From NCBI GenBank assembly GCA_003599575.1, contig QZKV01000039.1:1-64000 (forward strand): a stretch of 64,000 nucleotides of DNA, written 5' to 3'. The position numbers were made by a program, and so were the translations under genes. Below are positions 1 to 64,000 of the stretch, piece by piece; within the stretch, counting starts at the first letter, position 1, and each line of letters starts with the position of its first letter. Below the pieces are notes generated by a model. It worked only from the letters and a program-made list of their open reading frames with translations, did no database searches and was not told where the DNA came from. This DNA is from Desulfobacteraceae bacterium. GTDB taxonomy: Bacteria; Desulfobacterota; Desulfobacteria; Desulfobacterales; Desulfosarcinaceae.

Positions 1-1
1 C

Positions 2-136
2 GATTGTCAAGGCCAATATTCTCACTTTGAAAAGGCCGTTAATGCCCAGGTGCCTTTGATTTACAAGCGTCTTCATGCTCGGGTTATGCCTTCATATTGG
101 CAAAGTTGGCCCTTTTTATTGTTATTTTATAAATGA
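2..136 (+). CDS. Possible C-terminal end of a gene entering from the left edge
   Basis: Frame 2 is open from the window edge for 44 codons and ends at TGA 134-136. The translated tail is rich in aromatic residues (it includes SYWQSWPFLLLFYK) and reads like protein, but I do not recognise a family. It could also be a chance open frame. A short hairpin follows at 193-210. Confidence 0.3.
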   Translation, partial: DCQGQYSHFEKAVNAQVPLIYKRLHARVMPSYWQSWPFLLLFYK

Positions 137-192
137 GTGGCCCCTAAGCTTGTAGCTGATGTCCTGTATATGGCAAACTAATGATGTGAGAT

Positions 193-215
193 ATGGGTGC
201 GAATACCCATTTTAC
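193..215 (+). terminator. Weak hairpin with short T-run
   Basis: ATGGGT (193-198) pairs with ACCCAT (205-210) around a six-base loop, followed by TTTT. The stem is only 6 bp and the T-run is short, so terminator function is tentative. Confidence 0.25.
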
Positions 216-290
216 CTGGGGTGATGATTGTATCTGTTTATGGATAGGGCATCTCACCAATGGCCTGTCCTGTGCAGTCAGCGGACTTTT

Positions 291-663
291 CTAAACTACC
301 GATTTCGCTTTTCCTGCGTGGTCGATCTGCATGACGATCTTGCTACCGTTTTCGTAGACGGTCGCGGCCATCTCTTTCAGCCCATCGATCAGTTCATCTT
401 TGTACACGCCGATCTGCCACGGCACGGCCTGGCCTTCCTGCGGGACGAAGGAGTGACTGGTGATGATGTGATGTGATGCATGGTACCAACTCACGCCGAT
501 CGGGGTCCATCTGGCCCCTGTGGTAGAGGCCCTGGCCATCTGGGGTGGTCAGCATGCAATGGGACCTCCCAAACCGGGTGAGATGATTCATCCGGATCTC
601 CTGATAAATGGTTTCGCCTGGCTTTTCAACAGGAGGGAAAAGCGTCTCGGGTCGGGGGGGGTA
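291..663 (-). pseudogene. Degraded Old Yellow Enzyme (NADH:flavin oxidoreductase) fragment
   Basis: Read on the minus strand, about 291-480 encodes an OYE-like stretch: an EGQAVPWQIG segment, then a KEMAATVYENGSKIVMQ helix-strand and an IDHAGKAKS segment ending at a stop. These match the conserved G-Q-x-(G/D)-x-Y and Q-(I/L)-x-H-(A/S)-G-(R/K) region of the family. In a different frame, about 500-663 encodes an IR-x-N-H-L-x-x-R-F-x-R-S-x-C-M-L-TPDG stretch that matches the OYE N-terminus. The two pieces are in different frames and the catalytic barrel beyond the HAGK motif is absent. It is therefore a broken 5' remnant. Confidence 0.6.
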
Positions 664-670
664 GTTCGAC

Positions 671-778
671 GTCGTCATGGCCGTGATGCTGCCAGAAGTG
701 ATCGATCAGCGGTCCCGGGAGCTAAAACCCGATGTGGTCGTGATGGACATCTCGATGCCAGAGAGATCCGATAAATCA
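671..778 (+). pseudogene. Orphan receiver-domain fragment
   Basis: A plus-strand frame through 716-765 encodes RELKPDVVVMDISMPE, the beta3/phosphoacceptor strand of a NarL-type receiver. It is nearly identical to the same segment of the large kinase ending at 30447 (LKPDVVVMDISMP). No start, acidic pocket or C-terminal half is present. It looks like debris from a lost or recombined copy of the hybrid-kinase family found elsewhere in this window. Confidence 0.5.
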
Positions 779-891
779 CAGAATCGGTGAGACAGAATAT
801 AGTGTATGAAAATTGACTCACGAGTTGACGGAGGCGGTTGCGGCTGTATTTTGTCACGAATCGAAACCTGAGCCCTTTTCGGAGGTCGCCT

Positions 892-2289
892 ATGTCCGAC
901 CCGATCCCCTTTAAAACTGTTGCCCGTCACAATCGTCCTGGCGATGCCTGGATCGTTATCAACGAGAACGTTTACGACATCAGCACTTTTCACCATCCCG
1001 GCGGGCTCGAGGTGCTCGAACCTTACCTCGGCCGGGACGCAACTGCTGCGTTTTTCGCCCAGCACAACCTCGATATGCTCGCGATTGTGGAGAAGAATCT
1101 TGTCGGCGTCATAGATCAGGAAGATGAGGAATGGAAACAGGAGCGCCAAGCGGCAAAGAATCGCGCGACCGACAGCGGCCTTTCGGCGCGGCGCGCAAAG
1201 CTTGCGCCGATTTCACACGTCCTCAACACTCGAGATATGGCGCAGGCCGCGGAATCGGTCATGGACCCAGCCGGATGGGCTTATTACGCCTCTGCGGCGG
1301 ACGATGAGGTGACCCTTCGCGAGAACGAGGCCGCGCTTGGCAGGTTGTGGCTGCGGCCCCGCGTGCTCGTGGATGTCTCGAAAGTCGACACCTCCGCCGA
1401 ACTCCTCGGTGTTCCGAGCTCTTTTCCACTCTATGTGACAGCCACCGCGCTTGCAAAACTCGCCGACCCGGAAGGAGAAGTCGCTATCACACGGGCATGC
1501 GCCAAAGTGAATGTGCCGTATATGTGCCCGACGCTCTCCTCGTGTTCGCTTGAAGAGATGACATCGGCCCGTGCACCCGGCCAGACGCAGTGGTTTCAGC
1601 TCTACGTCAACAAAGATCGCGCTGTCACAAAAGACCTCTTGCAAAGGGCCGAGACAGGTGGCTGCAAAGCGGTGTTTGTTACCGTTGACGCACCCCAACT
1701 CGGTCGACGCGAACGGGACATGCGTTTCAAGGCGCCACAGAAAAGCTCTGTACAGGAAGGGGATACGCAAGTTGATACCTCCCGGGGAACGTCCAAGGCC
1801 CTCTCTTCCTTTATCGATCCCTCGCTCTCGTGGGCAGACATCGAATGGATTGCGGGTGTCACAAAACTTCCCGTCTGCCTCAAAGGCATACAATCGGGAA
1901 AGGATGCCGTGCTCGCGACCCAACGCGGAGCGAAGGCCATTGTGGTGTCGAACCACGGGGGGCGGCAGCTCGACTATGCGCGAAGCGGTGTCGAAGTGCT
2001 TATAGAAGTGATGGCCGCGTTGCGCGAGGCCGGCCTTGACCGACGGATCACCGTATTTGTCGACGGCGGCATCCGCCGTGGCACCGACATCTTCAAATGC
2101 ATTGCAGCCGGCGCAGATGGCGTCGGCATCGGCCGGCCTGTGCTGCACGGGCTGGCCGCCTATGGCGAAGCCGGCGTCGTCAAAACCATTACGATGCTTC
2201 GTGACGAGTTTGCGACATGCCTCATGATGATGGGGTGCCCGACCGTCGCCGATATAAAAGAAGAGATGGTGGTTACCTCGAAGCTGTAG
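892..2289 (+). CDS. Cytochrome b5-domain FMN-dependent L-2-hydroxyacid (lactate) dehydrogenase, flavocytochrome b2-like
   Basis: 465 residues. ATG 892 was chosen over the upstream TTG at 838 because GGAGGT sits 5 bases before it. Residues 5-75 form a cytochrome b5 haem domain with HPGG (His35) and a second axial candidate His58. Residues 110-460 are the FMN-dependent alpha-hydroxyacid dehydrogenase barrel. Counterparts of the yeast flavocytochrome b2 active site are all present: the WAYYAS tyrosine pair, Tyr238 (QLYVN), Asp266 (VTVDAP), Lys331 (CLKGI), His355 and Arg358 (SNHGGRQLD). The family oxidises L-lactate or a related 2-hydroxyacid and passes electrons through the b5 haem to a cytochrome c. 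No signal peptide is visible, so the enzyme appears cytoplasmic. The b5-FMN fusion is best known from fungi, so horizontal origin or an ancient bacterial form is possible. The gene stands alone between remnants. Confidence 0.9.
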   Translation: MSDPIPFKTVARHNRPGDAWIVINENVYDISTFHHPGGLEVLEPYLGRDATAAFFAQHNLDMLAIVEKNLVGVIDQEDEEWKQERQAAKNRATDSGLSARRAKLAPISHVLNTRDMAQAAESVMDPAGWAYYASAADDEVTLRENEAALGRLWLRPRVLVDVSKVDTSAELLGVPSSFPLYVTATALAKLADPEGEVAITRACAKVNVPYMCPTLSSCSLEEMTSARAPGQTQWFQLYVNKDRAVTKDLLQRAETGGCKAVFVTVDAPQLGRRERDMRFKAPQKSSVQEGDTQVDTSRGTSKALSSFIDPSLSWADIEWIAGVTKLPVCLKGIQSGKDAVLATQRGAKAIVVSNHGGRQLDYARSGVEVLIEVMAALREAGLDRRITVFVDGGIRRGTDIFKCIAAGADGVGIGRPVLHGLAAYGEAGVVKTITMLRDEFATCLMMMGCPTVADIKEEMVVTSKL

Positions 2290-2328
2290 GACAGATAAAG
2301 CTTTTTTACTTTTGCCTTGGCACGCTGC

Positions 2329-2710
2329 CTACTTTTTCAGGAGACGTTTTTGCCTGCGTCTTTTCTTTCGATGAGGAGCAATCAGTTCAATCCCAGGCTC
2401 ATCAAGGAGATGTTGATCAAGCCCATCGCTATCGTAGGATTTATCGCCAATAATCCGATCAGGCGCATGCTCAGTAAAGTCGCTGTCGATAGTGGCCTCA
2501 CCAAGGTCACTTCGTGGGGCGAGACGCTTTCCGCGTGAGCTGCGATAGGAAAAACAGCAGCGTCTGCGATTGCCATGATCTTGGTGTCCTTGCCACGTTT
2601 TGTCTTTCCGACAGCAAGACCCCTTTTTTTTTGCCGGCACAAAGGTCCCGTCTATGAAGGCTTCCCGGATCGATTCTCAAAGGCCTGCGCAAGGACGGTA
2701 TCCGAGTCAA
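2329..2710 (-). pseudogene. IS5-family transposase remnant (frameshifted)
   Basis: Minus-strand translation gives [13 protein letters not shown], then, after a slip in a nine-A run near 2630, [21 protein letters not shown] further shift leads to [13 protein letters not shown] and [13 protein letters not shown]. These are hallmark segments of IS5/IS1031-group DDE transposases ([26 protein letters not shown]). At least two frameshifts separate them and both ends of the gene are missing, so it is inactive. It abuts a RAYT fragment at about 2680. Confidence 0.75.
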
Positions 2711-2882
2711 AGGCGATGAACGAATTTTAGGTGATAGTGACTTTGTGATTCATGTGCTCAACGCAGCCAATGAGAAACTTGAAGAAAAATATGCATTAGA
2801 AGCCAAAGGGTATGATTTTGATCGCACGGTGCAACGTGTTGCCCAAGTATTGGACATACAACCTACCAAAAAGAACCGGTGA
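2682..2882 (+). pseudogene. C-terminal fragment of a REP-associated tyrosine transposase (RAYT, Y1 family)
   Basis: A 66-codon open frame ending at TGA 2880-2882 contains GDERILGDSDFVIHVL followed by a charged helical tail ending in QPTKKNR. The D-E-R-I-L-G-(S/D)-x-(D/E)-F-V block is the conserved C-terminal signature of IS200-like/RAYT transposases. The HUH and tyrosine catalytic part upstream has been replaced by the IS5 remnant. REP-like GGGAC/CAACGTCCC repeats of the kind RAYTs act on occur at about 7.7-8.0 kb. Confidence 0.65.
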
Positions 2883-3058
2883 GGGATACGCTTTCATTCC
2901 TCCATTTTAGCATATTGGTATGATGATGATCTGGCCAAGCATTCCGCACCATCCTCCTCAGCAATAATTGTCCTGAATCATTATAAGAACGTCAGAACAC
3001 CCACTCACATCCAACACTCCCAGAAGGAAAACAATTCACTTGACGAATTGACTCTCGA
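2883..3058. other. Intergenic, no feature recognised
   Basis: AT-richer spacer between the RAYT remnant and the next open frame. I see no convincing promoter, repeat or RNA. Confidence 0.4.
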
Positions 3059-3283
3059 TGAGGTTTAACCGCATATCCCCCCGCTGCCAAAGGGAAAGGG
3101 GTTTCCTTCAGGATCATTGAAAATTTTTATCATCCTAAGGAAAATAATCGATACCTCAAGTGCATCTACGTCATGCAGGAGCCTCTGAGGAAGGTCATGG
3201 CCTTCGGGGGCATGCTCAAGGAGAATATGGAAGCGCCATGGGAGAGACAGGCCGGCTACGTTGATTGGATGTTGATGCCATGA
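3059..3283 (+). pseudogene. Possible gene fragment without a start codon
   Basis: An open frame runs from just after a stop at 3058 to TGA 3281-3283. Its second half reads as plausible protein (NRYLKCIYVMQEP, then KVMAFGGMLKENMEAPW, then ERQAGYVDWMLMP). It has no ATG near its beginning and I do not recognise the family. It may be the tail of a lost gene. Confidence 0.3.
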
Positions 3284-3454
3284 GGCGCATGCCATTCAGA
3301 CTCTTTTCAGCCCTTTGCTTGAGCATTCCCGGGTGACAACGAAAGCCGAGCCCTTCAGGGAGGTTGACTTGAACGCGGGTGGCCCCTGCAGCACCAGGGC
3401 AAGTTAAAAAGTGAACTGCGTGCCACTTGATCACGAAGCGGAGAGTATTATTCG

Positions 3455-4468
3455 ATGAAGGAAAAAATATTGAAATGGGTTCCGGTAATACTGGTTTTCC
3501 TAACCGTGGTTTCCTGTGGATTTGGTCTGTCGGCCTGCTCCTCGGGTAGAGATTCCGGGGAGCTGGAAGCCATGACTGTAGCAATGGTAAAGACTGAATT
3601 GAATGCGCTGTTCTATATTGCGGAAGCTAACAAATTATTCGCCGCCAACGGCCTTCAGGTCACTCTTAAAGAAAACTATGATTCCGGGGCCTCTGCAGCC
3701 GCGGGGATGTTGAATGGTGAAGCAGACATCGCATTAGCTGCTGAGTTTCCCATCGTTAGACAGGTAATTAATAAGAACGATATTAACAGCTTTGGAACCA
3801 TAACCAAGTACGAGAACACTTACATTATCTGGCATACCGGCCAAGGCATCGAAACAATTCGGGACCTTAAGGGTAAGAAGATTGGTGTTACTCTAAAAAC
3901 GATTTCGGAATTCTACCTGGGAAGAGCGCTCGAACTGAATGGTATGAATATTGCCCAGGTAACCCTCGTTGACACCAAGGCCGCAGAGGCGGAGAAACAT
4001 CTTGGCAACGGAAAAATTGACGCTGTCGTTACGTGGGAACCTTGGGTAAGCCAAATAAATCAACGCATGGGTAAAAAAGTAATCACCCAGGTGTTGCAAA
4101 GCGGCCAGTATGCCTACTGGAATTTAGTCAGTACTACGGCCTGGACGAGAAATAGCTCTAACATCTTAAAGCGGCTTATGAAATCGCTGGTCCAGGCAGA
4201 AAACTACCTTGTCACCTATAATAATGAAGCAAAAGCTATCGTTAGAAAAAGGATGAATTTTGACGATGCGTATATGGAGATAATCTGGCCTCGTTACCAG
4301 TTTACACTATCACTTGAACAGTCGCTGATTCTTGCCATGGAAGACGAGGCAAGGTGGATGATCAAGAACAACCTGACGACTGAGAAGGAGGTTCCCGATT
4401 TCCTGGATTACATCTCCGAGGCAGTTCTCAAGTCGGTGAAGCCCGAGGCGGTCAACATCATTCGCTGA
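3455..4468 (+). CDS. NitT/TauT-type (NMT1/THI5-like) solute-binding lipoprotein
   Basis: 337 residues. A hydrophobic signal segment (residues 8-27) ends in the lipobox LSAC, with Cys28 the likely lipidated residue. The mature part is a type II periplasmic-binding fold of the NMT1/SsuA/TauA kind: an MVKTELNALFYIAEANKLFAANGL lobe, a GEADIALAAEFP switch region, an RDLKGKKIGVT segment and an IDAVVTWEPW segment. Such proteins bind small organic or inorganic ligands. No ABC permease or ATPase gene follows. The ATG of a membrane hybrid kinase begins 10 bases after the stop, so it is probably co-transcribed with that kinase and may present a ligand to it. The ligand cannot be predicted. Confidence 0.85.
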   Translation: MKEKILKWVPVILVFLTVVSCGFGLSACSSGRDSGELEAMTVAMVKTELNALFYIAEANKLFAANGLQVTLKENYDSGASAAAGMLNGEADIALAAEFPIVRQVINKNDINSFGTITKYENTYIIWHTGQGIETIRDLKGKKIGVTLKTISEFYLGRALELNGMNIAQVTLVDTKAAEAEKHLGNGKIDAVVTWEPWVSQINQRMGKKVITQVLQSGQYAYWNLVSTTAWTRNSSNILKRLMKSLVQAENYLVTYNNEAKAIVRKRMNFDDAYMEIIWPRYQFTLSLEQSLILAMEDEARWMIKNNLTTEKEVPDFLDYISEAVLKSVKPEAVNIIR

Positions 4469-4478
4469 TGAGAAACGC

Positions 4479-7250
4479 ATGAAAATGCTGATGAAGAAAC
4501 ACATGAAGATAAAGACACAATTCGTCGTCACCATGCTGCTTTTTGGCGCAATCCTGATCGTTGCTGCGGTATCGGCGATCGTCACGCAGAGACAGATCGA
4601 GATGGCCGGCGAGCAGGAAACAATCGCCGCCGCTGTCTCCCAGGGGGCAGGCGAGCTCGGCCATCTCTCCACCGACTACCTCATCTACCGCGAACCCCAG
4701 CTGCTCAAGCGCTGGAAAACTCGATTTGCCGCGTTCTCCGAGCAGGTGGCCGCGCTGGATGTGGACGAGCCGGAGCAGCAGGCCCTTGCCGCCAATATCC
4801 GGGCAAGCAAAGACCGGATGAAGGTGGTGTTCGACAGCGTTTCGACCGCGCCGCAACGCCCGCCCGGTGATGGGGGTGCGGTAGTCCTCGATCCAGCATT
4901 TCTCCAGGTCTCCTGGAGCCGCATGGCGGTCCAGACCCAGGCCCTGTCGGGCAATGCCTTGCGCCTGTCGCAGCTGCTGCACCGTCGGATGGATCAACTC
5001 GCTGCAACAAGAACTTTGCTCATGTATATCATGGTGGCTTTATTCGGTGTGTTTCTCCTATCCAGCTATTTGATCACCTATCGCCGAATCCTGAAATCAA
5101 TAGCTGTGCTCAGGGCAGGCACTGCTGTCATCGGCTCCGGGAACCTGGACTTTATCATTGAAGAAAAAAAGGACGATGAAATCGGAGAACTTACCAGGGC
5201 CTTCAACAAGATGACGGCGGACCTTAAGACGGTCACCTCCTCAAAAGTTGATCTGTTACGTGAGATGAGCGAACGCAGGCAGGCCGAAAAAGCGCTCCGG
5301 GAAAGCGAGCAGCGCTGGGCTGTAACACTTACCAGCATCGGGGATGCCGTAATTACCAGCGATGCTGAAGGGCTTATTACTTTTCTCAATCCGGTGGCCG
5401 AGGAACTGACCGGCTGGAGCTTGGCGGAAGCGGCTGGAAAACCGGTGCAAGAAGTTTTCCACATTTTCAACGAGCGCACCCGAGCGGTTGTGGATGACCC
5501 TGTGCGCAAGGTACTCAGCAGCGGCCTTATGGTCGGGTTGGCCAATCACACCGTGCTGCTCCGTAAGGACGGTCGAGAGCTGCCCATAGACGACAGCGCA
5601 GCGCCCATCCGGGACGAAGCCGGCCATATTCTCGGTGTTGTGCTGATCTTCCGCGACATCACCGAACGCAGGAAGGCTGAGAACACACTGCGGGAAAGTG
5701 AAACCAAGTACCGCACCCTGTTCGAGAACATGACGGAAGAAGTGCACTTTTGGCAGGTTGTCCGCGATGAAACCGGCCGGATTAAAACCTGGCGTCTGGT
5801 TGACGTTAATCCACCCGCGCTCAAGACCTGGGGCAAAAATACGGTTGATGAGATAAAGGGTAAAACCACGGACGAGATTTTTGGACCAGGCGCAACCGAA
5901 CATTACCTGCCGGTGGTACAGAAGATCATTACTGAAGGTATTCCCATTCATTTTGAAGACTATTTCCCCCATCTCGATAAATATTTCAAATTTACAAGCG
6001 TGCCGATCGGAGATCGCTTCATCACCACCGGTTCGGACATTACCGACATCAAAAAAGCCGAGAAATCCCTACGGCAATTGAACGAGACCCTTGAGCAACA
6101 GGTGGCCGAGCGCACCGCATTGGCTGCAGCCCGATCCAATCAGCTTCAATCCTTGGCAGTGGAATTGATCGAAGCCGAAGAGCGTGAGCGTCAACGCATT
6201 GCTCAGCTGTTGCATGACGATTTGCAGCAACTGCTGGCCAGCGCCAAAATGCAGCTGAATGCCGCCTGCGCAGGATTGCCTGCCAACCCGCTGCTGGCTA
6301 ATGTGGAAAAGCTGCTGGAAGATTCTATAGCCAAATCGCGGGGGCTGTCCCACGAACTGAGCCCGGCGGTGCTGTATCATTCCGGACTTGTCGCCGGCAT
6401 GCAGTGGCTGGCAGGGCAGATGGAAAAGCAATTCGGACTGCAGGTGACTTTTGATAATCAACTGGAGAAACAATATGATCTGGAACTGAAAGGTTTTGTT
6501 TTCCGCTCCGTTCAGGAGCTGCTGTTCAACGTGGTCAAACATGCCTCTGTACAACAAGCTCGTGTAGTATTGCGATGCACAGACGACCACCTATCGGTCT
6601 CGGTCAGCGATGAAGGTTGCGGTTTCAACCCCGACAGCATCGATTCGTCGAGTCAAAAAGCCGGCTTTGGGCTGTTAAGCATCCGGGAACGAGCCAGCTA
6701 CGTAGGCGGCGGGCTTATCATCGAGAGCGTTCCCGGCAAAGGCAGCCGATTCACCCTTTTAATTCCCGCTGCTGTCCCGCAGACCCAGGCAGTGCCAGCG
6801 GCCGGATCAGAGACCGATGTCGTTCAGGTGGCAAACGTCACCTGGGACACCGCACCAACCAACGATTTGCGGGTAATCTTCGCGGATGATCATGAAGTGA
6901 TGCGCCATGGGCTGATTCGGTTGGTGAATGGCCAGCCCGATATTAAGGTGGTCGGTGAAGCAGCCAATGGACGCCAGGCGCTCGACCTGGCCCGGAAGCT
7001 CAATCCTGACGTGATCGTAATGGACATTTCCATGCCTGAAATGGACGGCATTGAAGCCACGCGACGGATCAAGACTGAAATGCCCCATGTGCGTGTCATC
7101 GGCTTATCGATGATCAAGGATGAGCATCTTACCCGTGCCATGCATGAAGCAGGGGCTGAGGTGTATCTGAGCAAAACAGCTTCATCGGCTGAGCTGCTCA
7201 AAGCGATTTACGGACTCGCCCGAGAACATGATTCTTCTTTGAAGAACTAA
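4479..7250 (+). CDS. Membrane hybrid sensor kinase: TM-periplasmic loop-TM-HAMP-PAS-PAS-HisKA_3-HATPase-receiver
   Basis: 923 residues. Transmembrane segments at about 14-34 and 185-207 enclose a periplasmic loop of about 150 residues. HAMP is at about 208-262, and PAS domains at about 275-395 and 405-530. A coiled linker leads to a HisKA_3-type dimerisation box with LLHDDLQQ (His579), then a Bergerat ATPase (ELLFNVVKHA N-box; DEGCGFNP; GFGLLSIRERA). The C-terminal receiver (about 795-915) has the acidic pair ADDHE, phosphoacceptor Asp849 (VMDISMPEMDG) and Lys in SKTASS. There is no DNA-binding domain. Phosphoryl transfer probably runs His579 to Asp849 or to an outside partner. It lies directly downstream of the lipoprotein at 3455, a likely ligand-binding partner. 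Several in-frame ATGs lie near the start, so the first few residues are uncertain. Confidence 0.9.
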   Translation: MKMLMKKHMKIKTQFVVTMLLFGAILIVAAVSAIVTQRQIEMAGEQETIAAAVSQGAGELGHLSTDYLIYREPQLLKRWKTRFAAFSEQVAALDVDEPEQQALAANIRASKDRMKVVFDSVSTAPQRPPGDGGAVVLDPAFLQVSWSRMAVQTQALSGNALRLSQLLHRRMDQLAATRTLLMYIMVALFGVFLLSSYLITYRRILKSIAVLRAGTAVIGSGNLDFIIEEKKDDEIGELTRAFNKMTADLKTVTSSKVDLLREMSERRQAEKALRESEQRWAVTLTSIGDAVITSDAEGLITFLNPVAEELTGWSLAEAAGKPVQEVFHIFNERTRAVVDDPVRKVLSSGLMVGLANHTVLLRKDGRELPIDDSAAPIRDEAGHILGVVLIFRDITERRKAENTLRESETKYRTLFENMTEEVHFWQVVRDETGRIKTWRLVDVNPPALKTWGKNTVDEIKGKTTDEIFGPGATEHYLPVVQKIITEGIPIHFEDYFPHLDKYFKFTSVPIGDRFITTGSDITDIKKAEKSLRQLNETLEQQVAERTALAAARSNQLQSLAVELIEAEERERQRIAQLLHDDLQQLLASAKMQLNAACAGLPANPLLANVEKLLEDSIAKSRGLSHELSPAVLYHSGLVAGMQWLAGQMEKQFGLQVTFDNQLEKQYDLELKGFVFRSVQELLFNVVKHASVQQARVVLRCTDDHLSVSVSDEGCGFNPDSIDSSSQKAGFGLLSIRERASYVGGGLIIESVPGKGSRFTLLIPAAVPQTQAVPAAGSETDVVQVANVTWDTAPTNDLRVIFADDHEVMRHGLIRLVNGQPDIKVVGEAANGRQALDLARKLNPDVIVMDISMPEMDGIEATRRIKTEMPHVRVIGLSMIKDEHLTRAMHEAGAEVYLSKTASSAELLKAIYGLAREHDSSLKN

Positions 7251-7251
7251 C

Positions 7252-7569
7252 GCAAAAATTTCCTCATCAGAGCATGACGGCGGCCTTTTTATCTGGATCG
7301 AGCTGCCGGAGATTTTCAACACCGATCTTCTCTACCGCAAGGCGGTCCAATCCGGAATCCTGTTCGCCCCCGGCACCCTTTTTTCCATCCAAAATCGGTA
7401 CAACCATCACCTGCGCCTGAGCGCCGGAACATGGAACGACCGGGTTGAAAAAGCCATCGCCCTGTTGGGGCGCTTGTGCAAAAGGATGCAGGAGGGCCAA
7501 ACGGAAGGGGATCTCCGCCTCACAGCACCTCAGCGCGAACAAAAAGAAAGCAACTTGCTTTTCCCGTGA
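7252..7569 (+). pseudogene. C-terminal fragment of a MocR/PdxR-type PLP regulator
   Basis: The frame encodes GGLFIWIELPE, then a DLLYRKAVQSGILFAPGTLF segment and a HHLRLSAG segment, ending at TGA 7567-7569. This is the C-terminal small-domain signature of fold-type I aminotransferase domains in MocR regulators (GG-(L/F)-F-(L/I)-W-(V/I)-x-LP and APG-x-LF). The DNA-binding and PLP-lysine parts are absent. It begins immediately after the upstream kinase, so an insertion or deletion removed the 5' part. Confidence 0.6.
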
Positions 7570-7697
7570 GCGCGAGCCAATGCGGAATAAAGAACCGAGG
7601 CACTTGATTTCGCCTTCTTCATTCCGCATTCGCTTGGTTCCGCATCGGTTGTTCTACCGCACGGATGATATGATCGTGAGAAAAATGGGGACAATTG

Positions 7698-7881
7698 TCG
7701 ACAACCGGGACTTTGCCTTGCAAGTTCTCAGAAGAATCTCAAAGAATCAGTGAATAAAGTCCTTGTAGTCAACAACGTCCCTCATTTTCTCGACAACCGG
7801 GACTTTGCCTTGCAAGTTCTCAGAAGAATCTCAAAGAATCAGTGAATAAAGTCCTTGTAGTCAACAACGTCCCTCATTTTT
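7698..7881. repeat. 92-bp perfect tandem duplication
   Basis: Positions 7698-7789 are repeated at 7790-7881. Each unit starts TCGACAACCGGGACTTTGCC and ends ACAACGTCCCTCATTTT. The ends GGGAC and GTCCC resemble the palindromic extremities of REP/BIME units. The copies appear identical by eye until the last few bases. Confidence 0.85.
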
Positions 7882-7974
7882 CTCTCATTTTTCTCATTTT
7901 TACTCATTTTTAAACAACGTCCCTCATTTTTTTAACAACGTCCCTCATTTTTCTCATTTTTCTCTCATTTTCCC
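7861..7974. repeat. Degenerate CAACGTCCCTCATTTT / CTCATTTT repeats
   Basis: After the duplication, CAACGTCCCTCATTTT recurs near 7865, 7914 and 7937, with intervening TCTCATTTTT units, giving a low-complexity T-rich tract. It looks like slippage expansion of REP ends. Confidence 0.7.
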
Positions 7975-8143
7975 GTGTTTCTTCAAGTTGTGACTGCGGG
8001 TCCTGACGAGCTGTTCGAGCTGTCAACCCACTTTTCAGATCAGCGTCCTCGGTATCGGCGGCTCCCGCAGGCTGGCTGACCAGGAATATTAATTTCCGCG
8101 ATCTGTACCCCATCTGTAAACCCCCCTTTGCTAATTACCGCGC

Positions 8144-8431
8144 ATGGACCAAAAAAGACGGGCACCCGATACACTCGTGGACAGTTACATTGTGCGCATC
8201 TACCGCTTTGACGGGAAGAGACGCGGCGGTGTTGTGGGGATCGTGGAGACGGTCGGAGAAGACGTGCAAACAGCTTTTACGAATGTCGATGACCTCTGGA
8301 ACATTCTCAATTCGGAAAACCACAGGAAGGGGGGGGCGAAACGATCTGATTGTGACATGGACTGGAAGCGGCAGCGGTGGGGGTGCTTTTATCCGCGCCG
8401 CGGCGGATGGGTATCGATTATAAAGATCTGA
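8144..8431 (+). CDS. Small conserved hypothetical protein, possibly frameshifted near its end
   Basis: The first 50 residues (VDSYIVRIYRFDG, VGIVETVGEDV, AFTNVDDLWNIL) resemble a short family I recall from Deltaproteobacteria, with a Y-I-V-R-I-Y-R core and a TNVDELW end, of unknown function. Such proteins normally stop soon after the LWNIL helix. Here the frame continues through a run of G (about 8329-8336) into an unrelated tail, which suggests an indel in the G-run. No good ribosome-binding site precedes ATG 8144. The open frame overlaps the untranslated region of the next gene. Confidence 0.5.
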   Translation: MDQKRRAPDTLVDSYIVRIYRFDGKRRGGVVGIVETVGEDVQTAFTNVDDLWNILNSENHRKGGAKRSDCDMDWKRQRWGCFYPRRGGWVSIIKI

Positions 8432-8466
8432 ATCCGGAATGGAAAGAACTGCAGGAGGAAAAGCTG

Positions 8467-10830
8467 ATGAAATGCAAAGTTGATGTTAAGGCGATGAATT
8501 TTTGGGTCTCTCTGGCCATGTTGATGGCGGTTTTCGCGGGATGCGGGGGCGGGGGCGGTGGTTCCGCAGCCCCGCCTCAGGGGGGCAGTTTTTCCCTCAC
8601 TCCCGAGCCGGCAGTCCTCAACAGTACGATTCCTGCCGATGGCGTGGCCACCGTAGGCACCTCCGTCCAGGTAGTACCCTCCGGCGATTTCACCGGCTCG
8701 GTAACATTCACGATAGAAGGCGTCCCCGACGGTGTCACCGCCGCCTTCAGCGATCCGTCTTCCACCACAGCGACATCGCTGCAGCTGACAGTCGACGCTT
8801 TCGCCGTTCAATGCTCCGCCATTTTGACGGTGACAGGAACATCACCGGGCGTTCCCGACGCCACCACCACCGTGGATCTGACCCTCCTCACGGCAGATAA
8901 GCTCCCGATCCTGGCCACCGTCGAGGAGGAATTGCGGCAATACGCCAGCCAGGGCATGACGCCCCTGGAGCAGGCCCAATCCATCGCCGCGTTCATGCAG
9001 GGGAGGAACGAATACGTGGACGCCGGCGTAGACGAAGAAACTCTCAGCGCCTGGGGGGAGCTCCAGAACGGTCGTCTGCATGTGGTATCGACCGGCTATT
9101 TTCCCTCGAAGGAGGCCCCGGGCGCACCCGCCCCGCTGCTTGCCGGGATTGACAGCGACGAGCGCTCCTCGGTGCTGTCCGTGAGCAAGCTTCCCCAGGC
9201 CGTCACAACCCTGGGCGCTGATAGGGCGGCCGCCGGCAGCGGGAACGCCCTGCCCGGCAGCTCCTACGCGCGCCTGCTCCACTCATTCGGCACCAACTTC
9301 GAGGGACAGGACCCCATCAACGATGCCGTGGGCTGGCTGAAGGATGCGGGCTGGAAGATCCGTTCCGGAGCGGAAGGGGATGCATCCCTCGAGCTGCTCA
9401 AGACCGTAAAGGGAGATGGATTTTTCTACATAAACAGTCATGGGGGCCAGGCGCGCAAGTCGAGCACGAACACCAATTTCTTCTGTGTGTCTTCCTCTAC
9501 CATCCAGAACTCCGCCCTCGATGAAACATACAAGGATGACTGGGACAATTACCGGATCGTCTACTACACCGGCAAGAACGGCGAAACGATTCTGGGCGGT
9601 CTGGTGGACGACTTTGAAACCTGGTACGGGATCACCTACGCGTTTGTCGAGAAATACATGAGCTTTTCCTCAAACAGCATCGTATGGATCAACGCCTGCC
9701 ACAGCCAGGGGGGGGCCTCCAGCACCAACGCGTTCCGGTTCGCCTGCCTCCAGAAAGGAGCGGGTGTATATTTCGGATGGACCAGCACCCTCAGCAGTGC
9801 CGGGGCGTATCCGGCCATACGGTATTTCGTGGACCGGTCCCTGGGGGCGAATAAATACGAGCCGGAATATCCCGCCCAGCGGCCGTTCCCCTGGGACCTG
9901 GTGGTTCCCGACATGACTGCGAAGGGCCTTGCCAGAGGCGCCAACGGCGAGGTGCTTGTGCCCACTCCCCAGACTCCCGGCACGCCGCCGTCTCTGCTCG
10001 CCCCCAGCATCCGTCTCATCGAGGTGGATGAATATTCGTACGACATGAAGCTCAAGGGCTACTTCGGCAGCGACCAGGGCGAAGTATCGGTGGGGGGCAC
10101 GCCCGTGACGGTCAAGAGCTGGGATTCCGAGGAGATCACCTGCGAGCTGCCGAAAGATCTGTCCGGTGACGTCCTGGTCAAGGTGCGGGGCCTCGAGAGC
10201 AATCCCAGGCCCCTGACGCAGTGGATCGTTCCTCTCTCATATACCTGGGACATGACGGGCGGCTTTATCAAATGGACGGGAACGGGCGAGCTGCGCTACC
10301 GCCTCGATGTTTCCGGATTCCGGGAAAAGCCCGGGGATGCGCCGACCTATCTGCGCAGGGGCACCTGGCCTGTGCTGGAGGGCGGCATCACGGTCTCGGT
10401 GAGCGGGAACGTAAATCCTTGTTCGATCACCGGCGGTACGGTCACCCTGCCGTCTCTTCCCTCAGACAAGAATCCGACCGCTTTCATCCAGGCGCCGCTC
10501 ATTGTGGATGCCAACACGAATACCGGCCTGCTGGGACTTGCCTTCGGCGCCAACCCTGCCCCGTGGCAGTTGGTCTGTCCTGGCGCCCCCCCGGCCAATC
10601 TCATGCCCTCCTTCGGTAAGCTTCCGTTGCTGGAATCCTACTTCTATCAGACGCAGGAAGAGGATGCCGAAGCCGAGGTAGGACCCCTCCCTGCCGTGAA
10701 CGTCACGTACGGAGCCGACATGGCGCTCAACGGAGGAATCTTCACCGACAGCACTGCCGGCACCATGAAGGTGGAATGGAAGAATCCCACGCAAACGAGC
10801 CCGCCCCGGCCGGATGATGCCGGGATATAG
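8467..10830 (+). CDS. Large lipoprotein with a caspase/gingipain-like (clan CD) His/Cys pair and a TIG-like domain
   Basis: 787 residues. Start ATG 8467 has AGGAGG 8 bases upstream; the longer frame from 8377 has none. The signal ends in the lipobox FAGC followed by six glycines, so it is exported and lipid-anchored. Residues about 25-140 are a beta-rich, Ig-like segment. The core contains a hydrophobic strand ending in SHGG (GFFYINSHGG, His325) and a second strand ending in ACHS (SIVWINACHSQGG, Cys411). This is the arrangement of clan CD cysteine peptidases such as caspases, gingipains and CHAT domains. A SAGAYPAIRYF stretch follows. Residues about 525-590 look like a TIG/IPT beta domain (VSVGGTPVTVKSWDSEEI). 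Protease activity is inferred from motifs only. No immunity or activator gene is adjacent. Confidence 0.7.
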   Translation: MKCKVDVKAMNFWVSLAMLMAVFAGCGGGGGGSAAPPQGGSFSLTPEPAVLNSTIPADGVATVGTSVQVVPSGDFTGSVTFTIEGVPDGVTAAFSDPSSTTATSLQLTVDAFAVQCSAILTVTGTSPGVPDATTTVDLTLLTADKLPILATVEEELRQYASQGMTPLEQAQSIAAFMQGRNEYVDAGVDEETLSAWGELQNGRLHVVSTGYFPSKEAPGAPAPLLAGIDSDERSSVLSVSKLPQAVTTLGADRAAAGSGNALPGSSYARLLHSFGTNFEGQDPINDAVGWLKDAGWKIRSGAEGDASLELLKTVKGDGFFYINSHGGQARKSSTNTNFFCVSSSTIQNSALDETYKDDWDNYRIVYYTGKNGETILGGLVDDFETWYGITYAFVEKYMSFSSNSIVWINACHSQGGASSTNAFRFACLQKGAGVYFGWTSTLSSAGAYPAIRYFVDRSLGANKYEPEYPAQRPFPWDLVVPDMTAKGLARGANGEVLVPTPQTPGTPPSLLAPSIRLIEVDEYSYDMKLKGYFGSDQGEVSVGGTPVTVKSWDSEEITCELPKDLSGDVLVKVRGLESNPRPLTQWIVPLSYTWDMTGGFIKWTGTGELRYRLDVSGFREKPGDAPTYLRRGTWPVLEGGITVSVSGNVNPCSITGGTVTLPSLPSDKNPTAFIQAPLIVDANTNTGLLGLAFGANPAPWQLVCPGAPPANLMPSFGKLPLLESYFYQTQEEDAEAEVGPLPAVNVTYGADMALNGGIFTDSTAGTMKVEWKNPTQTSPPRPDDAGI

Positions 10831-10875
10831 CCGCTCGGCAGAGGCGTATTATGTCCGTTGCAAAGGACGGTTGCG

Positions 10876-10967
10876 GATAACTCAAGCCGCCACAAAAGCC
10901 AAACCCATCGAGAGATGGGGACGGAAAGCCACGGGTCTCAGATAGCTTCTTCTGATTCCAGACAGCA
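10876..10967 (+). promoter_or_regulatory. GEMM-type cyclic-dinucleotide riboswitch aptamer
   Basis: The segment has GCCAAACCCATC-GAGA-GATGGGGACGGAAAGCC, which matches the GEMM P1a arm: GCAAACC, stem, GNRA tetraloop, stem, GGGAC-GNAAAGCC. It continues with CACGGGTCT and later AGACAGC, the usual start and end of the second (P1b) arm in Geobacter-type GEMM elements. Such elements bind c-di-GMP or 3',3'-cGAMP and control transcription termination. The last conserved stretch of P1b (normally CGGGTTGCCGA) is replaced by an A-run leading into a terminator hairpin. No gene follows for about 480 bases, so its target is unclear. Confidence 0.75.
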
Positions 10968-10973
10968 AAAAAG

Positions 10974-11004
10974 GGCAGGACTCAGAGATGGTCCTGCCTT
11001 TTTT
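10974..11004 (+). terminator. Rho-independent terminator after the GEMM aptamer
   Basis: GGCAGGAC (10974-10981) pairs perfectly with GTCCTGCC (10991-10998), 9-base loop, followed by six T. An A-run just upstream could extend the stem. It is probably the expression platform of the riboswitch. Confidence 0.85.
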
Positions 11005-11082
11005 CGTTCCGCCAATTCGAAATCGAGGCATCTTCAAATATTGACCGTCTGTTCCCGGCCCCCAAATGACATTTGATCAGGT

Positions 11083-11172
11083 TGAGATCAGGTCGATGAT
11101 CCCCAACCTATCATCGTACCATCCGGCAATGTCGACTGCGCAAAGTAGATGGTCCGGTGGTATGTAATCACA
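11083..11172. repeat. 90-bp intergenic repeat, copy 1
   Basis: Starts TGAGATCAGGTCGATGATCC and ends GGTATGTAATCACA. It differs from the copy at 23915-24004 at about eight positions by eye. The outer ends are an inverted repeat (TGTGATTA-like / TAATCACA), as expected for a small non-autonomous mobile element or a paired-operator module. Confidence 0.75.
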
Positions 11173-11552
11173 ATCCGTCGAAGCCCGCTCACGCCATTTG
11201 TATTCAATCATCGATGTTCGGTACGTCCCTCAACAATTCTGCGCTCGGACTGCGAAGAACGACCTAAACGCGATTTCGATTCCATTGTGCAGGATTTGCG
11301 AATTGTGGCAGGGGTATTGGCGGGGACGGAGATGATGACGCGGATCTGAGGCGTTGAAAGCGGCTCCGGATTGCCCTGCAGCGTAATCTGAGGTGTCTTC
11401 ACGTTGGACCGTGCGCAATGCCTGTCCAAAAAGTAATAATGCTTTACTAACTTGGGGATACATGAACATAATGCACAGGCCACCTTTGGATGCCAGGGAT
11501 GGTCTTTTATCCTATTGTCCGGGAGTCTTTTTCATTACGGTATTCGGGTATC

Positions 11553-12434
11553 ATGATGCATCTGAAGGCTGCCACGGCAAAATCATTGATATTGCTGGCA
11601 ATTATCATCCTGCTGGCAGGTTTGATGATCGACTCACCCGCCGGGAGGTTCTTTTCAGCCATTGTCGCGGGACTAATAGTTCTCATTCCACTGCTTTTCG
11701 GCAATCCCAGGCGGCGGGTTTTTGCGGGGATTGTCTTTGCCGTCGCAGCCTTATTTGCCTTGATTGTCTTTGGTGAGTACCAGAAGGATGCGGAAAACTA
11801 CAGGGCAAGGGCCCCCCGGCAATCTCACCCCCATTCACCTCCGGCATTAACTCCATCGGGGGTCGAACCATCCGATCGCGAGAGTTTCTACCTATACCGG
11901 GCGGAAGAGTGTTTCACCTGTGAAATTCCAGCCGGCTGGAGCAAAGAGGAGCGTCTTTCAGGGCTTTCGCCGGATGAGAAGAAAGTCTACGGGGTCATAC
12001 TCCATGGACCTGGGTATGGTGCGGTTCCTATCAAGATTTATGTCCACTACTATGCGGCAGGCAACCTTCTTTATCGATCTCCCGAGCACTACATCAAGGT
12101 ATTTTCACTGCCATCACTCGGTATAGCTCTCGAAGGTGATCACTACGGCCCCGTGACAGATGAAACGGATTTGGCAAGGGCTGCCAAAACCTTCGAACGG
12201 CTTAAAAATGAATATCTGGCCAATCCCGTTCCGGGGCTGCCGGATGACGAAGATGGGAAAGTCTACGAACGCGGGGAAATGATGGCCGTGCCGTTTCCGA
12301 TCAGGGAGCGGTTTGTGGTCGTGCCAGCTGAGGAGGGCTTCTATGCGCTTCGCTATTCGGCGCCGGCAGAACACTTCATGGACTTTCTCGGTGTCTTTAC
12401 GCGGGTAAAACAGTCCTTTCAGCCTTTGAAGTGA
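11553..12434 (+). CDS. Membrane-anchored protein of unknown function
   Basis: About 293 residues from ATG 11553. An upstream ATG at 11490 is possible, and neither has a strong ribosome-binding site. Three hydrophobic segments lie within the first 75 residues (SLILLAIIILLAGLMI; FFSAIVAGLIVLIPLLF; IVFAVAALFALIVF), followed by a Pro/Ser-rich linker. An extracytoplasmic domain of about 190 residues begins CFTCEIPAGWSKEE and ends FTRVKQSFQP. The opening F-x-x-x-I-P-x-G-W motif resembles PsbP/LpqN-like or DUF1795-like domains, but I cannot assign it. It lies upstream of, and on the same strand as, the exported-protein run that starts at 12511. Confidence 0.6.
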   Translation: MMHLKAATAKSLILLAIIILLAGLMIDSPAGRFFSAIVAGLIVLIPLLFGNPRRRVFAGIVFAVAALFALIVFGEYQKDAENYRARAPRQSHPHSPPALTPSGVEPSDRESFYLYRAEECFTCEIPAGWSKEERLSGLSPDEKKVYGVILHGPGYGAVPIKIYVHYYAAGNLLYRSPEHYIKVFSLPSLGIALEGDHYGPVTDETDLARAAKTFERLKNEYLANPVPGLPDDEDGKVYERGEMMAVPFPIRERFVVVPAEEGFYALRYSAPAEHFMDFLGVFTRVKQSFQPLK

Positions 12435-12510
12435 CTGCCTTCATCGCTTTTTACAGATCGGGCAAGATGATGATGGCGCTCAACGGATCAGCAACACTAA
12501 GGAAAATACG

Positions 12511-13620
12511 ATGAAGCGGTCTGCCGTCTATTTTTGCGTATTGTTCACTGCACTCGGATTTTTTTCTTTTTCTCACGCTCAAATGTCAGACACCGAAAGG
12601 AACAATTGGCTGCTGGGCGTGATTTTCAAGCTTGAAACAATGAAAGAAAAGGCAGCCGCAGAGATTCTTAAATATGAAAATGAGATTGCAAAATGTGACA
12701 GCCGGATCAGTTCATCTGAAAAGATACTCAAACTTGCCAGGCAGGCTGCCAATACACAGGCGGAAGCAGTTGCCGGCGAGGCGATGAGCAAAGCACAGGC
12801 AGCCAGGATGCTGAACCGGAAGAACAAGATTTCAGCAGAGCTCAATAAAAAAAGAGCGGAAAATGCGCTTGCCTATATCAAGACCGGCGGGAAAAATGTT
12901 GAAGCCACACTTGAGCAGGTCGAGTTTGAAAATGAGCACAGCGAATGGAAAAGGAGACAAAACCAGCTTATCGACCAGCGGCTCGCGGAGCCGAACAGAA
13001 CCGCCGGCGCGATCTGTCGCTCGCTCAAATCGAATGTACCGCCGTTGCCCGGCAAGAATTTTAAGGACCTGCAGCCCGGTGACGTGGTGCTTCTTGCGGG
13101 AAACAGCGGTGGATCCAAGTTGGTTGCCGCGGCGGACAGTGATTTAACCTCCGGGGCGAATGTGTCGATAACATCGCATACGGTGATCTACCTCAAGGAG
13201 GTGAACGGCAAGAAGCTTTTTTTGGATAATCAACCCTTTCAAGGCCCGCGCATCATTACGGAAGACGAATTTTTAAAGGTTTATGGCAATCGCGGAGCCG
13301 AAGTGGCCAGACTTGCGGAGCCGCTGAATGCAGAGGAGGGCAAACGGCTCTTTTCAGAGGCGGTCAAAATGGCACAGGAGAACCGCAAAGAAGTCGCCAA
13401 AAACTGGTTCGGGACCCCATTGCTTGGCACCAATTATGGCGCATGGGGGAAAGATGATGTGGTCTGTTCCGAAGCGGACTGGGTGCTTATCAATAATGCC
13501 GGCAGGAAGATTCCGCAAACAGCGGATCAGACGAAAGCGGATTCGGGCGTTCATTTCAGCCCCGCGGATTATGTGAACTCCCCGTATTTCATTGTGACTC
13601 CTTTGGGAATACCCAAGTAG
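12511..13620 (+). CDS. Exported coiled-coil protein with permuted papain-fold (YiiX/NlpC-P60-like) domain
   Basis: 369 residues. A signal peptide (about 1-23) ends FSHAQ. Residues 30-160 are a charged coiled coil. From about 185 a permuted NlpC/P60-type (YaeF/YiiX) fold is suggested by LQPGDVVLL, a strand with SHTVIYL (His223) and, far downstream, VVCSEADWVL (Cys319) followed by NNAGRKIP. In this permuted family the His precedes the catalytic Cys, as here. Members hydrolyse peptide, amide or acyl bonds, and the substrate is unknown here. It is first in a run of five exported proteins on one strand with short gaps. Confidence 0.7.
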   Translation: MKRSAVYFCVLFTALGFFSFSHAQMSDTERNNWLLGVIFKLETMKEKAAAEILKYENEIAKCDSRISSSEKILKLARQAANTQAEAVAGEAMSKAQAARMLNRKNKISAELNKKRAENALAYIKTGGKNVEATLEQVEFENEHSEWKRRQNQLIDQRLAEPNRTAGAICRSLKSNVPPLPGKNFKDLQPGDVVLLAGNSGGSKLVAAADSDLTSGANVSITSHTVIYLKEVNGKKLFLDNQPFQGPRIITEDEFLKVYGNRGAEVARLAEPLNAEEGKRLFSEAVKMAQENRKEVAKNWFGTPLLGTNYGAWGKDDVVCSEADWVLINNAGRKIPQTADQTKADSGVHFSPADYVNSPYFIVTPLGIPK

Positions 13621-13666
13621 GTTGGCGGCTTGGCAAAAGCTGCAATCTCCGGGGCGAAGGGTGATC

Positions 13667-14695
13667 ATGCAAACATTTAAACTATTCAAAAACTTTCTGC
13701 ATGCAGCAGGAGGCATTCTTCTTCTGCTGACTTGTGCGATCGGAACCAAAACAGCGGCTGCCGGTGTCGAAGTGAATTGCGAAGGATCTGCGGAGGCCTA
13801 CCGCATCCAGGGAATTCCCTGTGATTGTGTCGGTGGGCGCATTGTTTGCAACGACGGATCATCAGGCGGTGGTTCCTCGGGCAAAAAATCCGGCGGGCTT
13901 TCCCACAAGAACCAGATGAAGTTGGAGATCATGCAGTCGGTAGCAGATATGGCGGCCAATGCCTTCCTCCGCTGGCTCAACGATCCCGGGCCCGCTCAAA
14001 GGGCACCGACCCCGGAGGAATTGGCCGCGGCGCGCGCCAAGCAGGAAAGGGAGAAAGCGGAGTGGCAGGCCAGGATCCAAAAGCAGATCAGCGAGATGGA
14101 AACCCGGTATGCCGAGCAGGAGCGGCAGAACGTCAAGGCAAAGAGTGCCAAGCTGATGTCCAGATTGAAGGGGATTGGAAGCAGCTCGGCCGAGCCGCAA
14201 TCCGATTTGCTCGAACAGTTGCGCTGCAAAGCCTACTGGGGGCATAAGGCGGCCACGGAGCCCGATGTGACCCTGGCCTATAATTACAGTCGTTTTGCCG
14301 AGGAGCCCGATGCCGAGGCACTGGCCGAATGTGGTCGGGCATTGCCGGAACCACCCATGCCATCAGCTGCCGAGGCATTTAAAATCGACCTGTATCAAAC
14401 CATCGTCCAGGAAATCAACCAGCGGCTTCCCCTGATTGAAAAGGCCAAGGAGAAACAGCGCGACGCCGTCACCCAGCTTGCCGGGAAACAGCAGCAGGTC
14501 AAGGAATTAAAAACCCGCCAGGAGCAGGTCCCTTCCGCTGCCGAAAAACAAGCCGCCGACGATCTGCTGGCTGCGGCCTTGCAGGAACTGGACGCCGCCA
14601 CGGCGCTGAAGAACGAGGCCGACGCGGGGGTCATGCAGTTGCAATTGGAAATCGACGCATTTCAGCAAGTTGAAAAGATTGCGGCCAACAATTAA
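13667..14695 (+). CDS. Exported coiled-coil protein of unknown function
   Basis: 342 residues from ATG 13667 (GAAGGG upstream); the TTG at 13622 gives a long poor leader. The signal peptide ends near TKTAAAG. The mature N-terminus carries clustered cysteines (NCEG, IPCDCVGGRIVC) and a Gly/Ser-rich linker. The rest alternates coiled coil (about 110-165 and 255-340) with a short central region containing two more Cys (RCKAYW, ECGRAL). I recognise no enzyme motif. The cysteines may form disulfides, which fits the thioredoxin-domain protein encoded next. Confidence 0.7.
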   Translation: MQTFKLFKNFLHAAGGILLLLTCAIGTKTAAAGVEVNCEGSAEAYRIQGIPCDCVGGRIVCNDGSSGGGSSGKKSGGLSHKNQMKLEIMQSVADMAANAFLRWLNDPGPAQRAPTPEELAAARAKQEREKAEWQARIQKQISEMETRYAEQERQNVKAKSAKLMSRLKGIGSSSAEPQSDLLEQLRCKAYWGHKAATEPDVTLAYNYSRFAEEPDAEALAECGRALPEPPMPSAAEAFKIDLYQTIVQEINQRLPLIEKAKEKQRDAVTQLAGKQQQVKELKTRQEQVPSAAEKQAADDLLAAALQELDAATALKNEADAGVMQLQLEIDAFQQVEKIAANN

Positions 14696-14724
14696 AAAAG
14701 CGCGACAAAGAAAGGATCCACAGC

Positions 14725-15807
14725 ATGAAATGTCTCTCCCGATTCTGCGCCTGCCTGGCGATCTTCAGTTTCCTCCCCTTATCTCCGGCATTGGCGCAGC
14801 AGCCCATCCCTGAGGCGGCGCAGCAGCATTTTCAGGCGGGGGTTGCTTTGATCCAAAAAGCGGATGTGCCCGATGACCTGCGCAACGCACTGACGGAATT
14901 CGAAGCAGCCGCCGGTCTGGCACCCCAGTGGCCGGAGATCCACTACAACCTAGCGCAACTGGCTGCAGAGACCGACAAACCTGCCAAGGCGATCAATGAA
15001 TTCGGAATTTACCTGAATTTGGCGCCGGAGGCAGCGGACCGTGCAAAGGTCCAGGAAGAAATCGTGCGTCTGCAGTGCCTGATTGCCATCAAACGGAAAA
15101 TCGGTCTGCCCGGGGTGACGTTTGCCGCAATGCCGGATGGCATCTGGGTGATGCAGGTATATCCCGGGTCGAGAGTGGGAAATACCGGTTTAAGGAAAGG
15201 GGCGAAGATCATCGCCGTGGAGGGAACCTCGGTTGCCGGCGCGACGCTGGAAGATTTCTTCCGGGCCATCGATGCCACCACGGCGGAAAGTGACCCATTA
15301 AAAGCCGCTACCAAAGGACGGATGTTCACACGCTCGGGCGGCTATGCACGTTACAACAAGACGGCGTCATCGGACAACAAGGTGGAAGAGACAGGCCCCA
15401 TTGTGACACTGAAAATCAAATCTCCGGGCCTGGATCGGTCCGGTACTCTCTTTTTCAAGAAAAGCATGTTCCATTCCAACGTGATCGAAATCGAAGCCGA
15501 CGAGTTCGATACGGAAGTGACCAATGAAAAGTTGCCGGTGCTGGTGACTTTTTGGGCTGACTGGTGTGAGCCTTGCCATGAGTTTGTTCCGATTGTCGAG
15601 ACCCAAAGTGCTGAACATGCCGGCAAAATCAAATTCATCAACATCAATGCGGATGAAAACAAAAAATTGGCCGGGCAGTTAGGTGTCAAAGGTCTTCCCA
15701 CCATGATGATATTCAAAAATGGGCAATTGATGTCCACGCATACGGGACGTCTGCCCAAGGAGAAGATCGAGCAAGTTATCAGCAGCGCCGTCGGGATGGG
15801 CGGCTAA
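14725..15807 (+). CDS. Exported TPR-PDZ-thioredoxin fusion protein
   Basis: 360 residues. A signal peptide (1-25) ends ALAQQ. Residues about 28-120 form TPR-like repeats (HFQAGVALIQKA; EIHYNLAQLAAETDKPAKAINEF). Residues about 125-230 look like a PDZ domain (VYPGSRVGNTGLRKGAKIIAVEG). The C-terminal 105 residues are a thioredoxin fold with active site WCEPCHE (Cys281, Cys284) and the cis-Pro GLPTMM. It should act in the periplasm on disulfides of client proteins held by the TPR/PDZ part. The neighbouring exported proteins are cysteine-bearing candidates. I do not recall this three-domain order as a named family. Confidence 0.85.
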   Translation: MKCLSRFCACLAIFSFLPLSPALAQQPIPEAAQQHFQAGVALIQKADVPDDLRNALTEFEAAAGLAPQWPEIHYNLAQLAAETDKPAKAINEFGIYLNLAPEAADRAKVQEEIVRLQCLIAIKRKIGLPGVTFAAMPDGIWVMQVYPGSRVGNTGLRKGAKIIAVEGTSVAGATLEDFFRAIDATTAESDPLKAATKGRMFTRSGGYARYNKTASSDNKVEETGPIVTLKIKSPGLDRSGTLFFKKSMFHSNVIEIEADEFDTEVTNEKLPVLVTFWADWCEPCHEFVPIVETQSAEHAGKIKFININADENKKLAGQLGVKGLPTMMIFKNGQLMSTHTGRLPKEKIEQVISSAVGMGG

Positions 15808-15895
15808 CTATCGCGGCAAGGCTCGCCTGAGTGGGAATTAATGGTGAAAGAAAACAATAGCTGAGAATTACTGCGCTGCGAAGGGAACGACATAG

Positions 15896-16756
15896 ATGGA
15901 TTGGGTCGAACGAATTTTCGGATGCTGTATTTGCATCTTCATCATGGGCGTATTTTCAGGGTGCGCGTCACCACCAGCCGTAGTGGACAGGAGATTATCC
16001 GAATATGAGGTCTTGCGTCCCGGTGTTTATATTGTTTATCGTCCGGCAGTGCGGCCTGGAACGACTTTCGATTCAGCTAAGAAAGAGCTGGCCGAAATCC
16101 TGACCTCCGAATCGAAACCGATCGTCGTGGATAATTCCCTTCCGGTACACGTGCTGCGGCCCCTTTTAGGCCATTCGATCTCAGAAAAGATGCTCGAACT
16201 GCAGATCTCAACTGGTAAAATTATCCTGCCTTTCGAGGAGTTGGCTCAATATCCGCTATTGATTGCCATGATCCAGGAGGGTACGCCCGCTACTCTCTAC
16301 AATATCTATTTCGAGAATCGCGTCTCATTCTTTTTTGGCGACGATGACCTCCCCGCCGCAAAACGATTTGCCGACGCCCTTCTGTTCATGAAGCAATCGC
16401 CACAAATAGAAAAGGAACGGCAACTCGCCCTTTTCGAACCGATCGCCGCGCGCTATCGTGAGTCGAAAATCAAGCCCCAGATGTCCGAGGAACAAAGGCG
16501 GCTTATTGTGCAGGCCAACGCTTTGAACCAGAAAAAAGAATATGGCAAAGCCATCGAGCAGTATTCAAAGGCCATCGCCCTTGATCCCACATCTTACCCC
16601 GCCGCTTACTTCAATCTGGCCCTGCTCTCGGCGCAAGAGAACAAACCGCTGGAAGCTATTTTCTTTATGAAACACTACCTGCTGCTCACACCCGAAGCCA
16701 AGGACGCCCGCAGCGCCCAGGATAAAATCTATGAGTGGGAATTAATGCTTAAATAG
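15896..16756 (+). CDS. TPR lipoprotein of unknown function
   Basis: 286 residues. The hydrophobic signal ends in the lipobox FSGC (Cys23), then ASPP. The middle region (about 40-180) has no motif I recognise. The C-terminal third holds a TPR pair (LNQKKEYGKAIEQYSKAIALDP and AAYFNLALLSAQENKPLEAIFF), whose wording is close to the TPR of the preceding fusion protein. The next gene starts 13 bases after the stop, indicating one transcript. Confidence 0.75.
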   Translation: MDWVERIFGCCICIFIMGVFSGCASPPAVVDRRLSEYEVLRPGVYIVYRPAVRPGTTFDSAKKELAEILTSESKPIVVDNSLPVHVLRPLLGHSISEKMLELQISTGKIILPFEELAQYPLLIAMIQEGTPATLYNIYFENRVSFFFGDDDLPAAKRFADALLFMKQSPQIEKERQLALFEPIAARYRESKIKPQMSEEQRRLIVQANALNQKKEYGKAIEQYSKAIALDPTSYPAAYFNLALLSAQENKPLEAIFFMKHYLLLTPEAKDARSAQDKIYEWELMLK

Positions 16757-16769
16757 CAGGATCGAGCCC

Positions 16770-18272
16770 ATGAACCAATGGCATAAAATGTTCTTGCTGG
16801 GGATCTGGCTGGCGATCGCTGTTTTCGATCCGTCATCCGTTCCGGCCCAATCCGTTCCCGAGGCATCCAAACCCATCTGCGCTTACTGCGGCGCATCACT
16901 CCCTAATGGGACCCATTCCTCGAGCTGCCCATATTATGCGCCCCGGTCGAAGGCGGGTGGGACGAAACACAAGCATGGACATGGTTCAGGCGATATCAAC
17001 GCTATGGTGGTCGGCACCCTGTTTGAAACGCTCCTGACCGCTATGTTTGCCGACAATGCAGCCAGCGAAAAGGAGGCGCTTGCCGCCAAACAGAAAGCGG
17101 CCGAAATTGCCCACCAGCAGGAAGAACTTAAAAGGGCCAAGGAGGCCAGAGAACAGGCCGAGTTCGAAAAGATGATGCAGTCCTTCAAACTCCTGGAGGA
17201 TTCACAGGCGGTCGGTTTCAAAACCCTCTCCGCTTCCGATTTGGATTTCAAAACTTTGGACGGCGAGATGGAAAAACTCGCCTCCGAAGCCCGCAGACCG
17301 TTTGATTCAGAGCCAAAGGTGAAAGCTCCCGGCAGTGAGGGCGCAAGCGGCGTCACACCTTTTTTCGGGGATCAAATGCCGATCGAGCAAATCCGACTTC
17401 TCGTCTATCCTGAAAACGACCCGAATGTGGTGGACCTCAGAAATGCTCGAAACTATGTGGTCGAGAATCTTAAAAAAAATGACCAGAGAATCACCGCGGC
17501 TGCAAAGCCCACGCGAGCCGATGCCCAGGACCGGCCGACCGAGGAGGCTTGCGTCATTCTGTCAAAAAAACTCGATGGGTTTCTCACCCAACGCGGCAAG
17601 TTCCAGCAGACCATCGATCTGGCCCAGGAGCAGTTGACCACCTGGCAGAATGCCAACCGCAACGCCCTGCTGAATGCGGCCAAGGACGGGTTGGAGTATT
17701 TTTCGGGACAACTGCTGGAGGATTTGACCAAACGCGGCAAGGCCGCGGACCGCCTGCAACAGATTTACGAGAGGAATGCCAGACAGATGGCGCAAGATGG
17801 TCTGGACACGGCTGCCATCGCGGCAAAAATCAAACGCTTGCAAGAATTGTCTTCAACAGGTCGCATCTCCGAGCTGACCGGCAACGTCAAAGACTGGCAG
17901 AGTTTCATCAAAAACGGCGTATCCGCCCTGATGCTGCAGCTGAACGCCTCCAATCAGGAAATTCAGGGAATGCTCGAAGACCCCCGCATGCAGAAATACT
18001 TCGAAATGGAGGCCCCGCAACTAAAGGCGCTGCTCGATGTATCCAGAATCGCCGCCTCGGCCGCTGTATTCGGCAAATGGGTCGCGAATAAAATGCCGAT
18101 CATCGGCGGCGTCGAACTTGCGATCAATCAATCCTACAATGCGCTGGACTGGTACCTGAGCTACAAACGTATCAAAGAGGCCCATGCGATCAACGGCCGC
18201 GTGCTGGAGGCAGTCCGGCTAAATCAACAGAATATTTATCAAATCTCCGCAGAACTAGGAAGTTGTTATTAA
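16770..18272 (+). CDS. Exported zinc-ribbon-like, coiled-coil protein of unknown function
   Basis: 500 residues. The signal peptide ends VPAQS. A short Cys cluster follows (CAYCG, then SSSCPYY) with a His-rich KHKHGHG segment, a possible metal site. Residues 100-170 are a long Lys/Glu/Ala coiled coil. The remainder is helical with a moderately hydrophobic stretch at about 425-450 (AASAAVFGKWVANKMPIIGGVEL). No enzyme motif was recognised. It is the last gene of the exported run and is followed by a repeat-containing spacer. Confidence 0.7.
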   Translation: MNQWHKMFLLGIWLAIAVFDPSSVPAQSVPEASKPICAYCGASLPNGTHSSSCPYYAPRSKAGGTKHKHGHGSGDINAMVVGTLFETLLTAMFADNAASEKEALAAKQKAAEIAHQQEELKRAKEAREQAEFEKMMQSFKLLEDSQAVGFKTLSASDLDFKTLDGEMEKLASEARRPFDSEPKVKAPGSEGASGVTPFFGDQMPIEQIRLLVYPENDPNVVDLRNARNYVVENLKKNDQRITAAAKPTRADAQDRPTEEACVILSKKLDGFLTQRGKFQQTIDLAQEQLTTWQNANRNALLNAAKDGLEYFSGQLLEDLTKRGKAADRLQQIYERNARQMAQDGLDTAAIAAKIKRLQELSSTGRISELTGNVKDWQSFIKNGVSALMLQLNASNQEIQGMLEDPRMQKYFEMEAPQLKALLDVSRIAASAAVFGKWVANKMPIIGGVELAINQSYNALDWYLSYKRIKEAHAINGRVLEAVRLNQQNIYQISAELGSCY

Positions 18273-18722
18273 ATGTGGACAACTGACGCATCTCCACGAA
18301 TCGGAATGCGCTAATCCCTTCAAATCCATCCTGCGGCGACATTTTGTGATACAGTCATCACTGCCATTAATGCTGTTCACCATTATTGCCCTGCTGTTGA
18401 TTAGGTCGATAAGTTCAAACTATCATCCTGCCCCAATTTGGGGGCTACCTGCTGCGGGCCAGATAGATGCCCAAATGGTATGTAATCAGCAATCACTCCG
18501 GCAGATCACAATTTGTGTAATGTTGTGCTTTCGGATTTCCCTTGTTCAAGACTTTGGTATGTAATCACCAATCGTGGGTTATTCCGGCGGCCAAACGCAT
18601 CAGCCATTTGCGATTTTTGAATAGCGCCCCCAATTGAAACGCCCCCAATCGTTTGATACCATGTTCCCTCGGAAAGCTGCACGGGTCCTTTCTACGATAT
18701 TTGAATACAGGGGGGTTAGCGA
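18273..18722. other. Intergenic region with repeat copies
   Basis: Contains the divergent repeat at 18395-18488 and a lone right end at 18556-18569 (GGTATGTAATCACC). No gene is visible. The downstream CheB-CheR gene must be transcribed from within this spacer or from further upstream. Confidence 0.5.
18395..18488. repeat. Divergent copy of the intergenic repeat
   Basis: Left end TGTTGATTAGGTCGAT, right end AGATAGATGCCCAAATGGTATGTAATCA. The middle differs from the 90-bp copies and contains CCCCAATTTGGGGG, a perfect palindrome. It shares the AGATAGATG...GGTATGTAATCA end with 24657-24692. Confidence 0.55.
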
Positions 18723-21680
18723 ATGCCGGCCAAAAAGAAATATTCAGCGCCTGTCCGCAAGGCCGCAATAAAAAGTAAAGAGCATGAAAGGCCGGAAGCC
18801 GGTGGCGATTTCCCGATTGTGGGCATCGGCGCTTCGGCCGGAGGTTTGGAAACCCTGCAGGTCTTTTTTTCGAAAGTACCGGCCAACGTCGATATCGCAT
18901 TCGTGATCATCCAACACCTCAGTCCAAAATACAAAAGCATCATGGCCGAGCTTTTGGCCAAACACACCCCCCTTTCTGTCCGCCAGATAGAGGATGGCAT
19001 GCGTGTTTTGCCGGGCTGCGTCTTTCTTAATCCTCCCGACAAGAACGTGGCCATTTTCAACCGCAGCCTTCATCTGATGGGACCGATCAAGGCCAGCGGC
19101 ATCAACATGCCCATCGATTTTTTCTTCCGTTCGCTTTCCGAGGATCAGAAGGAAAGGGCGATCGGCATCATCGTTTCGGGTACCGCTTCGGACGGCACCT
19201 TGGGCATCAAGGCCATCAAGGGCGAAGGGGGCATGGCCATGGCCGAGGACCCGGACACGGCCAAATACGACGGCATGCCCAGGAGCGCCGTTGCCACCGG
19301 CCTGATCGACTTTATCGTTCCGGTGGAAACGATGCCGCAAACCTTGCTGGAGTATATCAAGCACCCCTTTTTAAGTTCGCCGGGCAAGATCAAGCTGTCT
19401 GAGGCCGGAACCCAACAACAACTCAACAAAATTTTCGCCCTTATCCGCAGCGCCACCGGACATGATTTTTCAAAATACAAACCCAACACCATCCAGCGCC
19501 GCATCGAGCGCCGCCTGGCGGTTCACCAGCTCGAAAAGCTTTCCGACTACGTCATCTATCTGCAAAAAACCCCCAGCGAAGCCCAAGCCGTTTTCAAGGA
19601 TCTGTTGATCGGCGTGACCAGTTTTTTCAGGGACCCTGAAGCATTTAAAGTATTGGGGCAACAGGGACTTGAAAAGTTACTGCAAAACAAAAAAGCCAAT
19701 GAGCCGCTGCGCTGCTGGGTGGTGGGCTGCGCTACGGGCGAAGAGGCGTATTCTCTTGCCATGCTGTTCGTCGAGGCCATGGAACAAAGCAACAAGCACC
19801 TGGATGTACAGATTTTCGCCTCGGATATCGATGCTCTTGCTATCGAAACCGCCCGCAGAGGGGTTTATCCGGACAGCATCGCCACGGATGTTTCCAAGGA
19901 ACGGCTAAGCCTGTTTTTCACCAGGGAACAGGGGGCGTTCAAGGTTAAAAAAAAGATCCGCGACATGATCGTATTCTCTGAGCAGAGCATCATTAAAGAT
20001 CCCCCCTTTTCCAAGATGGACCTGGTGAGTTGCAGAAATCTTCTAATTTACCTGGATGTAGAGCTTCAGAAAAAAATCATCACATTATTGCATTATGCAT
20101 TGAATCCGAAAGGGGTTTTGTTTTTGGGGTCAGCAGAGTCCATCGGCGAGTTTGGCGACCTGTTCGAGCCCCTTGACGGCAAGTTGAAGATTTATCAACG
20201 CAAGGCGGGAAATTCCCACCCGGTCATTGGTTATCCGACCGGCAGGGGACCTGACGATCAGGCTAAAAGCCAACCTGAAGAGGCTTCGCATGTGCGCAGA
20301 TCGTTCGATCTGCGGGCCTTAGCTGAAAAAACAGTCCTGGACCAGTACGCCCCCGCGGCCGTGCTGATCAATGACAAGTACGATATTTTGCATTTTGTAG
20401 GCCGGACCGAAAAATACCTCGTGCCGCCGACCGGCAAACCCAGCTTCAACCTGTTGAACATGGCCCGGCTTGATCTCAAATTCGACCTGACGGCCGGGAT
20501 ACACCAGGCAAAAAGCGAAAATAAGCGCACCACCCGTAAAGGCATCCGGGTTGAGTACAACGGCACTTTTTGCATCGTGGACCTTTCCGTCAGCCCGCTT
20601 CCCGACAAAGGAGAGCTTCCCCCTGGGCATTTGCTGGTCGTCTTCGAGGACAGGACCTCCGCTCACCCGGCAGATGATGCATTCCTGAAAGCATCCCGAG
20701 GAAAAACCAAGGAGCCCAAAGCCAGGCAATTAGAACAAGATCTGAACTCAACCCGCGAATATCTTCGGGCCACCATCGAGGAGCTTGAAACCTCCAACGA
20801 GGAACTGCAATCGACCAACGAAGAGCTGCAGTCGGTCAACGAGGAGCTGCAAAGCGCCAATGAAGAACTGGAGACCTCCAAGGAGGAGCTGCAATCCACC
20901 AATGAAGAGCTCAACACGGTCAACACGGAGCTTCAAAACAAAGTGCATGAACTTTCAAGAACCAGCGACGACATGAACAATCTGCTGACCGCCACTGGCA
21001 TCGCATCCATATTTTTGGACATCCGCCTTTGCATCAAACGCTACACAGCGGCCGCGGCGCGGATCATCAAGCTGATCCCGACCGACATCGACAGGCCCTT
21101 AAATGATCTTAAAACCAGCTTTCCCAAGGTTGATCTGGCGCAAAAAGCCCAAAGCGTGCTCGACGATCTCAATACCTTCGAAATGCAAATCGAATCCGAA
21201 GACCACATCCAGTATCAGGTCAAGGCCATGCCGTATCGCACTGCGGAAAATGTCATTGACGGCGTGGTGATGACATTTATTAATATCCAACCCCAGTTCA
21301 GTCAGGCAGAATCCAAATTGAGGCGGTTTGCCACCGTGCTGGAAGACTCCAACGATGCCATTATGGTGCAGGATTTCGAAGGCCGGATCTTGGCATGGAA
21401 CAAGGGGGCCGAGGAAATGTACGGCTGGACGGAGGCAGAGGCGCTGAAAATGAATGCCGCGGACCTTCTCCCCAAAGACAAACAAAACGAGTTCCAAACG
21501 CTGGCGGACACCATCAAAAGGGGTGAAACAGTTAGATCTTTGCAAACCCGACGTAAATCCAAAACCGGTCGTATATTAGACACTTGGCTGACGATCACAT
21601 TGCTGACCGATAAAAACGGGCGCCCCGTTCAAATTGCGACCACCGAACGTGATCTGGCATGGTTAACCGAGAGGGCATAA
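18723..21680 (+). CDS. CheB-CheR-PAS-PAS chemotaxis-type fusion protein
   Basis: 985 residues. Residues 30-215 are a CheB methylesterase with its triad Ser38 (GASAGG), His65 (QHLSP) and Asp157 (TASDGT). Residues about 225-490 are a CheR methyltransferase ([23 protein letters not shown] motif; [10 protein letters not shown]). A coiled coil of repeated N/S-x-EELQ/E units spans about 680-745. A CheR-linked PAS domain (about 755-855) and a second PAS (about 865-980) follow. It lacks a CheB receiver and any kinase domain. The kinase gene that follows starts 6 bases after the stop, so the pair probably forms one split sensory unit. Proteins of this type adjust receptor or kinase methylation, and the target here is unknown. 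Confidence 0.92.
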
Positions 21681-21685
21681 CGGCA

Positions 21686-23833
21686 ATGAAAAACGTTACC
21701 ATTTATACGGAAGAGAATCGTAAGCTCAGGCAAAAGGCTGAACGTTTGCTGGATCAAGCAAAAGATGAGGCCCAGGATCTTGCCGGCATGCCGCCTCAAG
21801 AAGTCTCCAAGCTGGTCCACGAGCTTCGCGTTCACCAGATTGAGCTCAAAATGCAAAACGATGAACTGCGGCGCATTCAGGCAGAGCTTGAAAAAGCCCG
21901 GGATCGTTATGTGCATCTGTACGACTTTGCGCCTACAGCTTACTTGACCGTCGATGAAAAGGGCGCTGTCGTGGAGGCGAATCTGACCGCCGCCACCTTG
22001 CTGGAACGGCCGCGGTCTGCCCTTGTCGGCATGATGTTCAGCCGCTTTGTTCACCGTGACGATCAGGATGTTTGGTATCTTCATCGTAAGCGTCTTCTGG
22101 AAACTGGGGATTTCCAGGCTTTCCAGCTAAGGTTGGTCAAAAACGACGGCGGCGTGTTTTCCGTCAATCTCGAATGCATGCTGGTTGAAGAGAGCCAACG
22201 CGGGCTGAAAGCGATCAGAATTTCAGCCACCGACATCACCGAGCTCAAGCGAGCCGAAGAGAAGCTGCGGCAAAGCGAGGAGAAGTACCGCGCACTTTTC
22301 GAGTCGCTCGACGCAGGCTACTGTGTCATTGAGCTGCGCATCGAGCCGGACCAACCGCTTGACTACCGGTTCATTGAGATCAACAAAGCGTTCGAGCGGC
22401 AGTCCACGCTGACCAATGCCAATGGAAAATGGATGCGCGAACTGCGGCCAAACCATGAAGAGTCATGGTTTAAGATCTACCGCGATGTGGCCCTTACCGG
22501 CCAACCGGTGTGGCTTGAACGCTTCGGGCGCGAGCTGGGTAACAGGTGGTTTGCGGTGAACGCGTTCCGGATTGGTCCGGCGCAGCAGCGGCGCGTTGCC
22601 GTTTTGTTTTACGATATTACCGACCGCAAGCAGACCGAAGAGGCATTACGGCAGTTGAACGAAACACTTGAGCTGCAGGTCGCTGAGCGCACCGAACTGG
22701 CCGAGAAGCGCGCAAGGCAACTTCAATCTCTGGCGGTTGAGTTGATCGAGGCCGAAGAAAAAGAACGCTGGCGCATTTCCGAGTTGCTGCATGAGGATTT
22801 GCAGCAGATTTTGGCAGGCGCCAAGATGCAGTTGCAACCTGCCCGCGCAAAAGCACCACCCGAATGGCTGTTGGACAATGTGGATCGGTTGCTCGAGCAT
22901 GCGATCGAAAAGTCCCGCAGCCTGTCGCAAGACCTGAGCCCGGCGATACTGCATAGCTCGGATCTTACCTTCTCTCTCAATTGGCTGAGAGTAAAAATGT
23001 CTGAAAAGTTCGGTTTATTCACCGATCTTGTAATCCTTTCCGAACAACCGTTTCTAAGTGAGCCATTAAAGGTATTTATCTTCCGGGCAGTACAAGAGCT
23101 TTTGCTCAATGTGGCCAACCATTCAGGAGAAAAAAGCGCCCGTGTCGTCCTTTCCAGTTCCGAAAACAGCATCGTTGCCGCAGTCAGCGATACCGGCATA
23201 GGGTTCGACCCTGCAATCTTTAACATAAGTACAGCCGTTGCCAAAAGCGGCCTTGGCTTATTGAGTCTGCGCGAGCGGGCCAGCTACATTGGCGGCAGAC
23301 TGGATATTGAAAGCGCCCCTGGTCAAGGCAGCCGGATCACTTTGACGGTTCCACGGATCACTCAGGACAGCGAAGAGCCGCAGACGGAGGAAGCCGAAGA
23401 GCAAGTTCGCATTGCGTCCGCAGAACCAATTTCGTGCTCTGATAGTGAGATTAAAGTGCTTTTAATCGACTCCCACGAAGTCATGCGCCAGGCGCTAATC
23501 AAATTAGTATCGGACAAGCCAGACATTCAGATCGTCGGTGAGGCGGCAAATGGGCAGGATGCTCTGGAGCTTGCCCGGCAGAAAAAACCAAATTTGGTTC
23601 TTATGGACTTATCGATGTCTGAGATGGAATGCATTAAGGCAATCCGTTTGATCAAAACCAAACTACCGCATGTCCGGGTGATCGGTCTCTTACTGTACGA
23701 GGATGAGCCGCTGGCCCGCACGATGGTTCAAGCCGGCGCGGAATGCGTTATCAGCAAAACAGCTTCATCTTCTGAATTGCTCGAGACGATTTACGGCGTG
23801 AACAGCAAAAATCAACAGGTAAAGATAAAATGA
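21686..23833 (+). CDS. Cytoplasmic hybrid kinase: coiled coil-PAS-PAS-HisKA_3-HATPase-receiver with altered acidic pocket
   Basis: 715 residues from ATG 21686; the ATG at 21659 overlaps the upstream gene. An N-terminal coiled coil (KLRQKAERLL, QNDELRRIQAELEKAR) leads to PAS domains at about 75-190 and 205-325. The HisKA_3 box has LLHEDLQQ (His369), followed by a Bergerat ATPase. The receiver keeps the phosphoacceptor Asp641 (VLMDLSM) and Lys (SKTASS). However, the usual DDHEV pair reads DSHEV (Asp595-Ser596), and the MPEMDG loop reads MSEMEC. Loss of one acidic metal ligand should weaken phosphorylation. There is no membrane segment and no output domain. It is probably translated with the CheB-CheR fusion just upstream. 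Confidence 0.88.
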   Translation: MKNVTIYTEENRKLRQKAERLLDQAKDEAQDLAGMPPQEVSKLVHELRVHQIELKMQNDELRRIQAELEKARDRYVHLYDFAPTAYLTVDEKGAVVEANLTAATLLERPRSALVGMMFSRFVHRDDQDVWYLHRKRLLETGDFQAFQLRLVKNDGGVFSVNLECMLVEESQRGLKAIRISATDITELKRAEEKLRQSEEKYRALFESLDAGYCVIELRIEPDQPLDYRFIEINKAFERQSTLTNANGKWMRELRPNHEESWFKIYRDVALTGQPVWLERFGRELGNRWFAVNAFRIGPAQQRRVAVLFYDITDRKQTEEALRQLNETLELQVAERTELAEKRARQLQSLAVELIEAEEKERWRISELLHEDLQQILAGAKMQLQPARAKAPPEWLLDNVDRLLEHAIEKSRSLSQDLSPAILHSSDLTFSLNWLRVKMSEKFGLFTDLVILSEQPFLSEPLKVFIFRAVQELLLNVANHSGEKSARVVLSSSENSIVAAVSDTGIGFDPAIFNISTAVAKSGLGLLSLRERASYIGGRLDIESAPGQGSRITLTVPRITQDSEEPQTEEAEEQVRIASAEPISCSDSEIKVLLIDSHEVMRQALIKLVSDKPDIQIVGEAANGQDALELARQKKPNLVLMDLSMSEMECIKAIRLIKTKLPHVRVIGLLLYEDEPLARTMVQAGAECVISKTASSSELLETIYGVNSKNQQVKIK

Positions 23834-24182
23834 AACTCCAAAGATCTGCCATGAATCGTAACTGAAAAGGTAGCCCGTCCAATAATCTGCGGGTTGATCT
23901 CCTGGCATCAGGGTTGTGATAAGGCCGATGATCCCCAACCTATCATCGGACAATCCGGCAATGTCGACGGCGTAAAATAGATGGTCCGGTGGTATGTAAT
24001 CACATCCCTATGTCAGCCCGCGAAGGTCCTGGACAACATCTCTGATGTTTCTTTTCCTTGGAAAAACTCATCAAACAGTTATCTTTGAGTAAGAATCTGA
24101 GAGCTCATGATCATTCAATTAGGGAATCTGGCAAAATGCCTGAACAAAAAAGAGCGCTGCCACCCGATTTTAGTTAGAGTGG
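23834..24182. other. Intergenic region with a 90-bp repeat
   Basis: Contains repeat copy 2 (23915-24004). Nothing else is supported. Confidence 0.5.
23915..24004. repeat. 90-bp intergenic repeat, copy 2
   Basis: Starts TGTGATAAGGCCGATGATCC and ends GGTATGTAATCACA. It has the same length as copy 1 (11083-11172) and about eight differences. The TGTGAT end is the inverse of the ATCACA end. Confidence 0.75.
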
Positions 24183-24630
24183 TTGTCCAAGGTATTCGAT
24201 CATAACCCCCTTGCAATGGTGGTCAGCCGGGTCGACGACGGACGTATTGAGCAGGTCAACCCGGCTTTTTTAAAATTGTTCGCCGCTCTCGGAATGCGGT
24301 CATCGGGAAAACTTCGCTCGAGCTCGGGATGATTGCCGAGCATGACCGCGAGGAAATCATCCAAATTTTGCGCCAAGATGGATCTGAGAGAGTGAGGAGC
24401 GTATCCGGTTTTCCGTTGAGGCTGCCGATCTGGGCACCTGGGACCTTGACATGACAACCGACCGGGCGGTTCGCTCTCTCCGCTACGATCAGATATGGGG
24501 ATATTCCGAACTACAGCCGAATTGGGGGTTGGAAATCGCCATGCGACATGTCGTGGCGGAGGACCGTCCCGGGATCATGGAGGCGTATGAAGGGGCAATG
24601 CGTTGGTTTCGATGGTGCAAGTCAATGTAA
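24183..24630 (+). pseudogene. Decayed PAS-domain sensor gene
   Basis: Three frames together encode a PAS sensor: VFDHNPLAMVVSRVDDGRI, then QVNPAFLKLF; after a shift near 24290, AVIGKTSLELGMIAEHDREE; after another near 24390, EERIRFSVEAADLGTWDLDM and a WGYSELQPNWG segment. The last block is a typical second-PAS start. No kinase domain follows. At least two indels and loss of both ends mark it as dead, probably a former relative of the neighbouring sensor kinases. Confidence 0.65.
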
Positions 24631-24656
24631 CTCACCGATTGGCATTTGCATCTCAA

Positions 24657-24692
24657 TGGGCAGATAGATGTGCCAAATGGAATGTAATCACA
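24657..24692. repeat. Right-end copy of the intergenic repeat
   Basis: AATGGGCAGATAGATG...CCAAATGGAATGTAATCACA matches the right end of the copy at 18395-18488 and carries the TAATCACA terminus. No left end is evident nearby. Confidence 0.5.
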
Positions 24693-24902
24693 AGTACCAT
24701 GGTTGGCCCTAAGATATTCGGCAGCTATTTTCAGGCGGCTCTGAGCTGTTGAATGCTATATGGGATTACCTCAAACCTCCCACCTGAGCTCCTGATTTGA
24801 CCCGTTATCTTTCAGCCCTATTTTCTTTTAGTTTCCATAAGTTCGAAATAGAGTTTTCTGATCTGAGATCTTCTGGAAACCAAAGTCATCGGGAGATGCA
24901 AA

Positions 24903-26345
24903 ATGGTTTCCATATCCAAAACAATGGCGCCTGACTACCGCCTGCTTTTCGAAGCAAGCCCCCATCCTTACATCATCCTGAGGGTTGACCCGAGCTATAC
25001 CATAGTGGCCGTGAACGACCGTTATTCTGAACAGCTGGGCATTCATGATTTCGTTCTAAAGGACGACCTTGCGCGCCTTGTACCGGCCATCCAGCGCAGC
25101 TTAAATGAAATTGAGGTGCACCGCGCTCGCCGCAGGGCTGAAAAAAAGCTGCGCGAAAGCGAAGAACTGGCCCGGCAGCGCCTGGCAGAAATAGAGGCGA
25201 TTTATCGCACGGCGCCAGTCGGATTGTGCGTGCTTGATACCGGATTGAAGTTTTTGCGCATCAATGCCCAAATGGCTGAGATCAACGGCATGCCCGCCGA
25301 GGATCACATCGGCCGCACGGTCCGGGAGATTTTACCGGGGATGGCCGATCAGGTCGAACCCCTGCTGCTCAGTGTCATGCAAACCGGCCTTCCTTTGCGC
25401 GACAGCGAAATCTCCGGCGAGACCGCTGCGCGACCGGGTGTCTTGCGCACCTGGAGACACAGTGTGCACCCCTTGAAAACAAGCGATGGGAAAATCATCG
25501 GGCTCAATACCGTGATCGAGGAGATTACTGAACGCAAAAAAGCACAGGAGGCGCTGTCTGCCTTGAATAAAGAACTAAAGCAGCGCACCGAGTTGGCTGA
25601 AGCGCGGGCGCGGCAGCTGAATCATCTGGCGGTGGAGCTCATCGAGGCCGAAGAAAGGGAGCGCAGGCGCTTGTCTGAACTGCTCCATGATGATTTGCAG
25701 CAGACTCTGGCCGCCGCCCGGATGCATCTGCAGGCAGTCGGCCAGGGGCTTGCCAGCGACCCCTTGCTGGCAAGGGTTGAAGGGCTGCTGAATGAGGCTA
25801 TAGGAAAGTCACGTTCCCTTTCGCATGAGCTGAGTCCTTCCGTGCTTTATCATTCGGGCCTGAGCGCCGCATTGAAATGGATCGTCGGGCAAATGGAGGA
25901 GCGGTTCGGCTTGCGAGCCGATCTTGAAATCGGCTGTGATCAGAAAAGGTGCGAAAGTGAGCCTGTAAAGGTATTCATATTCAGGGCCGCGCACGAGCTG
26001 TTGTTCAATGTTGTCAAGCATGCCGGAGTCAAAAGCGCCAAAATACTGCTCAGCTGTCCTGACAACCAGATGGTTCTGACCATCAGCGATCGTGGCCGGG
26101 GCTTCAATCCCGAGGAGCTGGAATTAAATACGAAATCAGGCTTGGGGTTGCTCAGTCTCAGAGAACGTGCCCGCAACTTCGGAGGCCGGCTGGTGATCGA
26201 CAGCGGGCCGGCAAAGGGAGTCAACTTATGCTCATTGTGCCCCTCAGTGCGCCCATTGCCGATGAACCGCCGCAACTCGGCCCGGGCGCCGACAAGCCGC
26301 CTGACATTCCAGCGCTGCCTTTTGCTTCAACCACGGCAGGTGTGA
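24903..26345 (+). CDS. PAS-HisKA_3 sensor kinase, separated from its receiver by an apparent one-base deletion
   Basis: 480 residues as read. ATG 24903 has GGGAG upstream. The first about 40 residues begin a PAS domain, but the text then changes to HDFVLKDDLARLVPAI. That wording is typical of the C-terminal end of a receiver domain, which suggests an internal fusion. A complete PAS spans about 95-215. HisKA_3 with LLHDDLQQ (His262) and a full HATPase (GLGLLSLRERA) follow. At about 26208-26215 the reading becomes [11 protein letters not shown]. Restoring one G would give [17 protein letters not shown] and run straight into the receiver at 26228, as in the sister proteins. It may therefore be a natural split, a recent mutation or a sequencing error. 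The last about 45 residues of this frame are spurious. Confidence 0.8.
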   Translation: MVSISKTMAPDYRLLFEASPHPYIILRVDPSYTIVAVNDRYSEQLGIHDFVLKDDLARLVPAIQRSLNEIEVHRARRRAEKKLRESEELARQRLAEIEAIYRTAPVGLCVLDTGLKFLRINAQMAEINGMPAEDHIGRTVREILPGMADQVEPLLLSVMQTGLPLRDSEISGETAARPGVLRTWRHSVHPLKTSDGKIIGLNTVIEEITERKKAQEALSALNKELKQRTELAEARARQLNHLAVELIEAEERERRRLSELLHDDLQQTLAAARMHLQAVGQGLASDPLLARVEGLLNEAIGKSRSLSHELSPSVLYHSGLSAALKWIVGQMEERFGLRADLEIGCDQKRCESEPVKVFIFRAAHELLFNVVKHAGVKSAKILLSCPDNQMVLTISDRGRGFNPEELELNTKSGLGLLSLRERARNFGGRLVIDSGPAKGVNLCSLCPSVRPLPMNRRNSARAPTSRLTFQRCLLLQPRQV

Positions 26346-26722
26346 CACGCGTGTTTTTTGTTGATGATCATAAGGTCATGCGTCAGGGTCTTGTCAAGTT
26401 AATCGCCGGTCAGCCCGGCATTCATGTGGTCGGTGAAGCGGCGAACGGTCTGGAAGCTGTAGAAATGACCAAACGGCTTAACCCGGATGTGATCATAATG
26501 GATGTTTCCATGCCCGAAATGGATGGCATCGAGGCCACCCGCCGAATCAAGAACGAATTACCCAAGGCCCGCGTGGTCGGATTATCCATGTATGAGGATG
26601 AACATATCTACAAGGCCATGTGCGAAGCCGGCGCGGAATCCTTTGTAAGTAAGAACGCTTCACCTGCGCGACTGCTTAACGCCATTTATGGAGCCGCTCA
26701 GGAAAAAAAGCTGCCCTATTGA
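26228..26722 (+). CDS. Stand-alone NarL-type receiver domain, the severed C-terminus of the preceding kinase
   Basis: 164 residues from ATG 26228, which has AGGGAG about 7 bases upstream and so might be translated independently. Residues about 1-10 (LIVPLSAP) are the last strand of the kinase ATPase domain. The receiver has [11 protein letters not shown], phosphoacceptor in [12 protein letters not shown], and Lys in SKNASP. There is no HTH. It overlaps the kinase frame by 118 bases. If the deletion is real, the cell would make a separate single-domain receiver instead of a hybrid kinase. Confidence 0.75.
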
Positions 26723-26835
26723 TTCAATAACGGCGACCATACAACCGGGGTATGTTAGCTGTCGTTCAGGCGACGCGCGGGCGGGAGCGGTTGCATTCGC
26801 AACCTGCGCATAAGGGCACGGTATTGGAGCCAGCG

Positions 26836-29800
26836 ATGAGCGAGAACGGGAGACGGGTGGAACCGGATTTCAAGACCCTGTTTGAACGTGCGCCAAGCCC
26901 GTCCGTGGCCCTGGATCCTGAATTGCGCGTTATCGCCGCCAGCGATGCCTACCTGCAGGCAACCAGGATCAACCGCCACGACATTATTGGCCGGCCCTTT
27001 TTCGAGGTGTTTCCGCACAACCCCGAAAATCCCTTCAGAGATGCCACTCACAAGATCCGTGTTTCCCTCAACCGCGTGCTGCAAAATCACGCGGCGGATC
27101 AGATTGTTGTGCAGCGGTACGGTCTTGGCAGGCCTGAGCCGGAAGGCGACCGGTCCGAGGTGCTTTACTGGCGTTCGATCAACTCCCCGGTCCTTGACCC
27201 GGAAGGTTCACTGATCTGTATTATTCATGGGGTGGAAGAGATCACGGATCAGCAAATCGACGATAGCGAGAACGTTGAATTACAGCGACTCAGAGACAGC
27301 GAGAAGATATACCGGACAATCGGCGAACTCATTCCGTACGGCATCTGGATAACAGACCGGGAAGGCGGTGTGACCTATCTCAGCCAGTCATTTCTCGACC
27401 TGGTGGGAATGACCTTGGAGGAGGTGAAGGAGTTCGGCTGGCTGGACCGCTATCCACCGGAACGAATACAGCAATTTCTGGCTGATTGGAAAAAGACACT
27501 CGAAAGCGGGCGCTTCTGGGATTATGAACATCCCATTCGCGACAAGAATGGTGTGTACCAGGTGATCCTCAGCAGGGGCGTGCCTTTCAGGGACGACGAA
27601 GGCCGGATCACGTCATGGGTCGGCATCAACCTCGACATATCCCAGCTGAAGCAAACCCAGGAAGAACTCCGCAAGGCGCGTGAAGAACTTGAGTTAAAAA
27701 TAGTAGAACTGAACAAGGCCAAAGAAACAGCGGAGGCTGCAAACAAGACCAAAGATATGCTGTTTGCCACGATCAGCCATGAGCTGCGTACGCCTCTGGC
27801 CCTGATCCTCGGTCCTGTTCAAAAAAGGCTGGCCGCGGGCGGCCTCGATGAGGAGGAAAGGCGCGATCTCCTGGTCGTGCAGCGCAATGCACGGACCTTG
27901 CTGAAACATGTCAACGACCTGCTGGACCTTTCAAAACTGCAGGTCGGCCAAATGGCGGCCGATTATGCGAAGGTCGATCTGGCCTGGATCGTCCGTGTTG
28001 TCGGATCGCTTTTCGAAAGTATCGCCGAGGAGCGACGGATCGGTTTTACTTTGAAAACTCCCCCTGAATTGCGGGCAGAGCTTGATCCGGACAAAGTGCA
28101 ACGGGTCATCCTGAACCTGCTCTCGAACGCCTTCAAATTCACGCCGCTGGGAGGGCGGGTCGTCGTGCGGCTTCGGAGCGGGGACGGAAAGGCCCTGCTT
28201 GAGGTGGGCGATAGCGGTCCCGGGATTCCCGAAAGCCAGCGTGAAGCGATCTTCGAGAGATTTCGCCAACTCGACCCGGGCGCTACGCGGCGATTTGGCG
28301 GTACCGGTCTCGGCCTCTCGATCGTTAAAGAGTTCGTACAGCTCCATGGCGGCCATGTTCGGGTGGACAGCGCACCGTCGGGTGGAGCAATTTTCGCGGT
28401 GGAGCTGCCGCTGCGCGCCCCTCACGGCACGCATATACGAACAGGCGCCGGTGAGTTGGACAGCGAGATGCGCAGACAGGCGGTCGACGACCTGCGGTTG
28501 CACCCCCGCGGCACTGCGCCTGTTTTGGACTCTCTTGCCAATTCACCGCTGGTGCTGGTTGTCGAAGACAATCCGGACATGAACACCTATATCGCGGAGG
28601 CGCTCGGCAAACATTACCGTGTGGCGATCGCGGAGAACGGCAAAGAGGGGCTTGCAATGGCGCTTGAGCAGCGGCCCGACCTGATCGTCAGCGATATCAT
28701 GATGCCGGAAATGAGCGGCGACCAGATGGTGCGCGAGTTACGCCGGCACCGAGAATTCGATCTGACACCGATTGTTCTGCTTTCAGCCAAAGCAGACGAG
28801 CAGTTGCGTGAGAGCCTTCTTAGAGACGCAGTTCAAGACTACATCTATAAGCCGTTCTCCACAACCGACCTTCTTGCGCGCGTATCGAGGCTGATTTCCG
28901 AGCGCAAGCGAGAGGTTGAGACGTTGCAACGAAGTGAAGAACATTATCGGGTACTCTTTCAAAAGAGCCCGTTCCCGACGTGGACAATCGATCTGGAAAC
29001 ATATGCCATTCTGGAAGTGAATGATGCGGCGGTCGAACATTACGGATACAGCCGGGAAGAATTCCTGCAGATGACCCTTACGGAAATCCGTACACCCGAG
29101 GAGTTCGAAAAATTCAAGCAGTGGGTGAAAACATGCGGCGAGGGTGGAAAAAAATGTGAAGGCCGGATGCTGACAAAACATCGCAAGAAGAACAACGAGC
29201 TCATCGATGTCGAAGTGCAGTATATTGAAATCGGCTATAAGGGACGGAGAACGGCCTATGGAACCGTTATCGATGTCACCGAGCGTGAGCGGGCTCAAAA
29301 GTTAATGCGTGATCTGAACGCAATTCTTGAACAGAAGGTATCTGAGCGCACCGAACTGGCCGAAGCCCGGGCGAGGCAGCTTCAAGCATTGGCTGTGGAG
29401 CTGATCGAGGCCGAGGAGCGGGAAAGACAACGTATTTCAACACTGTTGCACGAGGACCTCCAGCAGATTCTGGCCGCCGCACGTTTCCAGTTAAAGGCAA
29501 TTTACGCGAAAATGCCCCAATTGGACGAGCTATCTGATATCGAGCGGATGCTCTCGGACTCAATTGGTAAATCGCGGCGACTATCGCATGAAACAGGCCC
29601 GACAATACTGCACCATATGCGTCTGATCGAGGCCTTGCAGTGGCTGTCGCGGCACATGTATGAACGTTTCGGGCTTGTGGTCCGTATTCATGCAGAAAAA
29701 GTATTGGAACTTGAAAGCACCCCCTTGAAAATTTTCATCTTCCGGGCCGTCCAAGAGCTTTTATTCAATGTTATCAAGCATGGCGGGGTGCGAAGCGCCA

Positions 29801-30447
29801 ACGTGCAGTTAACCAGCTCGGATGACAATTTTTCGGTCACCGTAAGCGATCAGGGAAGAGGGTTCGAGCCCGCCATCGTCGAATCATCAGACCCAAAGAC
29901 CGGTTTGGGGCTGCTAAGTCTGCGTGAGCGGACCAGCTATTTCAGAGGTAACCTGTCGATCGAGAGCGCCCCCGGCCGGGGGAGTAAAATCAGGATCAAT
30001 GTACCGTTCAGCGCATTTGAAGCCCGACCTTCAGTGGATGAACACCAACTGGCCTCACGCGGAGATGCTTCTGATAAACTGCAAGGAGAGGTTATCAAGG
30101 TCATGTTCGTAGATGACCATAAAGTTATGCGCCAGGGATTGATCAAGCTGATTTCCGGCGTGCCGGATATCAGCATCGTGGGGGAAGCTGCCGATGGTCG
30201 AGAGGCGCTTGAACTCGCCCGTTATCTAAAGCCCGATGTGGTCGTGATGGATATCTCCATGCCGGGGATGGATGGCATTGAAGCGACCAGGCGTATCAAG
30301 GCCGAAATAAATGATGTGCGCGTGATCGGTCTTTCAATGCATGGAGATGAGCACCTGCTCCGTGCAATGATCAATGCAGGGGCGGAGGCTTTCGTAAGCA
30401 AGACAGCGTCATCTGCCGAACTGCTAAAGTCCATTTATGGTAAATAA
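26836..30447 (+). CDS. Giant double hybrid kinase: PAS-PAS-HisKA-HATPase-REC-PAS-HisKA_3-HATPase-REC
   Basis: 1203 residues from ATG 26836 (GGAG 6 bases upstream); the frame is open to 26752. PAS domains lie at about 12-140 and 160-270. A classical HisKA (SHELRTP, His315) and HATPase (NAFKFTP; DSGPGIPE; GGTGLGLSIV) follow. A first receiver (about 575-690) has VVEDNPD, Asp620 and KPFS. A third PAS spans about 700-810. A second kinase of the HisKA_3 class has LLHEDLQQ (His872) and its own HATPase. The C-terminal NarL-like receiver has VDDHK and Asp1139 (VVMDISMPGMDG). No membrane segment or DNA-binding domain is present. The second half closely matches the other HisKA_3 kinases here, which suggests that a complete classical hybrid kinase was fused onto one of them. 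It could run a multi-step relay within one chain. Confidence 0.9.
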   Translation: MSENGRRVEPDFKTLFERAPSPSVALDPELRVIAASDAYLQATRINRHDIIGRPFFEVFPHNPENPFRDATHKIRVSLNRVLQNHAADQIVVQRYGLGRPEPEGDRSEVLYWRSINSPVLDPEGSLICIIHGVEEITDQQIDDSENVELQRLRDSEKIYRTIGELIPYGIWITDREGGVTYLSQSFLDLVGMTLEEVKEFGWLDRYPPERIQQFLADWKKTLESGRFWDYEHPIRDKNGVYQVILSRGVPFRDDEGRITSWVGINLDISQLKQTQEELRKAREELELKIVELNKAKETAEAANKTKDMLFATISHELRTPLALILGPVQKRLAAGGLDEEERRDLLVVQRNARTLLKHVNDLLDLSKLQVGQMAADYAKVDLAWIVRVVGSLFESIAEERRIGFTLKTPPELRAELDPDKVQRVILNLLSNAFKFTPLGGRVVVRLRSGDGKALLEVGDSGPGIPESQREAIFERFRQLDPGATRRFGGTGLGLSIVKEFVQLHGGHVRVDSAPSGGAIFAVELPLRAPHGTHIRTGAGELDSEMRRQAVDDLRLHPRGTAPVLDSLANSPLVLVVEDNPDMNTYIAEALGKHYRVAIAENGKEGLAMALEQRPDLIVSDIMMPEMSGDQMVRELRRHREFDLTPIVLLSAKADEQLRESLLRDAVQDYIYKPFSTTDLLARVSRLISERKREVETLQRSEEHYRVLFQKSPFPTWTIDLETYAILEVNDAAVEHYGYSREEFLQMTLTEIRTPEEFEKFKQWVKTCGEGGKKCEGRMLTKHRKKNNELIDVEVQYIEIGYKGRRTAYGTVIDVTERERAQKLMRDLNAILEQKVSERTELAEARARQLQALAVELIEAEERERQRISTLLHEDLQQILAAARFQLKAIYAKMPQLDELSDIERMLSDSIGKSRRLSHETGPTILHHMRLIEALQWLSRHMYERFGLVVRIHAEKVLELESTPLKIFIFRAVQELLFNVIKHGGVRSANVQLTSSDDNFSVTVSDQGRGFEPAIVESSDPKTGLGLLSLRERTSYFRGNLSIESAPGRGSKIRINVPFSAFEARPSVDEHQLASRGDASDKLQGEVIKVMFVDDHKVMRQGLIKLISGVPDISIVGEAADGREALELARYLKPDVVVMDISMPGMDGIEATRRIKAEINDVRVIGLSMHGDEHLLRAMINAGAEAFVSKTASSAELLKSIYGK

Positions 30448-30694
30448 AAAGTTGTGATTAGGTCGATTAATCAAAACCTTTTGGGTTATCCACAACCTTC
30501 AGGGTTATTCGGTAGTTCAATAAATATGGGGACACAACCATATTGGCTGTTGACCCGGGATGATGAGCTGGGGGATCTTTTATTTATTTCCCCAGCCCAT
30601 CACCCTGTTGGCCACTTTTAAACGACCATTTTTGGTACAGTTTATCGCGACCATCGGCATCAGGTAACGGATTTGCCTGGTTCGATCGGGTTCG
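30448..30694. other. Intergenic spacer with repeat left end
   Basis: TGTGATTAGGTCGATTAATCA (30453-30473) is a left-end copy of the intergenic repeat. The rest holds no supportable feature. Confidence 0.45.
30453..30473. repeat. Left-end copy of the intergenic repeat, compact palindrome
   Basis: TGTGATTA-GGTCGA-TTAATCA, six bases after the stop of the giant kinase. A similar compact form follows the stop of the kinase ending at 55682. Confidence 0.5.
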
Positions 30695-30905
30695 TCATGA
30701 CCAGGCGGCTGCGATGCGTTCAGCAAGCATGATCGTTGGAATGTTTGTGTTGGCTGCCGGAATAGAAGGCATGATAGAGGCGTCGACCACATACAGCCCC
30801 TTAAGGCCGCGCACTGCTCCCGTAGAATTCACAACAGCCATGCGATCAGTACTTGGACCCATCGGGCAGGTTCCCACGGGATGCGGGTTGCATAAGCCCT
30901 ACCCG
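30695..30905 (-). pseudogene. C-terminal remnant of a GMC (choline dehydrogenase-type) oxidoreductase
   Basis: The minus-strand frame encodes [20 protein letters not shown], then [20 protein letters not shown] and [16 protein letters not shown] before TGA. This is the conserved GMC C-terminus with the catalytic His of HPVGTC and the NTN-P-T motif. All upstream parts, including the GxGxxG FAD motif, are missing. Confidence 0.75.
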
Positions 30906-31211
30906 CAATTTGATACAAGCGCGGCCTTCACGCTTATCCTCATCCTCAAGGGTATGGCCGGTTTTCGCCTTGTAAACCGTGCGACATGATAGGTGACCTA
31001 ATACCAACCTACAAGAAGTAGAAGACCAAAAAGTTATTTAAGTACCCCTCGAGCGTTGACCGTCATCCATGAGCGTATTACCGTATTTTCGAGACTCGTA
31101 CTTCGGTACGGTTATTGACTTCCCTTTGCATGGAGGCACGCCCGCGGCCGACTACATCGGTCTCGACGCGATCGTCAGCCGGTGACGACAACATGGCCAA
31201 GGAGATGAGCA
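30906..31211. other. Spacer, with one unidentified open stretch
   Basis: Plus-strand codons 31084-31185 read YFRDSYFGTVIDFPLHGG then ADYIGLDAIVSR and a stop, which could be the tail of a lost gene. I do not recognise it. Nothing else is seen. Confidence 0.25.
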
Positions 31212-31703
31212 ATGCGTGAACGTATCAAGGGCAAGACGCTGATCGCCAGGGACGAAGGTGACGACGCCAACGGTGTCCTCATCAAGCTCTATGGCGAAGA
31301 AACGAACGGCGTCATCTCGATAATTGAGCAGCCGTTCGAGCCGGGTTTTCTCCTACCGCCTCACGTGCACGAGAACGACGTCTGGCTCTACGTGCTTGAG
31401 GGGGAGATGCACGCTCGGGTCGGCGAGAAGGTCGTCAAGGCGACACCCGGCAGCTGGGTGCTGAAGCCTCGCCGGATCCCCCACACCATGTGGAACGCGG
31501 GCCCCGCGCCGGCACGCATTATCGAGTTATACACACCAGGTGGGTTCGAGCTCTTCTTCAAGGACTTCGGCGAGCGGTTGCGCCAAGGCCCGGTCGGGCT
31601 CGACGAACTGAATCGCCTTGGCGAGCCGCACGGTATCCGTTTTTTCGACCATTGGATTCCCGACCTCAAAGCGACCTACAACCTGCGCCTTATCGGCGAG
31701 TAG
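31212..31703 (+). CDS. Cupin-domain protein
   Basis: 163 residues, preceded by AAGGAGATGAGC. A single conserved beta-barrel of the cupin_2 type has the first motif PPHVHENDVWLYVLEGE (His51, His53) and the second motif PRRIPHTMWN (His91), giving a plausible metal site. The C-terminal about 50 residues form an extension seen in quercetinase-like stand-alone cupins. The substrate is unknown. It is followed 45 bases later by a DHFR-fold gene on the same strand. Confidence 0.85.
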   Translation: MRERIKGKTLIARDEGDDANGVLIKLYGEETNGVISIIEQPFEPGFLLPPHVHENDVWLYVLEGEMHARVGEKVVKATPGSWVLKPRRIPHTMWNAGPAPARIIELYTPGGFELFFKDFGERLRQGPVGLDELNRLGEPHGIRFFDHWIPDLKATYNLRLIGE

Positions 31704-31748
31704 CCTCGAGCCTTCGTCCATTTCCAACCAGGAGAGGAGTGTGAATAT

Positions 31749-32417
31749 ATGAGAAAAGTAAAAATCGGCGCCTTCGTTTCAATGGACGGCGTCATGCAGG
31801 CACCCGGCGGCCCCCATGAAGACCCTACTATGGGGTTCAAGCATGGCGGCTGGGTAGCACCGCTGGCGGACGCTGTTTTCGGCGAAGAGGTTGGCAAGAT
31901 GTTCAGCAAGCCGTTTGACTTGCTGCTCGGTCGAAAGACCTACGAGATCTTCGCAGCGCACTGGCCTTACGCCGAAGGTGGGCCGGACGATTCCGTGGCA
32001 AGGATTTTTAATTCGATTACGAAGTATGTTGCCACCCGGAAGGGCTTGGATCTGACTTGGAAGGGTTCGATGGCCCTAAGCGACGCAGCGCCAGATGTCG
32101 CCAAGCTGAGACGGGAAGACGGTCCAGCGCTTCTCACACAGGGCAGCACCGACTTGATCCAAACACTGCTTGCGGACGACCTCGTCGACGAGATCAATAT
32201 ATTTACATTCCCAATCGTGCTCGGGCGAGGCAAAAAGTTGTTTGGTGGTGGCTCAAAACCTGCAGCATTCCGGCTGATCGCCAGCCGGATATCGCCCAAT
32301 GGCATCCTAATCGCAAGGTATGTTCGCGACGGCGCGGTAAAGATCGGAGACTACGCTTTGGACCCTCCCACGCCGGCAGAAGTCGAACGTCGTGAAAAAA
32401 TGAAGCGAGAGGGTTAG
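31749..32417 (+). CDS. Dihydrofolate reductase-fold (RibD C-terminal type) protein
   Basis: 222 residues. ATG 31749 has GGAGAGGAG upstream. The N-terminus KIGAFVSMDGVMQAPGG, the LLLGRKTYEIF helix and the late INIFTFPIVLGRGKKLF strand are typical of the YyaP/RibD_C group of NADPH-dependent reductases of the DHFR fold. The true substrate is unknown. The last about 25 residues are charged and outside the fold. It converges with the MerB-like gene on the other strand. Confidence 0.88.
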   Translation: MRKVKIGAFVSMDGVMQAPGGPHEDPTMGFKHGGWVAPLADAVFGEEVGKMFSKPFDLLLGRKTYEIFAAHWPYAEGGPDDSVARIFNSITKYVATRKGLDLTWKGSMALSDAAPDVAKLRREDGPALLTQGSTDLIQTLLADDLVDEINIFTFPIVLGRGKKLFGGGSKPAAFRLIASRISPNGILIARYVRDGAVKIGDYALDPPTPAEVERREKMKREG

Positions 32418-32472
32418 CAATCCAAGCTCATCCGCCCATCAACCAGCTTCGAAAAAACTTTGTGCCGATGCC

Positions 32473-33171
32473 TTATTTCCTCGGCAGCTTCCAGAAGGGA
32501 CCCAGCCCGTTCAAGGCTTTAACGAATTCCCCCAAATATTCCTGCATATGCGAAGCGTAGCCAGGATCCAGTCTCCTGGTAAAGAGCTCGCCCGAAAAGA
32601 GACCGGTGATCGCCGGCAGTTTGTTGATGCCTTCTTCGGTGCCCGGCTTATAGCCGCGCCAGTTGCGGATATGCTCTTCCGACCGGAAGAGATTCATGGT
32701 GCTTCAGGAATAAGGCAGATTGTTGAACCAGTCTCTGAAAGGAACGGACGTGTATGCGACGATTCCCTGCGGCTCGGCCTTTTGAATCGAGCCGTCCTTC
32801 ATCTCCACTATGATGGGCGAACCGCAATCCAGGCAGGGCGCATCGATCTGTACTGTCTGTCCAGGAAAAAGCCAGCTGACCGCCAGCGATTCGAAGCCTC
32901 ACTGGGCGGTCCACTTCTGCTGACCGTCGATCGTAATGCGGTATTGGGTGGGAATATTACTGAAGGGCGGGAATGAACCGATATAATCGGTGCCCGAGGC
33001 CAGCCAGCCGGGAAAGCCCGGCGAATAGAGCTCATGCAGCAATTTGCGACCGTCCTCCACCGGTACGTCCATTTCGGCGGCGATCTCCGTGTAGTGGGGC
33101 GCCTGGCCGGATTCCATAAAGCGCCTCATGATGACCTGGAAAACCTTGTCCAGGGAACTATGTGCGTTCAT
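32473..33171 (-). CDS. MerB-like (alkylmercury lyase family) selenoprotein candidate with two in-frame TGA codons
   Basis: One frame of 233 codons runs from ATG 33171 (AGGAGG 6 bases upstream) to TAA 32475-32473, interrupted only by TGA at codons 91 (32901-32899) and 156 (32706-32704). The N-terminal part is a winged-helix-like segment (HYTEIAAEMDVPVEDGRKLL). The rest aligns with MerB. Codon 91 falls where MerB has catalytic Cys96 (W-x-x-C-x-x-(D/E)-x-L), with Glu94 at the MerB Asp99 position. Codon 156 falls where MerB has catalytic Cys159, just before STMNLFRSEEH. The spacing is 65 residues against 63 in MerB. A CxxCG motif lies between them. Twelve bases after the second TGA is a perfect hairpin with a GGTC loop, typical of a bacterial SECIS. 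The family cleaves carbon-mercury bonds, but the substrate here is open. A pseudogene with two stops is the alternative; the otherwise intact frame argues against it. Confidence 0.8.
32674..32691 (-). promoter_or_regulatory. Putative bacterial SECIS element for the second TGA
   Basis: On the minus strand CTCTTCC-GGTC-GGAAGAG forms a perfect 7-bp stem with a GGUC tetraloop, beginning 12 bases after TGA 32706-32704. The distance and GGU-containing apical loop match the requirements known for SelB recognition of E. coli fdhF-type SECIS elements. Confidence 0.7.
32875..32887 (-). promoter_or_regulatory. Possible SECIS hairpin for the first TGA
   Basis: On the minus strand GCTG-GCGGT-CAGC lies 11 bases after TGA 32901-32899. 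The loop contains GGT, but the stem is only 4 bp and its extension is imperfect, so it is weaker than the downstream element. Confidence 0.4.
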
Positions 33172-33468
33172 AAGACCCTCCTTTTCGGTTGTGTCCGATG
33201 ATGAAACCCTTCTAATTCGGTTTTCTCCGTCCCGGAATGGGGTCGATGATGTATTTGAGGTGCACTGCCCGATAACCCCTCTGGGTCGACAGCTTTTGGA
33301 GATCATCGCCAAGCAAATAAGTGACGAGTGATTAATGCTGTTCCAAGGAAGTTCTTTGAGGATAATGGCCGTCGCATCCGCAAGCCGGTTCCGCCTTCCG
33401 CCGGCCGCCACAGCATTCTGGACCGTTGCTCGCCTGCCTGAACTTTCAGGCAAGTTTCCGAAAGTAGA

Positions 33469-34311
33469 TCACCCGATCTCGGCCAAAGCATTGCCTAGAA
33501 TGATTTTCCCATCCTGGTTGATCGTACGGATAATGTAGGTGCCGTCCGTATCGGATTTCCACCCTTCGGTGATCAAAGTGTCTCCGGGATAAGCAACGTT
33601 CATGAATCGCACGCCAAATGATTTCAGCTGCGCCGGATCGCCTCCGCAGAGGCTGTGCATAATCGCCCTTCCGGCAAAGCCGAAGCTGCACAGGCCGTGG
33701 AGGATCGGCCGGCCGAATCCACCCATGGAGGCAAATTCCGGATCGATATGCAGGGGGTTTTTGTCCCCGCTGAGCCGGTAGAGGGCCGCCTGGTCGGGCG
33801 AGGTGGTATACTCCACCCGAAAAGCGGGATCTTTGCCTTCCGGTGGGACAATGGTTTGGGTTTTGGGCCCGCGTTCGCCGCCGATGTTCCCGCCGCTTCG
33901 GTCTACCAAAACGGCCTTGTTTTCAAAAAGAAGGGCACCGCCTTCATCACGGGTCCTGCTGGTAAGGTTCAGCACCGCCCCCTTATCGCCCTTATCGTAG
34001 ATCGAATCACATGCCAGAGTGCTGTAAAGGGTCCCTTTCACCGGGATCGGTTTGTGCATGACGATTCTGTGCTCCCCGTGGAGCAGGGTGAAAAGATTGA
34101 TGCCGGCCTCCTGCACAAAGGAGGAGAGAAAGATCGGCATGAAGGGAATGACGGCAAAGGTGGGCAAAACTTTCAGGTTCTTTTCGTAGACGAATTCGAG
34201 CTCCTTTACTCCGGCGCCGATGCCCAGGGCGTAAAGTATCAGTGTGTCCTGGTTGTAGGTGAATGAGGCCGGTTTGGTCTGTTTTCCTATGATATCCATG
34301 TTGATGGCCAT
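33469..34311 (-). CDS. MaoC-like (R)-specific enoyl-CoA hydratase, double hot-dog
   Basis: 280 residues. ATG 34311 has AAGGAG upstream. The protein resembles the hydratase-2 part of peroxisomal multifunctional enzyme 2. The N-terminal hot-dog lacks the motif. The C-terminal one carries the hydratase-2 signature YRLSGDKNPLHIDPEFA with catalytic Asp and His, followed by GRPILHGLCSFGFAGRA. It hydrates trans-2-enoyl-CoA to (R)-3-hydroxyacyl-CoA. It is the last clear gene of the minus-strand acyl-CoA operon, just after an SDR dehydrogenase that could act on its product. Confidence 0.9.
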   Translation of the reverse strand: MAINMDIIGKQTKPASFTYNQDTLILYALGIGAGVKELEFVYEKNLKVLPTFAVIPFMPIFLSSFVQEAGINLFTLLHGEHRIVMHKPIPVKGTLYSTLACDSIYDKGDKGAVLNLTSRTRDEGGALLFENKAVLVDRSGGNIGGERGPKTQTIVPPEGKDPAFRVEYTTSPDQAALYRLSGDKNPLHIDPEFASMGGFGRPILHGLCSFGFAGRAIMHSLCGGDPAQLKSFGVRFMNVAYPGDTLITEGWKSDTDGTYIIRTINQDGKIILGNALAEIG

Positions 34312-34363
34312 GGCTGCTCCTTTTTCTCTCGATTTCAGATTCGGTTCTCCGCAGCGTGTTCAA

Positions 34364-35194
34364 TTACATGGAAAAGCCGCCGCCGCATATCAGCATCTGT
34401 CCCGACACGTAATTCGAAAGCGGAGAGGCGAAAAAGAGAATGGCGTTGGCCGCCTCCTCCGGCGTTCCGGCTCGTCCCATGGGAATCATTTGGATAAAGG
34501 CATCCCGCTGTTTGGCCGGCACACCTACGGCGACTTTCTGGGTGCCGGTATCAACGGCGATTCCTTTTTCTTTTTCCTGGGTCAAGCGGGTGTCGATAAA
34601 TCCGAAGGCAACGCAGTTGGACTGCACGTTGTATCTTGCCCATTCTTTGCTGATGGTCTTGGTCAGGCCGATGATGCCGGCTTTGGCCGAAGAATAGTTG
34701 GCCTGTCCCACATTGCCGCCCACACCGGCTACAGAAGAAATATTGATGATCTTTCTGGCAACCGCCGAGCCGGTCTGGCGCATTTCTGCTTTGGCCGCAT
34801 CACAGAAGCAGGGCTTGGCCGCTCGAATGAGGCGAAAGGGCGCCTTGAGGTGAATGTCGAGGATCTTGTCCCACTGGTCCTCAGTCATCTTGTGGACCAG
34901 GCTGTCCCAGGTAAAGCCGGCGTTGTTCACAAGAATGTGCAGCCCACCCCAGGTGTCGACCGCCTTTTGGACGATCTGTTCGGCAAAACCGGGAGCCGAG
35001 ACATCACCCACGTGGGAGACCGCCTTGCCACCGATTTTTTGTATTTCCGTCACTGTGGCCTCGGCCGGTTCGGGGTCGAGATCGCTGACCACCACTGCGG
35101 CCCCCTCATTGGCAAAGGCCAGGGCAGCGGCCCGGCCGATGCCCCGGCCGGACCCGGTAATAATGGCGACTCGGTTTTCCAGCATTGGTCCCAT
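34364..35194 (-). CDS. Short-chain dehydrogenase, probable 3-hydroxyacyl-CoA dehydrogenase (FabG-like)
   Basis: About 276 residues. ATG 35194 was chosen because AAAGGAGA lies just upstream; the longer frame starts at 35221 inside the previous gene. Rossmann motif TGSGRGIG, NNAG, catalytic Ser in INISSVAG and YSSAK are all present. An insertion (CFCDAAKAEMRQTGSAVARK) resembles that of multifunctional-enzyme-type hydroxyacyl-CoA dehydrogenases rather than classical FabG. It is in an operon between thiolase and MaoC hydratase, fitting a beta-oxidation-like role with NAD(P). Confidence 0.9.
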   Translation of the reverse strand: MGPMLENRVAIITGSGRGIGRAAALAFANEGAAVVVSDLDPEPAEATVTEIQKIGGKAVSHVGDVSAPGFAEQIVQKAVDTWGGLHILVNNAGFTWDSLVHKMTEDQWDKILDIHLKAPFRLIRAAKPCFCDAAKAEMRQTGSAVARKIINISSVAGVGGNVGQANYSSAKAGIIGLTKTISKEWARYNVQSNCVAFGFIDTRLTQEKEKGIAVDTGTQKVAVGVPAKQRDAFIQMIPMGRAGTPEEAANAILFFASPLSNYVSGQMLICGGGFSM

Positions 35195-35217
35195 GTTTTC
35201 TCCTTTCTGTCGTTTTC

Positions 35218-36423
35218 TCAATCCAGTCCGACGATGGAAATGGCGCAGACGTTCTTTGCCGGCTGGCCGCCGAGGTTATGGGTTAGGCCGTATCCGGGGG
35301 TTTTGACCCTCCTCTGCTCAGGCACCCGTTCCAGAAGCTGTTCGTACATGGCGTAGATCATGCGCAGCCCGGATGCACCGATGGGATGACCGAAGCATTT
35401 CAAGCCCCCGTCCACCTGGCAGGGAAGCTGTCCGTCCAGATCGTAGAATCCGCCCATGACATCATCGTAGGCCCCGCCCTTGGGAGAGATGTGAAGATCT
35501 TCCATGGTCACGAACTCGGTGATGGAAAAACAGTCATGGACTTCGGCCATGCCTATCTCTTTTCTCGGGTTCTTGATCCCGGCTTCTTCGTATGCTTTTT
35601 GAGCCGCAATGCGGGTGGTGGCAAAGTGCGCGCCATCCCAGTTGGTGTAGGCCTCTTCTTCGCCGGAACTGACCACGACCTGAAGCGCCTTGACCTTCAC
35701 GATGTTCTGATTGGCTTTTATGGCCTTTGCGATCTCAGGGGTGGTCACAATGGCGGCAGCAGCCCCGTCGCTGACCCCGCAGCAGTCAAAAAGCCCGAGA
35801 GGATAGGCGATCATAGGAGCAGCCTTGATCATATCCGCGGGTACAGCCTTTCGCAAGTGGGCCCGCGGGTTCAGAGCACCGTTGGCGTGGCTCTTGGCGG
35901 AAATGTGGGCAAGGGCATCCTTGATTTTTCCCATCTCCACCCCCCATTTGGCTGAGTAAGCCGTGGCCAACTGGGCAAACAGCCCCGGCGCCGTGAAGTT
36001 GGAGCCGCGCATGAACATTTCCGTCCCGAAGGCAGACCCACCGGGCAGGCCGCCGTAGCCGGTGTCCTTCAACTTTTCAACCCCCAGTGCCAGGATGATG
36101 TCATAGGCTCCGGAAGCCACGGCGTAGCAGGCCGCACGGAAAGCCTCGGTGGCGGTAGCGCAGTAATTCTCCGTCCTTGTCACGGGAATAAAGGGCAGCT
36201 TGAGGGCATATCCCAGGGGCGTTCCTGCTTTTCCCACGCTGATCTCATCTATATGGGTGCCGAGGTAGGCTGCCTGAATCTCCTTTTTTTCTATCCCTGC
36301 ATCCTGGAGGCATTCCAGGAAGGCCTCTACCATCAGGTCCTCGCCGCTGCAGTCCCAGCGCTCACCGAAACGGGTGCATCCCATTCCCAGGATGGCGACT
36401 TTGTCCTTGATCCCTTTAGCCAT
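35218..36423 (-). CDS. SCP-x-type thiolase (acetyl-CoA acetyltransferase)
   Basis: 401 residues. ATG 36423 follows GGAGG and begins 2 bases after the end of the upstream gene. It carries the nucleophilic Cys in ENYCATATEAF, the HDCF motif (EVHDCFSITEF) and the C-terminal GHPIGASGLR His motif. The Cys-x-Gly motif of classical thiolases is replaced by the SCP-x pattern. It cleaves or forms 3-oxoacyl-CoA. Adjacency to a DUF35-fused KAS-like protein is typical, since DUF35 proteins pair with SCP-x thiolases. Confidence 0.9.
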   Translation of the reverse strand: MAKGIKDKVAILGMGCTRFGERWDCSGEDLMVEAFLECLQDAGIEKKEIQAAYLGTHIDEISVGKAGTPLGYALKLPFIPVTRTENYCATATEAFRAACYAVASGAYDIILALGVEKLKDTGYGGLPGGSAFGTEMFMRGSNFTAPGLFAQLATAYSAKWGVEMGKIKDALAHISAKSHANGALNPRAHLRKAVPADMIKAAPMIAYPLGLFDCCGVSDGAAAAIVTTPEIAKAIKANQNIVKVKALQVVVSSGEEEAYTNWDGAHFATTRIAAQKAYEEAGIKNPRKEIGMAEVHDCFSITEFVTMEDLHISPKGGAYDDVMGGFYDLDGQLPCQVDGGLKCFGHPIGASGLRMIYAMYEQLLERVPEQRRVKTPGYGLTHNLGGQPAKNVCAISIVGLD

Positions 36424-36425
36424 GG

Positions 36426-37883
36426 TTATGCCTCCTCTGTCTTGGGCACGGCCTTCCAGAAGTAGCCGGTGATATCCCGTTTTTGATCAAAATATTTCTT
36501 CCTGAAGCTCATTTCCACCTTCATGCCGGTAGAAAGGCAGTCCAGTTCGCAGTCCGTGAAGTCGAACATGTATTTTCCACCAGGCGCGAAGGCGACTTGG
36601 CCATAGATTGCCGGCGGGTTGAAGGATGCGGCCAGGTTGTCGCCCGTAAAACTGGCGATTTGGCCTTGCTTGTCGGAGAAACAGAACGGTTCCATATCAT
36701 CGGCTTTGCCGCATTCCGGATTCACGCAGATGCGCTGCTCCGGGTATTGAACCGTCCCACAGGTTCTGCATTTGGTCCCCCACAGCCCCAGCACTTCTTT
36801 TCTTTTGCGCCAGAGTTGGGACCACCGGGTCCATAGATCTTCTTCGGCGCGCAGGCCGATTTCACCGGGCAAAATGTCCCGCCAGATCAGGTATTTGGTG
36901 TAGTTGTCCAGGGGCGCTTTGTTGGCGAGGCTGCCCCTGAGGCCTTTTCGTCTTGGAAGATCCAAAATGGCTTCCGTGACGTCAAAATAGAGGGCATCGC
37001 AGCCGCTGCCGAAACTGAGCACAAGAATCCTGTCGCCCGGCTTTGCTTCTTCCAGGGCGCCGACCAGCATCAAGAGCGCATGCGGCGTGCCGGTTTCGCC
37101 GACATCTTTCTGCAAACTTCCCTGAGCGGCCTCCGGCCGGATGCCGAGCATCTTGTTGAGTGTTTTCCGGGCCGCCTCGTAATGGCAGGGGTAAACCACC
37201 TTGGCGAAATCGGACATTTTGAGTCCGGATTTCTGAAGCAGTCCGTTGATCGTTTCGGGAATGATCTGCGACAGTCCGGCATCGCGGATCCATCGGTCTT
37301 CCCACTGCCTGTCGAACTTGGTGAACGCGCCCCGGTAATGGTCCACGAAATCATACGTCGTAGAAAAGCTGTCCTTGAATTCGGCGATCACCTTCTGCGT
37401 GCCCACCACCACTGAGGCGCCGGCATCGCCGAAGATCAGTTCCTGGGAAGAGGCCGGTTTGCCCAGCCGGCAATCGGCCGCGGTGACGACGATGTTGTTC
37501 ACTCTTTTCGTTTCGACTCCCTCGATGGCTGCCAGAAGTGCCGTGGTGGCAGCCTTGATCCCGCCGGAGAAGTCGGCGGCCCGGATTTGATCCTTCAGGC
37601 CCAAGGCGGCGGTGATGATGCCGGCATTGAGCCTCTCCCTATAAGGCATGCTGGTGGAAGCGAAATAGACCCCGCCCACCGTGGAACGGTCGATCCCGGT
37701 CAGTGCATCGATGCCGGCGGCCACCGCCATGGTAATCGCGTCTTCGTCAAAGTTGGCCACAGACCGCTCACCGCTGGCGTTGGCGATGTTCCCCGGGTTC
37801 ATCCACCCCATGGCCTTATAAACCAGACCACGATCTAACCGGTACCGCGGCACATAGCCGCCATACGAACAGATCCCCGCCAT
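36426..37883 (-). CDS. HMG-CoA-synthase/KAS-III-like protein fused to a C-terminal DUF35 zinc-ribbon/OB domain
   Basis: 485 residues. ATG 37883 follows GGAGAGAG. Residues 1-330 resemble HMG-CoA synthase or KAS-III (GVYFASTSMPY; ELIFGDAGASVVVG; ETGTPHALLMLVGALEEAKPG). Where these enzymes have the nucleophilic Cys (A-C-x-G-G or E-C-T-G-S), this protein reads ADFSGGIKAATTAL, so the Cys is Phe. Residues about 370-480 are DUF35, with a rubredoxin-like zinc ribbon (CRTCG and CVNPECG) and an OB fold. The missing nucleophile suggests a non-condensing or structural partner of the adjacent thiolase, but this is inference. Confidence 0.88.
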   Translation of the reverse strand: MAGICSYGGYVPRYRLDRGLVYKAMGWMNPGNIANASGERSVANFDEDAITMAVAAGIDALTGIDRSTVGGVYFASTSMPYRERLNAGIITAALGLKDQIRAADFSGGIKAATTALLAAIEGVETKRVNNIVVTAADCRLGKPASSQELIFGDAGASVVVGTQKVIAEFKDSFSTTYDFVDHYRGAFTKFDRQWEDRWIRDAGLSQIIPETINGLLQKSGLKMSDFAKVVYPCHYEAARKTLNKMLGIRPEAAQGSLQKDVGETGTPHALLMLVGALEEAKPGDRILVLSFGSGCDALYFDVTEAILDLPRRKGLRGSLANKAPLDNYTKYLIWRDILPGEIGLRAEEDLWTRWSQLWRKRKEVLGLWGTKCRTCGTVQYPEQRICVNPECGKADDMEPFCFSDKQGQIASFTGDNLAASFNPPAIYGQVAFAPGGKYMFDFTDCELDCLSTGMKVEMSFRKKYFDQKRDITGYFWKAVPKTEEA

Positions 37884-37944
37884 AATGCTCTCTCTCCTTT
37901 CATGCTTCCGTTTGGAAAAATATAAAGATGCCGTTTACAATCTT

Positions 37945-38283
37945 TTACCGGAATTGGACCTGTTGAACATTCTCCTTTTTGATGAGAAACTGTTGAATCC
38001 GCCGTTGAAGCGCCGGGTCCTGAATCGGCGTCACCCTGGAGACAGGCTCCCCCGCGGCATTCTTTCCAGTCTTCCACTGAGCCACAAATCCTTGAACCAT
38101 GATATAGCTGCAGCCGCCGGCACCGCAGCAGGTGGTATCAAAGAGCGCATAACCTTTCAGGTAAAATATCTCTTTTCCTTCAAAGGGCAGCCGCACCTCG
38201 TCCGTGAACCGGTAATGGCCTCCGATGGCCACAATCTCCCAATCCAGGTCGCCATGCGTATATTCCCTTGTTATCGGTTGCAT
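37945..38283 (-). CDS. Small conserved protein with CC-x4-C motif, unknown function
   Basis: 112 residues. ATG 38283 has GGAGA upstream. A beta-rich N-terminal half (WEIVAIGGHYRFTDEVRLPF) leads to a cysteine cluster TTCCGAGGCSYIMVQGF, then a charged C-terminus with a TPIQDPALQRRIQQFL helix. I recognise no enzyme family. The Cys cluster could bind a metal or an iron-sulfur centre. It lies in tight order between an acyl-CoA dehydrogenase (22-base gap) and the KAS/DUF35 gene. Confidence 0.75.
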   Translation of the reverse strand: MQPITREYTHGDLDWEIVAIGGHYRFTDEVRLPFEGKEIFYLKGYALFDTTCCGAGGCSYIMVQGFVAQWKTGKNAAGEPVSRVTPIQDPALQRRIQQFLIKKENVQQVQFR

Positions 38284-38305
38284 TCACTTTTCTCCATTGT
38301 CCGGC

Positions 38306-39448
38306 TCACAGATTCAGGGACTTGGCAATGATGCCCTTCATGATCTCGTTGGTTCCCGCAAAAATGGTCATTACGCGGGCATCGCGCCATTCCCTTGCAA
38401 GGGGACAGGTTTCATCCACGGCATAAGTGCCGACCATATCAATGCACCGATTGGCGATCCGGTTGACCATTTCAGAGGTCTGGTATTTGGCCATGGACGT
38501 TTCCATAACCACATCTTTTTTCTCCATATGATCGGCCACGAGCCTTTCTACAAAACTTCTGGACATGCGAACCTCGGTTGCCATCTCCGCCAGCGCGAAC
38601 TGGACGGCCTGGGATCGAGACAGGCGCTGCCCTGAAACCGAATGGCGCCGGCAATAATCGAGCGTCCAGTCCAGAATATACTCCGTTCTGGCCAGTGCCC
38701 AGACCGCACAGGTCAGGCGCTCCTGCTGGAGTTTCTTCATGAGCATGAAAAATCCTCTTCCCGCTGCACCCAGTCTGTTTTCCTTCGGTATCCGGCAGTT
38801 GGTGAAGAAGAGTTCTGCGGTGTCCTGGCTGTGCATGCCCATTTTTTCGAGCCGTTTGCCCTTGTCGAAACCCGGGGTGCCGTCTTCGACCAGATAAAGG
38901 GAGATGGCGTTGTGGGGGTTTTCGACGGCAGGGTCCCTGGCTGCCAGGACCACCAGGCCGCAATTGATGCCGTTGGAGATGAAGGTTTTGGACCCATTGA
39001 TGACGATGGTGTTCCCCTCTTCGATTGCGGAGGTGGTCATGGCGGCCAGATCGCTGCCCGCGCCGGGCTCTGTCATTGCCACTGCGGTGATGATGTTTCC
39101 GGTGACGCAGCCCGGCAGGTATTTTTTCTTATGTTCTTCGGATCCATAACTTTCAATATATGGAACCACGATATCGCTGTGCAGCAAGGTCAAAAAGCCG
39201 CTTTGATTCGTTTTGGCCATCTCCTCGATACAGATGACCGAATAGAGAAAATCACCTTCCAGGCCGCCGTAGATCTTCGCAACCGAGGTGCAGAGAAACC
39301 CTTCCTGCCCCATTGCCCTCCAGACATCGGCTGGAACCAGGTGCTCGCTTTCCCACTTGTCTATTTTTGGAAGGATTTGCCTGGATATGAAATCCTGCAG
39401 CCGGCGGCGGAAGGCCTCATGTTTGTCGGTGTACTTCAAAACTTCCAT
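38306..39448 (-). CDS. Acyl-CoA dehydrogenase
   Basis: 380 residues from ATG 39448 (GGAGAG 5 bases upstream); the open frame extends to 39466. Family landmarks: AMTEPGAGSDLAAM, FISNGINCGLVVLAA, the mid-barrel RLEKMGMHSQDTAELFF, and the C-terminal RVMTIFAGTNEIMKGIIA, which holds the usual catalytic Glu position (the -GTNEI- loop). An FAD enzyme introducing an alpha,beta double bond into an acyl-CoA, with electrons going to ETF. It is the second of two tandem, distinct dehydrogenases in the operon. Confidence 0.92.
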   Translation of the reverse strand: MEVLKYTDKHEAFRRRLQDFISRQILPKIDKWESEHLVPADVWRAMGQEGFLCTSVAKIYGGLEGDFLYSVICIEEMAKTNQSGFLTLLHSDIVVPYIESYGSEEHKKKYLPGCVTGNIITAVAMTEPGAGSDLAAMTTSAIEEGNTIVINGSKTFISNGINCGLVVLAARDPAVENPHNAISLYLVEDGTPGFDKGKRLEKMGMHSQDTAELFFTNCRIPKENRLGAAGRGFFMLMKKLQQERLTCAVWALARTEYILDWTLDYCRRHSVSGQRLSRSQAVQFALAEMATEVRMSRSFVERLVADHMEKKDVVMETSMAKYQTSEMVNRIANRCIDMVGTYAVDETCPLAREWRDARVMTIFAGTNEIMKGIIAKSLNL

Positions 39449-39469
39449 TTGTTCTCTCCATGACAATCG

Positions 39470-40618
39470 TTACCGAATCTTTCCCATGCACTTTGCGGCA
39501 ATTAAATCCTTCATCAATGCGCTGTTTCCCTCCAGAACCTCCAGCATCTTGGCCTCCCGGCAATATCGTTCCACCTCGTATTCTGCCATATAGCCGTAAC
39601 CACCCAAGATCTGGATAGCCTCATTGCTGACTTCCAGTGCCGCTCGACCGCTCGCCAGTTTCGCCATGGCAACCAGGGCGGCGTCCGATTTGCCCCGATC
39701 GAAATGCCATGCTGCGCTGTAGGTTATCAAGCCGGCCTGTTCGATCATCAGAGCCATTTCCGCCAGTTTGTGCTGCGTAACCTGGTACTGACCGATTTTT
39801 CTTCCGAACTGCTCCCGCTGCCTGGTATAGGCCATCGCCCTGGCGTAGGCCCCACGTGCCGTGCCCAGAGCCAGGGCGGCAACCAGGATGCGGTTTTCCA
39901 TAGAAGAGGCTGCGGCCTGCTGAAGACCTCTTCCAGGCTTGCCCAACAGGTTCGCGGCCGGAACCCTCACCCCCTCGAATCGAAGATCAGTGGTCCGGAC
40001 CAGACGGAATCCGAGCCGGTTGCGCCTGTTTTCAACCAAAAGGCCGTCACGGTCTGCTTCCACCAAGAGCATGCCGATTTCCGGCGAATCGCTTGGCAAT
40101 TTCATCCGGCAGAGCACACAGTAGAAACCTGCCGCGCCACCGTTGAGAACTTCCGCCTTGCGGCCATGGATGACCCAATGGTCGCAGTCCTTTAAGGCCG
40201 CCGTCTCTATTCCAGCCAGGTCGTAGCCCGGTCCGTATTCCATGAAGGCTGCACCGGAGAGCATTTCCCCTTTCGCAATGTTTGGAAGCAAAGCGCTTCT
40301 CAGTTCATGAGAGCCGAAATGAAGTACGCATTCAGAGCCGAAACCGGAGAACATCAGCGCAATGCCGATGGATGCTTCCTGTTCGCAAAATGCTTCGGCC
40401 ACAAGCACATTTTCAAGCATGCCGAGTCCGGCCCCGGCATATGCCTCCGGCCAATGAATACCTATAAATCCTAGCTCGGCTGCCTTGCGTCGAATCTTTT
40501 CCGGCAAGGAGCCGTTTTTCTCCATCTCCAGGACAAGGTCTTTGTTAAACGCTCTCCTGGCAAACTCCCTTGCCGCCTTTTGAATATCTTTTTGGGATTG
40601 GGTGATCTGAAATACCAT
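39470..40618 (-). CDS. Acyl-CoA dehydrogenase, first gene of the minus-strand operon
   Basis: 382 residues. ATG 40618 has AAAGGGG upstream. It contains AAFMEYGPGYDLAGIETAAL in place of the usual TEPxAGSD, so the substrate/FAD loop is divergent. The C-terminal AIQILGGYGYMAEYEVERYC and LEVLEGNSALMKDLIA end is typical, although GTSEI reads GNSAL. The divergence suggests it may pair with the second dehydrogenase or have unusual specificity. A variant of the TetR palindrome lies about 65 bases upstream (40683-40697). Confidence 0.88.
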   Translation of the reverse strand: MVFQITQSQKDIQKAAREFARRAFNKDLVLEMEKNGSLPEKIRRKAAELGFIGIHWPEAYAGAGLGMLENVLVAEAFCEQEASIGIALMFSGFGSECVLHFGSHELRSALLPNIAKGEMLSGAAFMEYGPGYDLAGIETAALKDCDHWVIHGRKAEVLNGGAAGFYCVLCRMKLPSDSPEIGMLLVEADRDGLLVENRRNRLGFRLVRTTDLRFEGVRVPAANLLGKPGRGLQQAAASSMENRILVAALALGTARGAYARAMAYTRQREQFGRKIGQYQVTQHKLAEMALMIEQAGLITYSAAWHFDRGKSDAALVAMAKLASGRAALEVSNEAIQILGGYGYMAEYEVERYCREAKMLEVLEGNSALMKDLIAAKCMGKIR

Positions 40619-40682
40619 CGTAGCCCCTTTGCCTTTATCGGACAGGTTCCAGCGGGTTCAGGATCGCTTTGCGGCATCAACA

Positions 40683-40697
40683 ATGTAAAACTTACTT
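40683..40697 (-). promoter_or_regulatory. Variant TetR operator upstream of the acyl-CoA dehydrogenase operon
   Basis: Minus-strand AAGTAAGTTTTACAT matches the palindrome AAGTAAGTGTTACTT found at the other two promoters at 13 of 15 positions. No good -35 lies 17 bases upstream, so the exact promoter is uncertain. Confidence 0.55.
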
Positions 40698-40745
40698 ACA
40701 CGGAGGACCCAAAAATCCATTTTTGAGGATGTCCCCTGTAGCAAA

Positions 40746-41381
40746 CTATGCCGATTTTGTGGTGATACCTTGAAAAATCAAAGTGCTGAGCTGCTCTGCT
40801 GCAGAATCGACTGGAATATCGTCTCCGAAAATCACCGGCGCCAGGCAAAAATGTTCGATGCCCCCCAGGATCAGATTGCGGATTTGCACCGCAGGGATGT
40901 CGCTTCGAATCTGACCCTCTTCAATCCCCTCCTGGATAATATCGATGATCATTTTGCCGTAAATCTTCACCAATCGATAAGTTTCGCTTTCAAAATAGCC
41001 CGGAAAACTTCTCGCTTCCAGCAGGAGTATTTTGGCAAATACCCGGTTGTTGTCGTACACACTGATATGCGCTTGAATAAGAAGCCTAAGCTTGTTTATT
41101 GCACCGCGGGTTTTTTGCAGGTCATGTTGCACTTGATTCATAAATTCGAGCAGGTAATCGTGAAGCACCTGATGCAGAAGCCCGCGCTTATCCTTAAAAT
41201 AACGGTAAATCAATGCTTCGTTGGCGCTTGCCGTCCTGGAAATCTCTGCCGTGGTGATAGAATTGAAGTCCTTGCCCTGAAGGAGCAGGGCCATGGCTTT
41301 GGCCAGTCGTTTCTTGGCCGGGGCTGAAGACGCCTTGCCGTGTGTCTGGATGTAAAACTGATCGTTTTCCAATCGACTCAT
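40746..41381 (-). CDS. TetR-family regulator of the acyl-CoA operons
   Basis: 211 residues from ATG 41381. A TTG at 41417 would extend the frame but runs through the operator and the -35. The N-terminal HTH reads FNSITTAEISRTASANEALIYRYFKDKRGLL, the canonical TetR helix-turn-helix. The C-terminal domain (about 80-200) is of the FadR/PaaR-like kind that binds acyl-CoA ligands, inferred mainly from context. It lies between two acyl-CoA operons, and its palindrome is upstream of all three transcription units. No ribosome-binding site precedes ATG 41381, and the predicted transcription start falls at about the same base, so the mRNA may be leaderless. Confidence 0.88.
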   Translation of the reverse strand: MSRLENDQFYIQTHGKASSAPAKKRLAKAMALLLQGKDFNSITTAEISRTASANEALIYRYFKDKRGLLHQVLHDYLLEFMNQVQHDLQKTRGAINKLRLLIQAHISVYDNNRVFAKILLLEARSFPGYFESETYRLVKIYGKMIIDIIQEGIEEGQIRSDIPAVQIRNLILGGIEHFCLAPVIFGDDIPVDSAAEQLSTLIFQGITTKSA

Positions 41382-41388
41382 GACGTGC

Positions 41389-41417
41389 AAGTAACACTTA
41401 CTTTGTTTGGGTGTCAA
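41389..41417 (-). promoter_or_regulatory. tetR promoter with overlapping operator
   Basis: Minus-strand TTGACA (41417-41412), 17-base spacer, TTACTT (41394-41389). The 15-bp perfect 6-3-6 palindrome AAGTAAGTGTTACTT occupies 41403-41389 and covers the -10. The arrangement is the same as at 42931-42959, so autoregulation is likely. Confidence 0.7.
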
Positions 41418-41573
41418 GGCATTATGTGCGTGATTTTAGCCTCACTGATCTCCCGCATTATCCTCCGGGAATTCAATATCCCACATTTGCCTATACGGGC
41501 TTTCGGCATCTGCCGCCGATCTGCTGAAAGGACATGCGGCCCCTGCAGGCAGGCTTCAAGCGGTCGTGGAGTG

Positions 41574-41602
41574 TTGACCAAAGTTTCGAAAGGTCATATA
41601 GC
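41574..41602 (+). promoter_or_regulatory. Predicted sigma-70 promoter for the enoyl-CoA hydratase gene
   Basis: TTGACC (41574-41579), 17-base spacer, TATAGC (41597-41602). It lacks the TetR palindrome, so this gene may be outside that control. Confidence 0.45.
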
Positions 41603-41675
41603 CTTCTGATCTTTTGGTAATCCACCCATGCCAATAGGGAGTTGACTTCAAGAAGCCTATACAGGGAGTATCCGC

Positions 41676-42452
41676 ATGGAAGTTTTGACTGAAAAAAAAG
41701 GCCGTGTATGGACAGTGATCATCAATCGGCCCGCTGTGAAAAATGCAGTGGATGCGCATACGGCAAGGCAATTGGCCGAGTCCTTTCGGCAGTTTGAAAA
41801 CGATGACCGCGCTGATGTGGCAGTTCTTTATGGGGCCGGGGGAACATTTTGCGCCGGCGCTGACCTGAGGGCTTTTGCGGCTGAAGCGGCGCAAGAGGCC
41901 ATGCGCCTGAACCGAGACATGACCAAGGACGGTCCCATGGGGCCGTCCAGAATGCAGTTGTCCAAACCGGTGATCGCGGCTATTGCGGGATACGCAGTGG
42001 CCGGCGGCCTGGAACTGGCCTGCTGGTGCGACATCCGGGTGGTGGAACAAAGTTCTGTATTCGGCGTATATTGCCGACGGTTCGGAGTCCCCCTGATCGA
42101 CGGCGGCACGCAGCGGCTGCCGCGGCTGATCGGCATGAGCCGGGCGATGGACATGATCCTTACCGGCAGGCCCGTCCATGCGCAGGAAGCCTTGCAAATG
42201 GGATTGGCAAATTACATCGTCGCTGACGGCAGTGCCCGAAGCGAGGCGGAAAGACTGGCGCACCAACTGACCGAACTTCCCCAAAAATGCATGAAAAGCG
42301 ATCGGCAGGCGGTATATGGCGGATTCGATCTGCCGTTCGCGCAGGCCATGGCCCTGGAATTTGAGCTCGGCATGCAGGTCGTGGAAAGCGGAGAATCGCA
42401 TGCAGGGGCTCGGCGATTTACAATGGGCGGGCACAAAATCAAACCCGAATGA
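41676..42452 (+). CDS. Enoyl-CoA hydratase/isomerase family protein (crotonase)
   Basis: 258 residues. ATG 41676 has GGGAG upstream. It shows the crotonase oxyanion-hole motifs GTFCAGADLRAF and AIAGYAVAGGLELACWCDIRV. The position of the first catalytic Glu of hydratases reads FGVYCRRFGVPLIDGG, with the second acid probably Asp. Crotonases with this pattern include hydratases, isomerases and hydrolases, so the precise reaction is uncertain. It is transcribed divergently from tetR. Confidence 0.88.
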   Translation: MEVLTEKKGRVWTVIINRPAVKNAVDAHTARQLAESFRQFENDDRADVAVLYGAGGTFCAGADLRAFAAEAAQEAMRLNRDMTKDGPMGPSRMQLSKPVIAAIAGYAVAGGLELACWCDIRVVEQSSVFGVYCRRFGVPLIDGGTQRLPRLIGMSRAMDMILTGRPVHAQEALQMGLANYIVADGSARSEAERLAHQLTELPQKCMKSDRQAVYGGFDLPFAQAMALEFELGMQVVESGESHAGARRFTMGGHKIKPE

Positions 42453-43007
42453 TCCCTTTGAGCATGTACGGCATATCGAACCCGGTTGCCCGCAGTCAAG
42501 CCGAAACAAATGAGAGCTAGTGCATGAAAAGAAGTGAATGACAATGTCCAGGGCAAGCTCGGTATGCGACGACAGCCCTGTTCAAAATGCTGCATTTTAG
42601 AACGCTTTATTACCAAATTTCAAAGCACCCGCTTCGAATCACCTCTTTTTTTTTAACCTCCGGAACCGTGTACCAGAAAACTGTTTGGGGTTTAGCTTCC
42701 GCAAAGCCCAGAGCGGTTATTCGCAGGCATGGTGAAACGCTCAAGCCGGTTTGCCAAAAGAATGCCTAAAAACACCCGTACGGATCATGGCCGCCTTTAC
42801 GCTTCCCAGAATGACGGAATTCGGCACCTGATTTCAGCGCGACCGCGTTTGGAATCAAGTTAATCAATTGACAGCAAGGGAATTCATAAAATATCATCAT
42901 CGAATAAAATGAATCCTATTGAGGAAAGCCTTGACACAAGAATAAAGTAAGTGTTACTTGCCTCCTTCAGGGCCTAACAGACCATGTACTCATAAAGGGT
43001 TTTATTC
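42453..43007. other. Intergenic region upstream of the Liv/acyl-CoA ligase operon
   Basis: 555 bases without a supportable gene. The only clear element is the promoter/operator at 42931-42959. Confidence 0.5.
42931..42959 (+). promoter_or_regulatory. Promoter of the Liv operon with TetR operator
   Basis: TTGACA (42931-42936), 17-base spacer, TTACTT (42954-42959). The palindrome AAGTAAGTGTTACTT (42945-42959) overlaps the -10, identical in sequence and placement to the site in front of tetR. Confidence 0.72.
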
Positions 43008-43790
43008 ATGCCTTTGCATGCGGATGCGGATGTTGTGCTCAAGGCTTCCGAAATCACCCTTTCTTTCGGAATGATCAAAGTTCTCAACAAGGTTTCCTTT
43101 GATCTTCGCGGGCATGAAGTTTTGTCCATCATCGGTCCCAACGGTGCCGGCAAAACCAGCCTCATGAACTGCCTTTCAGGGTTTTACCGGCCGCAAGCCG
43201 GACGAGTGGAATTCCGGGCCAATGACATTACTGCAATGCCAATCCATCGTCGCGCGGACCTGGGAATCGGCAGGACATTTCAGGGCATACAATTGTTTCC
43301 TCATATGACCGTGCTGGATAATTTAATGGCCGGTCGCCACGTTCATATGCGTACCAACTTTCTGCAATCATTTTTGTACTGGCCCTGGGTGCAGCGGGAA
43401 GAGGTGGCTCACCGCAAAGTTGTCGAGGAGATCATCGACTTTCTGGAATTGGAGTTTATCCGCGACAGCATCGTCGGTGAACTTGGGTATGGGTTGAGAA
43501 AACGGGTGGATCTGGGACGTGCCCTGGCACTGGAACCCAGCATATTGATCATGGATGAACCTATGGCGGGGATGAACGTCGAGGAAAAGGAGGATATGGC
43601 GCGGTTTATCCTCGATATCCAGGAATATCGCAAGATCCCCATCATTCTGGTTGAACACGACATGGAAGTGGTCATGGACATTTCCAGCCGGGTGGCTGTG
43701 CTGGAGTGGGGCCATATGATTGCCGATGGTGAGCCAGGCGCGATTCGCGACAACCCGAGAGTCATCCAGGCCTACCTGGGTGAGGAATAA
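43008..43790 (+). CDS. livG: ABC transporter ATP-binding protein, LivG-type
   Basis: 260 residues. ATG 43008 has AAAGGG upstream. Walker A is GPNGAGKTS, the signature region reads LGYGLRKRVDLGRALA (a variant of LSGGQ), Walker B is ILIMDEPMAGM, and the H-loop is in VEHDMEVV. The IGRTFQGIQLFPHMTVLDNLM stretch is characteristic of LivG. It energises import of branched-chain amino acids or, in cassettes with acyl-CoA ligases, of carboxylic acids. It is the first gene of the operon after the TetR-controlled promoter. Confidence 0.9.
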   Translation: MPLHADADVVLKASEITLSFGMIKVLNKVSFDLRGHEVLSIIGPNGAGKTSLMNCLSGFYRPQAGRVEFRANDITAMPIHRRADLGIGRTFQGIQLFPHMTVLDNLMAGRHVHMRTNFLQSFLYWPWVQREEVAHRKVVEEIIDFLELEFIRDSIVGELGYGLRKRVDLGRALALEPSILIMDEPMAGMNVEEKEDMARFILDIQEYRKIPIILVEHDMEVVMDISSRVAVLEWGHMIADGEPGAIRDNPRVIQAYLGEE

Positions 43791-43838
43791 AACTGCATCC
43801 CCATTTCCCGTAAAGGGGACAAGCGGAAGGGAAGCCTC

Positions 43839-45785
43839 TTGAGGTCAGATGAATTCAAGATTTGTGCGTGCGACACCATCCCCAAATGTCTCAGGCAAGG
43901 GGCGGCACGCTGGGGCGATAGGGTCTATATGCGCCAGAAGAACCTTGGCATCTGGCAACGCTATTCTTGGGATGACGTCTATGGTCAGGTCCGGGACCTA
44001 TCGATGGGCCTGGTGAAATTGGGACTTAAACGGGGGGAAACCGTCGCCGTCATCGGCGAAAACACGCCAGAGCTTTTCTGGGCGGATTTCGGAATTCTCT
44101 GTGCGGGCGGCAAAGTGGTGTGCCTTTACCCGGACATGACGCCGGATGAGATGCTCTATATCCTGCGGCACGCCGAAGCTGTCTTTCTGGTTGCCGAGGA
44201 CCAGGAGCAGGTGGATAAATACCTGGAAATCGGCGACCAAGTGCCCGGTATACGCAAAATCGTCTATTGGAACGGCCGCGGCATGTGGCAGTACCAAGAC
44301 GATTTCCTGATGACGTACAAGGACCTCCAGAAACTTGGCCGCCAGCACCATGCCGACAACCCTTCCCAGTTCGAAGAAAACATCGATGCGGGTCTACCCA
44401 CGGAGATCGCCGTCCTCAGCTACACCTCGGGTACTACCGGAACCCCTAAAGGCGTCGTGTTGACCCATAACTATCTGCTCGACAACGCCTTCCGGGTGTT
44501 GCAGGCCAATCACTTCGAACCTTTCACCCAATATCTTTCCTATCTATCACCGGCATGGGTTACCGAGCATTTTTTTGTTGCAATAGGGCTGCTGCTTCCT
44601 CTTGTCTACAACTTCCCGGAAGAGCCCGAAACCGTCCTGGCCAACATCCGTGAAATCGGAGCCGAAGCGCTGGTTTTCGGACCCAGACAGTGGGAGAGTC
44701 TGGCAGCCACGGTCCAATTCAAAATGAACGGAGCCGGTACCTTGAGGCGCTGGGTTTATGATTTCGGACTTAAAATCGGAATGAAAATCGCCCGTGAGCG
44801 CACCGTCGGGGAGCGGGCCGGCTGGGGATGGCATCTCCTGTACCCGATAGCGGAGCAATTTGTTCTCGGCCCCATCCGGGATAACCTGGGCCTGGAAAAG
44901 ACATATTTCGCACTCACCGGCGGTGCGCCGGCCGCCCCTGAAATATTTAATTTCTTCCATGCCCTGGGAATCAAACTGCGCAACATTTACGGCAGCACCG
45001 AGATGGGGCTCTATACGCAGCACATGGGAGATCGATTCGATCCTGCCACAATGGGCCGATGGTATACGGTGCCCGAGGAAATCGGGCCGCCGCTGGAATG
45101 GCGTATCGACGATGACGGCGGGCTGCTGATACGCGGTGGCTCCGGGTTTTCCGGATACTACAAAGAACCCGAAGCAACCTGCAATGCGCTGAAAGAAGGA
45201 TGGTTTATCACTGGCGATGCCATCCGCATGCTCGAAAACGGTGAACTGGTTTTTCTGGATCGGGTCAAAGATCTCAAACGACTGTCCTCCGGGCACCCGT
45301 TTCCCCCGCAATACATTGAGACGCGCTTGCGTTTCAGTCCTTTCATCAAAGATGCCATGATCATCGGGGACGAAGAGAAAGACCATGTGGCCGCTTTTAT
45401 CATTATCGACGCAGACAACGTCGGCCAGTGGGCCGAGAAGATAGGCATCACTTACGCATCGTTTACGGATTTATCGCAGAAAACGGAGGTCTGCACGCTC
45501 ATCCGGAAAGAAATCGATCGCGTCAACAGGTTTCTCGATGAAGCTTCGCGTGTCAAGCGGTTCGTGAATCTATCCAAAGAGCTAGATCCGGACGAGTCCG
45601 AACTGACCCGGACGCGAAAGCTGCGCCGCGGGCTGCTGGAGAAACGCTACCGCAGTCTTATCGATGCTATTTATGCCGGTCAGGAAAGTTTCGAAATGGA
45701 CATACCGGTAAAATACCGTGACGGGCGCAAAGGGGTGATGAAAAGCTTCACGCGCATCAGCACAATCGAAACGGTCACTGCCTGA
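43839..45785 (+). CDS. Long-chain/aryl acyl-CoA synthetase (AMP-forming, FadD15-like)
   Basis: 648 residues from TTG 43839, the best start visible, with AGGGA about 9 bases upstream. The AMP-binding signature YTSGTTGTPKGVVLTH, the GSTEMG motif (NIYGSTEMGLYTQH), GWFITGDAIR and FLDRVKDLKRLSSGHPFPPQYIE give a complete ANL enzyme of the FadD15/ACSBG subgroup. It converts the imported acid to acyl-CoA with ATP. Its place between LivG and LivH suggests that the transporter's substrate is the acid it activates. Confidence 0.9.
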   Translation: MRSDEFKICACDTIPKCLRQGAARWGDRVYMRQKNLGIWQRYSWDDVYGQVRDLSMGLVKLGLKRGETVAVIGENTPELFWADFGILCAGGKVVCLYPDMTPDEMLYILRHAEAVFLVAEDQEQVDKYLEIGDQVPGIRKIVYWNGRGMWQYQDDFLMTYKDLQKLGRQHHADNPSQFEENIDAGLPTEIAVLSYTSGTTGTPKGVVLTHNYLLDNAFRVLQANHFEPFTQYLSYLSPAWVTEHFFVAIGLLLPLVYNFPEEPETVLANIREIGAEALVFGPRQWESLAATVQFKMNGAGTLRRWVYDFGLKIGMKIARERTVGERAGWGWHLLYPIAEQFVLGPIRDNLGLEKTYFALTGGAPAAPEIFNFFHALGIKLRNIYGSTEMGLYTQHMGDRFDPATMGRWYTVPEEIGPPLEWRIDDDGGLLIRGGSGFSGYYKEPEATCNALKEGWFITGDAIRMLENGELVFLDRVKDLKRLSSGHPFPPQYIETRLRFSPFIKDAMIIGDEEKDHVAAFIIIDADNVGQWAEKIGITYASFTDLSQKTEVCTLIRKEIDRVNRFLDEASRVKRFVNLSKELDPDESELTRTRKLRRGLLEKRYRSLIDAIYAGQESFEMDIPVKYRDGRKGVMKSFTRISTIETVTA

Positions 45786-45841
45786 TATTGCAGACGATCG
45801 AACATAATAAACGAAAGATTCCCAGAACAACAGAAGCAGCC

Positions 45842-45877
45842 TCGATCCTGCCTTCTTACTCGATCCTGCCTTCTAAA
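45842..45877. repeat. Short direct duplication
   Basis: TCGATCCTGCCTTCT occurs twice in tandem just before the livH ribosome-binding site. Confidence 0.6.
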
Positions 45878-45888
45878 GGTGGTCAGCT

Positions 45889-46785
45889 ATGGAATACTTT
45901 TTTGTCGATCTGGCTCAATACACTTTGGAAGGCACACTCAAAGGCCTCCTCTATGCGGTGGTGGCGATCGCGTTTATTGTGATTTACCGTTCCGGACGGA
46001 TATTGAATTTGGCCATTGGGGAGATTCTGATCTTCATGGCATATATTCTCTGGACGTTTTTTTCGCTCGCCGTTCTACCCTTCTGGATAGCTCTGACAGC
46101 ATCGTTTCTTGCCGCCGTCATACTGGGTCTACTCGTGGAGCGCACCATATTCAGGCCTTTGATAGGTCAGCCGATATGGGCAATTATCATGGTCAATATC
46201 GGACTGATGATACTGATCCAGGGGATCGTACAGGTTGCCTGGGGCGGCACGGAAAGGCCTTTTCCAAAAATCTTTTCTGAAGAACCGGTGAAAATCGGTC
46301 CTCTAATCTTCACCAATTCCATATTCTGGGGCGGATTGTTGAGCCTGGCGATTGTGGCCGCGCTGACGATCATTTTCAGCCGCACACGTTGGGGGCTCAA
46401 GCTGACGGCGGTTGCCGAAGAACACATCGTTGCGCAGGCGATGGGCATTTCGGTCCAGAAATCAATCGCGATCGCCTGGATTATCGGATGCCTGCTGGCG
46501 ACATTCGCCGCCATCGTGTTTTTAAATGGCGGGACCTTGACCTTTGCTGCGGCGGCTATCGGGCTGCATGCCCTTCCGGTGGTATTGCTGGCGGGGCTCG
46601 AATCGATTCCCGGGGCGGTCGTCGCCGGCATCATTGTGGGGGTAGGAGAATCATGGGCGGCCGCTTACCTGGATCCCTACACGGCGGGGGCCATGTCCCA
46701 GGCTTTTCCGTATCTTTTGATGCTGCTGGTCCTTCTTATTCGACCGCAGGGGCTTTTTGGCTGGAAGATCATTGAGAGGGTCTGA
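45889..46785 (+). CDS. livH: ABC transporter permease, LivH-type
   Basis: 298 residues. ATG 45889 has AAGGTGG upstream. About eight hydrophobic segments; the first-third GRILNLAIGEILIFMAYI and the later GLKLTAVAEEHIVAQAMGISVQK cytoplasmic loop, then PGAVVAGIIVGVGESW, are LivH landmarks. The stop lies 3 bases before livM. Confidence 0.9.
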   Translation: MEYFFVDLAQYTLEGTLKGLLYAVVAIAFIVIYRSGRILNLAIGEILIFMAYILWTFFSLAVLPFWIALTASFLAAVILGLLVERTIFRPLIGQPIWAIIMVNIGLMILIQGIVQVAWGGTERPFPKIFSEEPVKIGPLIFTNSIFWGGLLSLAIVAALTIIFSRTRWGLKLTAVAEEHIVAQAMGISVQKSIAIAWIIGCLLATFAAIVFLNGGTLTFAAAAIGLHALPVVLLAGLESIPGAVVAGIIVGVGESWAAAYLDPYTAGAMSQAFPYLLMLLVLLIRPQGLFGWKIIERV

Positions 46786-46788
46786 TTT

Positions 46789-47850
46789 ATGGCGCTTTTA
46801 CCTTGCGGCGTGCACTTTGAATCCTATCAAAAAGAAATGGCGTACATTCATACCCGGAAGCAATGGGTGTGTTTGCTGCTTTTTATTCTACTGCTTTTTC
46901 TGTTGCCCCTGATGGTCAGCGTTCGTTTCGTGGCCATGTTCAACATGGCCGCGATGATATCCATTGCTGTGGTAGGGCTTCAGATCACAACCGGTTATGC
47001 CGGCCTGATCAATTTAGGCCAGTCTGCGTTCATGGGGATGGGGGCTTTTGTTTGTGGTTCGCTGGCAGTCAACTTCAATCTGCCGTTCTGGATCACCATA
47101 CCTGCCGGCGGTCTGGGAGGTGCAATTCTGGGTGCCATCTTCGGCATTCCTGCACTTCGCATAAAAGGATTCTACCTCGCCATGACAACCATTGCGGCTC
47201 AAGTTATTTTCCCGCTGATCATCATGCACATGCCCAGATCCTGGTTCGGCGGTGCAATAGGGCTGAACCTGGAGCCGGCGCGACTGGGAAGCATCACTTT
47301 CAACACCGATGTATCGCTCTATTACCTGGTTTTAACAACTGCAGTAGTAATGATTTTCTTTGCCTTCAACCTGGTGCGCGGCAGAACAGGCAGAGCCTTT
47401 GTGGCCATTCGCGACAACGACATCGCCGCCGAAATCATGGGGGTGAACATTTTCTTTTACAAAACCCTGGCTTTCGCCATCGGAGCCATGTACGCCGGCG
47501 TGGCCGGAGGATTATGGGCATATTATCTCAGATTTGTAGGCGCTGATCAGTTTACGCTCTATTTCTCCGTCTGGTACATGGGCATGCTGATCGTCGGCGG
47601 TCTGGGCAGCATTTTAGGTGCCATCCTGGGCACCATCTTCATTCGTATGCTGCTGGAAACCATCACCTACCTGGCACCTGTGCTCGTGGAGTTCTTTCCG
47701 CAGGTGGGAGGCGGGATCTGGTTTGCCGGAATGAACATTATTTTGGGCGGGGCCATCATCATTTTTCTCATTTACGAACCCAGAGGGCTGTACAACCGGT
47801 GGCGAATTGCCAAGACCAGTTTCCGCATCTGGCCTTTTCCACATATGTAA
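46789..47850 (+). CDS. livM: ABC transporter permease, LivM-type
   Basis: 353 residues as read; the true start may be ATG 46837, since neither start has a strong ribosome-binding site. Multiple membrane segments contain NAGLINLGQSAF-like TGYAGLINLGQSAFMGMGA and the loop GRAFVAIRDNDIAAEIMGVN, both diagnostic of LivM. It ends with the usual Arg-rich tail after EPRGLYNRWR. It partners LivH in the membrane channel. Confidence 0.9.
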   Translation: MALLPCGVHFESYQKEMAYIHTRKQWVCLLLFILLLFLLPLMVSVRFVAMFNMAAMISIAVVGLQITTGYAGLINLGQSAFMGMGAFVCGSLAVNFNLPFWITIPAGGLGGAILGAIFGIPALRIKGFYLAMTTIAAQVIFPLIIMHMPRSWFGGAIGLNLEPARLGSITFNTDVSLYYLVLTTAVVMIFFAFNLVRGRTGRAFVAIRDNDIAAEIMGVNIFFYKTLAFAIGAMYAGVAGGLWAYYLRFVGADQFTLYFSVWYMGMLIVGGLGSILGAILGTIFIRMLLETITYLAPVLVEFFPQVGGGIWFAGMNIILGGAIIIFLIYEPRGLYNRWRIAKTSFRIWPFPHM

Positions 47851-47966
47851 CGACGTGCCTAACGGCGCCTGGATTTCAAAAGGGGCGTGTTGTCTGATCC
47901 CCATTTCTTTCAACAGAGCTGCGGATTACAGGCAAAAAATAACCACATAAGTGAAAGGAGAGCAAC

Positions 47967-49205
47967 ATGGGCAAATACGGTCGGCGCATTTGTTTTTTGC
48001 TGGGGCTTCTGCTGGCTTTGGGTATGTGGGTTCAGCCCATTGCGGCAGCCGAGTACATGGTCACCATTTCTGTTGATTACACAGGACCTTACGCAGTAAT
48101 CATGCCGCCCTTCGAAACGACCCGCAAGGCGTTCTTTGCCTGGTGGAACGAAACCAAAGGCAAGGAGTTGGGCGTGCAGGTCAAGACCAAGGACTACGAT
48201 ATGCGCTACGACCCCAGCGTCGTGGCCAGCACATGGCCGGGTATTCTTACCGGTGACCGCCCCATTGCGCACATGGGGTTAGGAGGGCCCGATGTGGCTG
48301 CGCTGATGAAGCGGCTTCCGGAGGACAAGGTGCCGCTGATCATGTCCACTGCAACCTATGGGTTTATCTGGCTGCCGAATACATGGGTGTTTCAGCCTCG
48401 TCCGACCTATGCGCACGAAGCAGCCGGATTCTTCAACTGGGTTCATATGAACATGATCAAGGACAGGCCAATACGGATCGCCGGGATCAATTCCAAAGTG
48501 TCGCCGGCATACGTCGACATGATCGACGGTATCGAATCCTTCTGCAAGGCCACCCCCTGGGCCGAGTATGTCGGAACAGAGTGGATTCAGATGAAACCGG
48601 TTTCGCTGACCAGCGAGGTCAGGCGTCTGTCGCGCTTGAAACCGGACTTTATCTGGATTTCCACCAACACCACGCATGTGATCGGTGCGATCAAAGCTCA
48701 AAAAGAGTTGGGTATTCACATTCCCATTCTCGCTGCGACCCACAACGGCGTTCAGATGTCAGCCACGGCTGCCAAGGATCTCAGCCTGCTGGAAGGCCAT
48801 TACGATTCCGGTGCCGTGGACCCCGGCCTCAATCCGAATGTGCCGGGAGCCAAGATCTACGCTGAATACTGTCAGAAGCTCGGTTTGGAAAACAATTGGA
48901 ACTTGGTTGGCGTGCAGGCGGCCATCATGCAGCTGATGACCCTCAGGGCTATCGAACGAGCGGCCGCTATGGTGGGACCGGATAAAATCACGGGTGAGGC
49001 TGTCTACAACGCCATGTTCGCCAAGCCGTTTACGGAAGCGGACCTGCTGGGTCTTGCGCCGGATTTGACTTTTGACAAAGAGGCGCCTTTTTCGACCAAA
49101 AATCTGAAAATAAAAGCCACTACCGTCAAGAACGGCAAGCAAGAGATGGTCGGCCAGGACTGGATAGCTGTACCTGATATTCCCAAATGGGTTGAGAAAA
49201 AGTAA
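47967..49205 (+). CDS. livK: ABC transporter solute-binding protein, LivK-type (peripla_BP_6)
   Basis: 412 residues. ATG 47967 follows AAAGGAGAG. The signal peptide ends IAAAE. The mature protein is a type I periplasmic-binding fold (YTGPYAVIMPPFETTRKAFF; PDFIWISTNTTHVIGAIKAQKELG). It lacks the tight sequence match to leucine-binding proteins, so its ligand is more likely an organic acid, judging from the acyl-CoA ligase in the operon. Confidence 0.88.
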   Translation: MGKYGRRICFLLGLLLALGMWVQPIAAAEYMVTISVDYTGPYAVIMPPFETTRKAFFAWWNETKGKELGVQVKTKDYDMRYDPSVVASTWPGILTGDRPIAHMGLGGPDVAALMKRLPEDKVPLIMSTATYGFIWLPNTWVFQPRPTYAHEAAGFFNWVHMNMIKDRPIRIAGINSKVSPAYVDMIDGIESFCKATPWAEYVGTEWIQMKPVSLTSEVRRLSRLKPDFIWISTNTTHVIGAIKAQKELGIHIPILAATHNGVQMSATAAKDLSLLEGHYDSGAVDPGLNPNVPGAKIYAEYCQKLGLENNWNLVGVQAAIMQLMTLRAIERAAAMVGPDKITGEAVYNAMFAKPFTEADLLGLAPDLTFDKEAPFSTKNLKIKATTVKNGKQEMVGQDWIAVPDIPKWVEKK

Positions 49206-49243
49206 GGTGCTGCAGCGACCCTGGCTATTCAGGAGGGGCATTG

Positions 49244-50038
49244 ATGCTGGAACTTGTCAATGTGGAAATGATCTACAATAAAGTCATACTGGTTCTGAAA
49301 GGGGTTTCTCTGCAAGTTCCAGAGGGAGGTATCGTTGCTCTCCTGGGGGCAAACGGCGCCGGCAAGAGCACCACGCTGAAATGCATCTCCGGCCTTGAAC
49401 ACACCGAAGAAGGGGAGGTCACCCGCGGGCAGATTTTATTTAATGGCCGTCCTATAGAAAAGATGGACCCCACGGATATCGTCCGGCTCGGCATCGTTCA
49501 AGTGGTGGAGGGCCGCAAGGTCCTCCAGCACTTGACTGTCGAGCAGAATCTTCTGGTCGGTTCCCACCTCAGATCCGATAAGGCCGCTGTCAAGAAAGAC
49601 ATAGAACTCGCTTACAACTATTTCCCGACCTTGATGAAGTTGCGAAACAGAGCTTCAGGATATCTATCCGGCGGCGAACAGCAAATGCTGGTGGTTGCCC
49701 GCGCCTTAATGGCCCGTCCCAAACTGATGATACTGGACGAACCCTCCCTTGGTTTGTCCCCGTTGTTGGTAAAAGAGATCTTCCGGGTGCTGAAGGAATT
49801 GCATGACAAGGAAGGCATCACGCTGCTTCTGGTGGAACAAAATGTCAAGCTCGCGCTCTCGATTGCGCAACACGCTTACATTATGGAAAACGGCCGGATC
49901 GTTCTGGAAGGAAGCTCCGAGAAACTGTTGCAAAATGAAGACATCAAGGAATTTTATCTTGGATTGAACTTGTCTGGAGGGCGGAAAAGCTACCGCAATG
50001 TCAAACATTATAAGCGCCGCAAGCGCTGGCTGGGTTAG
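49244..50038 (+). CDS. livF: ABC transporter ATP-binding protein, LivF-type
   Basis: 264 residues from ATG 49244 (AGGAGGGG upstream). Walker A GANGAGKST, the signature YLSGGEQQMLVVARALM, Walker B LMILDEPSLGLSP and the switch His region LLVEQNVKLAL are complete. VQVVEGRKVLQHLTVEQNL is the LivF-specific stretch. A basic tail (KHYKRRKRW) extends beyond the usual end. It is the second ATPase of the Liv transporter. Confidence 0.9.
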   Translation: MLELVNVEMIYNKVILVLKGVSLQVPEGGIVALLGANGAGKSTTLKCISGLEHTEEGEVTRGQILFNGRPIEKMDPTDIVRLGIVQVVEGRKVLQHLTVEQNLLVGSHLRSDKAAVKKDIELAYNYFPTLMKLRNRASGYLSGGEQQMLVVARALMARPKLMILDEPSLGLSPLLVKEIFRVLKELHDKEGITLLLVEQNVKLALSIAQHAYIMENGRIVLEGSSEKLLQNEDIKEFYLGLNLSGGRKSYRNVKHYKRRKRWLG

Positions 50039-50070
50039 ACTCCTGCTTGCCGATCGTGAGGAGCCAATGA

Positions 50071-51237
50071 ATGGATTTTGATCTCACCTCGGAACAATCA
50101 ATGATTCGCAAGGAGGTGCGCCGTTTCGCCCAAAAGGAGATCGCTCCGCAGGCAGAAGAAATGGAGCGTACCGGAGAATATCCCTATGAAATCATCAAAA
50201 AAATGGCAGGACTTGGCCTCATGGGCATCCCGTTCCCGGAAGCCTATGGCGGCATGGGCGGTAGCTGGGTTGCCATGCACCTGTGTATCGAAGAGGTTTC
50301 CCGTGTTGATGGTGCCTTAGGCGGTCTTCTCGATGTAACCACCAGTGTGGTAGGCCAGGAAATCGCCGTTTTCGGCACGGAAAAACAGAAGAAGAAGTGG
50401 CTCGTTCCCATAGCCCAAGGAAAGGAAATAGGGGCATTTGGATTGACGGAACCGAACTCGGGCTCCGACGCTGGCGCTCTGCAAACCACTGCGGAATTAA
50501 AGGGTGGTGAATGGGTACTCAACGGCACAAAACAATTTATAACCAATATCGGCCTTGATTGTGCTTCCATGATTATAGTGGCGGCTCGTGTCAAGGGCGG
50601 AGACAACGCCGATACGATATCGACTTTTATTGTACCAAAGAATGCTCCAGGGTTCAGGTTAGGGGAAAGATACAGGAAAATCGCATGGCATAGCTCGGCC
50701 ACCCATGAAGTGGTTCTATCCGATTGCCGCGTGCCGAAAGAAAATCTGCTTGGGGATCCCCAACGTGGTTTTGCCCAGCACCTGGCAGTGCTGGAAACCG
50801 GGCGAATCAGCATTGCCGCAATCGCCGTGGGTGTAGCCCAAGCCTGCCTGGACGAAGCGCTGAAACACGCTCGAGATAGAAAGCAGTTCGGGCGCCCTAT
50901 TTTCGATTTTCAGGCAATCCAGTTCAAGCTTGCTGATATGGCCGTATCTATTGAACTGGCTAGAAATCAGTACCTTAAGGCAGCATGGTTGAAGGACCAG
51001 GGGCGGCCGCATGCGTTCGAGGCATCGGCCGCCAAGCTTTATGCATCGGAAATGGCGGAAAAGGTGGCCAGTGACGCGCTTGAGATTCACGGGGGATATG
51101 GCCTGATGGAAGAGTACCCTGTTGCTCGTTACTATAAGGGGGTAAAGATCCTTCAGATTGTCGAAGGCACATCGGAGGTCCAGCGTCTGATCATCGGAAG
51201 AATTCTCGCAAGCCAGGCAAAAAAACAGGGATTTTAG
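50071..51237 (+). CDS. Acyl-CoA dehydrogenase (butyryl/glutaryl type)
   Basis: 388 residues. ATG 50071 has GTGAGGAG upstream. All landmarks are present: FGLTEPNSGSDAGALQTTA, FITNIGLDCASMIIVAA, KIAWHSSATHEVVLSDCRVP, GRISIAAIAVGVAQACLDEAL, and the catalytic loop VEGTSEVQRLIIGR, which has Glu in GTSE-V. It likely oxidises the acyl-CoA produced by the ligase in the same operon, with ETF as acceptor. Confidence 0.93.
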   Translation: MDFDLTSEQSMIRKEVRRFAQKEIAPQAEEMERTGEYPYEIIKKMAGLGLMGIPFPEAYGGMGGSWVAMHLCIEEVSRVDGALGGLLDVTTSVVGQEIAVFGTEKQKKKWLVPIAQGKEIGAFGLTEPNSGSDAGALQTTAELKGGEWVLNGTKQFITNIGLDCASMIIVAARVKGGDNADTISTFIVPKNAPGFRLGERYRKIAWHSSATHEVVLSDCRVPKENLLGDPQRGFAQHLAVLETGRISIAAIAVGVAQACLDEALKHARDRKQFGRPIFDFQAIQFKLADMAVSIELARNQYLKAAWLKDQGRPHAFEASAAKLYASEMAEKVASDALEIHGGYGLMEEYPVARYYKGVKILQIVEGTSEVQRLIIGRILASQAKKQGF

Positions 51238-51691
51238 TTCAGTCAGCAGCGCCCAGGACACTTCCTCTGATCCCCTGGCGTTGCAAGCCAATATCTGCGG
51301 TGCCAGGAAAGTTTGCGAAACGGCCGGGGTCGACCCGCAGAAGGATATTGATTTGGTAGAGATGCACGACGCATTCTCCGGAGAAGAGTTGGCGGCCTAT
51401 GAAATGCTGGGACTTTGCAGGCCGGGCGAAGGGGTTTCGCTTGCGCGTTCCGGTGCTGTAGAATTGGGGGGTCGCTGCCCCGTCAATCCCAGCGGTGGTT
51501 TGCTATCAATGGGACATCCTTTGGGCGCATCCGGTGTTCGCGTAGTCATCGACGTTGCAAGGCAGCTTTGGGGGGAAGCGGGTAAAAATCAGGTAGAGGG
51601 GGCAAAAGTCGGGATGGCTCAAATGCTGGGGGGTGTTCTTGCAGGCATAGAATCTCCGGTAGTTGCCGGTATTCACATACTGGTAAAATAA
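51238..51691 (+). pseudogene. C-terminal fragment of an SCP-x-type thiolase
   Basis: Open from the stop of the acyl-CoA dehydrogenase to TAA 51689-51691. It encodes ARKVCETAGVDPQKDIDLVE, then MHDAFSGEELAAYEMLGLC and the GHPLGASGVRVVID motif. The N-terminal two-thirds with the nucleophilic Cys is missing, and the HDCF motif reads HDAF. TTG 51281 is the only nearby start. It is probably a truncated gene left after a deletion, although a stand-alone C-terminal domain cannot be excluded. Confidence 0.65.
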
Positions 51692-51990
51692 ATCGGGTCG
51701 TTATCAGTCATAATTTGCACTAGGGTTCTAACTGCCGCTCCCGTAGCCGCTTGAATCTGGCTAATTGCCTGACGCACTGCAGCGGTTCGGGCATTGCGGT
51801 AGGCTTCACCAAAATTTTCAATCCACCTTATGGCTTCTACATCGTTTATCGTCCCCAGATACCGCTGAGTGGTTGATAGGTTCGTGTGCCGCAGGATGAT
51901 CTTGCTCACGAGCTCGATCGGAACTTCGGATCGACTTGCATAGGTGGCCGAATGTCGACGCAGATCGTGCGGTCTGAGATGGATGCCCAC
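51673..51990 (-). pseudogene. C-terminal fragment of a tyrosine recombinase (phage integrase family)
   Basis: The minus-strand frame encodes HLRPHDLRRHSATYASRSE, then a KIILRHTNLSTTQRYLG segment. This has the catalytic R of HDLRRH, the LRH motif and the catalytic Tyr of TQRYLG. The N-terminal domains and the first catalytic Arg are absent. It lies between the truncated thiolase and the KaiC-like gene, so an old integration may have caused the truncation. Confidence 0.75.
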
Positions 51991-52205
51991 AATTTTTCAT
52001 GCCTTTAGCACCATCGCCCGGGCTGCTTCATAGTGATCACCTGCTCGGGGACTCCCGCCTAAAAGCAAATAAAGTAAATCGGATCAATTTCGCAAGGTTG
52101 CTTATCTCACATCGCATGTTTAGGATTGCTAATAATGCCATGCAGACGGCGCTTCGGGGAACCAAATGGCGAACTGAAGCGACAAAAAGGTATAAAAGGG
52201 CCACC

Positions 52206-53678
52206 ATGAGGACTGCAGGGAACAACGATGCACGTATGGTAAAAACAGGAATTACGGGACTGGATGAAATTCTCAAAGGGGGGCTGGCTCGGGGTTCTAT
52301 TCACCTCGTGGAGGGCCGATCAGGGACCGGCAAGACCACCTTGGGCCTGCAGTTCAGCCTGGAAGGGATGCAGGACGCAGAAAAGGTGCTGTATTTCACG
52401 CTTTCGGAAACACGGCAGGAGCTGGAGAGGGTCGCTCGCTCGCATGGATGGCAGATCGATGGTTTGCATATATTGGAAGTTGGATCTAATAAAGAGCAAG
52501 CATCCAGCATGTTTCATCCCTCCGAGGTGGAGCTGGGCCAGGCAATCGGGCGCCTCCAGGACGAAGTGGCCAAGGTGAAGCCCGCACGGGTTGTCCTGGA
52601 CTCGCTTTCCGAATTTCGCATTTTGGGACAGAATTCCATCCGCTATCGTCGAGAGCTTATGAACCTCAAGCGTTTTCTTGGTTCCCAGGAGTGCACAGTG
52701 TTGATGCTGGATATCAGTTCCAGAGATGATGAAGGTGCCCGGGAATTGATGGACGGTGTAATTGATTTGGAAGCATCGGCTCCTGACTACGGAACAGATC
52801 GACGGAGGCTAAGGGTTCTAAAAATGCGAGGCAAATCCTACGTGGGCGGTTTCCATGATTTCATCATCCATACCGGTGGCATTCAGGTGTTTCCCCGGCT
52901 GATAGCGGCCGAGCATCGGCAGGAGCATACCGTCGATATTCTGCACAGCGGCCTGCGCGGGCTGGATGAGCTTTTAGGGGGCGGGATCCGCACCGGAAGC
53001 AGCACACAGCTGGTGGGTCCGGCCGGTACGGGCAAATCCAGTATCGCCATGCTGTTTGCCCAAAGCGCGCTTTCGCGTGGTGCGGCAGCGCTTTACTTCA
53101 CTTTCGAAGAGCGGCCCGAGCAGCTCCTCGCCCGGGCCAAAGGACTGAAGATAGACTTGCAGACCGGCTTGGAGAAAGGACTGCTGCTTTTGCAGCAGGT
53201 CGATCCGGCCGAGCTGTCGCCAGGCCATTTCGCTCAAATAATCCGGCAGCAAGTCGAGAGCAGAGAAACGGGAGTGGTTGTGATCGACAGCCTCAACGGA
53301 TACATGCATTCCCTACGGGGTGCATCTTTGACCATGCAGCTGCACGAGCTTCTTACCTATCTCAGTCAAAACGGGGTCTCGACATTTCTGGTCATGGGGC
53401 AAACCGGAATGGGCCTGAATTGGGAAACGCCGGCGGATACCAGTTATTTGGCCGACGCGGTGCTGCTGTTCAGATTTTTCGAAGTGAAGGGGGAGGTCCG
53501 CCGGGCGCTTTTGGTTCTCAAGCAGCGAAGCGGCACTCACGAGCACACCATCCGGGAACTGCGTTTGGTGCCCGGGGGCATCACAATCAGTGAACCGCTT
53601 CGGCAATTTCAGGGTCTGATCCAGGGTTCTCCAGTCTCTTCAGGGGTGTCCGACCGAATTGACAAAGGGGCCCAATAA
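52206..53678 (+). CDS. KaiC-like double RecA-fold ATPase
   Basis: 491 residues from ATG 52206 (AAAGGG upstream); the open frame extends to 51999 without a better start. Two KaiC domains: the first with TGLDEILKGGLARGSIHL and Walker A EGRSGTGKTT, the second with RGLDELLGGGIRTGSS and GPAGTGKSS, each with a hydrophobic Walker B strand ending in DSL (RVVLDSLSE; GVVVIDSLNG). It lacks the KaiC C-terminal Ser/Thr phosphorylation tail as far as I can tell. The stop TAA is followed at once by the ATG of the hybrid kinase, so the two are translationally coupled. KaiC-like proteins next to PAS kinases are recurrent in bacteria and probably act as ATP-driven signalling partners. Confidence 0.88.
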   Translation: MRTAGNNDARMVKTGITGLDEILKGGLARGSIHLVEGRSGTGKTTLGLQFSLEGMQDAEKVLYFTLSETRQELERVARSHGWQIDGLHILEVGSNKEQASSMFHPSEVELGQAIGRLQDEVAKVKPARVVLDSLSEFRILGQNSIRYRRELMNLKRFLGSQECTVLMLDISSRDDEGARELMDGVIDLEASAPDYGTDRRRLRVLKMRGKSYVGGFHDFIIHTGGIQVFPRLIAAEHRQEHTVDILHSGLRGLDELLGGGIRTGSSTQLVGPAGTGKSSIAMLFAQSALSRGAAALYFTFEERPEQLLARAKGLKIDLQTGLEKGLLLLQQVDPAELSPGHFAQIIRQQVESRETGVVVIDSLNGYMHSLRGASLTMQLHELLTYLSQNGVSTFLVMGQTGMGLNWETPADTSYLADAVLLFRFFEVKGEVRRALLVLKQRSGTHEHTIRELRLVPGGITISEPLRQFQGLIQGSPVSSGVSDRIDKGAQ

Positions 53679-55682
53679 ATGAGCCATTCTTTTAACACAC
53701 TCCCTCTGCGGCGCGTGCTGATGTGCGTACCGGCTGCAACAGATGCGGCGGTCATCAAGAACCTTTTGGCATCCATCGAGGTTCATGGGTTTAGCTTTGA
53801 TATCGAGGATCTGTCGCGACAGCAACTCGGGGATGCCGATGCGATCCTTATCAGCGAAGAGATGCTGGACGAGGGAAAACTTGAACTCCTGATTGAAACG
53901 CTGCACCGTCAGCCGGAGTGGTCGGATGTGCCGGTGATCCTTGTCAGTGCGGGTGGTACTGAATCGCCGGTTGCCAATCAGGCCATGCAAACGTTGACCA
54001 ATGTGATGCTGCTGGATCGTCCCGTGCGCATGGCTACGCTGTTGAGCACCCTCAAGACAGCCTTGCGCTCACGCAGCCGTCAGCTCCATGTACGAAAAGT
54101 GCTGGCGGATCGAAAGAATATGGCCGAAGCGCTCCGAGAAAGCCAGGCGCAATTGACGGCCATTTTAGAGCAGCTTCCCGTAGGTGTGGGCGTGCTCGAC
54201 CCCAACGGCCGGTTCGTTCTAAGCAATTCGGTCATGAGAGATCACGTGTTGGGGGATAAAATGCCATCGCGCAATCCGAAGCAGATGGACAAGCGGGAAT
54301 CCTTGGATGCCGAAGGTCAGCCGATCCCACCCGATCAATGGCCCGGCGCACGCGCCCTGCGCGGCGAATCGGTATTGCCAGGTATGGAATTTCGATACAT
54401 CGGCGACAACGGACAGGAGCATTGGAAACTCATATCAGCGGTGCCATTCCGGGCGAACGGTAAAATCATCGGCGCAATTTCAGTGGCACAGGACATCACT
54501 GAACGCAAGCGTTCCCAGCATGCCCTGCAGGAGCTCACGGCGACATTGGAGCAGCGGGTGGCCGAGCGCACCAAACTGCTCGAAGCACGAACAAATCAGC
54601 TTCAAACATTGGCGGTGGAGCTGATCGAAGCCGAGGAACGCGAGCGGCGGCGCATTTCAGAGTTGCTGCATGATGATCTGCAGCAAGTGTTGGCCGGCGC
54701 CCGCCTCACGCTGCAATCCATTCGCGAGGACTTGCCATCCGTACCTGAATTGTTGGATGTCGAAATGCTTCTGGAGGAGTCGATCGATAAGTCCCGGCGC
54801 CTATCGCATGAATTGAGCCCCGCCGTGCTGCACCATTCCGGTTTGATCCCCGCTCTGGAGTGGCTGGGACGGCACATGCACGAGCAGTTCGGCCTGCAGG
54901 TTCTGCTGGACGCCGATGTGCATAGTGTGTATGTGGAGAGCACCCCCTTGAAGGTGTTTCTCTTCCGCGCAGCCCAAGAGCTTCTATTCAACATCGTCAA
55001 GCATGCCGGTGTAAAAAGCGCCCATGTAATCCTGTCCATTCTCAATGAGGGGCTTGTCCTTACGGTCAGTGATAAAGGTTGTGGAATCGATCCCAGGCTG
55101 AACTCCCCTTCCGCAGTGGCCGGCTTGGGGCTTCCGAGTCTTCGGGAGCGCGCAAACTCCATTGGGGGATGTCTCGCCATCGAGAGTTCACCAGGAAAGG
55201 GCACCCGCATCTCCTTAACTGTTCCAGCCAAACTGGAGAGCACCGGAGCCATGCCGGTGGCTCAAGCAGAGATCGTCTGCGACCCTGTTGTTCCAGCTCT
55301 ATCTCCGCGCAGTAAAGACGAAAAGATCATACGGGTGCTGTTTGCCGACGACCACAAGGTGATGCGCCAGGGTCTGATCCGCATAATTACCAATCAGCCT
55401 GACATCCAGTTGGCCGGAGAGGCTGCCAACGGGCGGGAAGCCATCGAACTGGCGCACCAGTTCAGACCGGATGTCATCGTCATGGACATTGGTATGCCGG
55501 AAATGGATGGCATTGAAGCCACGCGACGCATCAAAGCCGAGCTGCCTGATGTACGAGTGATCGCCCTATCGATGTTTGAAGACGATCAGGCTGCTCGGAG
55601 CATGCGTGATGCCGGGGCCGAAGCGTTCGTGAGCAAGACAGCGTCTGCGGCTGAACTTTTAAAGGCAATCTATGGTCAGTGA
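53679..55682 (+). CDS. Hybrid kinase: pseudo-receiver-PAS-HisKA_3-HATPase-receiver
   Basis: 667 residues. The first 130 residues resemble a degenerate receiver (VLMCVPAATDAAVIKNLL; ADAILISEEML; VPVILVSAGG; VMLLDRPVRMATLLSTL) without acidic pocket or phosphoacceptor. A PAS follows at about 160-275. HisKA_3 box LLHDDLQQ (His331) and a complete HATPase (LGLPSLRERA) come next. The C-terminal receiver has ADDHK, Asp603 (VMDIGMPEMDG) and SKTASA. No HTH. It is coupled to the KaiC-like ATPase upstream with no gap. A compact palindrome (55685-55704) follows the stop. Confidence 0.9.
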   Translation: MSHSFNTLPLRRVLMCVPAATDAAVIKNLLASIEVHGFSFDIEDLSRQQLGDADAILISEEMLDEGKLELLIETLHRQPEWSDVPVILVSAGGTESPVANQAMQTLTNVMLLDRPVRMATLLSTLKTALRSRSRQLHVRKVLADRKNMAEALRESQAQLTAILEQLPVGVGVLDPNGRFVLSNSVMRDHVLGDKMPSRNPKQMDKRESLDAEGQPIPPDQWPGARALRGESVLPGMEFRYIGDNGQEHWKLISAVPFRANGKIIGAISVAQDITERKRSQHALQELTATLEQRVAERTKLLEARTNQLQTLAVELIEAEERERRRISELLHDDLQQVLAGARLTLQSIREDLPSVPELLDVEMLLEESIDKSRRLSHELSPAVLHHSGLIPALEWLGRHMHEQFGLQVLLDADVHSVYVESTPLKVFLFRAAQELLFNIVKHAGVKSAHVILSILNEGLVLTVSDKGCGIDPRLNSPSAVAGLGLPSLRERANSIGGCLAIESSPGKGTRISLTVPAKLESTGAMPVAQAEIVCDPVVPALSPRSKDEKIIRVLFADDHKVMRQGLIRIITNQPDIQLAGEAANGREAIELAHQFRPDVIVMDIGMPEMDGIEATRRIKAELPDVRVIALSMFEDDQAARSMRDAGAEAFVSKTASAAELLKAIYGQ

Positions 55683-55684
55683 GT

Positions 55685-55704
55685 TGTGATTAGGTCGAAT
55701 CACA
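55685..55704. repeat. Compact copy of the intergenic repeat ends
   Basis: TGTGATTAGGTCGAATCACA joins the left and right terminal sequences of the 90-bp repeat with the middle missing. It is 3 bases after the kinase stop. Confidence 0.55.
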
Positions 55705-55721
55705 CGGCCGCCATCCAGCAT

Positions 55722-57254
55722 TTACTTCTTCCCCGGGGCCATCAATACCTCCGGGTTCAATATCCAGTGCGGGTCAACGGTTTGCTTGATGCGGCGCATT
55801 ATTTGGCCCATCAACGCGGGCTGTGATTTTTCATACCAGGGCCGGTGAACCCGGCCCACCGCATGGTGATGCGTGATGGTCCCGCCGCCGGCGATGATCG
55901 CATCCGAGGCTGCTTTTTTGATCGCATCCCATTGATCGATCTCCGCGCCGCGCCGCCCCGGAGCCACAACGGTGTAGTAGATCACCGGGCCGTCCGGGTA
56001 GACATGGGTAAAGCGCCACATGAGCAGCCCATTGCCGCAGACGGCTGTCAATGCGGCCCGGGTGCCGGCTTGCACGCGCGCATGAAAATCATCCAGCCGA
56101 TCCCATGTAATGGCGGTTTCAAAGGTTTCGGTGATAATGCCGGAACGGGCCAGCACATCCCTCATATACGGGGCCCGGAGAAAATTGGTCTTCCATGTGC
56201 GGCCCGCATCCGCCTGGACCCCCTGGCCGGTCTGTGAGGCGAGAGCGTCTGTTTCATCCCAGATGCCTGCGTGGGCGCGGCAGATTTCAAGCGCCCGGCG
56301 CAGCTTGGTTTCCTGCGGATGATCATGTGATTCAAAACCCAGCAGCAAAACCGCGTGGCTCCCGTCGCCAATGCCCATGGAAAAAGATTCCAGCGGGGAT
56401 ATCAGCCGGCAGTTGGCCGGGTAAAGACCCGACTGGCTGATAAGGCGAACGGCTTCCATCGCGCCTTTTTCGTTCTTGAAGCTTACTGATGCGGAGGCGC
56501 GCAGGGTGGGAATGGTCTGAAGGCGCATGACGGCTTCGGTAATGATGCCGAAAATTCCTTCCGACCCGATTATCAGGCGGTTGGCATCCGGCCCGTCACC
56601 CGTTCCCGGAAGCTCACGGGTTTCCAATAGGCCGCCCGGACTGAGAATACGAAGGGCTTCCACGAACTCGTCGATATGCGTATAGAGCGTGGCAAAGTGG
56701 CCGCCCGCCCGGGTGGCAATCCAGCCGCCCAGAGTTGAAAACTCGAAGCTTTGCGGGTAGTGCCGCAAGGTCAGACCATATTGCTTAAGCCCCGCTTCCA
56801 GTGCCGGGCCGTAAATGCCCGCCTGGATGCGGGCGGTGCGCGCTACGGGATTGACGGAAAGGATCTTGTCGAAACGGCGCATGTCGCAGGATATGGAACC
56901 CTGATAATGGTCCGATGCGGGCGGTTCCACGCCTCCCACCACGCTTGATCCGCCGCCGTACGGCACCAAGGCGATGGATCGGGAGACACAGAAATCCATC
57001 AAATCCCGGATATCCTGCTCGGTTACAGGATAGGCCACGTAGTCGGGAGGATTGTCAAACTGCCGGTAAATGGCCCGCAGCACATCGCGCAGGGCCTTTC
57101 CATATGTATGCCCGGCACGGTCGTAAGGCGCAGCGGTGCAAAATTCCGTCAACCGGCCGGAAAGGGTAAACCGGGGGGAACGAAGGTTGATTTCTTCTAT
57201 GCGCGGCGGCGGCAACTCCTTACGACCGCTCAATTCGAATATCGACATCACCAT
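55722..57254 (-). CDS. FAD-linked oxidase, alkylglycerone-phosphate synthase (AGPS)-like
   Basis: 510 residues. The FAD PP-loop region VPYGGGSSVVGGVE is present, as is STLGGWIATRAGGHFATLY, the AGPS counterpart of its STLGGWVATRASG segment. Near the C-terminus ITHHHAVGRVHRPW matches the HHH active-site stretch of AGPS, and HWILNPEVL ends the domain. The family exchanges an acyl for an alkyl group on dihydroxyacetone phosphate in ether-lipid synthesis. Some bacterial members are merely glycolate-oxidase-like. No membrane segment is seen. It is divergent from the FixL-like kinase gene and starts near 57254 or 57248. Confidence 0.85.
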   Translation of the reverse strand: MVMSIFELSGRKELPPPRIEEINLRSPRFTLSGRLTEFCTAAPYDRAGHTYGKALRDVLRAIYRQFDNPPDYVAYPVTEQDIRDLMDFCVSRSIALVPYGGGSSVVGGVEPPASDHYQGSISCDMRRFDKILSVNPVARTARIQAGIYGPALEAGLKQYGLTLRHYPQSFEFSTLGGWIATRAGGHFATLYTHIDEFVEALRILSPGGLLETRELPGTGDGPDANRLIIGSEGIFGIITEAVMRLQTIPTLRASASVSFKNEKGAMEAVRLISQSGLYPANCRLISPLESFSMGIGDGSHAVLLLGFESHDHPQETKLRRALEICRAHAGIWDETDALASQTGQGVQADAGRTWKTNFLRAPYMRDVLARSGIITETFETAITWDRLDDFHARVQAGTRAALTAVCGNGLLMWRFTHVYPDGPVIYYTVVAPGRRGAEIDQWDAIKKAASDAIIAGGGTITHHHAVGRVHRPWYEKSQPALMGQIMRRIKQTVDPHWILNPEVLMAPGKK

Positions 57255-57464
57255 CTATTTGAACTGCTCGACAAATCGCTCGGGCAGAGCTTCATCCGCA
57301 TTACCCCAACCCCAGAAATTTCGCCTTTGGCTTTCCCTTGCCGTTTCCATATAGCCCTCTTTGGTTTGACAGCCCCTACAACGGCTTTATCATTCTTCTG
57401 TCATCTGAACACAATTATTGTGGAATTACCGTGCAGTTATCGTACAACACACATCCGGAAACTT
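57255..57464. promoter_or_regulatory. Divergent promoter region
   Basis: 210 bases between the AGPS-like gene and the FixL-like kinase. It should hold both promoters, but I could not pick clear -35/-10 pairs. Confidence 0.35.
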
Positions 57465-58631
57465 ATGCCTGATCAAGACAAACCCCGACGACCTGAACGC
57501 AACCGATTTGAAGACCTGCAAAAAAGCCAGTCTTATCTCCAGGCCGTTCTCAATAATGTTTTGGACGGCATCATCAGCATCAACGAAGAACGTATCGTGG
57601 AAACCTTCAACGCCGCGGCCGAGCGCATCTTCGGCTATACCGCAGCGGAAGTGATCGGGCGCAACGTGAAAATGCTGATGCCCGAACCATACCATAACGA
57701 GCACGATTCCTATGTGGAGAATTATTTGCGCACCGGCAAGGCCAAAATCATAGGCATCGGACGGGAGGTTCAGGGGCTTCGCAAGAACGGCCAGATTTTT
57801 CCACTTGAACTGGCTGTAAGCGAAACGCGCTGGAGCGGTGAACGCAGGTTCATCGGTATTTTGCGGGACATCACCGAGCGCAAGATCGCCGAGGAGGCTT
57901 TGCAGCGTTTGAATGAAACCCTGGAACAGCGGGTGACCGAGCGCACCAAGCTGGCGGAGGCGCGCGCAAGGCAACTTCAGAACCTGGCGGTGGAGTTGAT
58001 CAAGGCCGAGGAGCGGGAGCGGCGCAGGATTTCAGAGTTGCTGCATGACGACCTGCAGCAGATGCTGGCCGCCACATTGATGCAGCTGCAGGCAGCGCCC
58101 CAAAACCTGTCATCCGTACCCGTGCTGGCAAACGCGCAGCGGCTTTTGGAGGAGTCCATCAATAAAGCGCGTGCCTTGTCGCACGAGCTGAGTCCTGCAG
58201 TGCTGCATCACTCAGGCATGGTCGCCGCCTTGGAGTGGCTGGCTCGCCATATGAAGGAGCGGTTCGGGTTGCAGGTCACGCTGGAGACTACCACAGAACA
58301 GATCATTCAAAGCGAGTCCGTGAAAATGTTCCTATTCCGCACCGTTCAGGAGCTTCTGTTCAATGTTGCCAAGCACGCCGAGGTTGAAGGCGCACTGCTC
58401 AAATATTTTTGTTCAGAGGGGCGCATCGGGATCACCGTAAGCGATCAGGGCAAAGGTTTCGACACCGACATCCTGAACAACTCCAACACCAAGCTGGGCC
58501 TGGGTCTGCTTAGCATCAGGGAGCGGGCCAGCTATATCGGGGGGAACATCACGATCGAAAGCTCCCCAGGGCAGGGCAGCCGATTCACTTTAACCGTTCC
58601 ACTAAGCCTTATTAAAGCCGACGAGCCGTAA
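57465..58631 (+). CDS. FixL-like haem-PAS sensor kinase (PAS-HisKA_3-HATPase, no receiver)
   Basis: 388 residues from ATG 57465; the open frame reaches back to 57108 inside the divergent gene. The single PAS (about 20-140) closely follows FixL: MLMPEPYHNEHDSYVENYL, then IIGIGREVQGLRKNG, then FPLELAVSE. The proximal haem ligand (His200 in Bradyrhizobium FixL) corresponds to His80. The O2-switch Arg220 corresponds to Arg100, the same 20-residue spacing. A HisKA_3 box LLHDDLQQ (His194) and HATPase (LGLGLLSIRERASYIGG) follow. Unlike its relatives in this window, it has no receiver. It likely senses O2 or another gas. A universal stress protein gene follows. Confidence 0.88.
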   Translation: MPDQDKPRRPERNRFEDLQKSQSYLQAVLNNVLDGIISINEERIVETFNAAAERIFGYTAAEVIGRNVKMLMPEPYHNEHDSYVENYLRTGKAKIIGIGREVQGLRKNGQIFPLELAVSETRWSGERRFIGILRDITERKIAEEALQRLNETLEQRVTERTKLAEARARQLQNLAVELIKAEERERRRISELLHDDLQQMLAATLMQLQAAPQNLSSVPVLANAQRLLEESINKARALSHELSPAVLHHSGMVAALEWLARHMKERFGLQVTLETTTEQIIQSESVKMFLFRTVQELLFNVAKHAEVEGALLKYFCSEGRIGITVSDQGKGFDTDILNNSNTKLGLGLLSIRERASYIGGNITIESSPGQGSRFTLTVPLSLIKADEP

Positions 58632-58695
58632 CAGATGACGGCCAAACCGAGAACCGGACCGATTCATTTCCTCAAATGCAGGGAGAGTGTTTACC

Positions 58696-59214
58696 ATGGA
58701 GACCTATAAAACCATCCTATTTACATCGAACTTATCTGAAAACAGCCGTTATGCCTTTATCCATGCCGCCCGATTGGCACGAGGTTTCGGTTCGAAAATC
58801 ATTCTGCTGTATGTCATCGATGAGATGCCCCAGCAACTCCATTATAGGATATCGGCACTTTACGGTGAGGTCAGGTGGAAAGAGATGCTTGAAAGCCATG
58901 TGAAAGAGGCCAAGCGCACGCTGACCGGTAAAGTGTCTTCGAAGCAGTGGATTCAGGTGGCGCTGAATGCTTTTTGTGATGATGAGGGGATTTCCGCAGC
59001 CGAGCACGGAGTTGCCGAACCTGAAGTCATCATCAGTGAAGGTGATGTAGTTAAAACGATTTTAGAGCAAAGCGAGCTGAGCAATTGTGATTTAATCATC
59101 ATGGGTGCCAGCAAAGGCCTCTTGAGCGGCACTTCTGTGGGGAACACCATAAAGTCGGTTCTGAAAGGCGCGAAAGTGCCTGTTATGGTGGTACCTCCGG
59201 CGCCGTCGCATTAA
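58696..59214 (+). CDS. Universal stress protein (UspA family)
   Basis: 172 residues from ATG 58696 (GGGAGAG 9 bases upstream). The N-terminal KTILFTSNLSENSRYAFIHAA strand-helix and the C-terminal GASKGLLSGTSVGNTIKSVL, with the G-2x-G-9x-G/S-type ATP-binding loop, place it in the ATP-binding Usp class. PVMVVPP ends the fold. It lies 64 bases after the haem-PAS kinase, which recalls oxygen-linked control of Usp proteins in other bacteria. Confidence 0.9.
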   Translation: METYKTILFTSNLSENSRYAFIHAARLARGFGSKIILLYVIDEMPQQLHYRISALYGEVRWKEMLESHVKEAKRTLTGKVSSKQWIQVALNAFCDDEGISAAEHGVAEPEVIISEGDVVKTILEQSELSNCDLIIMGASKGLLSGTSVGNTIKSVLKGAKVPVMVVPPAPSH

Positions 59215-59527
59215 GTTTATTCGCGTCGGCCATTCTCACCAGTACGCGGTCCATGTTTTTGAGCTGCAACCCGGGCCAGTGAAATCTTCCTTGACACCCG
59301 AAGGGGTTCGTCTGAAAATCGGTTTGCCTTTTGGCTATGCTTGAACGAGGGCCAGCAGGCCTTTGGAAAAAGACCCTGTCGAGCCGCCATGTCCCGCCGC
59401 GGCGGGATTGCGCTGCTTTCGCCGACGGTCACATACCCTCGTGTATGCTGCGCTTGCGAAAGCGGCCTTGTCTGACGGCCTGATGGTTTCTCAACACCGG
59501 TTACACTGCAAACGGGAGGATGGCACG
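59215..59527. other. Intergenic spacer with an inverted repeat
   Basis: Contains GCTTTCGC (59415-59422) and GCGAAAGC (59456-59463) around CATACCCTCGTGTATG, itself a short palindrome. A similar but weaker arrangement (GCTTTCT 60225-60231, AGAAAGC 60263-60269) precedes the gene at 60326. These look like copies of one hairpin-forming intergenic repeat. Confidence 0.45.
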
Positions 59528-60187
59528 ATGTTCAATCCTGAAAGATTGTTGGGCGGGTTGCTGCGCGGCGGAATGCGGCGCGGCGGTGGCAACTTGGGTT
59601 CCCTGGTTTCCGGGGGCGCTGCCCTGGGATTGCTGGGGGTGGCCATTGAGGCTGTAGAGCATTACATGAATAAGCCGAAAGGCGGGGCTGCCGGCGTGCC
59701 TCCGGCTCCGGCGGGTGGCGGTGTTTCAGGAACAGGGCCGCCTCCCGTACCGGGGCGTTCCATGGCGTCGCCGCCTCCGCCGCCTCCGGGTAGCACGGCC
59801 GCACAGGCTCCGGCCGCGGCCGGCGGGCAGGCCGGCGATGCGGTGTTGCTGATCAGGGCCATGATCGCCGCGGCCAACGCCGACGGCGCCATCGACGCCG
59901 AGGAGCGGACCGCCATCCTTGACCGGCTCAAGAGCGTTCAGTTGAGCCCGGAGGAGCATCAGTTCATCACTCAGGAACTGCTGGAACCCAAATCGATGAA
60001 GGAGATTGTGGCGGCCGCGCTTACGCCTGAACTGGCGCGCCAGGTTTATCTGGCCTCGCTGCTGGCCATTACAGTGGATACCGACGAAGAGCTCGACTAT
60101 CTGCAAAATTTAGCCCGGCACCTGCGCCTGGATCAGGAGACATTGGAGGCGCTCCATCAACAGGCCGGCGTGTATGTGAGCTTCTGA
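59528..60187 (+). CDS. DUF533/TerB-like domain protein
   Basis: 219 residues from ATG 59528 (GGGAGGA upstream). The N-terminal half is Gly-rich with a hydrophobic stretch (SLVSGGAALGLLGVAIEAV), then a Pro/Gly linker containing six consecutive prolines. The C-terminal about 110 residues are a TerB-fold (AVLLIRAMIAAANADGAIDAEERTAI), where the D-G-x-I-D-x-E loop is typical of DUF533 (YebE). The function of the family is not settled, and it may be membrane-associated. Confidence 0.85.
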   Translation: MFNPERLLGGLLRGGMRRGGGNLGSLVSGGAALGLLGVAIEAVEHYMNKPKGGAAGVPPAPAGGGVSGTGPPPVPGRSMASPPPPPPGSTAAQAPAAAGGQAGDAVLLIRAMIAAANADGAIDAEERTAILDRLKSVQLSPEEHQFITQELLEPKSMKEIVAAALTPELARQVYLASLLAITVDTDEELDYLQNLARHLRLDQETLEALHQQAGVYVSF

Positions 60188-60325
60188 CAGGCTGCTGCAA
60201 AATGTTGCCTGAGACCGCCCTGCCGCTTTCTCAAATGCGCGCCACTGTGTATATGCCGCAGTAGAAAGCTGCGCCTTGCCCGACCTGATTCCTGTTTTTC
60301 ATCAGTCCGTTGAAAGGAGATTTCA

Positions 60326-61321
60326 ATGTCCCAATGGTTTTTGAGCTATGACGGCAATCAGATGGGTCCCCTGGACCAGGTCCAGGCCGCGGCCCACGCC
60401 CGCAACAATCCCAACGGCTTTGCCTGGCGCGAAGGTTTCGCCCAATGGCAGCCCATCAATACGGTCAACGAGCTGACCACGCCGGCGATCCATGCGCCCG
60501 TGCCCCCTCCGGCGGGCGCCTTGCGCCGTTCCGACGAGATCGATTTCAAGATCGTGGGCACCGAGATGCAATTCGTGGAGATCGAACTGGACCCCGGCGA
60601 GAGCGCCCTGGCCGAGGCCGGCGCCATGATGTATAAGGACAGCCGGGTGGAGATGCAAACCATCTTCGGCGATGGTTCCGGCAGCGGTGGGAGCAGTTTC
60701 ATGGATAAACTGCTGGGGGCCGGCAAGCGGCTGCTCACCGGCGAGAGTCTTTTCATGACCGTCTTTACCAACAAGGGACATGGCAAGGCCCATGCGGCCT
60801 TCGGCGCCCCCTATCCGGGCAACATCATCCCCGTGCATTTGAAAGATATCGGCGGCACCTTGATCTGCCAGAAGGACAGCTTTTTGTGCGCTGCCAAGGG
60901 TGTTTCAATCGGCATTTTCTTCCAGCGCAAAATTCTTACCGGCTTGTTCGGCGGCGAAGGATTTATCATGCAGAAACTGGAGGGCGACGGCATGGTCTTC
61001 ATGCACGCCGGCGGCACGGTGGTGGAGCGTATCCTGCAAGCCGGCGAAGTACTGCACGTGGACACCGGTTGCATCGTGGCCCTTGCGCCCAGTGTGAATT
61101 TCGACATCCAGCAAGCCGGCGGGATCAAGACGGCGCTGTTCGGCGGCGAGGGACTTTTCTTTGCCACCTTGCAGGGGCCCGGCAAGATATGGCTGCAATC
61201 GCTGCCCTTCTCGCGCTTGGCCGGCCGTATGCTCCAAGCCGCTCCCCAGCGCGGCGGCAGCAAGGGCGAGGGCTCGCTGCTTGGCTCGCTGGGCAACCTG
61301 CTGGACGGCGACAACTCGTGA
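60326..61321 (+). CDS. GYF_2-AIM24 (TIGR00266) domain protein
   Basis: 331 residues. ATG 60326 has AAAGGAGA upstream. Residues 1-50 form a GYF_2 domain (WFLSYDGNQMGPLDQVQ). Residues 70-300 are the AIM24/TIGR00266 beta domain (FVEIELDPGESALAEAGAMMY; GEGLFFATLQGPGKIWLQSLP). AIM24-like bacterial proteins are of unknown biochemical role. It lies on the same strand as the TerB-like gene, and the two may function together. Confidence 0.88.
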   Translation: MSQWFLSYDGNQMGPLDQVQAAAHARNNPNGFAWREGFAQWQPINTVNELTTPAIHAPVPPPAGALRRSDEIDFKIVGTEMQFVEIELDPGESALAEAGAMMYKDSRVEMQTIFGDGSGSGGSSFMDKLLGAGKRLLTGESLFMTVFTNKGHGKAHAAFGAPYPGNIIPVHLKDIGGTLICQKDSFLCAAKGVSIGIFFQRKILTGLFGGEGFIMQKLEGDGMVFMHAGGTVVERILQAGEVLHVDTGCIVALAPSVNFDIQQAGGIKTALFGGEGLFFATLQGPGKIWLQSLPFSRLAGRMLQAAPQRGGSKGEGSLLGSLGNLLDGDNS

Positions 61322-61435
61322 GCCACGGGCGCTCCTTGTGGTTTGCCTATCGTTGCCAAGCGGTGCGCAGGGCTTATTTTCGAGTGAAAAGATGGGTGCG
61401 CAACAAAAATTCACCTCATCGCCAAGGAGGCGACC

Positions 61436-62317
61436 ATGATCGCAGTTACAGGTGCTACCGGAAATATCGGTAGCAAACTTACCCGGATACTGCTGGACAA
61501 GGGAGAAAAAGTGCTTTGTATCGCCCGCCATGCAGACAAACTGATCCCTTTTACCGACCGCGGTGCCGGCGCGGTTGCCATATCTTTGGCCCAGACCGAT
61601 CTGCTGGCCGAGGCATTTTACGGCGCCGAGGCGGTCTTTGCCATGATACCGCCAAATTATGCGGCGCCCGATTTTTTGGCTTACCAGGATATGATCGGAA
61701 CCAGCCTGGTTGAGGCCATTGAGCAGTCGGGCGTGAAAAATGTGGTCAATCTGAGCAGCCTGGGCGCCGATCTGCCCGACAAGACCGGCCCCATCAAGGG
61801 CTTGCGTGCCCAGGAGCTGCGTTTGAACCGCTTAAAGGGTGTCAACGTCCTGCATCTGCAGCCAGCCTATTTCATGGAAAATTTGTTGGTCAATGCCGAT
61901 CTGATCAAAACGCAGAACATCATGGGATCGGCTCTGCGGTCCGACCTGCAGATGCACATGGTCGCCACGCGGGACATAGCCGCAGTTGCCGCACAGCACC
62001 TGCAAAAGAGGGACTTTGCAGGCAAATCTGTTGTTCAGTTGCTCGGCCGGAGCGATCTGACCATGGATGAAGCGACCGCCATCATCGGTCGCAAGATCGA
62101 CAAGCCGGACTTGAGGTATGTCCAATTTTCTTATGAAGATACGGAAAAAGCATTGGCCGGCATCGGTTTCAGCGCCGATGCGGTCAAGCTGTTCATCGAA
62201 ATGAGCCGCGCCTTCAATGAAGGCCTGATCAAGGGAATTCGCACCAAGGAAAATACGACCGGAACCGCTTTTGAGGAATTTGCGCAGATTTTCCGGAGTC
62301 TGGCGGGCGGCCGATAA
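61436..62317 (+). CDS. NmrA-like NAD(P)-binding protein (atypical SDR)
   Basis: 293 residues. ATG 61436 has AAGGAGG upstream. The Rossmann loop GATGNIG is at residues 6-12. The segment AVFAMIPPNYAAPDF, the VVNLSSLGAD strand and the LQPAYFMENLL stretch are typical of the NmrA/QOR2 atypical SDR group. These bind NAD(P)H and act as quinone reductases or redox-sensing regulators. The catalytic Tyr-Lys pair of classical SDRs is absent. Confidence 0.88.
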   Translation: MIAVTGATGNIGSKLTRILLDKGEKVLCIARHADKLIPFTDRGAGAVAISLAQTDLLAEAFYGAEAVFAMIPPNYAAPDFLAYQDMIGTSLVEAIEQSGVKNVVNLSSLGADLPDKTGPIKGLRAQELRLNRLKGVNVLHLQPAYFMENLLVNADLIKTQNIMGSALRSDLQMHMVATRDIAAVAAQHLQKRDFAGKSVVQLLGRSDLTMDEATAIIGRKIDKPDLRYVQFSYEDTEKALAGIGFSADAVKLFIEMSRAFNEGLIKGIRTKENTTGTAFEEFAQIFRSLAGGR

Positions 62318-62390
62318 GCCGGTGCGCCTCATAGCAGGTTGGCGCAGTGCATGTAAACCTACCCGTTCATGTAATGCACAACGCCGATAA

Positions 62391-62425
62391 CCCAACAGGC
62401 CGATGCCTGCCTGTTGGGTTAAATT
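62391..62425. terminator. Bidirectional terminator between convergent genes
   Basis: CCCAACAGGC (62391-62400) pairs perfectly with GCCTGTTGGG (62409-62418) around an 8-base loop, with TTAAATTT after it on the plus strand. It sits between the ends of the NmrA-like gene and khpA. Confidence 0.75.
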
Positions 62426-62443
62426 TGATATCTGGTTTTGGAA

Positions 62444-62674
62444 TTATTCAAGGATTTCCAGAACCGCACGTTTTCGGGCCTTGGTGGATACAGCATTGAG
62501 GATGGTGCGCATCGCCTGCGCGGTACGGCCGTCTTTGCCGATCACCTTGCCGATGTCCTCCTTGGCGACGTGCAGCTCCAGGACGGTCGTGTGGCTGCCT
62601 TCTACTTTGGAAACCGAGACATCCCCAGGTCGATCAACCAACTGCTGAGCGATAAAACTAATCAACTCGTTCAT
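62444..62674 (-). CDS. khpA: KH-domain RNA-binding protein KhpA
   Basis: 76 residues from ATG 62674 (AGGAGA 7 bases upstream; the ATG at 62680 is too close to it). A single KH domain with the GxxG loop in IGKVIGKDGRTAQAMRTIL, of the YlqC/KhpA family. These bind RNA and usually pair with KhpB to influence cell division and RNA stability. It often lies in the rpsP-rimM-trmD operon, but here it stands apart from those genes. Confidence 0.92.
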   Translation of the reverse strand: MNELISFIAQQLVDRPGDVSVSKVEGSHTTVLELHVAKEDIGKVIGKDGRTAQAMRTILNAVSTKARKRAVLEILE

Positions 62675-62680
62675 GTGCAT

Positions 62681-62972
62681 TCTCCTCTTCAGGTTGTATG
62701 ACTTTTCAGTAAGTGAACCGTGGACAAAACCGTTATCTTGGGAGAAGCTAACATGCCGGGTTTCAAGATGACATGGGGTGATAACCCCATTTGTGCTTCA
62801 AAATGACGGCAGGCTTTAACAAGACTTGGACAGGGACATCGCGCAAGGTACTGTATTGACATGTGTATTGACACCCGGGCAAGCACCTGACATACTCATC
62901 GGCGAAAATAAAGGTTCAATCCCACTTCCAATCTAATTCGATCAAGAACCAAACAAAAAGAAAGGGGGCAAG
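62681..62972. other. Divergent intergenic region between khpA and the solute-binding protein gene
   Basis: Contains ATGGGG-TGATAA-CCCCAT (62772-62789), a 6-bp hairpin of unknown role, and the promoter at 62868-62896. Confidence 0.45.
62868..62896 (+). promoter_or_regulatory. Predicted sigma-70 promoter of the solute-binding protein gene
   Basis: TTGACA (62868-62873), 17-base spacer, CATACT (62891-62896). A second TTGACA lies 11 bases earlier. The ATG is about 75 bases downstream. Confidence 0.45.
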
Positions 62973-64000
62973 ATGAGAAGACTCTTTATCTCGTTGGGCT
63001 TAACCTGCGCGATGGCGGCGCTGCTGCTGATGCCGGCGCTTTCCGCCCAAACCCAGGCGGCCGACAAAATCGGATGGATCGGCCCGGTGTACAAGGAGCT
63101 CTCCGATAGTCTTACCAAGGGGTTCAGCGCCTATTACAAGAAGACATACGGCAAGGATGTGGAGATCACATTTGTGCGCCCGGGCGGGTGGCCGGTGTGT
63201 CTGGACAAAGTCCGGGCCTGGGGGGATAAACCGGATGCGGACATTTTCCTGGGGGCGGGCGCGCCGGCGCACGAAGTCCTGAAGCAGGAAGGCCGCATCG
63301 TTACCTACCAACCCAAAGACTGGGACAAGGTCCCCCTGGACTGGCACGGCATGAAGGTCAAGGACAAGGATTATTACTGGACCTGTTTTTCCCCCTGGAT
63401 CGTTACCAATCTTTACAACCAGAAAGTCCTCAAAATCCTCAAACTGCCTGCCCCCAAGACCTGGAAGGATCTGCTCGACCCCATCTACCGCGGCAGCGTG
63501 GTCACCACGTTGCCCTATGCGTCCGGCACCATGCATGAAATGTTGGAAATCATCCTGCAGAGCATGGGGGAGAAGGAGGGCTGGGCCTACCTCAGGCTTC
63601 TGGCGGCTCAATTCGACCGGTTTTCCACAGGCAGCACCGATACCACCCAGATGGTCAATCGCGGTGAAGTCCCCATCGGGCTGGCTCAGCCGCAGATGAA
63701 TGCCATGGTGGCGCGCAGGGACGGCTATCCGGTCAGCGACCTTTTGCCGGACAAAACCATTCTGGTCCCTGAAGCCGTGGCCCTGCTGAAAAACGCGCCC
63801 AACGCCGAAATCGGCAAGATCTTCCTGGATTGGCTTTTCAGCCTGGAAGGCCAGAAGTATGTCCTGGAAGGCGGTTACTTCGCTGCCCGTACGGACATCA
63901 AATTCTCGGAGTGGCAGAAAGAGGGCGTGGCCATGGCGGAGCATGCCAAGGGCGCGCTGGGCGTGGACTCTTTCTGGGATCTGAAGGTCGGATTCATCGA
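62973..64000 (+). CDS. ABC transporter solute-binding protein, Fe3+/AfuA-like (family 1), partial at the right edge
   Basis: 342 codons are seen before the window ends. ATG 62973 follows AAAGGGGGC. A signal peptide (about 1-30) ends TQAAD. The mature part is a type II binding fold like FbpA/AfuA: VTFVRPGGW-like EITFVRPGGW, then DADIFLGAG, a YDLPAPKTWKDLLDPIYRG-like KLPAPKTWKDLLDP segment, SGTMHEML, and KIFLDWLFSLEGQKYVLEGG. Such proteins bind ferric iron, polyamines, thiamine or phosphonates. The permease and ATPase genes should lie beyond the edge. The ligand is not predictable from this part. Confidence 0.88.
   Translation, partial: MRRLFISLGLTCAMAALLLMPALSAQTQAADKIGWIGPVYKELSDSLTKGFSAYYKKTYGKDVEITFVRPGGWPVCLDKVRAWGDKPDADIFLGAGAPAHEVLKQEGRIVTYQPKDWDKVPLDWHGMKVKDKDYYWTCFSPWIVTNLYNQKVLKILKLPAPKTWKDLLDPIYRGSVVTTLPYASGTMHEMLEIILQSMGEKEGWAYLRLLAAQFDRFSTGSTDTTQMVNRGEVPIGLAQPQMNAMVARRDGYPVSDLLPDKTILVPEAVALLKNAPNAEIGKIFLDWLFSLEGQKYVLEGGYFAARTDIKFSEWQKEGVAMAEHAKGALGVDSFWDLKVGFI

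Follow-up and report, generated by a model that had tools for sequence, protein, structure and literature searches.

A MerB-family gene with in-frame TGA codons at both catalytic cysteine positions and its predicted dual-selenocysteine relatives

Does a minus-strand frame that is broken by two TGA codons encode one protein with two selenocysteine (Sec) residues, and what would such a protein do? The frame lies in the window, the whole 64,000-nucleotide stretch of Desulfobacteraceae DNA analysed here, and the first-pass annotation had described it as 233 codons with a strong ribosome-binding site, TGA codons 91 and 156 as its only interruptions and a resemblance to MerB with both catalytic cysteines replaced. 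The frame is as described: the read-through product has 232 residues and ends at a TAA codon, TGA91 and TGA156 are the only in-frame stops, and the ribosome-binding site is present upstream of the ATG (Table 1).

Table 1. Positions of the MerB-family gene, its mapped parts and the hgcAB pair of the same genome (G000).
Feature	Position	Strand	Basis
MerB-family gene with two in-frame TGA codons	32473..33171	minus	Frame, Pfam match, homologues
Shine-Dalgarno AAGGAGGG	33176..33183	minus	Sequence; 3' end 4 bases upstream of ATG
TGA codon 91, predicted Sec, MerB Cys96 position	32899..32901	minus	Frame; family and PDB alignments
Glu94 codon, MerB Asp99 position	32890..32892	minus	Family and PDB alignments
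SECIS-like hairpin 1, 17 nt past TGA: loop GGUCA at 32877-32881, stem of 6 bp	32871..32887	minus	
Cys113-x-x-Cys116 motif, nearly invariant within the subfamily	32824..32835	minus	Family alignment
TGA codon 156, predicted Sec, MerB Cys159 position	32704..32706	minus	Frame and alignments
SECIS-like hairpin 2, 19 nt past TGA: loop GGUC at 32681-32684, stem of 7 bp	32674..32691	minus	
hgcB and hgcA, side by side	contig C11:17211-18521 (L218)		HgcA motif Cys ordinary

The read-through protein scores 74.6 bits against the MerB model PF03243 (Pfam curated cut-off 27), and its predicted fold is that of MerB. Its AlphaFold2 model, computed from a 49-row family alignment, has a mean pLDDT of 93.7, and all 11 PDB fold matches of this predicted model with E <= 0.001 are MerB chains (best E 1.2e-10), with TM values normalised by query of 0.48-0.61 and identities of 18-23%. 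Searched against the PDB, a profile built from 49 family members retrieves MerB2 (2.1e-13) together with four MerB sequences. The more specific MerB equivalog and exception models NF009710 and NF033555 are not reached, the scores being 33.5 and 25.3 bits against cut-offs of 193 and 200.

The active site of MerB consists of Cys96, Asp99 and Cys159, as described in the available part of PMC4525700. When the protein is aligned to solved MerB chains, with MerB residues numbered by counting within the alignment, codon 91 falls at Cys96 and the Glu of codon 94 at Asp99. Codon 156 aligns with Cys159 of the C160S chain and with the equivalent Cys of MerB2; in the wild-type MerB chain the alignment gap is shifted by one place and codon 156 lies under Cys160. 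The two sites are 65 residues apart here and 63 in MerB, and the placement of both TGAs and of Glu94 proposed in the first-pass annotation is thus borne out. The catalytic triple of Sec, Glu and Sec would be chemically similar to that of MerB and non-identical to it.

In-frame TGAs at these positions could also be Cys codons that have decayed in a pseudogene or been misread in sequencing, as TGA is one substitution away from TGC or TGT and frameshifted copies of the gene exist elsewhere (L199, L201, L210). The distribution of the TGAs among relatives bears on this directly. A search of genome contigs finds 16 homologues at 54-68% identity, all of which have TGA at site 1; the site 2 TGA is in frame in 15, the other (L025) being frameshifted between the sites. 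More broadly, a PF03243 search has matches in 55 of the 389 class genomes and in 50 of the 395 phylum genomes. The family alignment holds 117 distinct MerB-family sequences, mostly from the same phylum plus a few named records; it leaves out three Sec/Sec genes already counted (L012, L013 and L015, which are those of G279, G283 and G239), the identical duplicates L016 and L021, four matches without stops (G684, G696, G515 and G688 C33), a short TAG-interrupted match (G028) and a 41-residue fragment (G009 C13). At sites 1 and 2 the 117 sequences are Sec/Sec in 85 cases, Cys/Cys in 20, Cys/Sec in six and partial or frameshifted in six, and no intact Sec/Cys form is seen among them. The homologues therefore carry TGA or Cys at both positions, and the 85 that keep both TGAs in the same columns, with the frames between them intact, argue against decay and misreading. 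Several of the Sec/Sec genomes (G239, G279, G283 and G660) consist of one contig each, which counts against an assembly fault.

The 85 Sec/Sec sequences fall on the tree into three divergent clades, none of which contains a Cys row. Type A (n=51) includes the window protein, has a Sec spacing of 65-68 and a branch support of 100/97, and is spread over 23 families and 30 genera in the sample. Type B (n=7) has a spacing of 62-63 and type C (n=27) of 74-75, both with support of 100/99, and type C proteins have a longer N-terminus when complete. These types were first assigned by the TGA-TGA distance, which makes type A Sec/Sec by construction; that type A is uniformly Sec/Sec is claimed on the basis of the tree, in which the clade of 51 is free of Cys rows. 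The tree gives two changes to the Sec/Sec state, which may be a single one. Nearly all type A members have Glu at the Asp99 position, and a CxxC motif is near-invariant in the type where MerB has a single Cys. Sec/Sec genes are carried by 46 of the 389 genomes of the sampled class (two of the 46, G369 and G383, by partial genes), and type A or B occurs together with type C in eight of the 72 genomes or records holding Sec/Sec.

Several departures from this pattern are seen. L182 (G730 C171) is a Cys/Sec form nested in a Cys/Cys clade, with L204, L205, L207, L142 and L163 as relatives, and some of its Cys/Cys kin can still fold a similar site 2 hairpin; a recent exchange between Sec and Cys that left a relic SECIS element is possible in this group. 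L201 (also L025), L199 and L210 are frameshifted or partial dual-Sec copies, one of them in a single-contig assembly (G369), and reflect either real decay or sequencing indels.

A further line of evidence comes from the sequence past each TGA. The bacterial SECIS model in PMC13188914, in the part available, has a loop of 3-9 nt with a G among its first two nucleotides, a stem 4-16 bp long, a UGA-loop distance of 16-37 nt and a minimum free energy of at most -7.5 kcal/mol. Hairpins were judged with our own script of this published model rather than with bSECISearch itself, and SECIS-like hairpins are found past both TGAs, as the dual-Sec reading would have it. Hairpin 2 agrees with the model in full, with a bare hairpin energy of -9.1 kcal/mol. 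Hairpin 1 fits in loop, stem and distance, and its bare energy of -7.3 narrowly misses the limit of -7.5; folding 55 nt at this site gives -11.2 kcal/mol. By single-sequence folding, the 55-nt folds of the two TGA regions in the window are no better than those of shuffled sequences (z 1.34 and -0.49).

The signal is clearer when the family is compared. GGTC is present at +22 past site 2 in 51/51 type A, 26/27 type C and 3/7 type B sequences and in 0/20 of the Cys/Cys relatives. At site 1 GGTC lies at +20 in 37 of the 51 type A sequences, and also in four of the 20 Cys/Cys relatives, and type C has a different hairpin there, whose loop is CGTGC and lies at +29 in 24 of the 27 sequences. Bare hairpins of -7.5 kcal/mol or below occur at sites 1 and 2 in 2/51 and 30/51 of type A and in 18/27 and 3/27 of type C, compared with 221 of 4665 control codons (4.7%) and 5/20 of the Cys/Cys relatives at site 2. 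With a cut-off of -6 kcal/mol, picked after seeing the results, the type A counts are 50/51 and 51/51 against 400 of 4665 controls (8.6%), and nine of the 20 Cys/Cys relatives also pass at site 2; type B hairpins are weak, with 1/7 and 4/7 at this cut-off.

Codon choice is constrained in the same regions. Of the type A columns 77 are conserved, and the ten most codon-constrained of these (residues 164, 163, 95, 96, 162, 98, 165, 157, 94 and 97) all lie within ten codons past a TGA. All 51 type A sequences use TCG for Ser164 and CGG for Arg163. Excess homozygosity averages 0.36 past site 1 (seven columns) and 0.34 past site 2 (nine columns), compared with 0.04 elsewhere. The stretch that would form hairpin 2 doubles as the coding sequence of the conserved FRSEE. 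Type C sequences alternate between CGG-TCG and TGG-TCA, and the silent change in the second codon preserves the loop-closing pair; hairpin 2 covaries in this way. Across the 85 Sec/Sec sequences this pair in hairpin 2 is C:G in 60, T:A in 19 and T:G in one, the five unpaired cases all being type B; the best type C tree has five switches of the pair, only one of which is forced by well-supported branches. The family thus offers a coding stretch (FRSEE or FWSEE) apparently shaped by the RNA hairpin to be formed. The synonymous constraint past each TGA, together with conservation of the TGAs themselves, leads us to reject both the pseudogene and the sequencing error, which we regard as extremely improbable; the earlier argument that this is not a dying gene holds.

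For both UGAs to be read as Sec the genome should encode the Sec pathway, and the first-pass annotation had pointed to selA, selB, selC and selD as the genes to look for. All four are present in the window's genome, an assembly of 197 contigs that is 98.67% complete with 6.93% contamination: SelA scores 605.7 bits, SelB 373.6 and SelD 377.2, and selC is a tRNA-Sec with anticodon TCA. Three genomes of the same genus (G005, G006 and G009) likewise carry both the dual-Sec gene and SelB. Across the class a SelB match at 1e-55 is uninformative as a predictor, being found in 39 of the 46 Sec/Sec genomes and 340 of the 389 overall, and the seven Sec/Sec genomes without a match are multi-contig assemblies of 60-93% completeness (the SelB and HgcA result lists were read by eye). 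The selD gene (contig C20:25980-26906, L212) contains one in-frame TGA, and the SelD of this genome is likely itself a selenoprotein. A candidate ferredoxin gene with two TGAs elsewhere in the genome (contig C51) was rejected, as it proved to be the end of one gene followed by the next.

Altered tRNAs that read UGA as an ordinary amino acid are known elsewhere, and UGA might be read here as Cys or another such residue through an altered tRNA or code. The entire Sec pathway, with the one TGA in the genome's own selD, stands against this, as do the Sec-type hairpins downstream of the TGAs and the use of TGA as an ordinary stop, which ends 14 of the 41 mechanically chosen window ORFs of at least 150 aa. 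We consider such a reading very improbable, and the in-silico evidence that both UGAs would be recoded as Sec is strong. The PF03243 match, the site conservation, selABCD and the hairpins together support the dual-Sec MerB-like reading of the first-pass annotation, and it is highly probable that the window gene encodes a functional dual-Sec protein of the MerB family that handles organometals or soft metals, irrespective of which metal this is.

A plausible scenario for such an enzyme, by analogy with MerB, begins with SelB and tRNA-Sec recoding each UGA, directed by a separate hairpin that lies shortly after it within the coding sequence. Sec91 and Sec156 would then grip the metal of an organometal, Glu94 would donate a proton to the carbon and free the hydrocarbon, and the metal would be left between the two selenolates, to be handed on to thiols. 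That the bond cleaved would be C-Hg and the substrate mercury is likewise our inference from MerB.

The genomic link to mercury is as follows. The window's genome encodes HgcA (423.3 bits) with the sequence NVWCAAGK, which we take to be the HgcA motif, with HgcB adjoining (Table 1), and is predicted from these genes to be a mercury methylator. HgcA is found in 29 of the 46 Sec/Sec genomes of the class, compared with 135 of the 343 others (Fisher p 0.004, a comparison that ignores relatedness and genome completeness, and in which positives are matches at E<1e-100 for Sec/Sec genomes and come from the over-cut-off total of 164 for the rest). Within the genus it is found in four of four Sec/Sec genomes and none of seven others (p 0.003, again ignoring relatedness), two of the seven being only 64-73% complete; counting a partial match in G003 gives one of seven (p 0.015). 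Because hgcAB is present in the same genome and hgcA is enriched in Sec/Sec genomes, methylmercury is a plausible substrate and the likeliest single one, which these associations suggest and do no more.

The flanking genes show no corresponding pattern. Among 1341 neighbouring ORFs of 119 loci, called mechanically and with two of the loci being duplicates, no shared partner gene is seen, with neighbour clusters reaching at most six of 53 type A loci; the HgcA motif is absent from the 119 loci and the neighbour clustering revealed no adjoining mercury gene. Eight neighbours of the window gene were matched to Pfam, as cupin, RibD_C, MaoC/hydratase, SDR, thiolase, a ChsH2 zinc ribbon (also with a weak ketosynthase match) and two acyl-CoA dehydrogenases. 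The window gene lies 3' of a minus-strand run of MaoC, SDR, thiolase, ChsH2/ketosynthase-like and acyl-CoA dehydrogenase genes, which we take to be unrelated to it, and the dual-Sec gene seems to stand alone. Among other loci, five of 27 type C loci (L086, L095, L192, L193 and L196) have a small gene (~150 aa) upstream on the same strand, and seven Cys/Cys loci, such as L048, have a gene of a 272-aa type about 14 bases upstream.

Two or three dual-Sec MerB genes are present in each of G346, G077, G354, G434, G463, G524, G689, G469, G759, G284 and G172, which hints that paralogues within a genome have different substrates. A real dual-Sec protein might accordingly act on something other than organomercury, such as methylated As, Sb, Sn, Te or Pb, or might merely bind or transfer soft metals, a reading that departs from the organomercury one in substrate alone. 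Up to three paralogues per genome would suit several substrates; HgcA is missing at E<1e-100 from 17 of the 46 Sec/Sec genomes (including G347, G352 and G324, which have partial matches only and were counted as negative), and the change of Asp99 to Glu in nearly all of type A and the CxxC in place of the single Cys of MerB point the same way. Against it are the preserved catalytic order and spacing of MerB, the predicted MerB fold and the finding that no adjoining gene indicates another metal. We regard a substrate other than organomercury as a tentative but real possibility.

The broader proposal is that these genes represent a large and previously unrecognised set of dual-Sec carbon-metal lyases, of at least three divergent clades, that occurs widely in deltaproteobacterial anaerobes, predicted mercury methylators among them, and that they provide a Sec-based route of methylmercury demethylation in organisms that make methylmercury; we would put the chances of this evenly. 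The set would have been missed because ordinary gene finders split each gene at its two UGAs. If it is correct, Sec has taken the place of the entire metal-gripping Cys pair in an enzyme, which would allow a direct test of what selenium contributes to carbon-metal bond cleavage. Anaerobes carrying hgcAB would then own a selenium-dependent route of organomercury breakdown, and surveys for merB based on uninterrupted reading frames would miss such genes, which are present in 46 of 389 genomes of the class.

It remains to place the window protein among known systems, the closest of which is SaoL. The first-pass annotation knew of no established MerB selenoprotein, which is right for forms with two Sec residues as far as the searched literature goes, but SaoL, a MerB-like organometallic lyase with one Sec and the motif CU, is listed as a selenoprotein in Table 1 of the 2026 review PMC13188914. 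That table is said to hold 119 families and subfamilies, and in the part available it has no two-Sec MerB. No dual-Sec MerB was found in the literature searched, whose scope does not extend to two Haft papers cited by PMC13188914; the available text of PMC2398784 does not mention MerB, and the searched terms have zero occurrences in PMC5029168 and PMC12013277. The Sec/Sec representatives P0001, L077, L091 and L137 match no model of NCBIfam release 20 at its cut-off.

Could the window protein be a divergent SaoL? Both belong to the MerB superfamily and are predicted selenoproteins, the best NCBIfam match of the window protein is SaoL (NF040728), and SaoL has Sec at the position equivalent to Cys159. 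The latter is seen in L140 of the same genus, which scores 165.2 bits with the SaoL model; the match ends one residue before the L140 TGA, which places the SaoL Sec at site 2 and Cys at site 1. The window protein scores 44.2 bits, below the cut-off of 140, L140 with its Cys at site 1 falls outside the type A clade (support 100/97), and the residue before the second Sec of the window protein is Ser, which departs from the CU motif. The SAO system is described in PMC13188914, in the part available, as an operon with six selenoprotein genes, and no such operon, with its ABC transporter and other selenoprotein genes, is seen among the eight scanned neighbours of the window gene. Membership of SaoL is therefore rejected on score and tree and is improbable. 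G005 holds both forms, a SaoL (L140, C6, Cys/Sec) and a type A dual-Sec MerB (L208, C9).

The window protein can thus be set beside four kinds of known protein. It shares with MerB (PF03243; PDB 3f0o and 1s6l) the predicted fold and a catalytic set in the same order and with nearly the same spacing, and differs in having predicted Sec for Cys96 and Cys159, Glu for Asp99 and an extra Cys in the CxxC. MerB2 (PDB 5c17) is its best sequence match among solved structures, but has Cys at both sites and, in that alignment, Ser at the Asp99 position. MbdU, MduS, TsoB and FrhD/VhuD, as listed in the available part of PMC13188914, are like it in having more than one Sec in a prokaryotic protein; they are other families, absent from the three NCBIfam matches of the window protein at E <= 10. 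SaoL differs from it in having Cys at the first site and in being, by name, part of the SAO system, whereas the window protein has predicted Sec at both. With a single-Sec MerB relative already known in SaoL (PMC13188914), the new part here is the predicted Sec at the first site, and hence at both.
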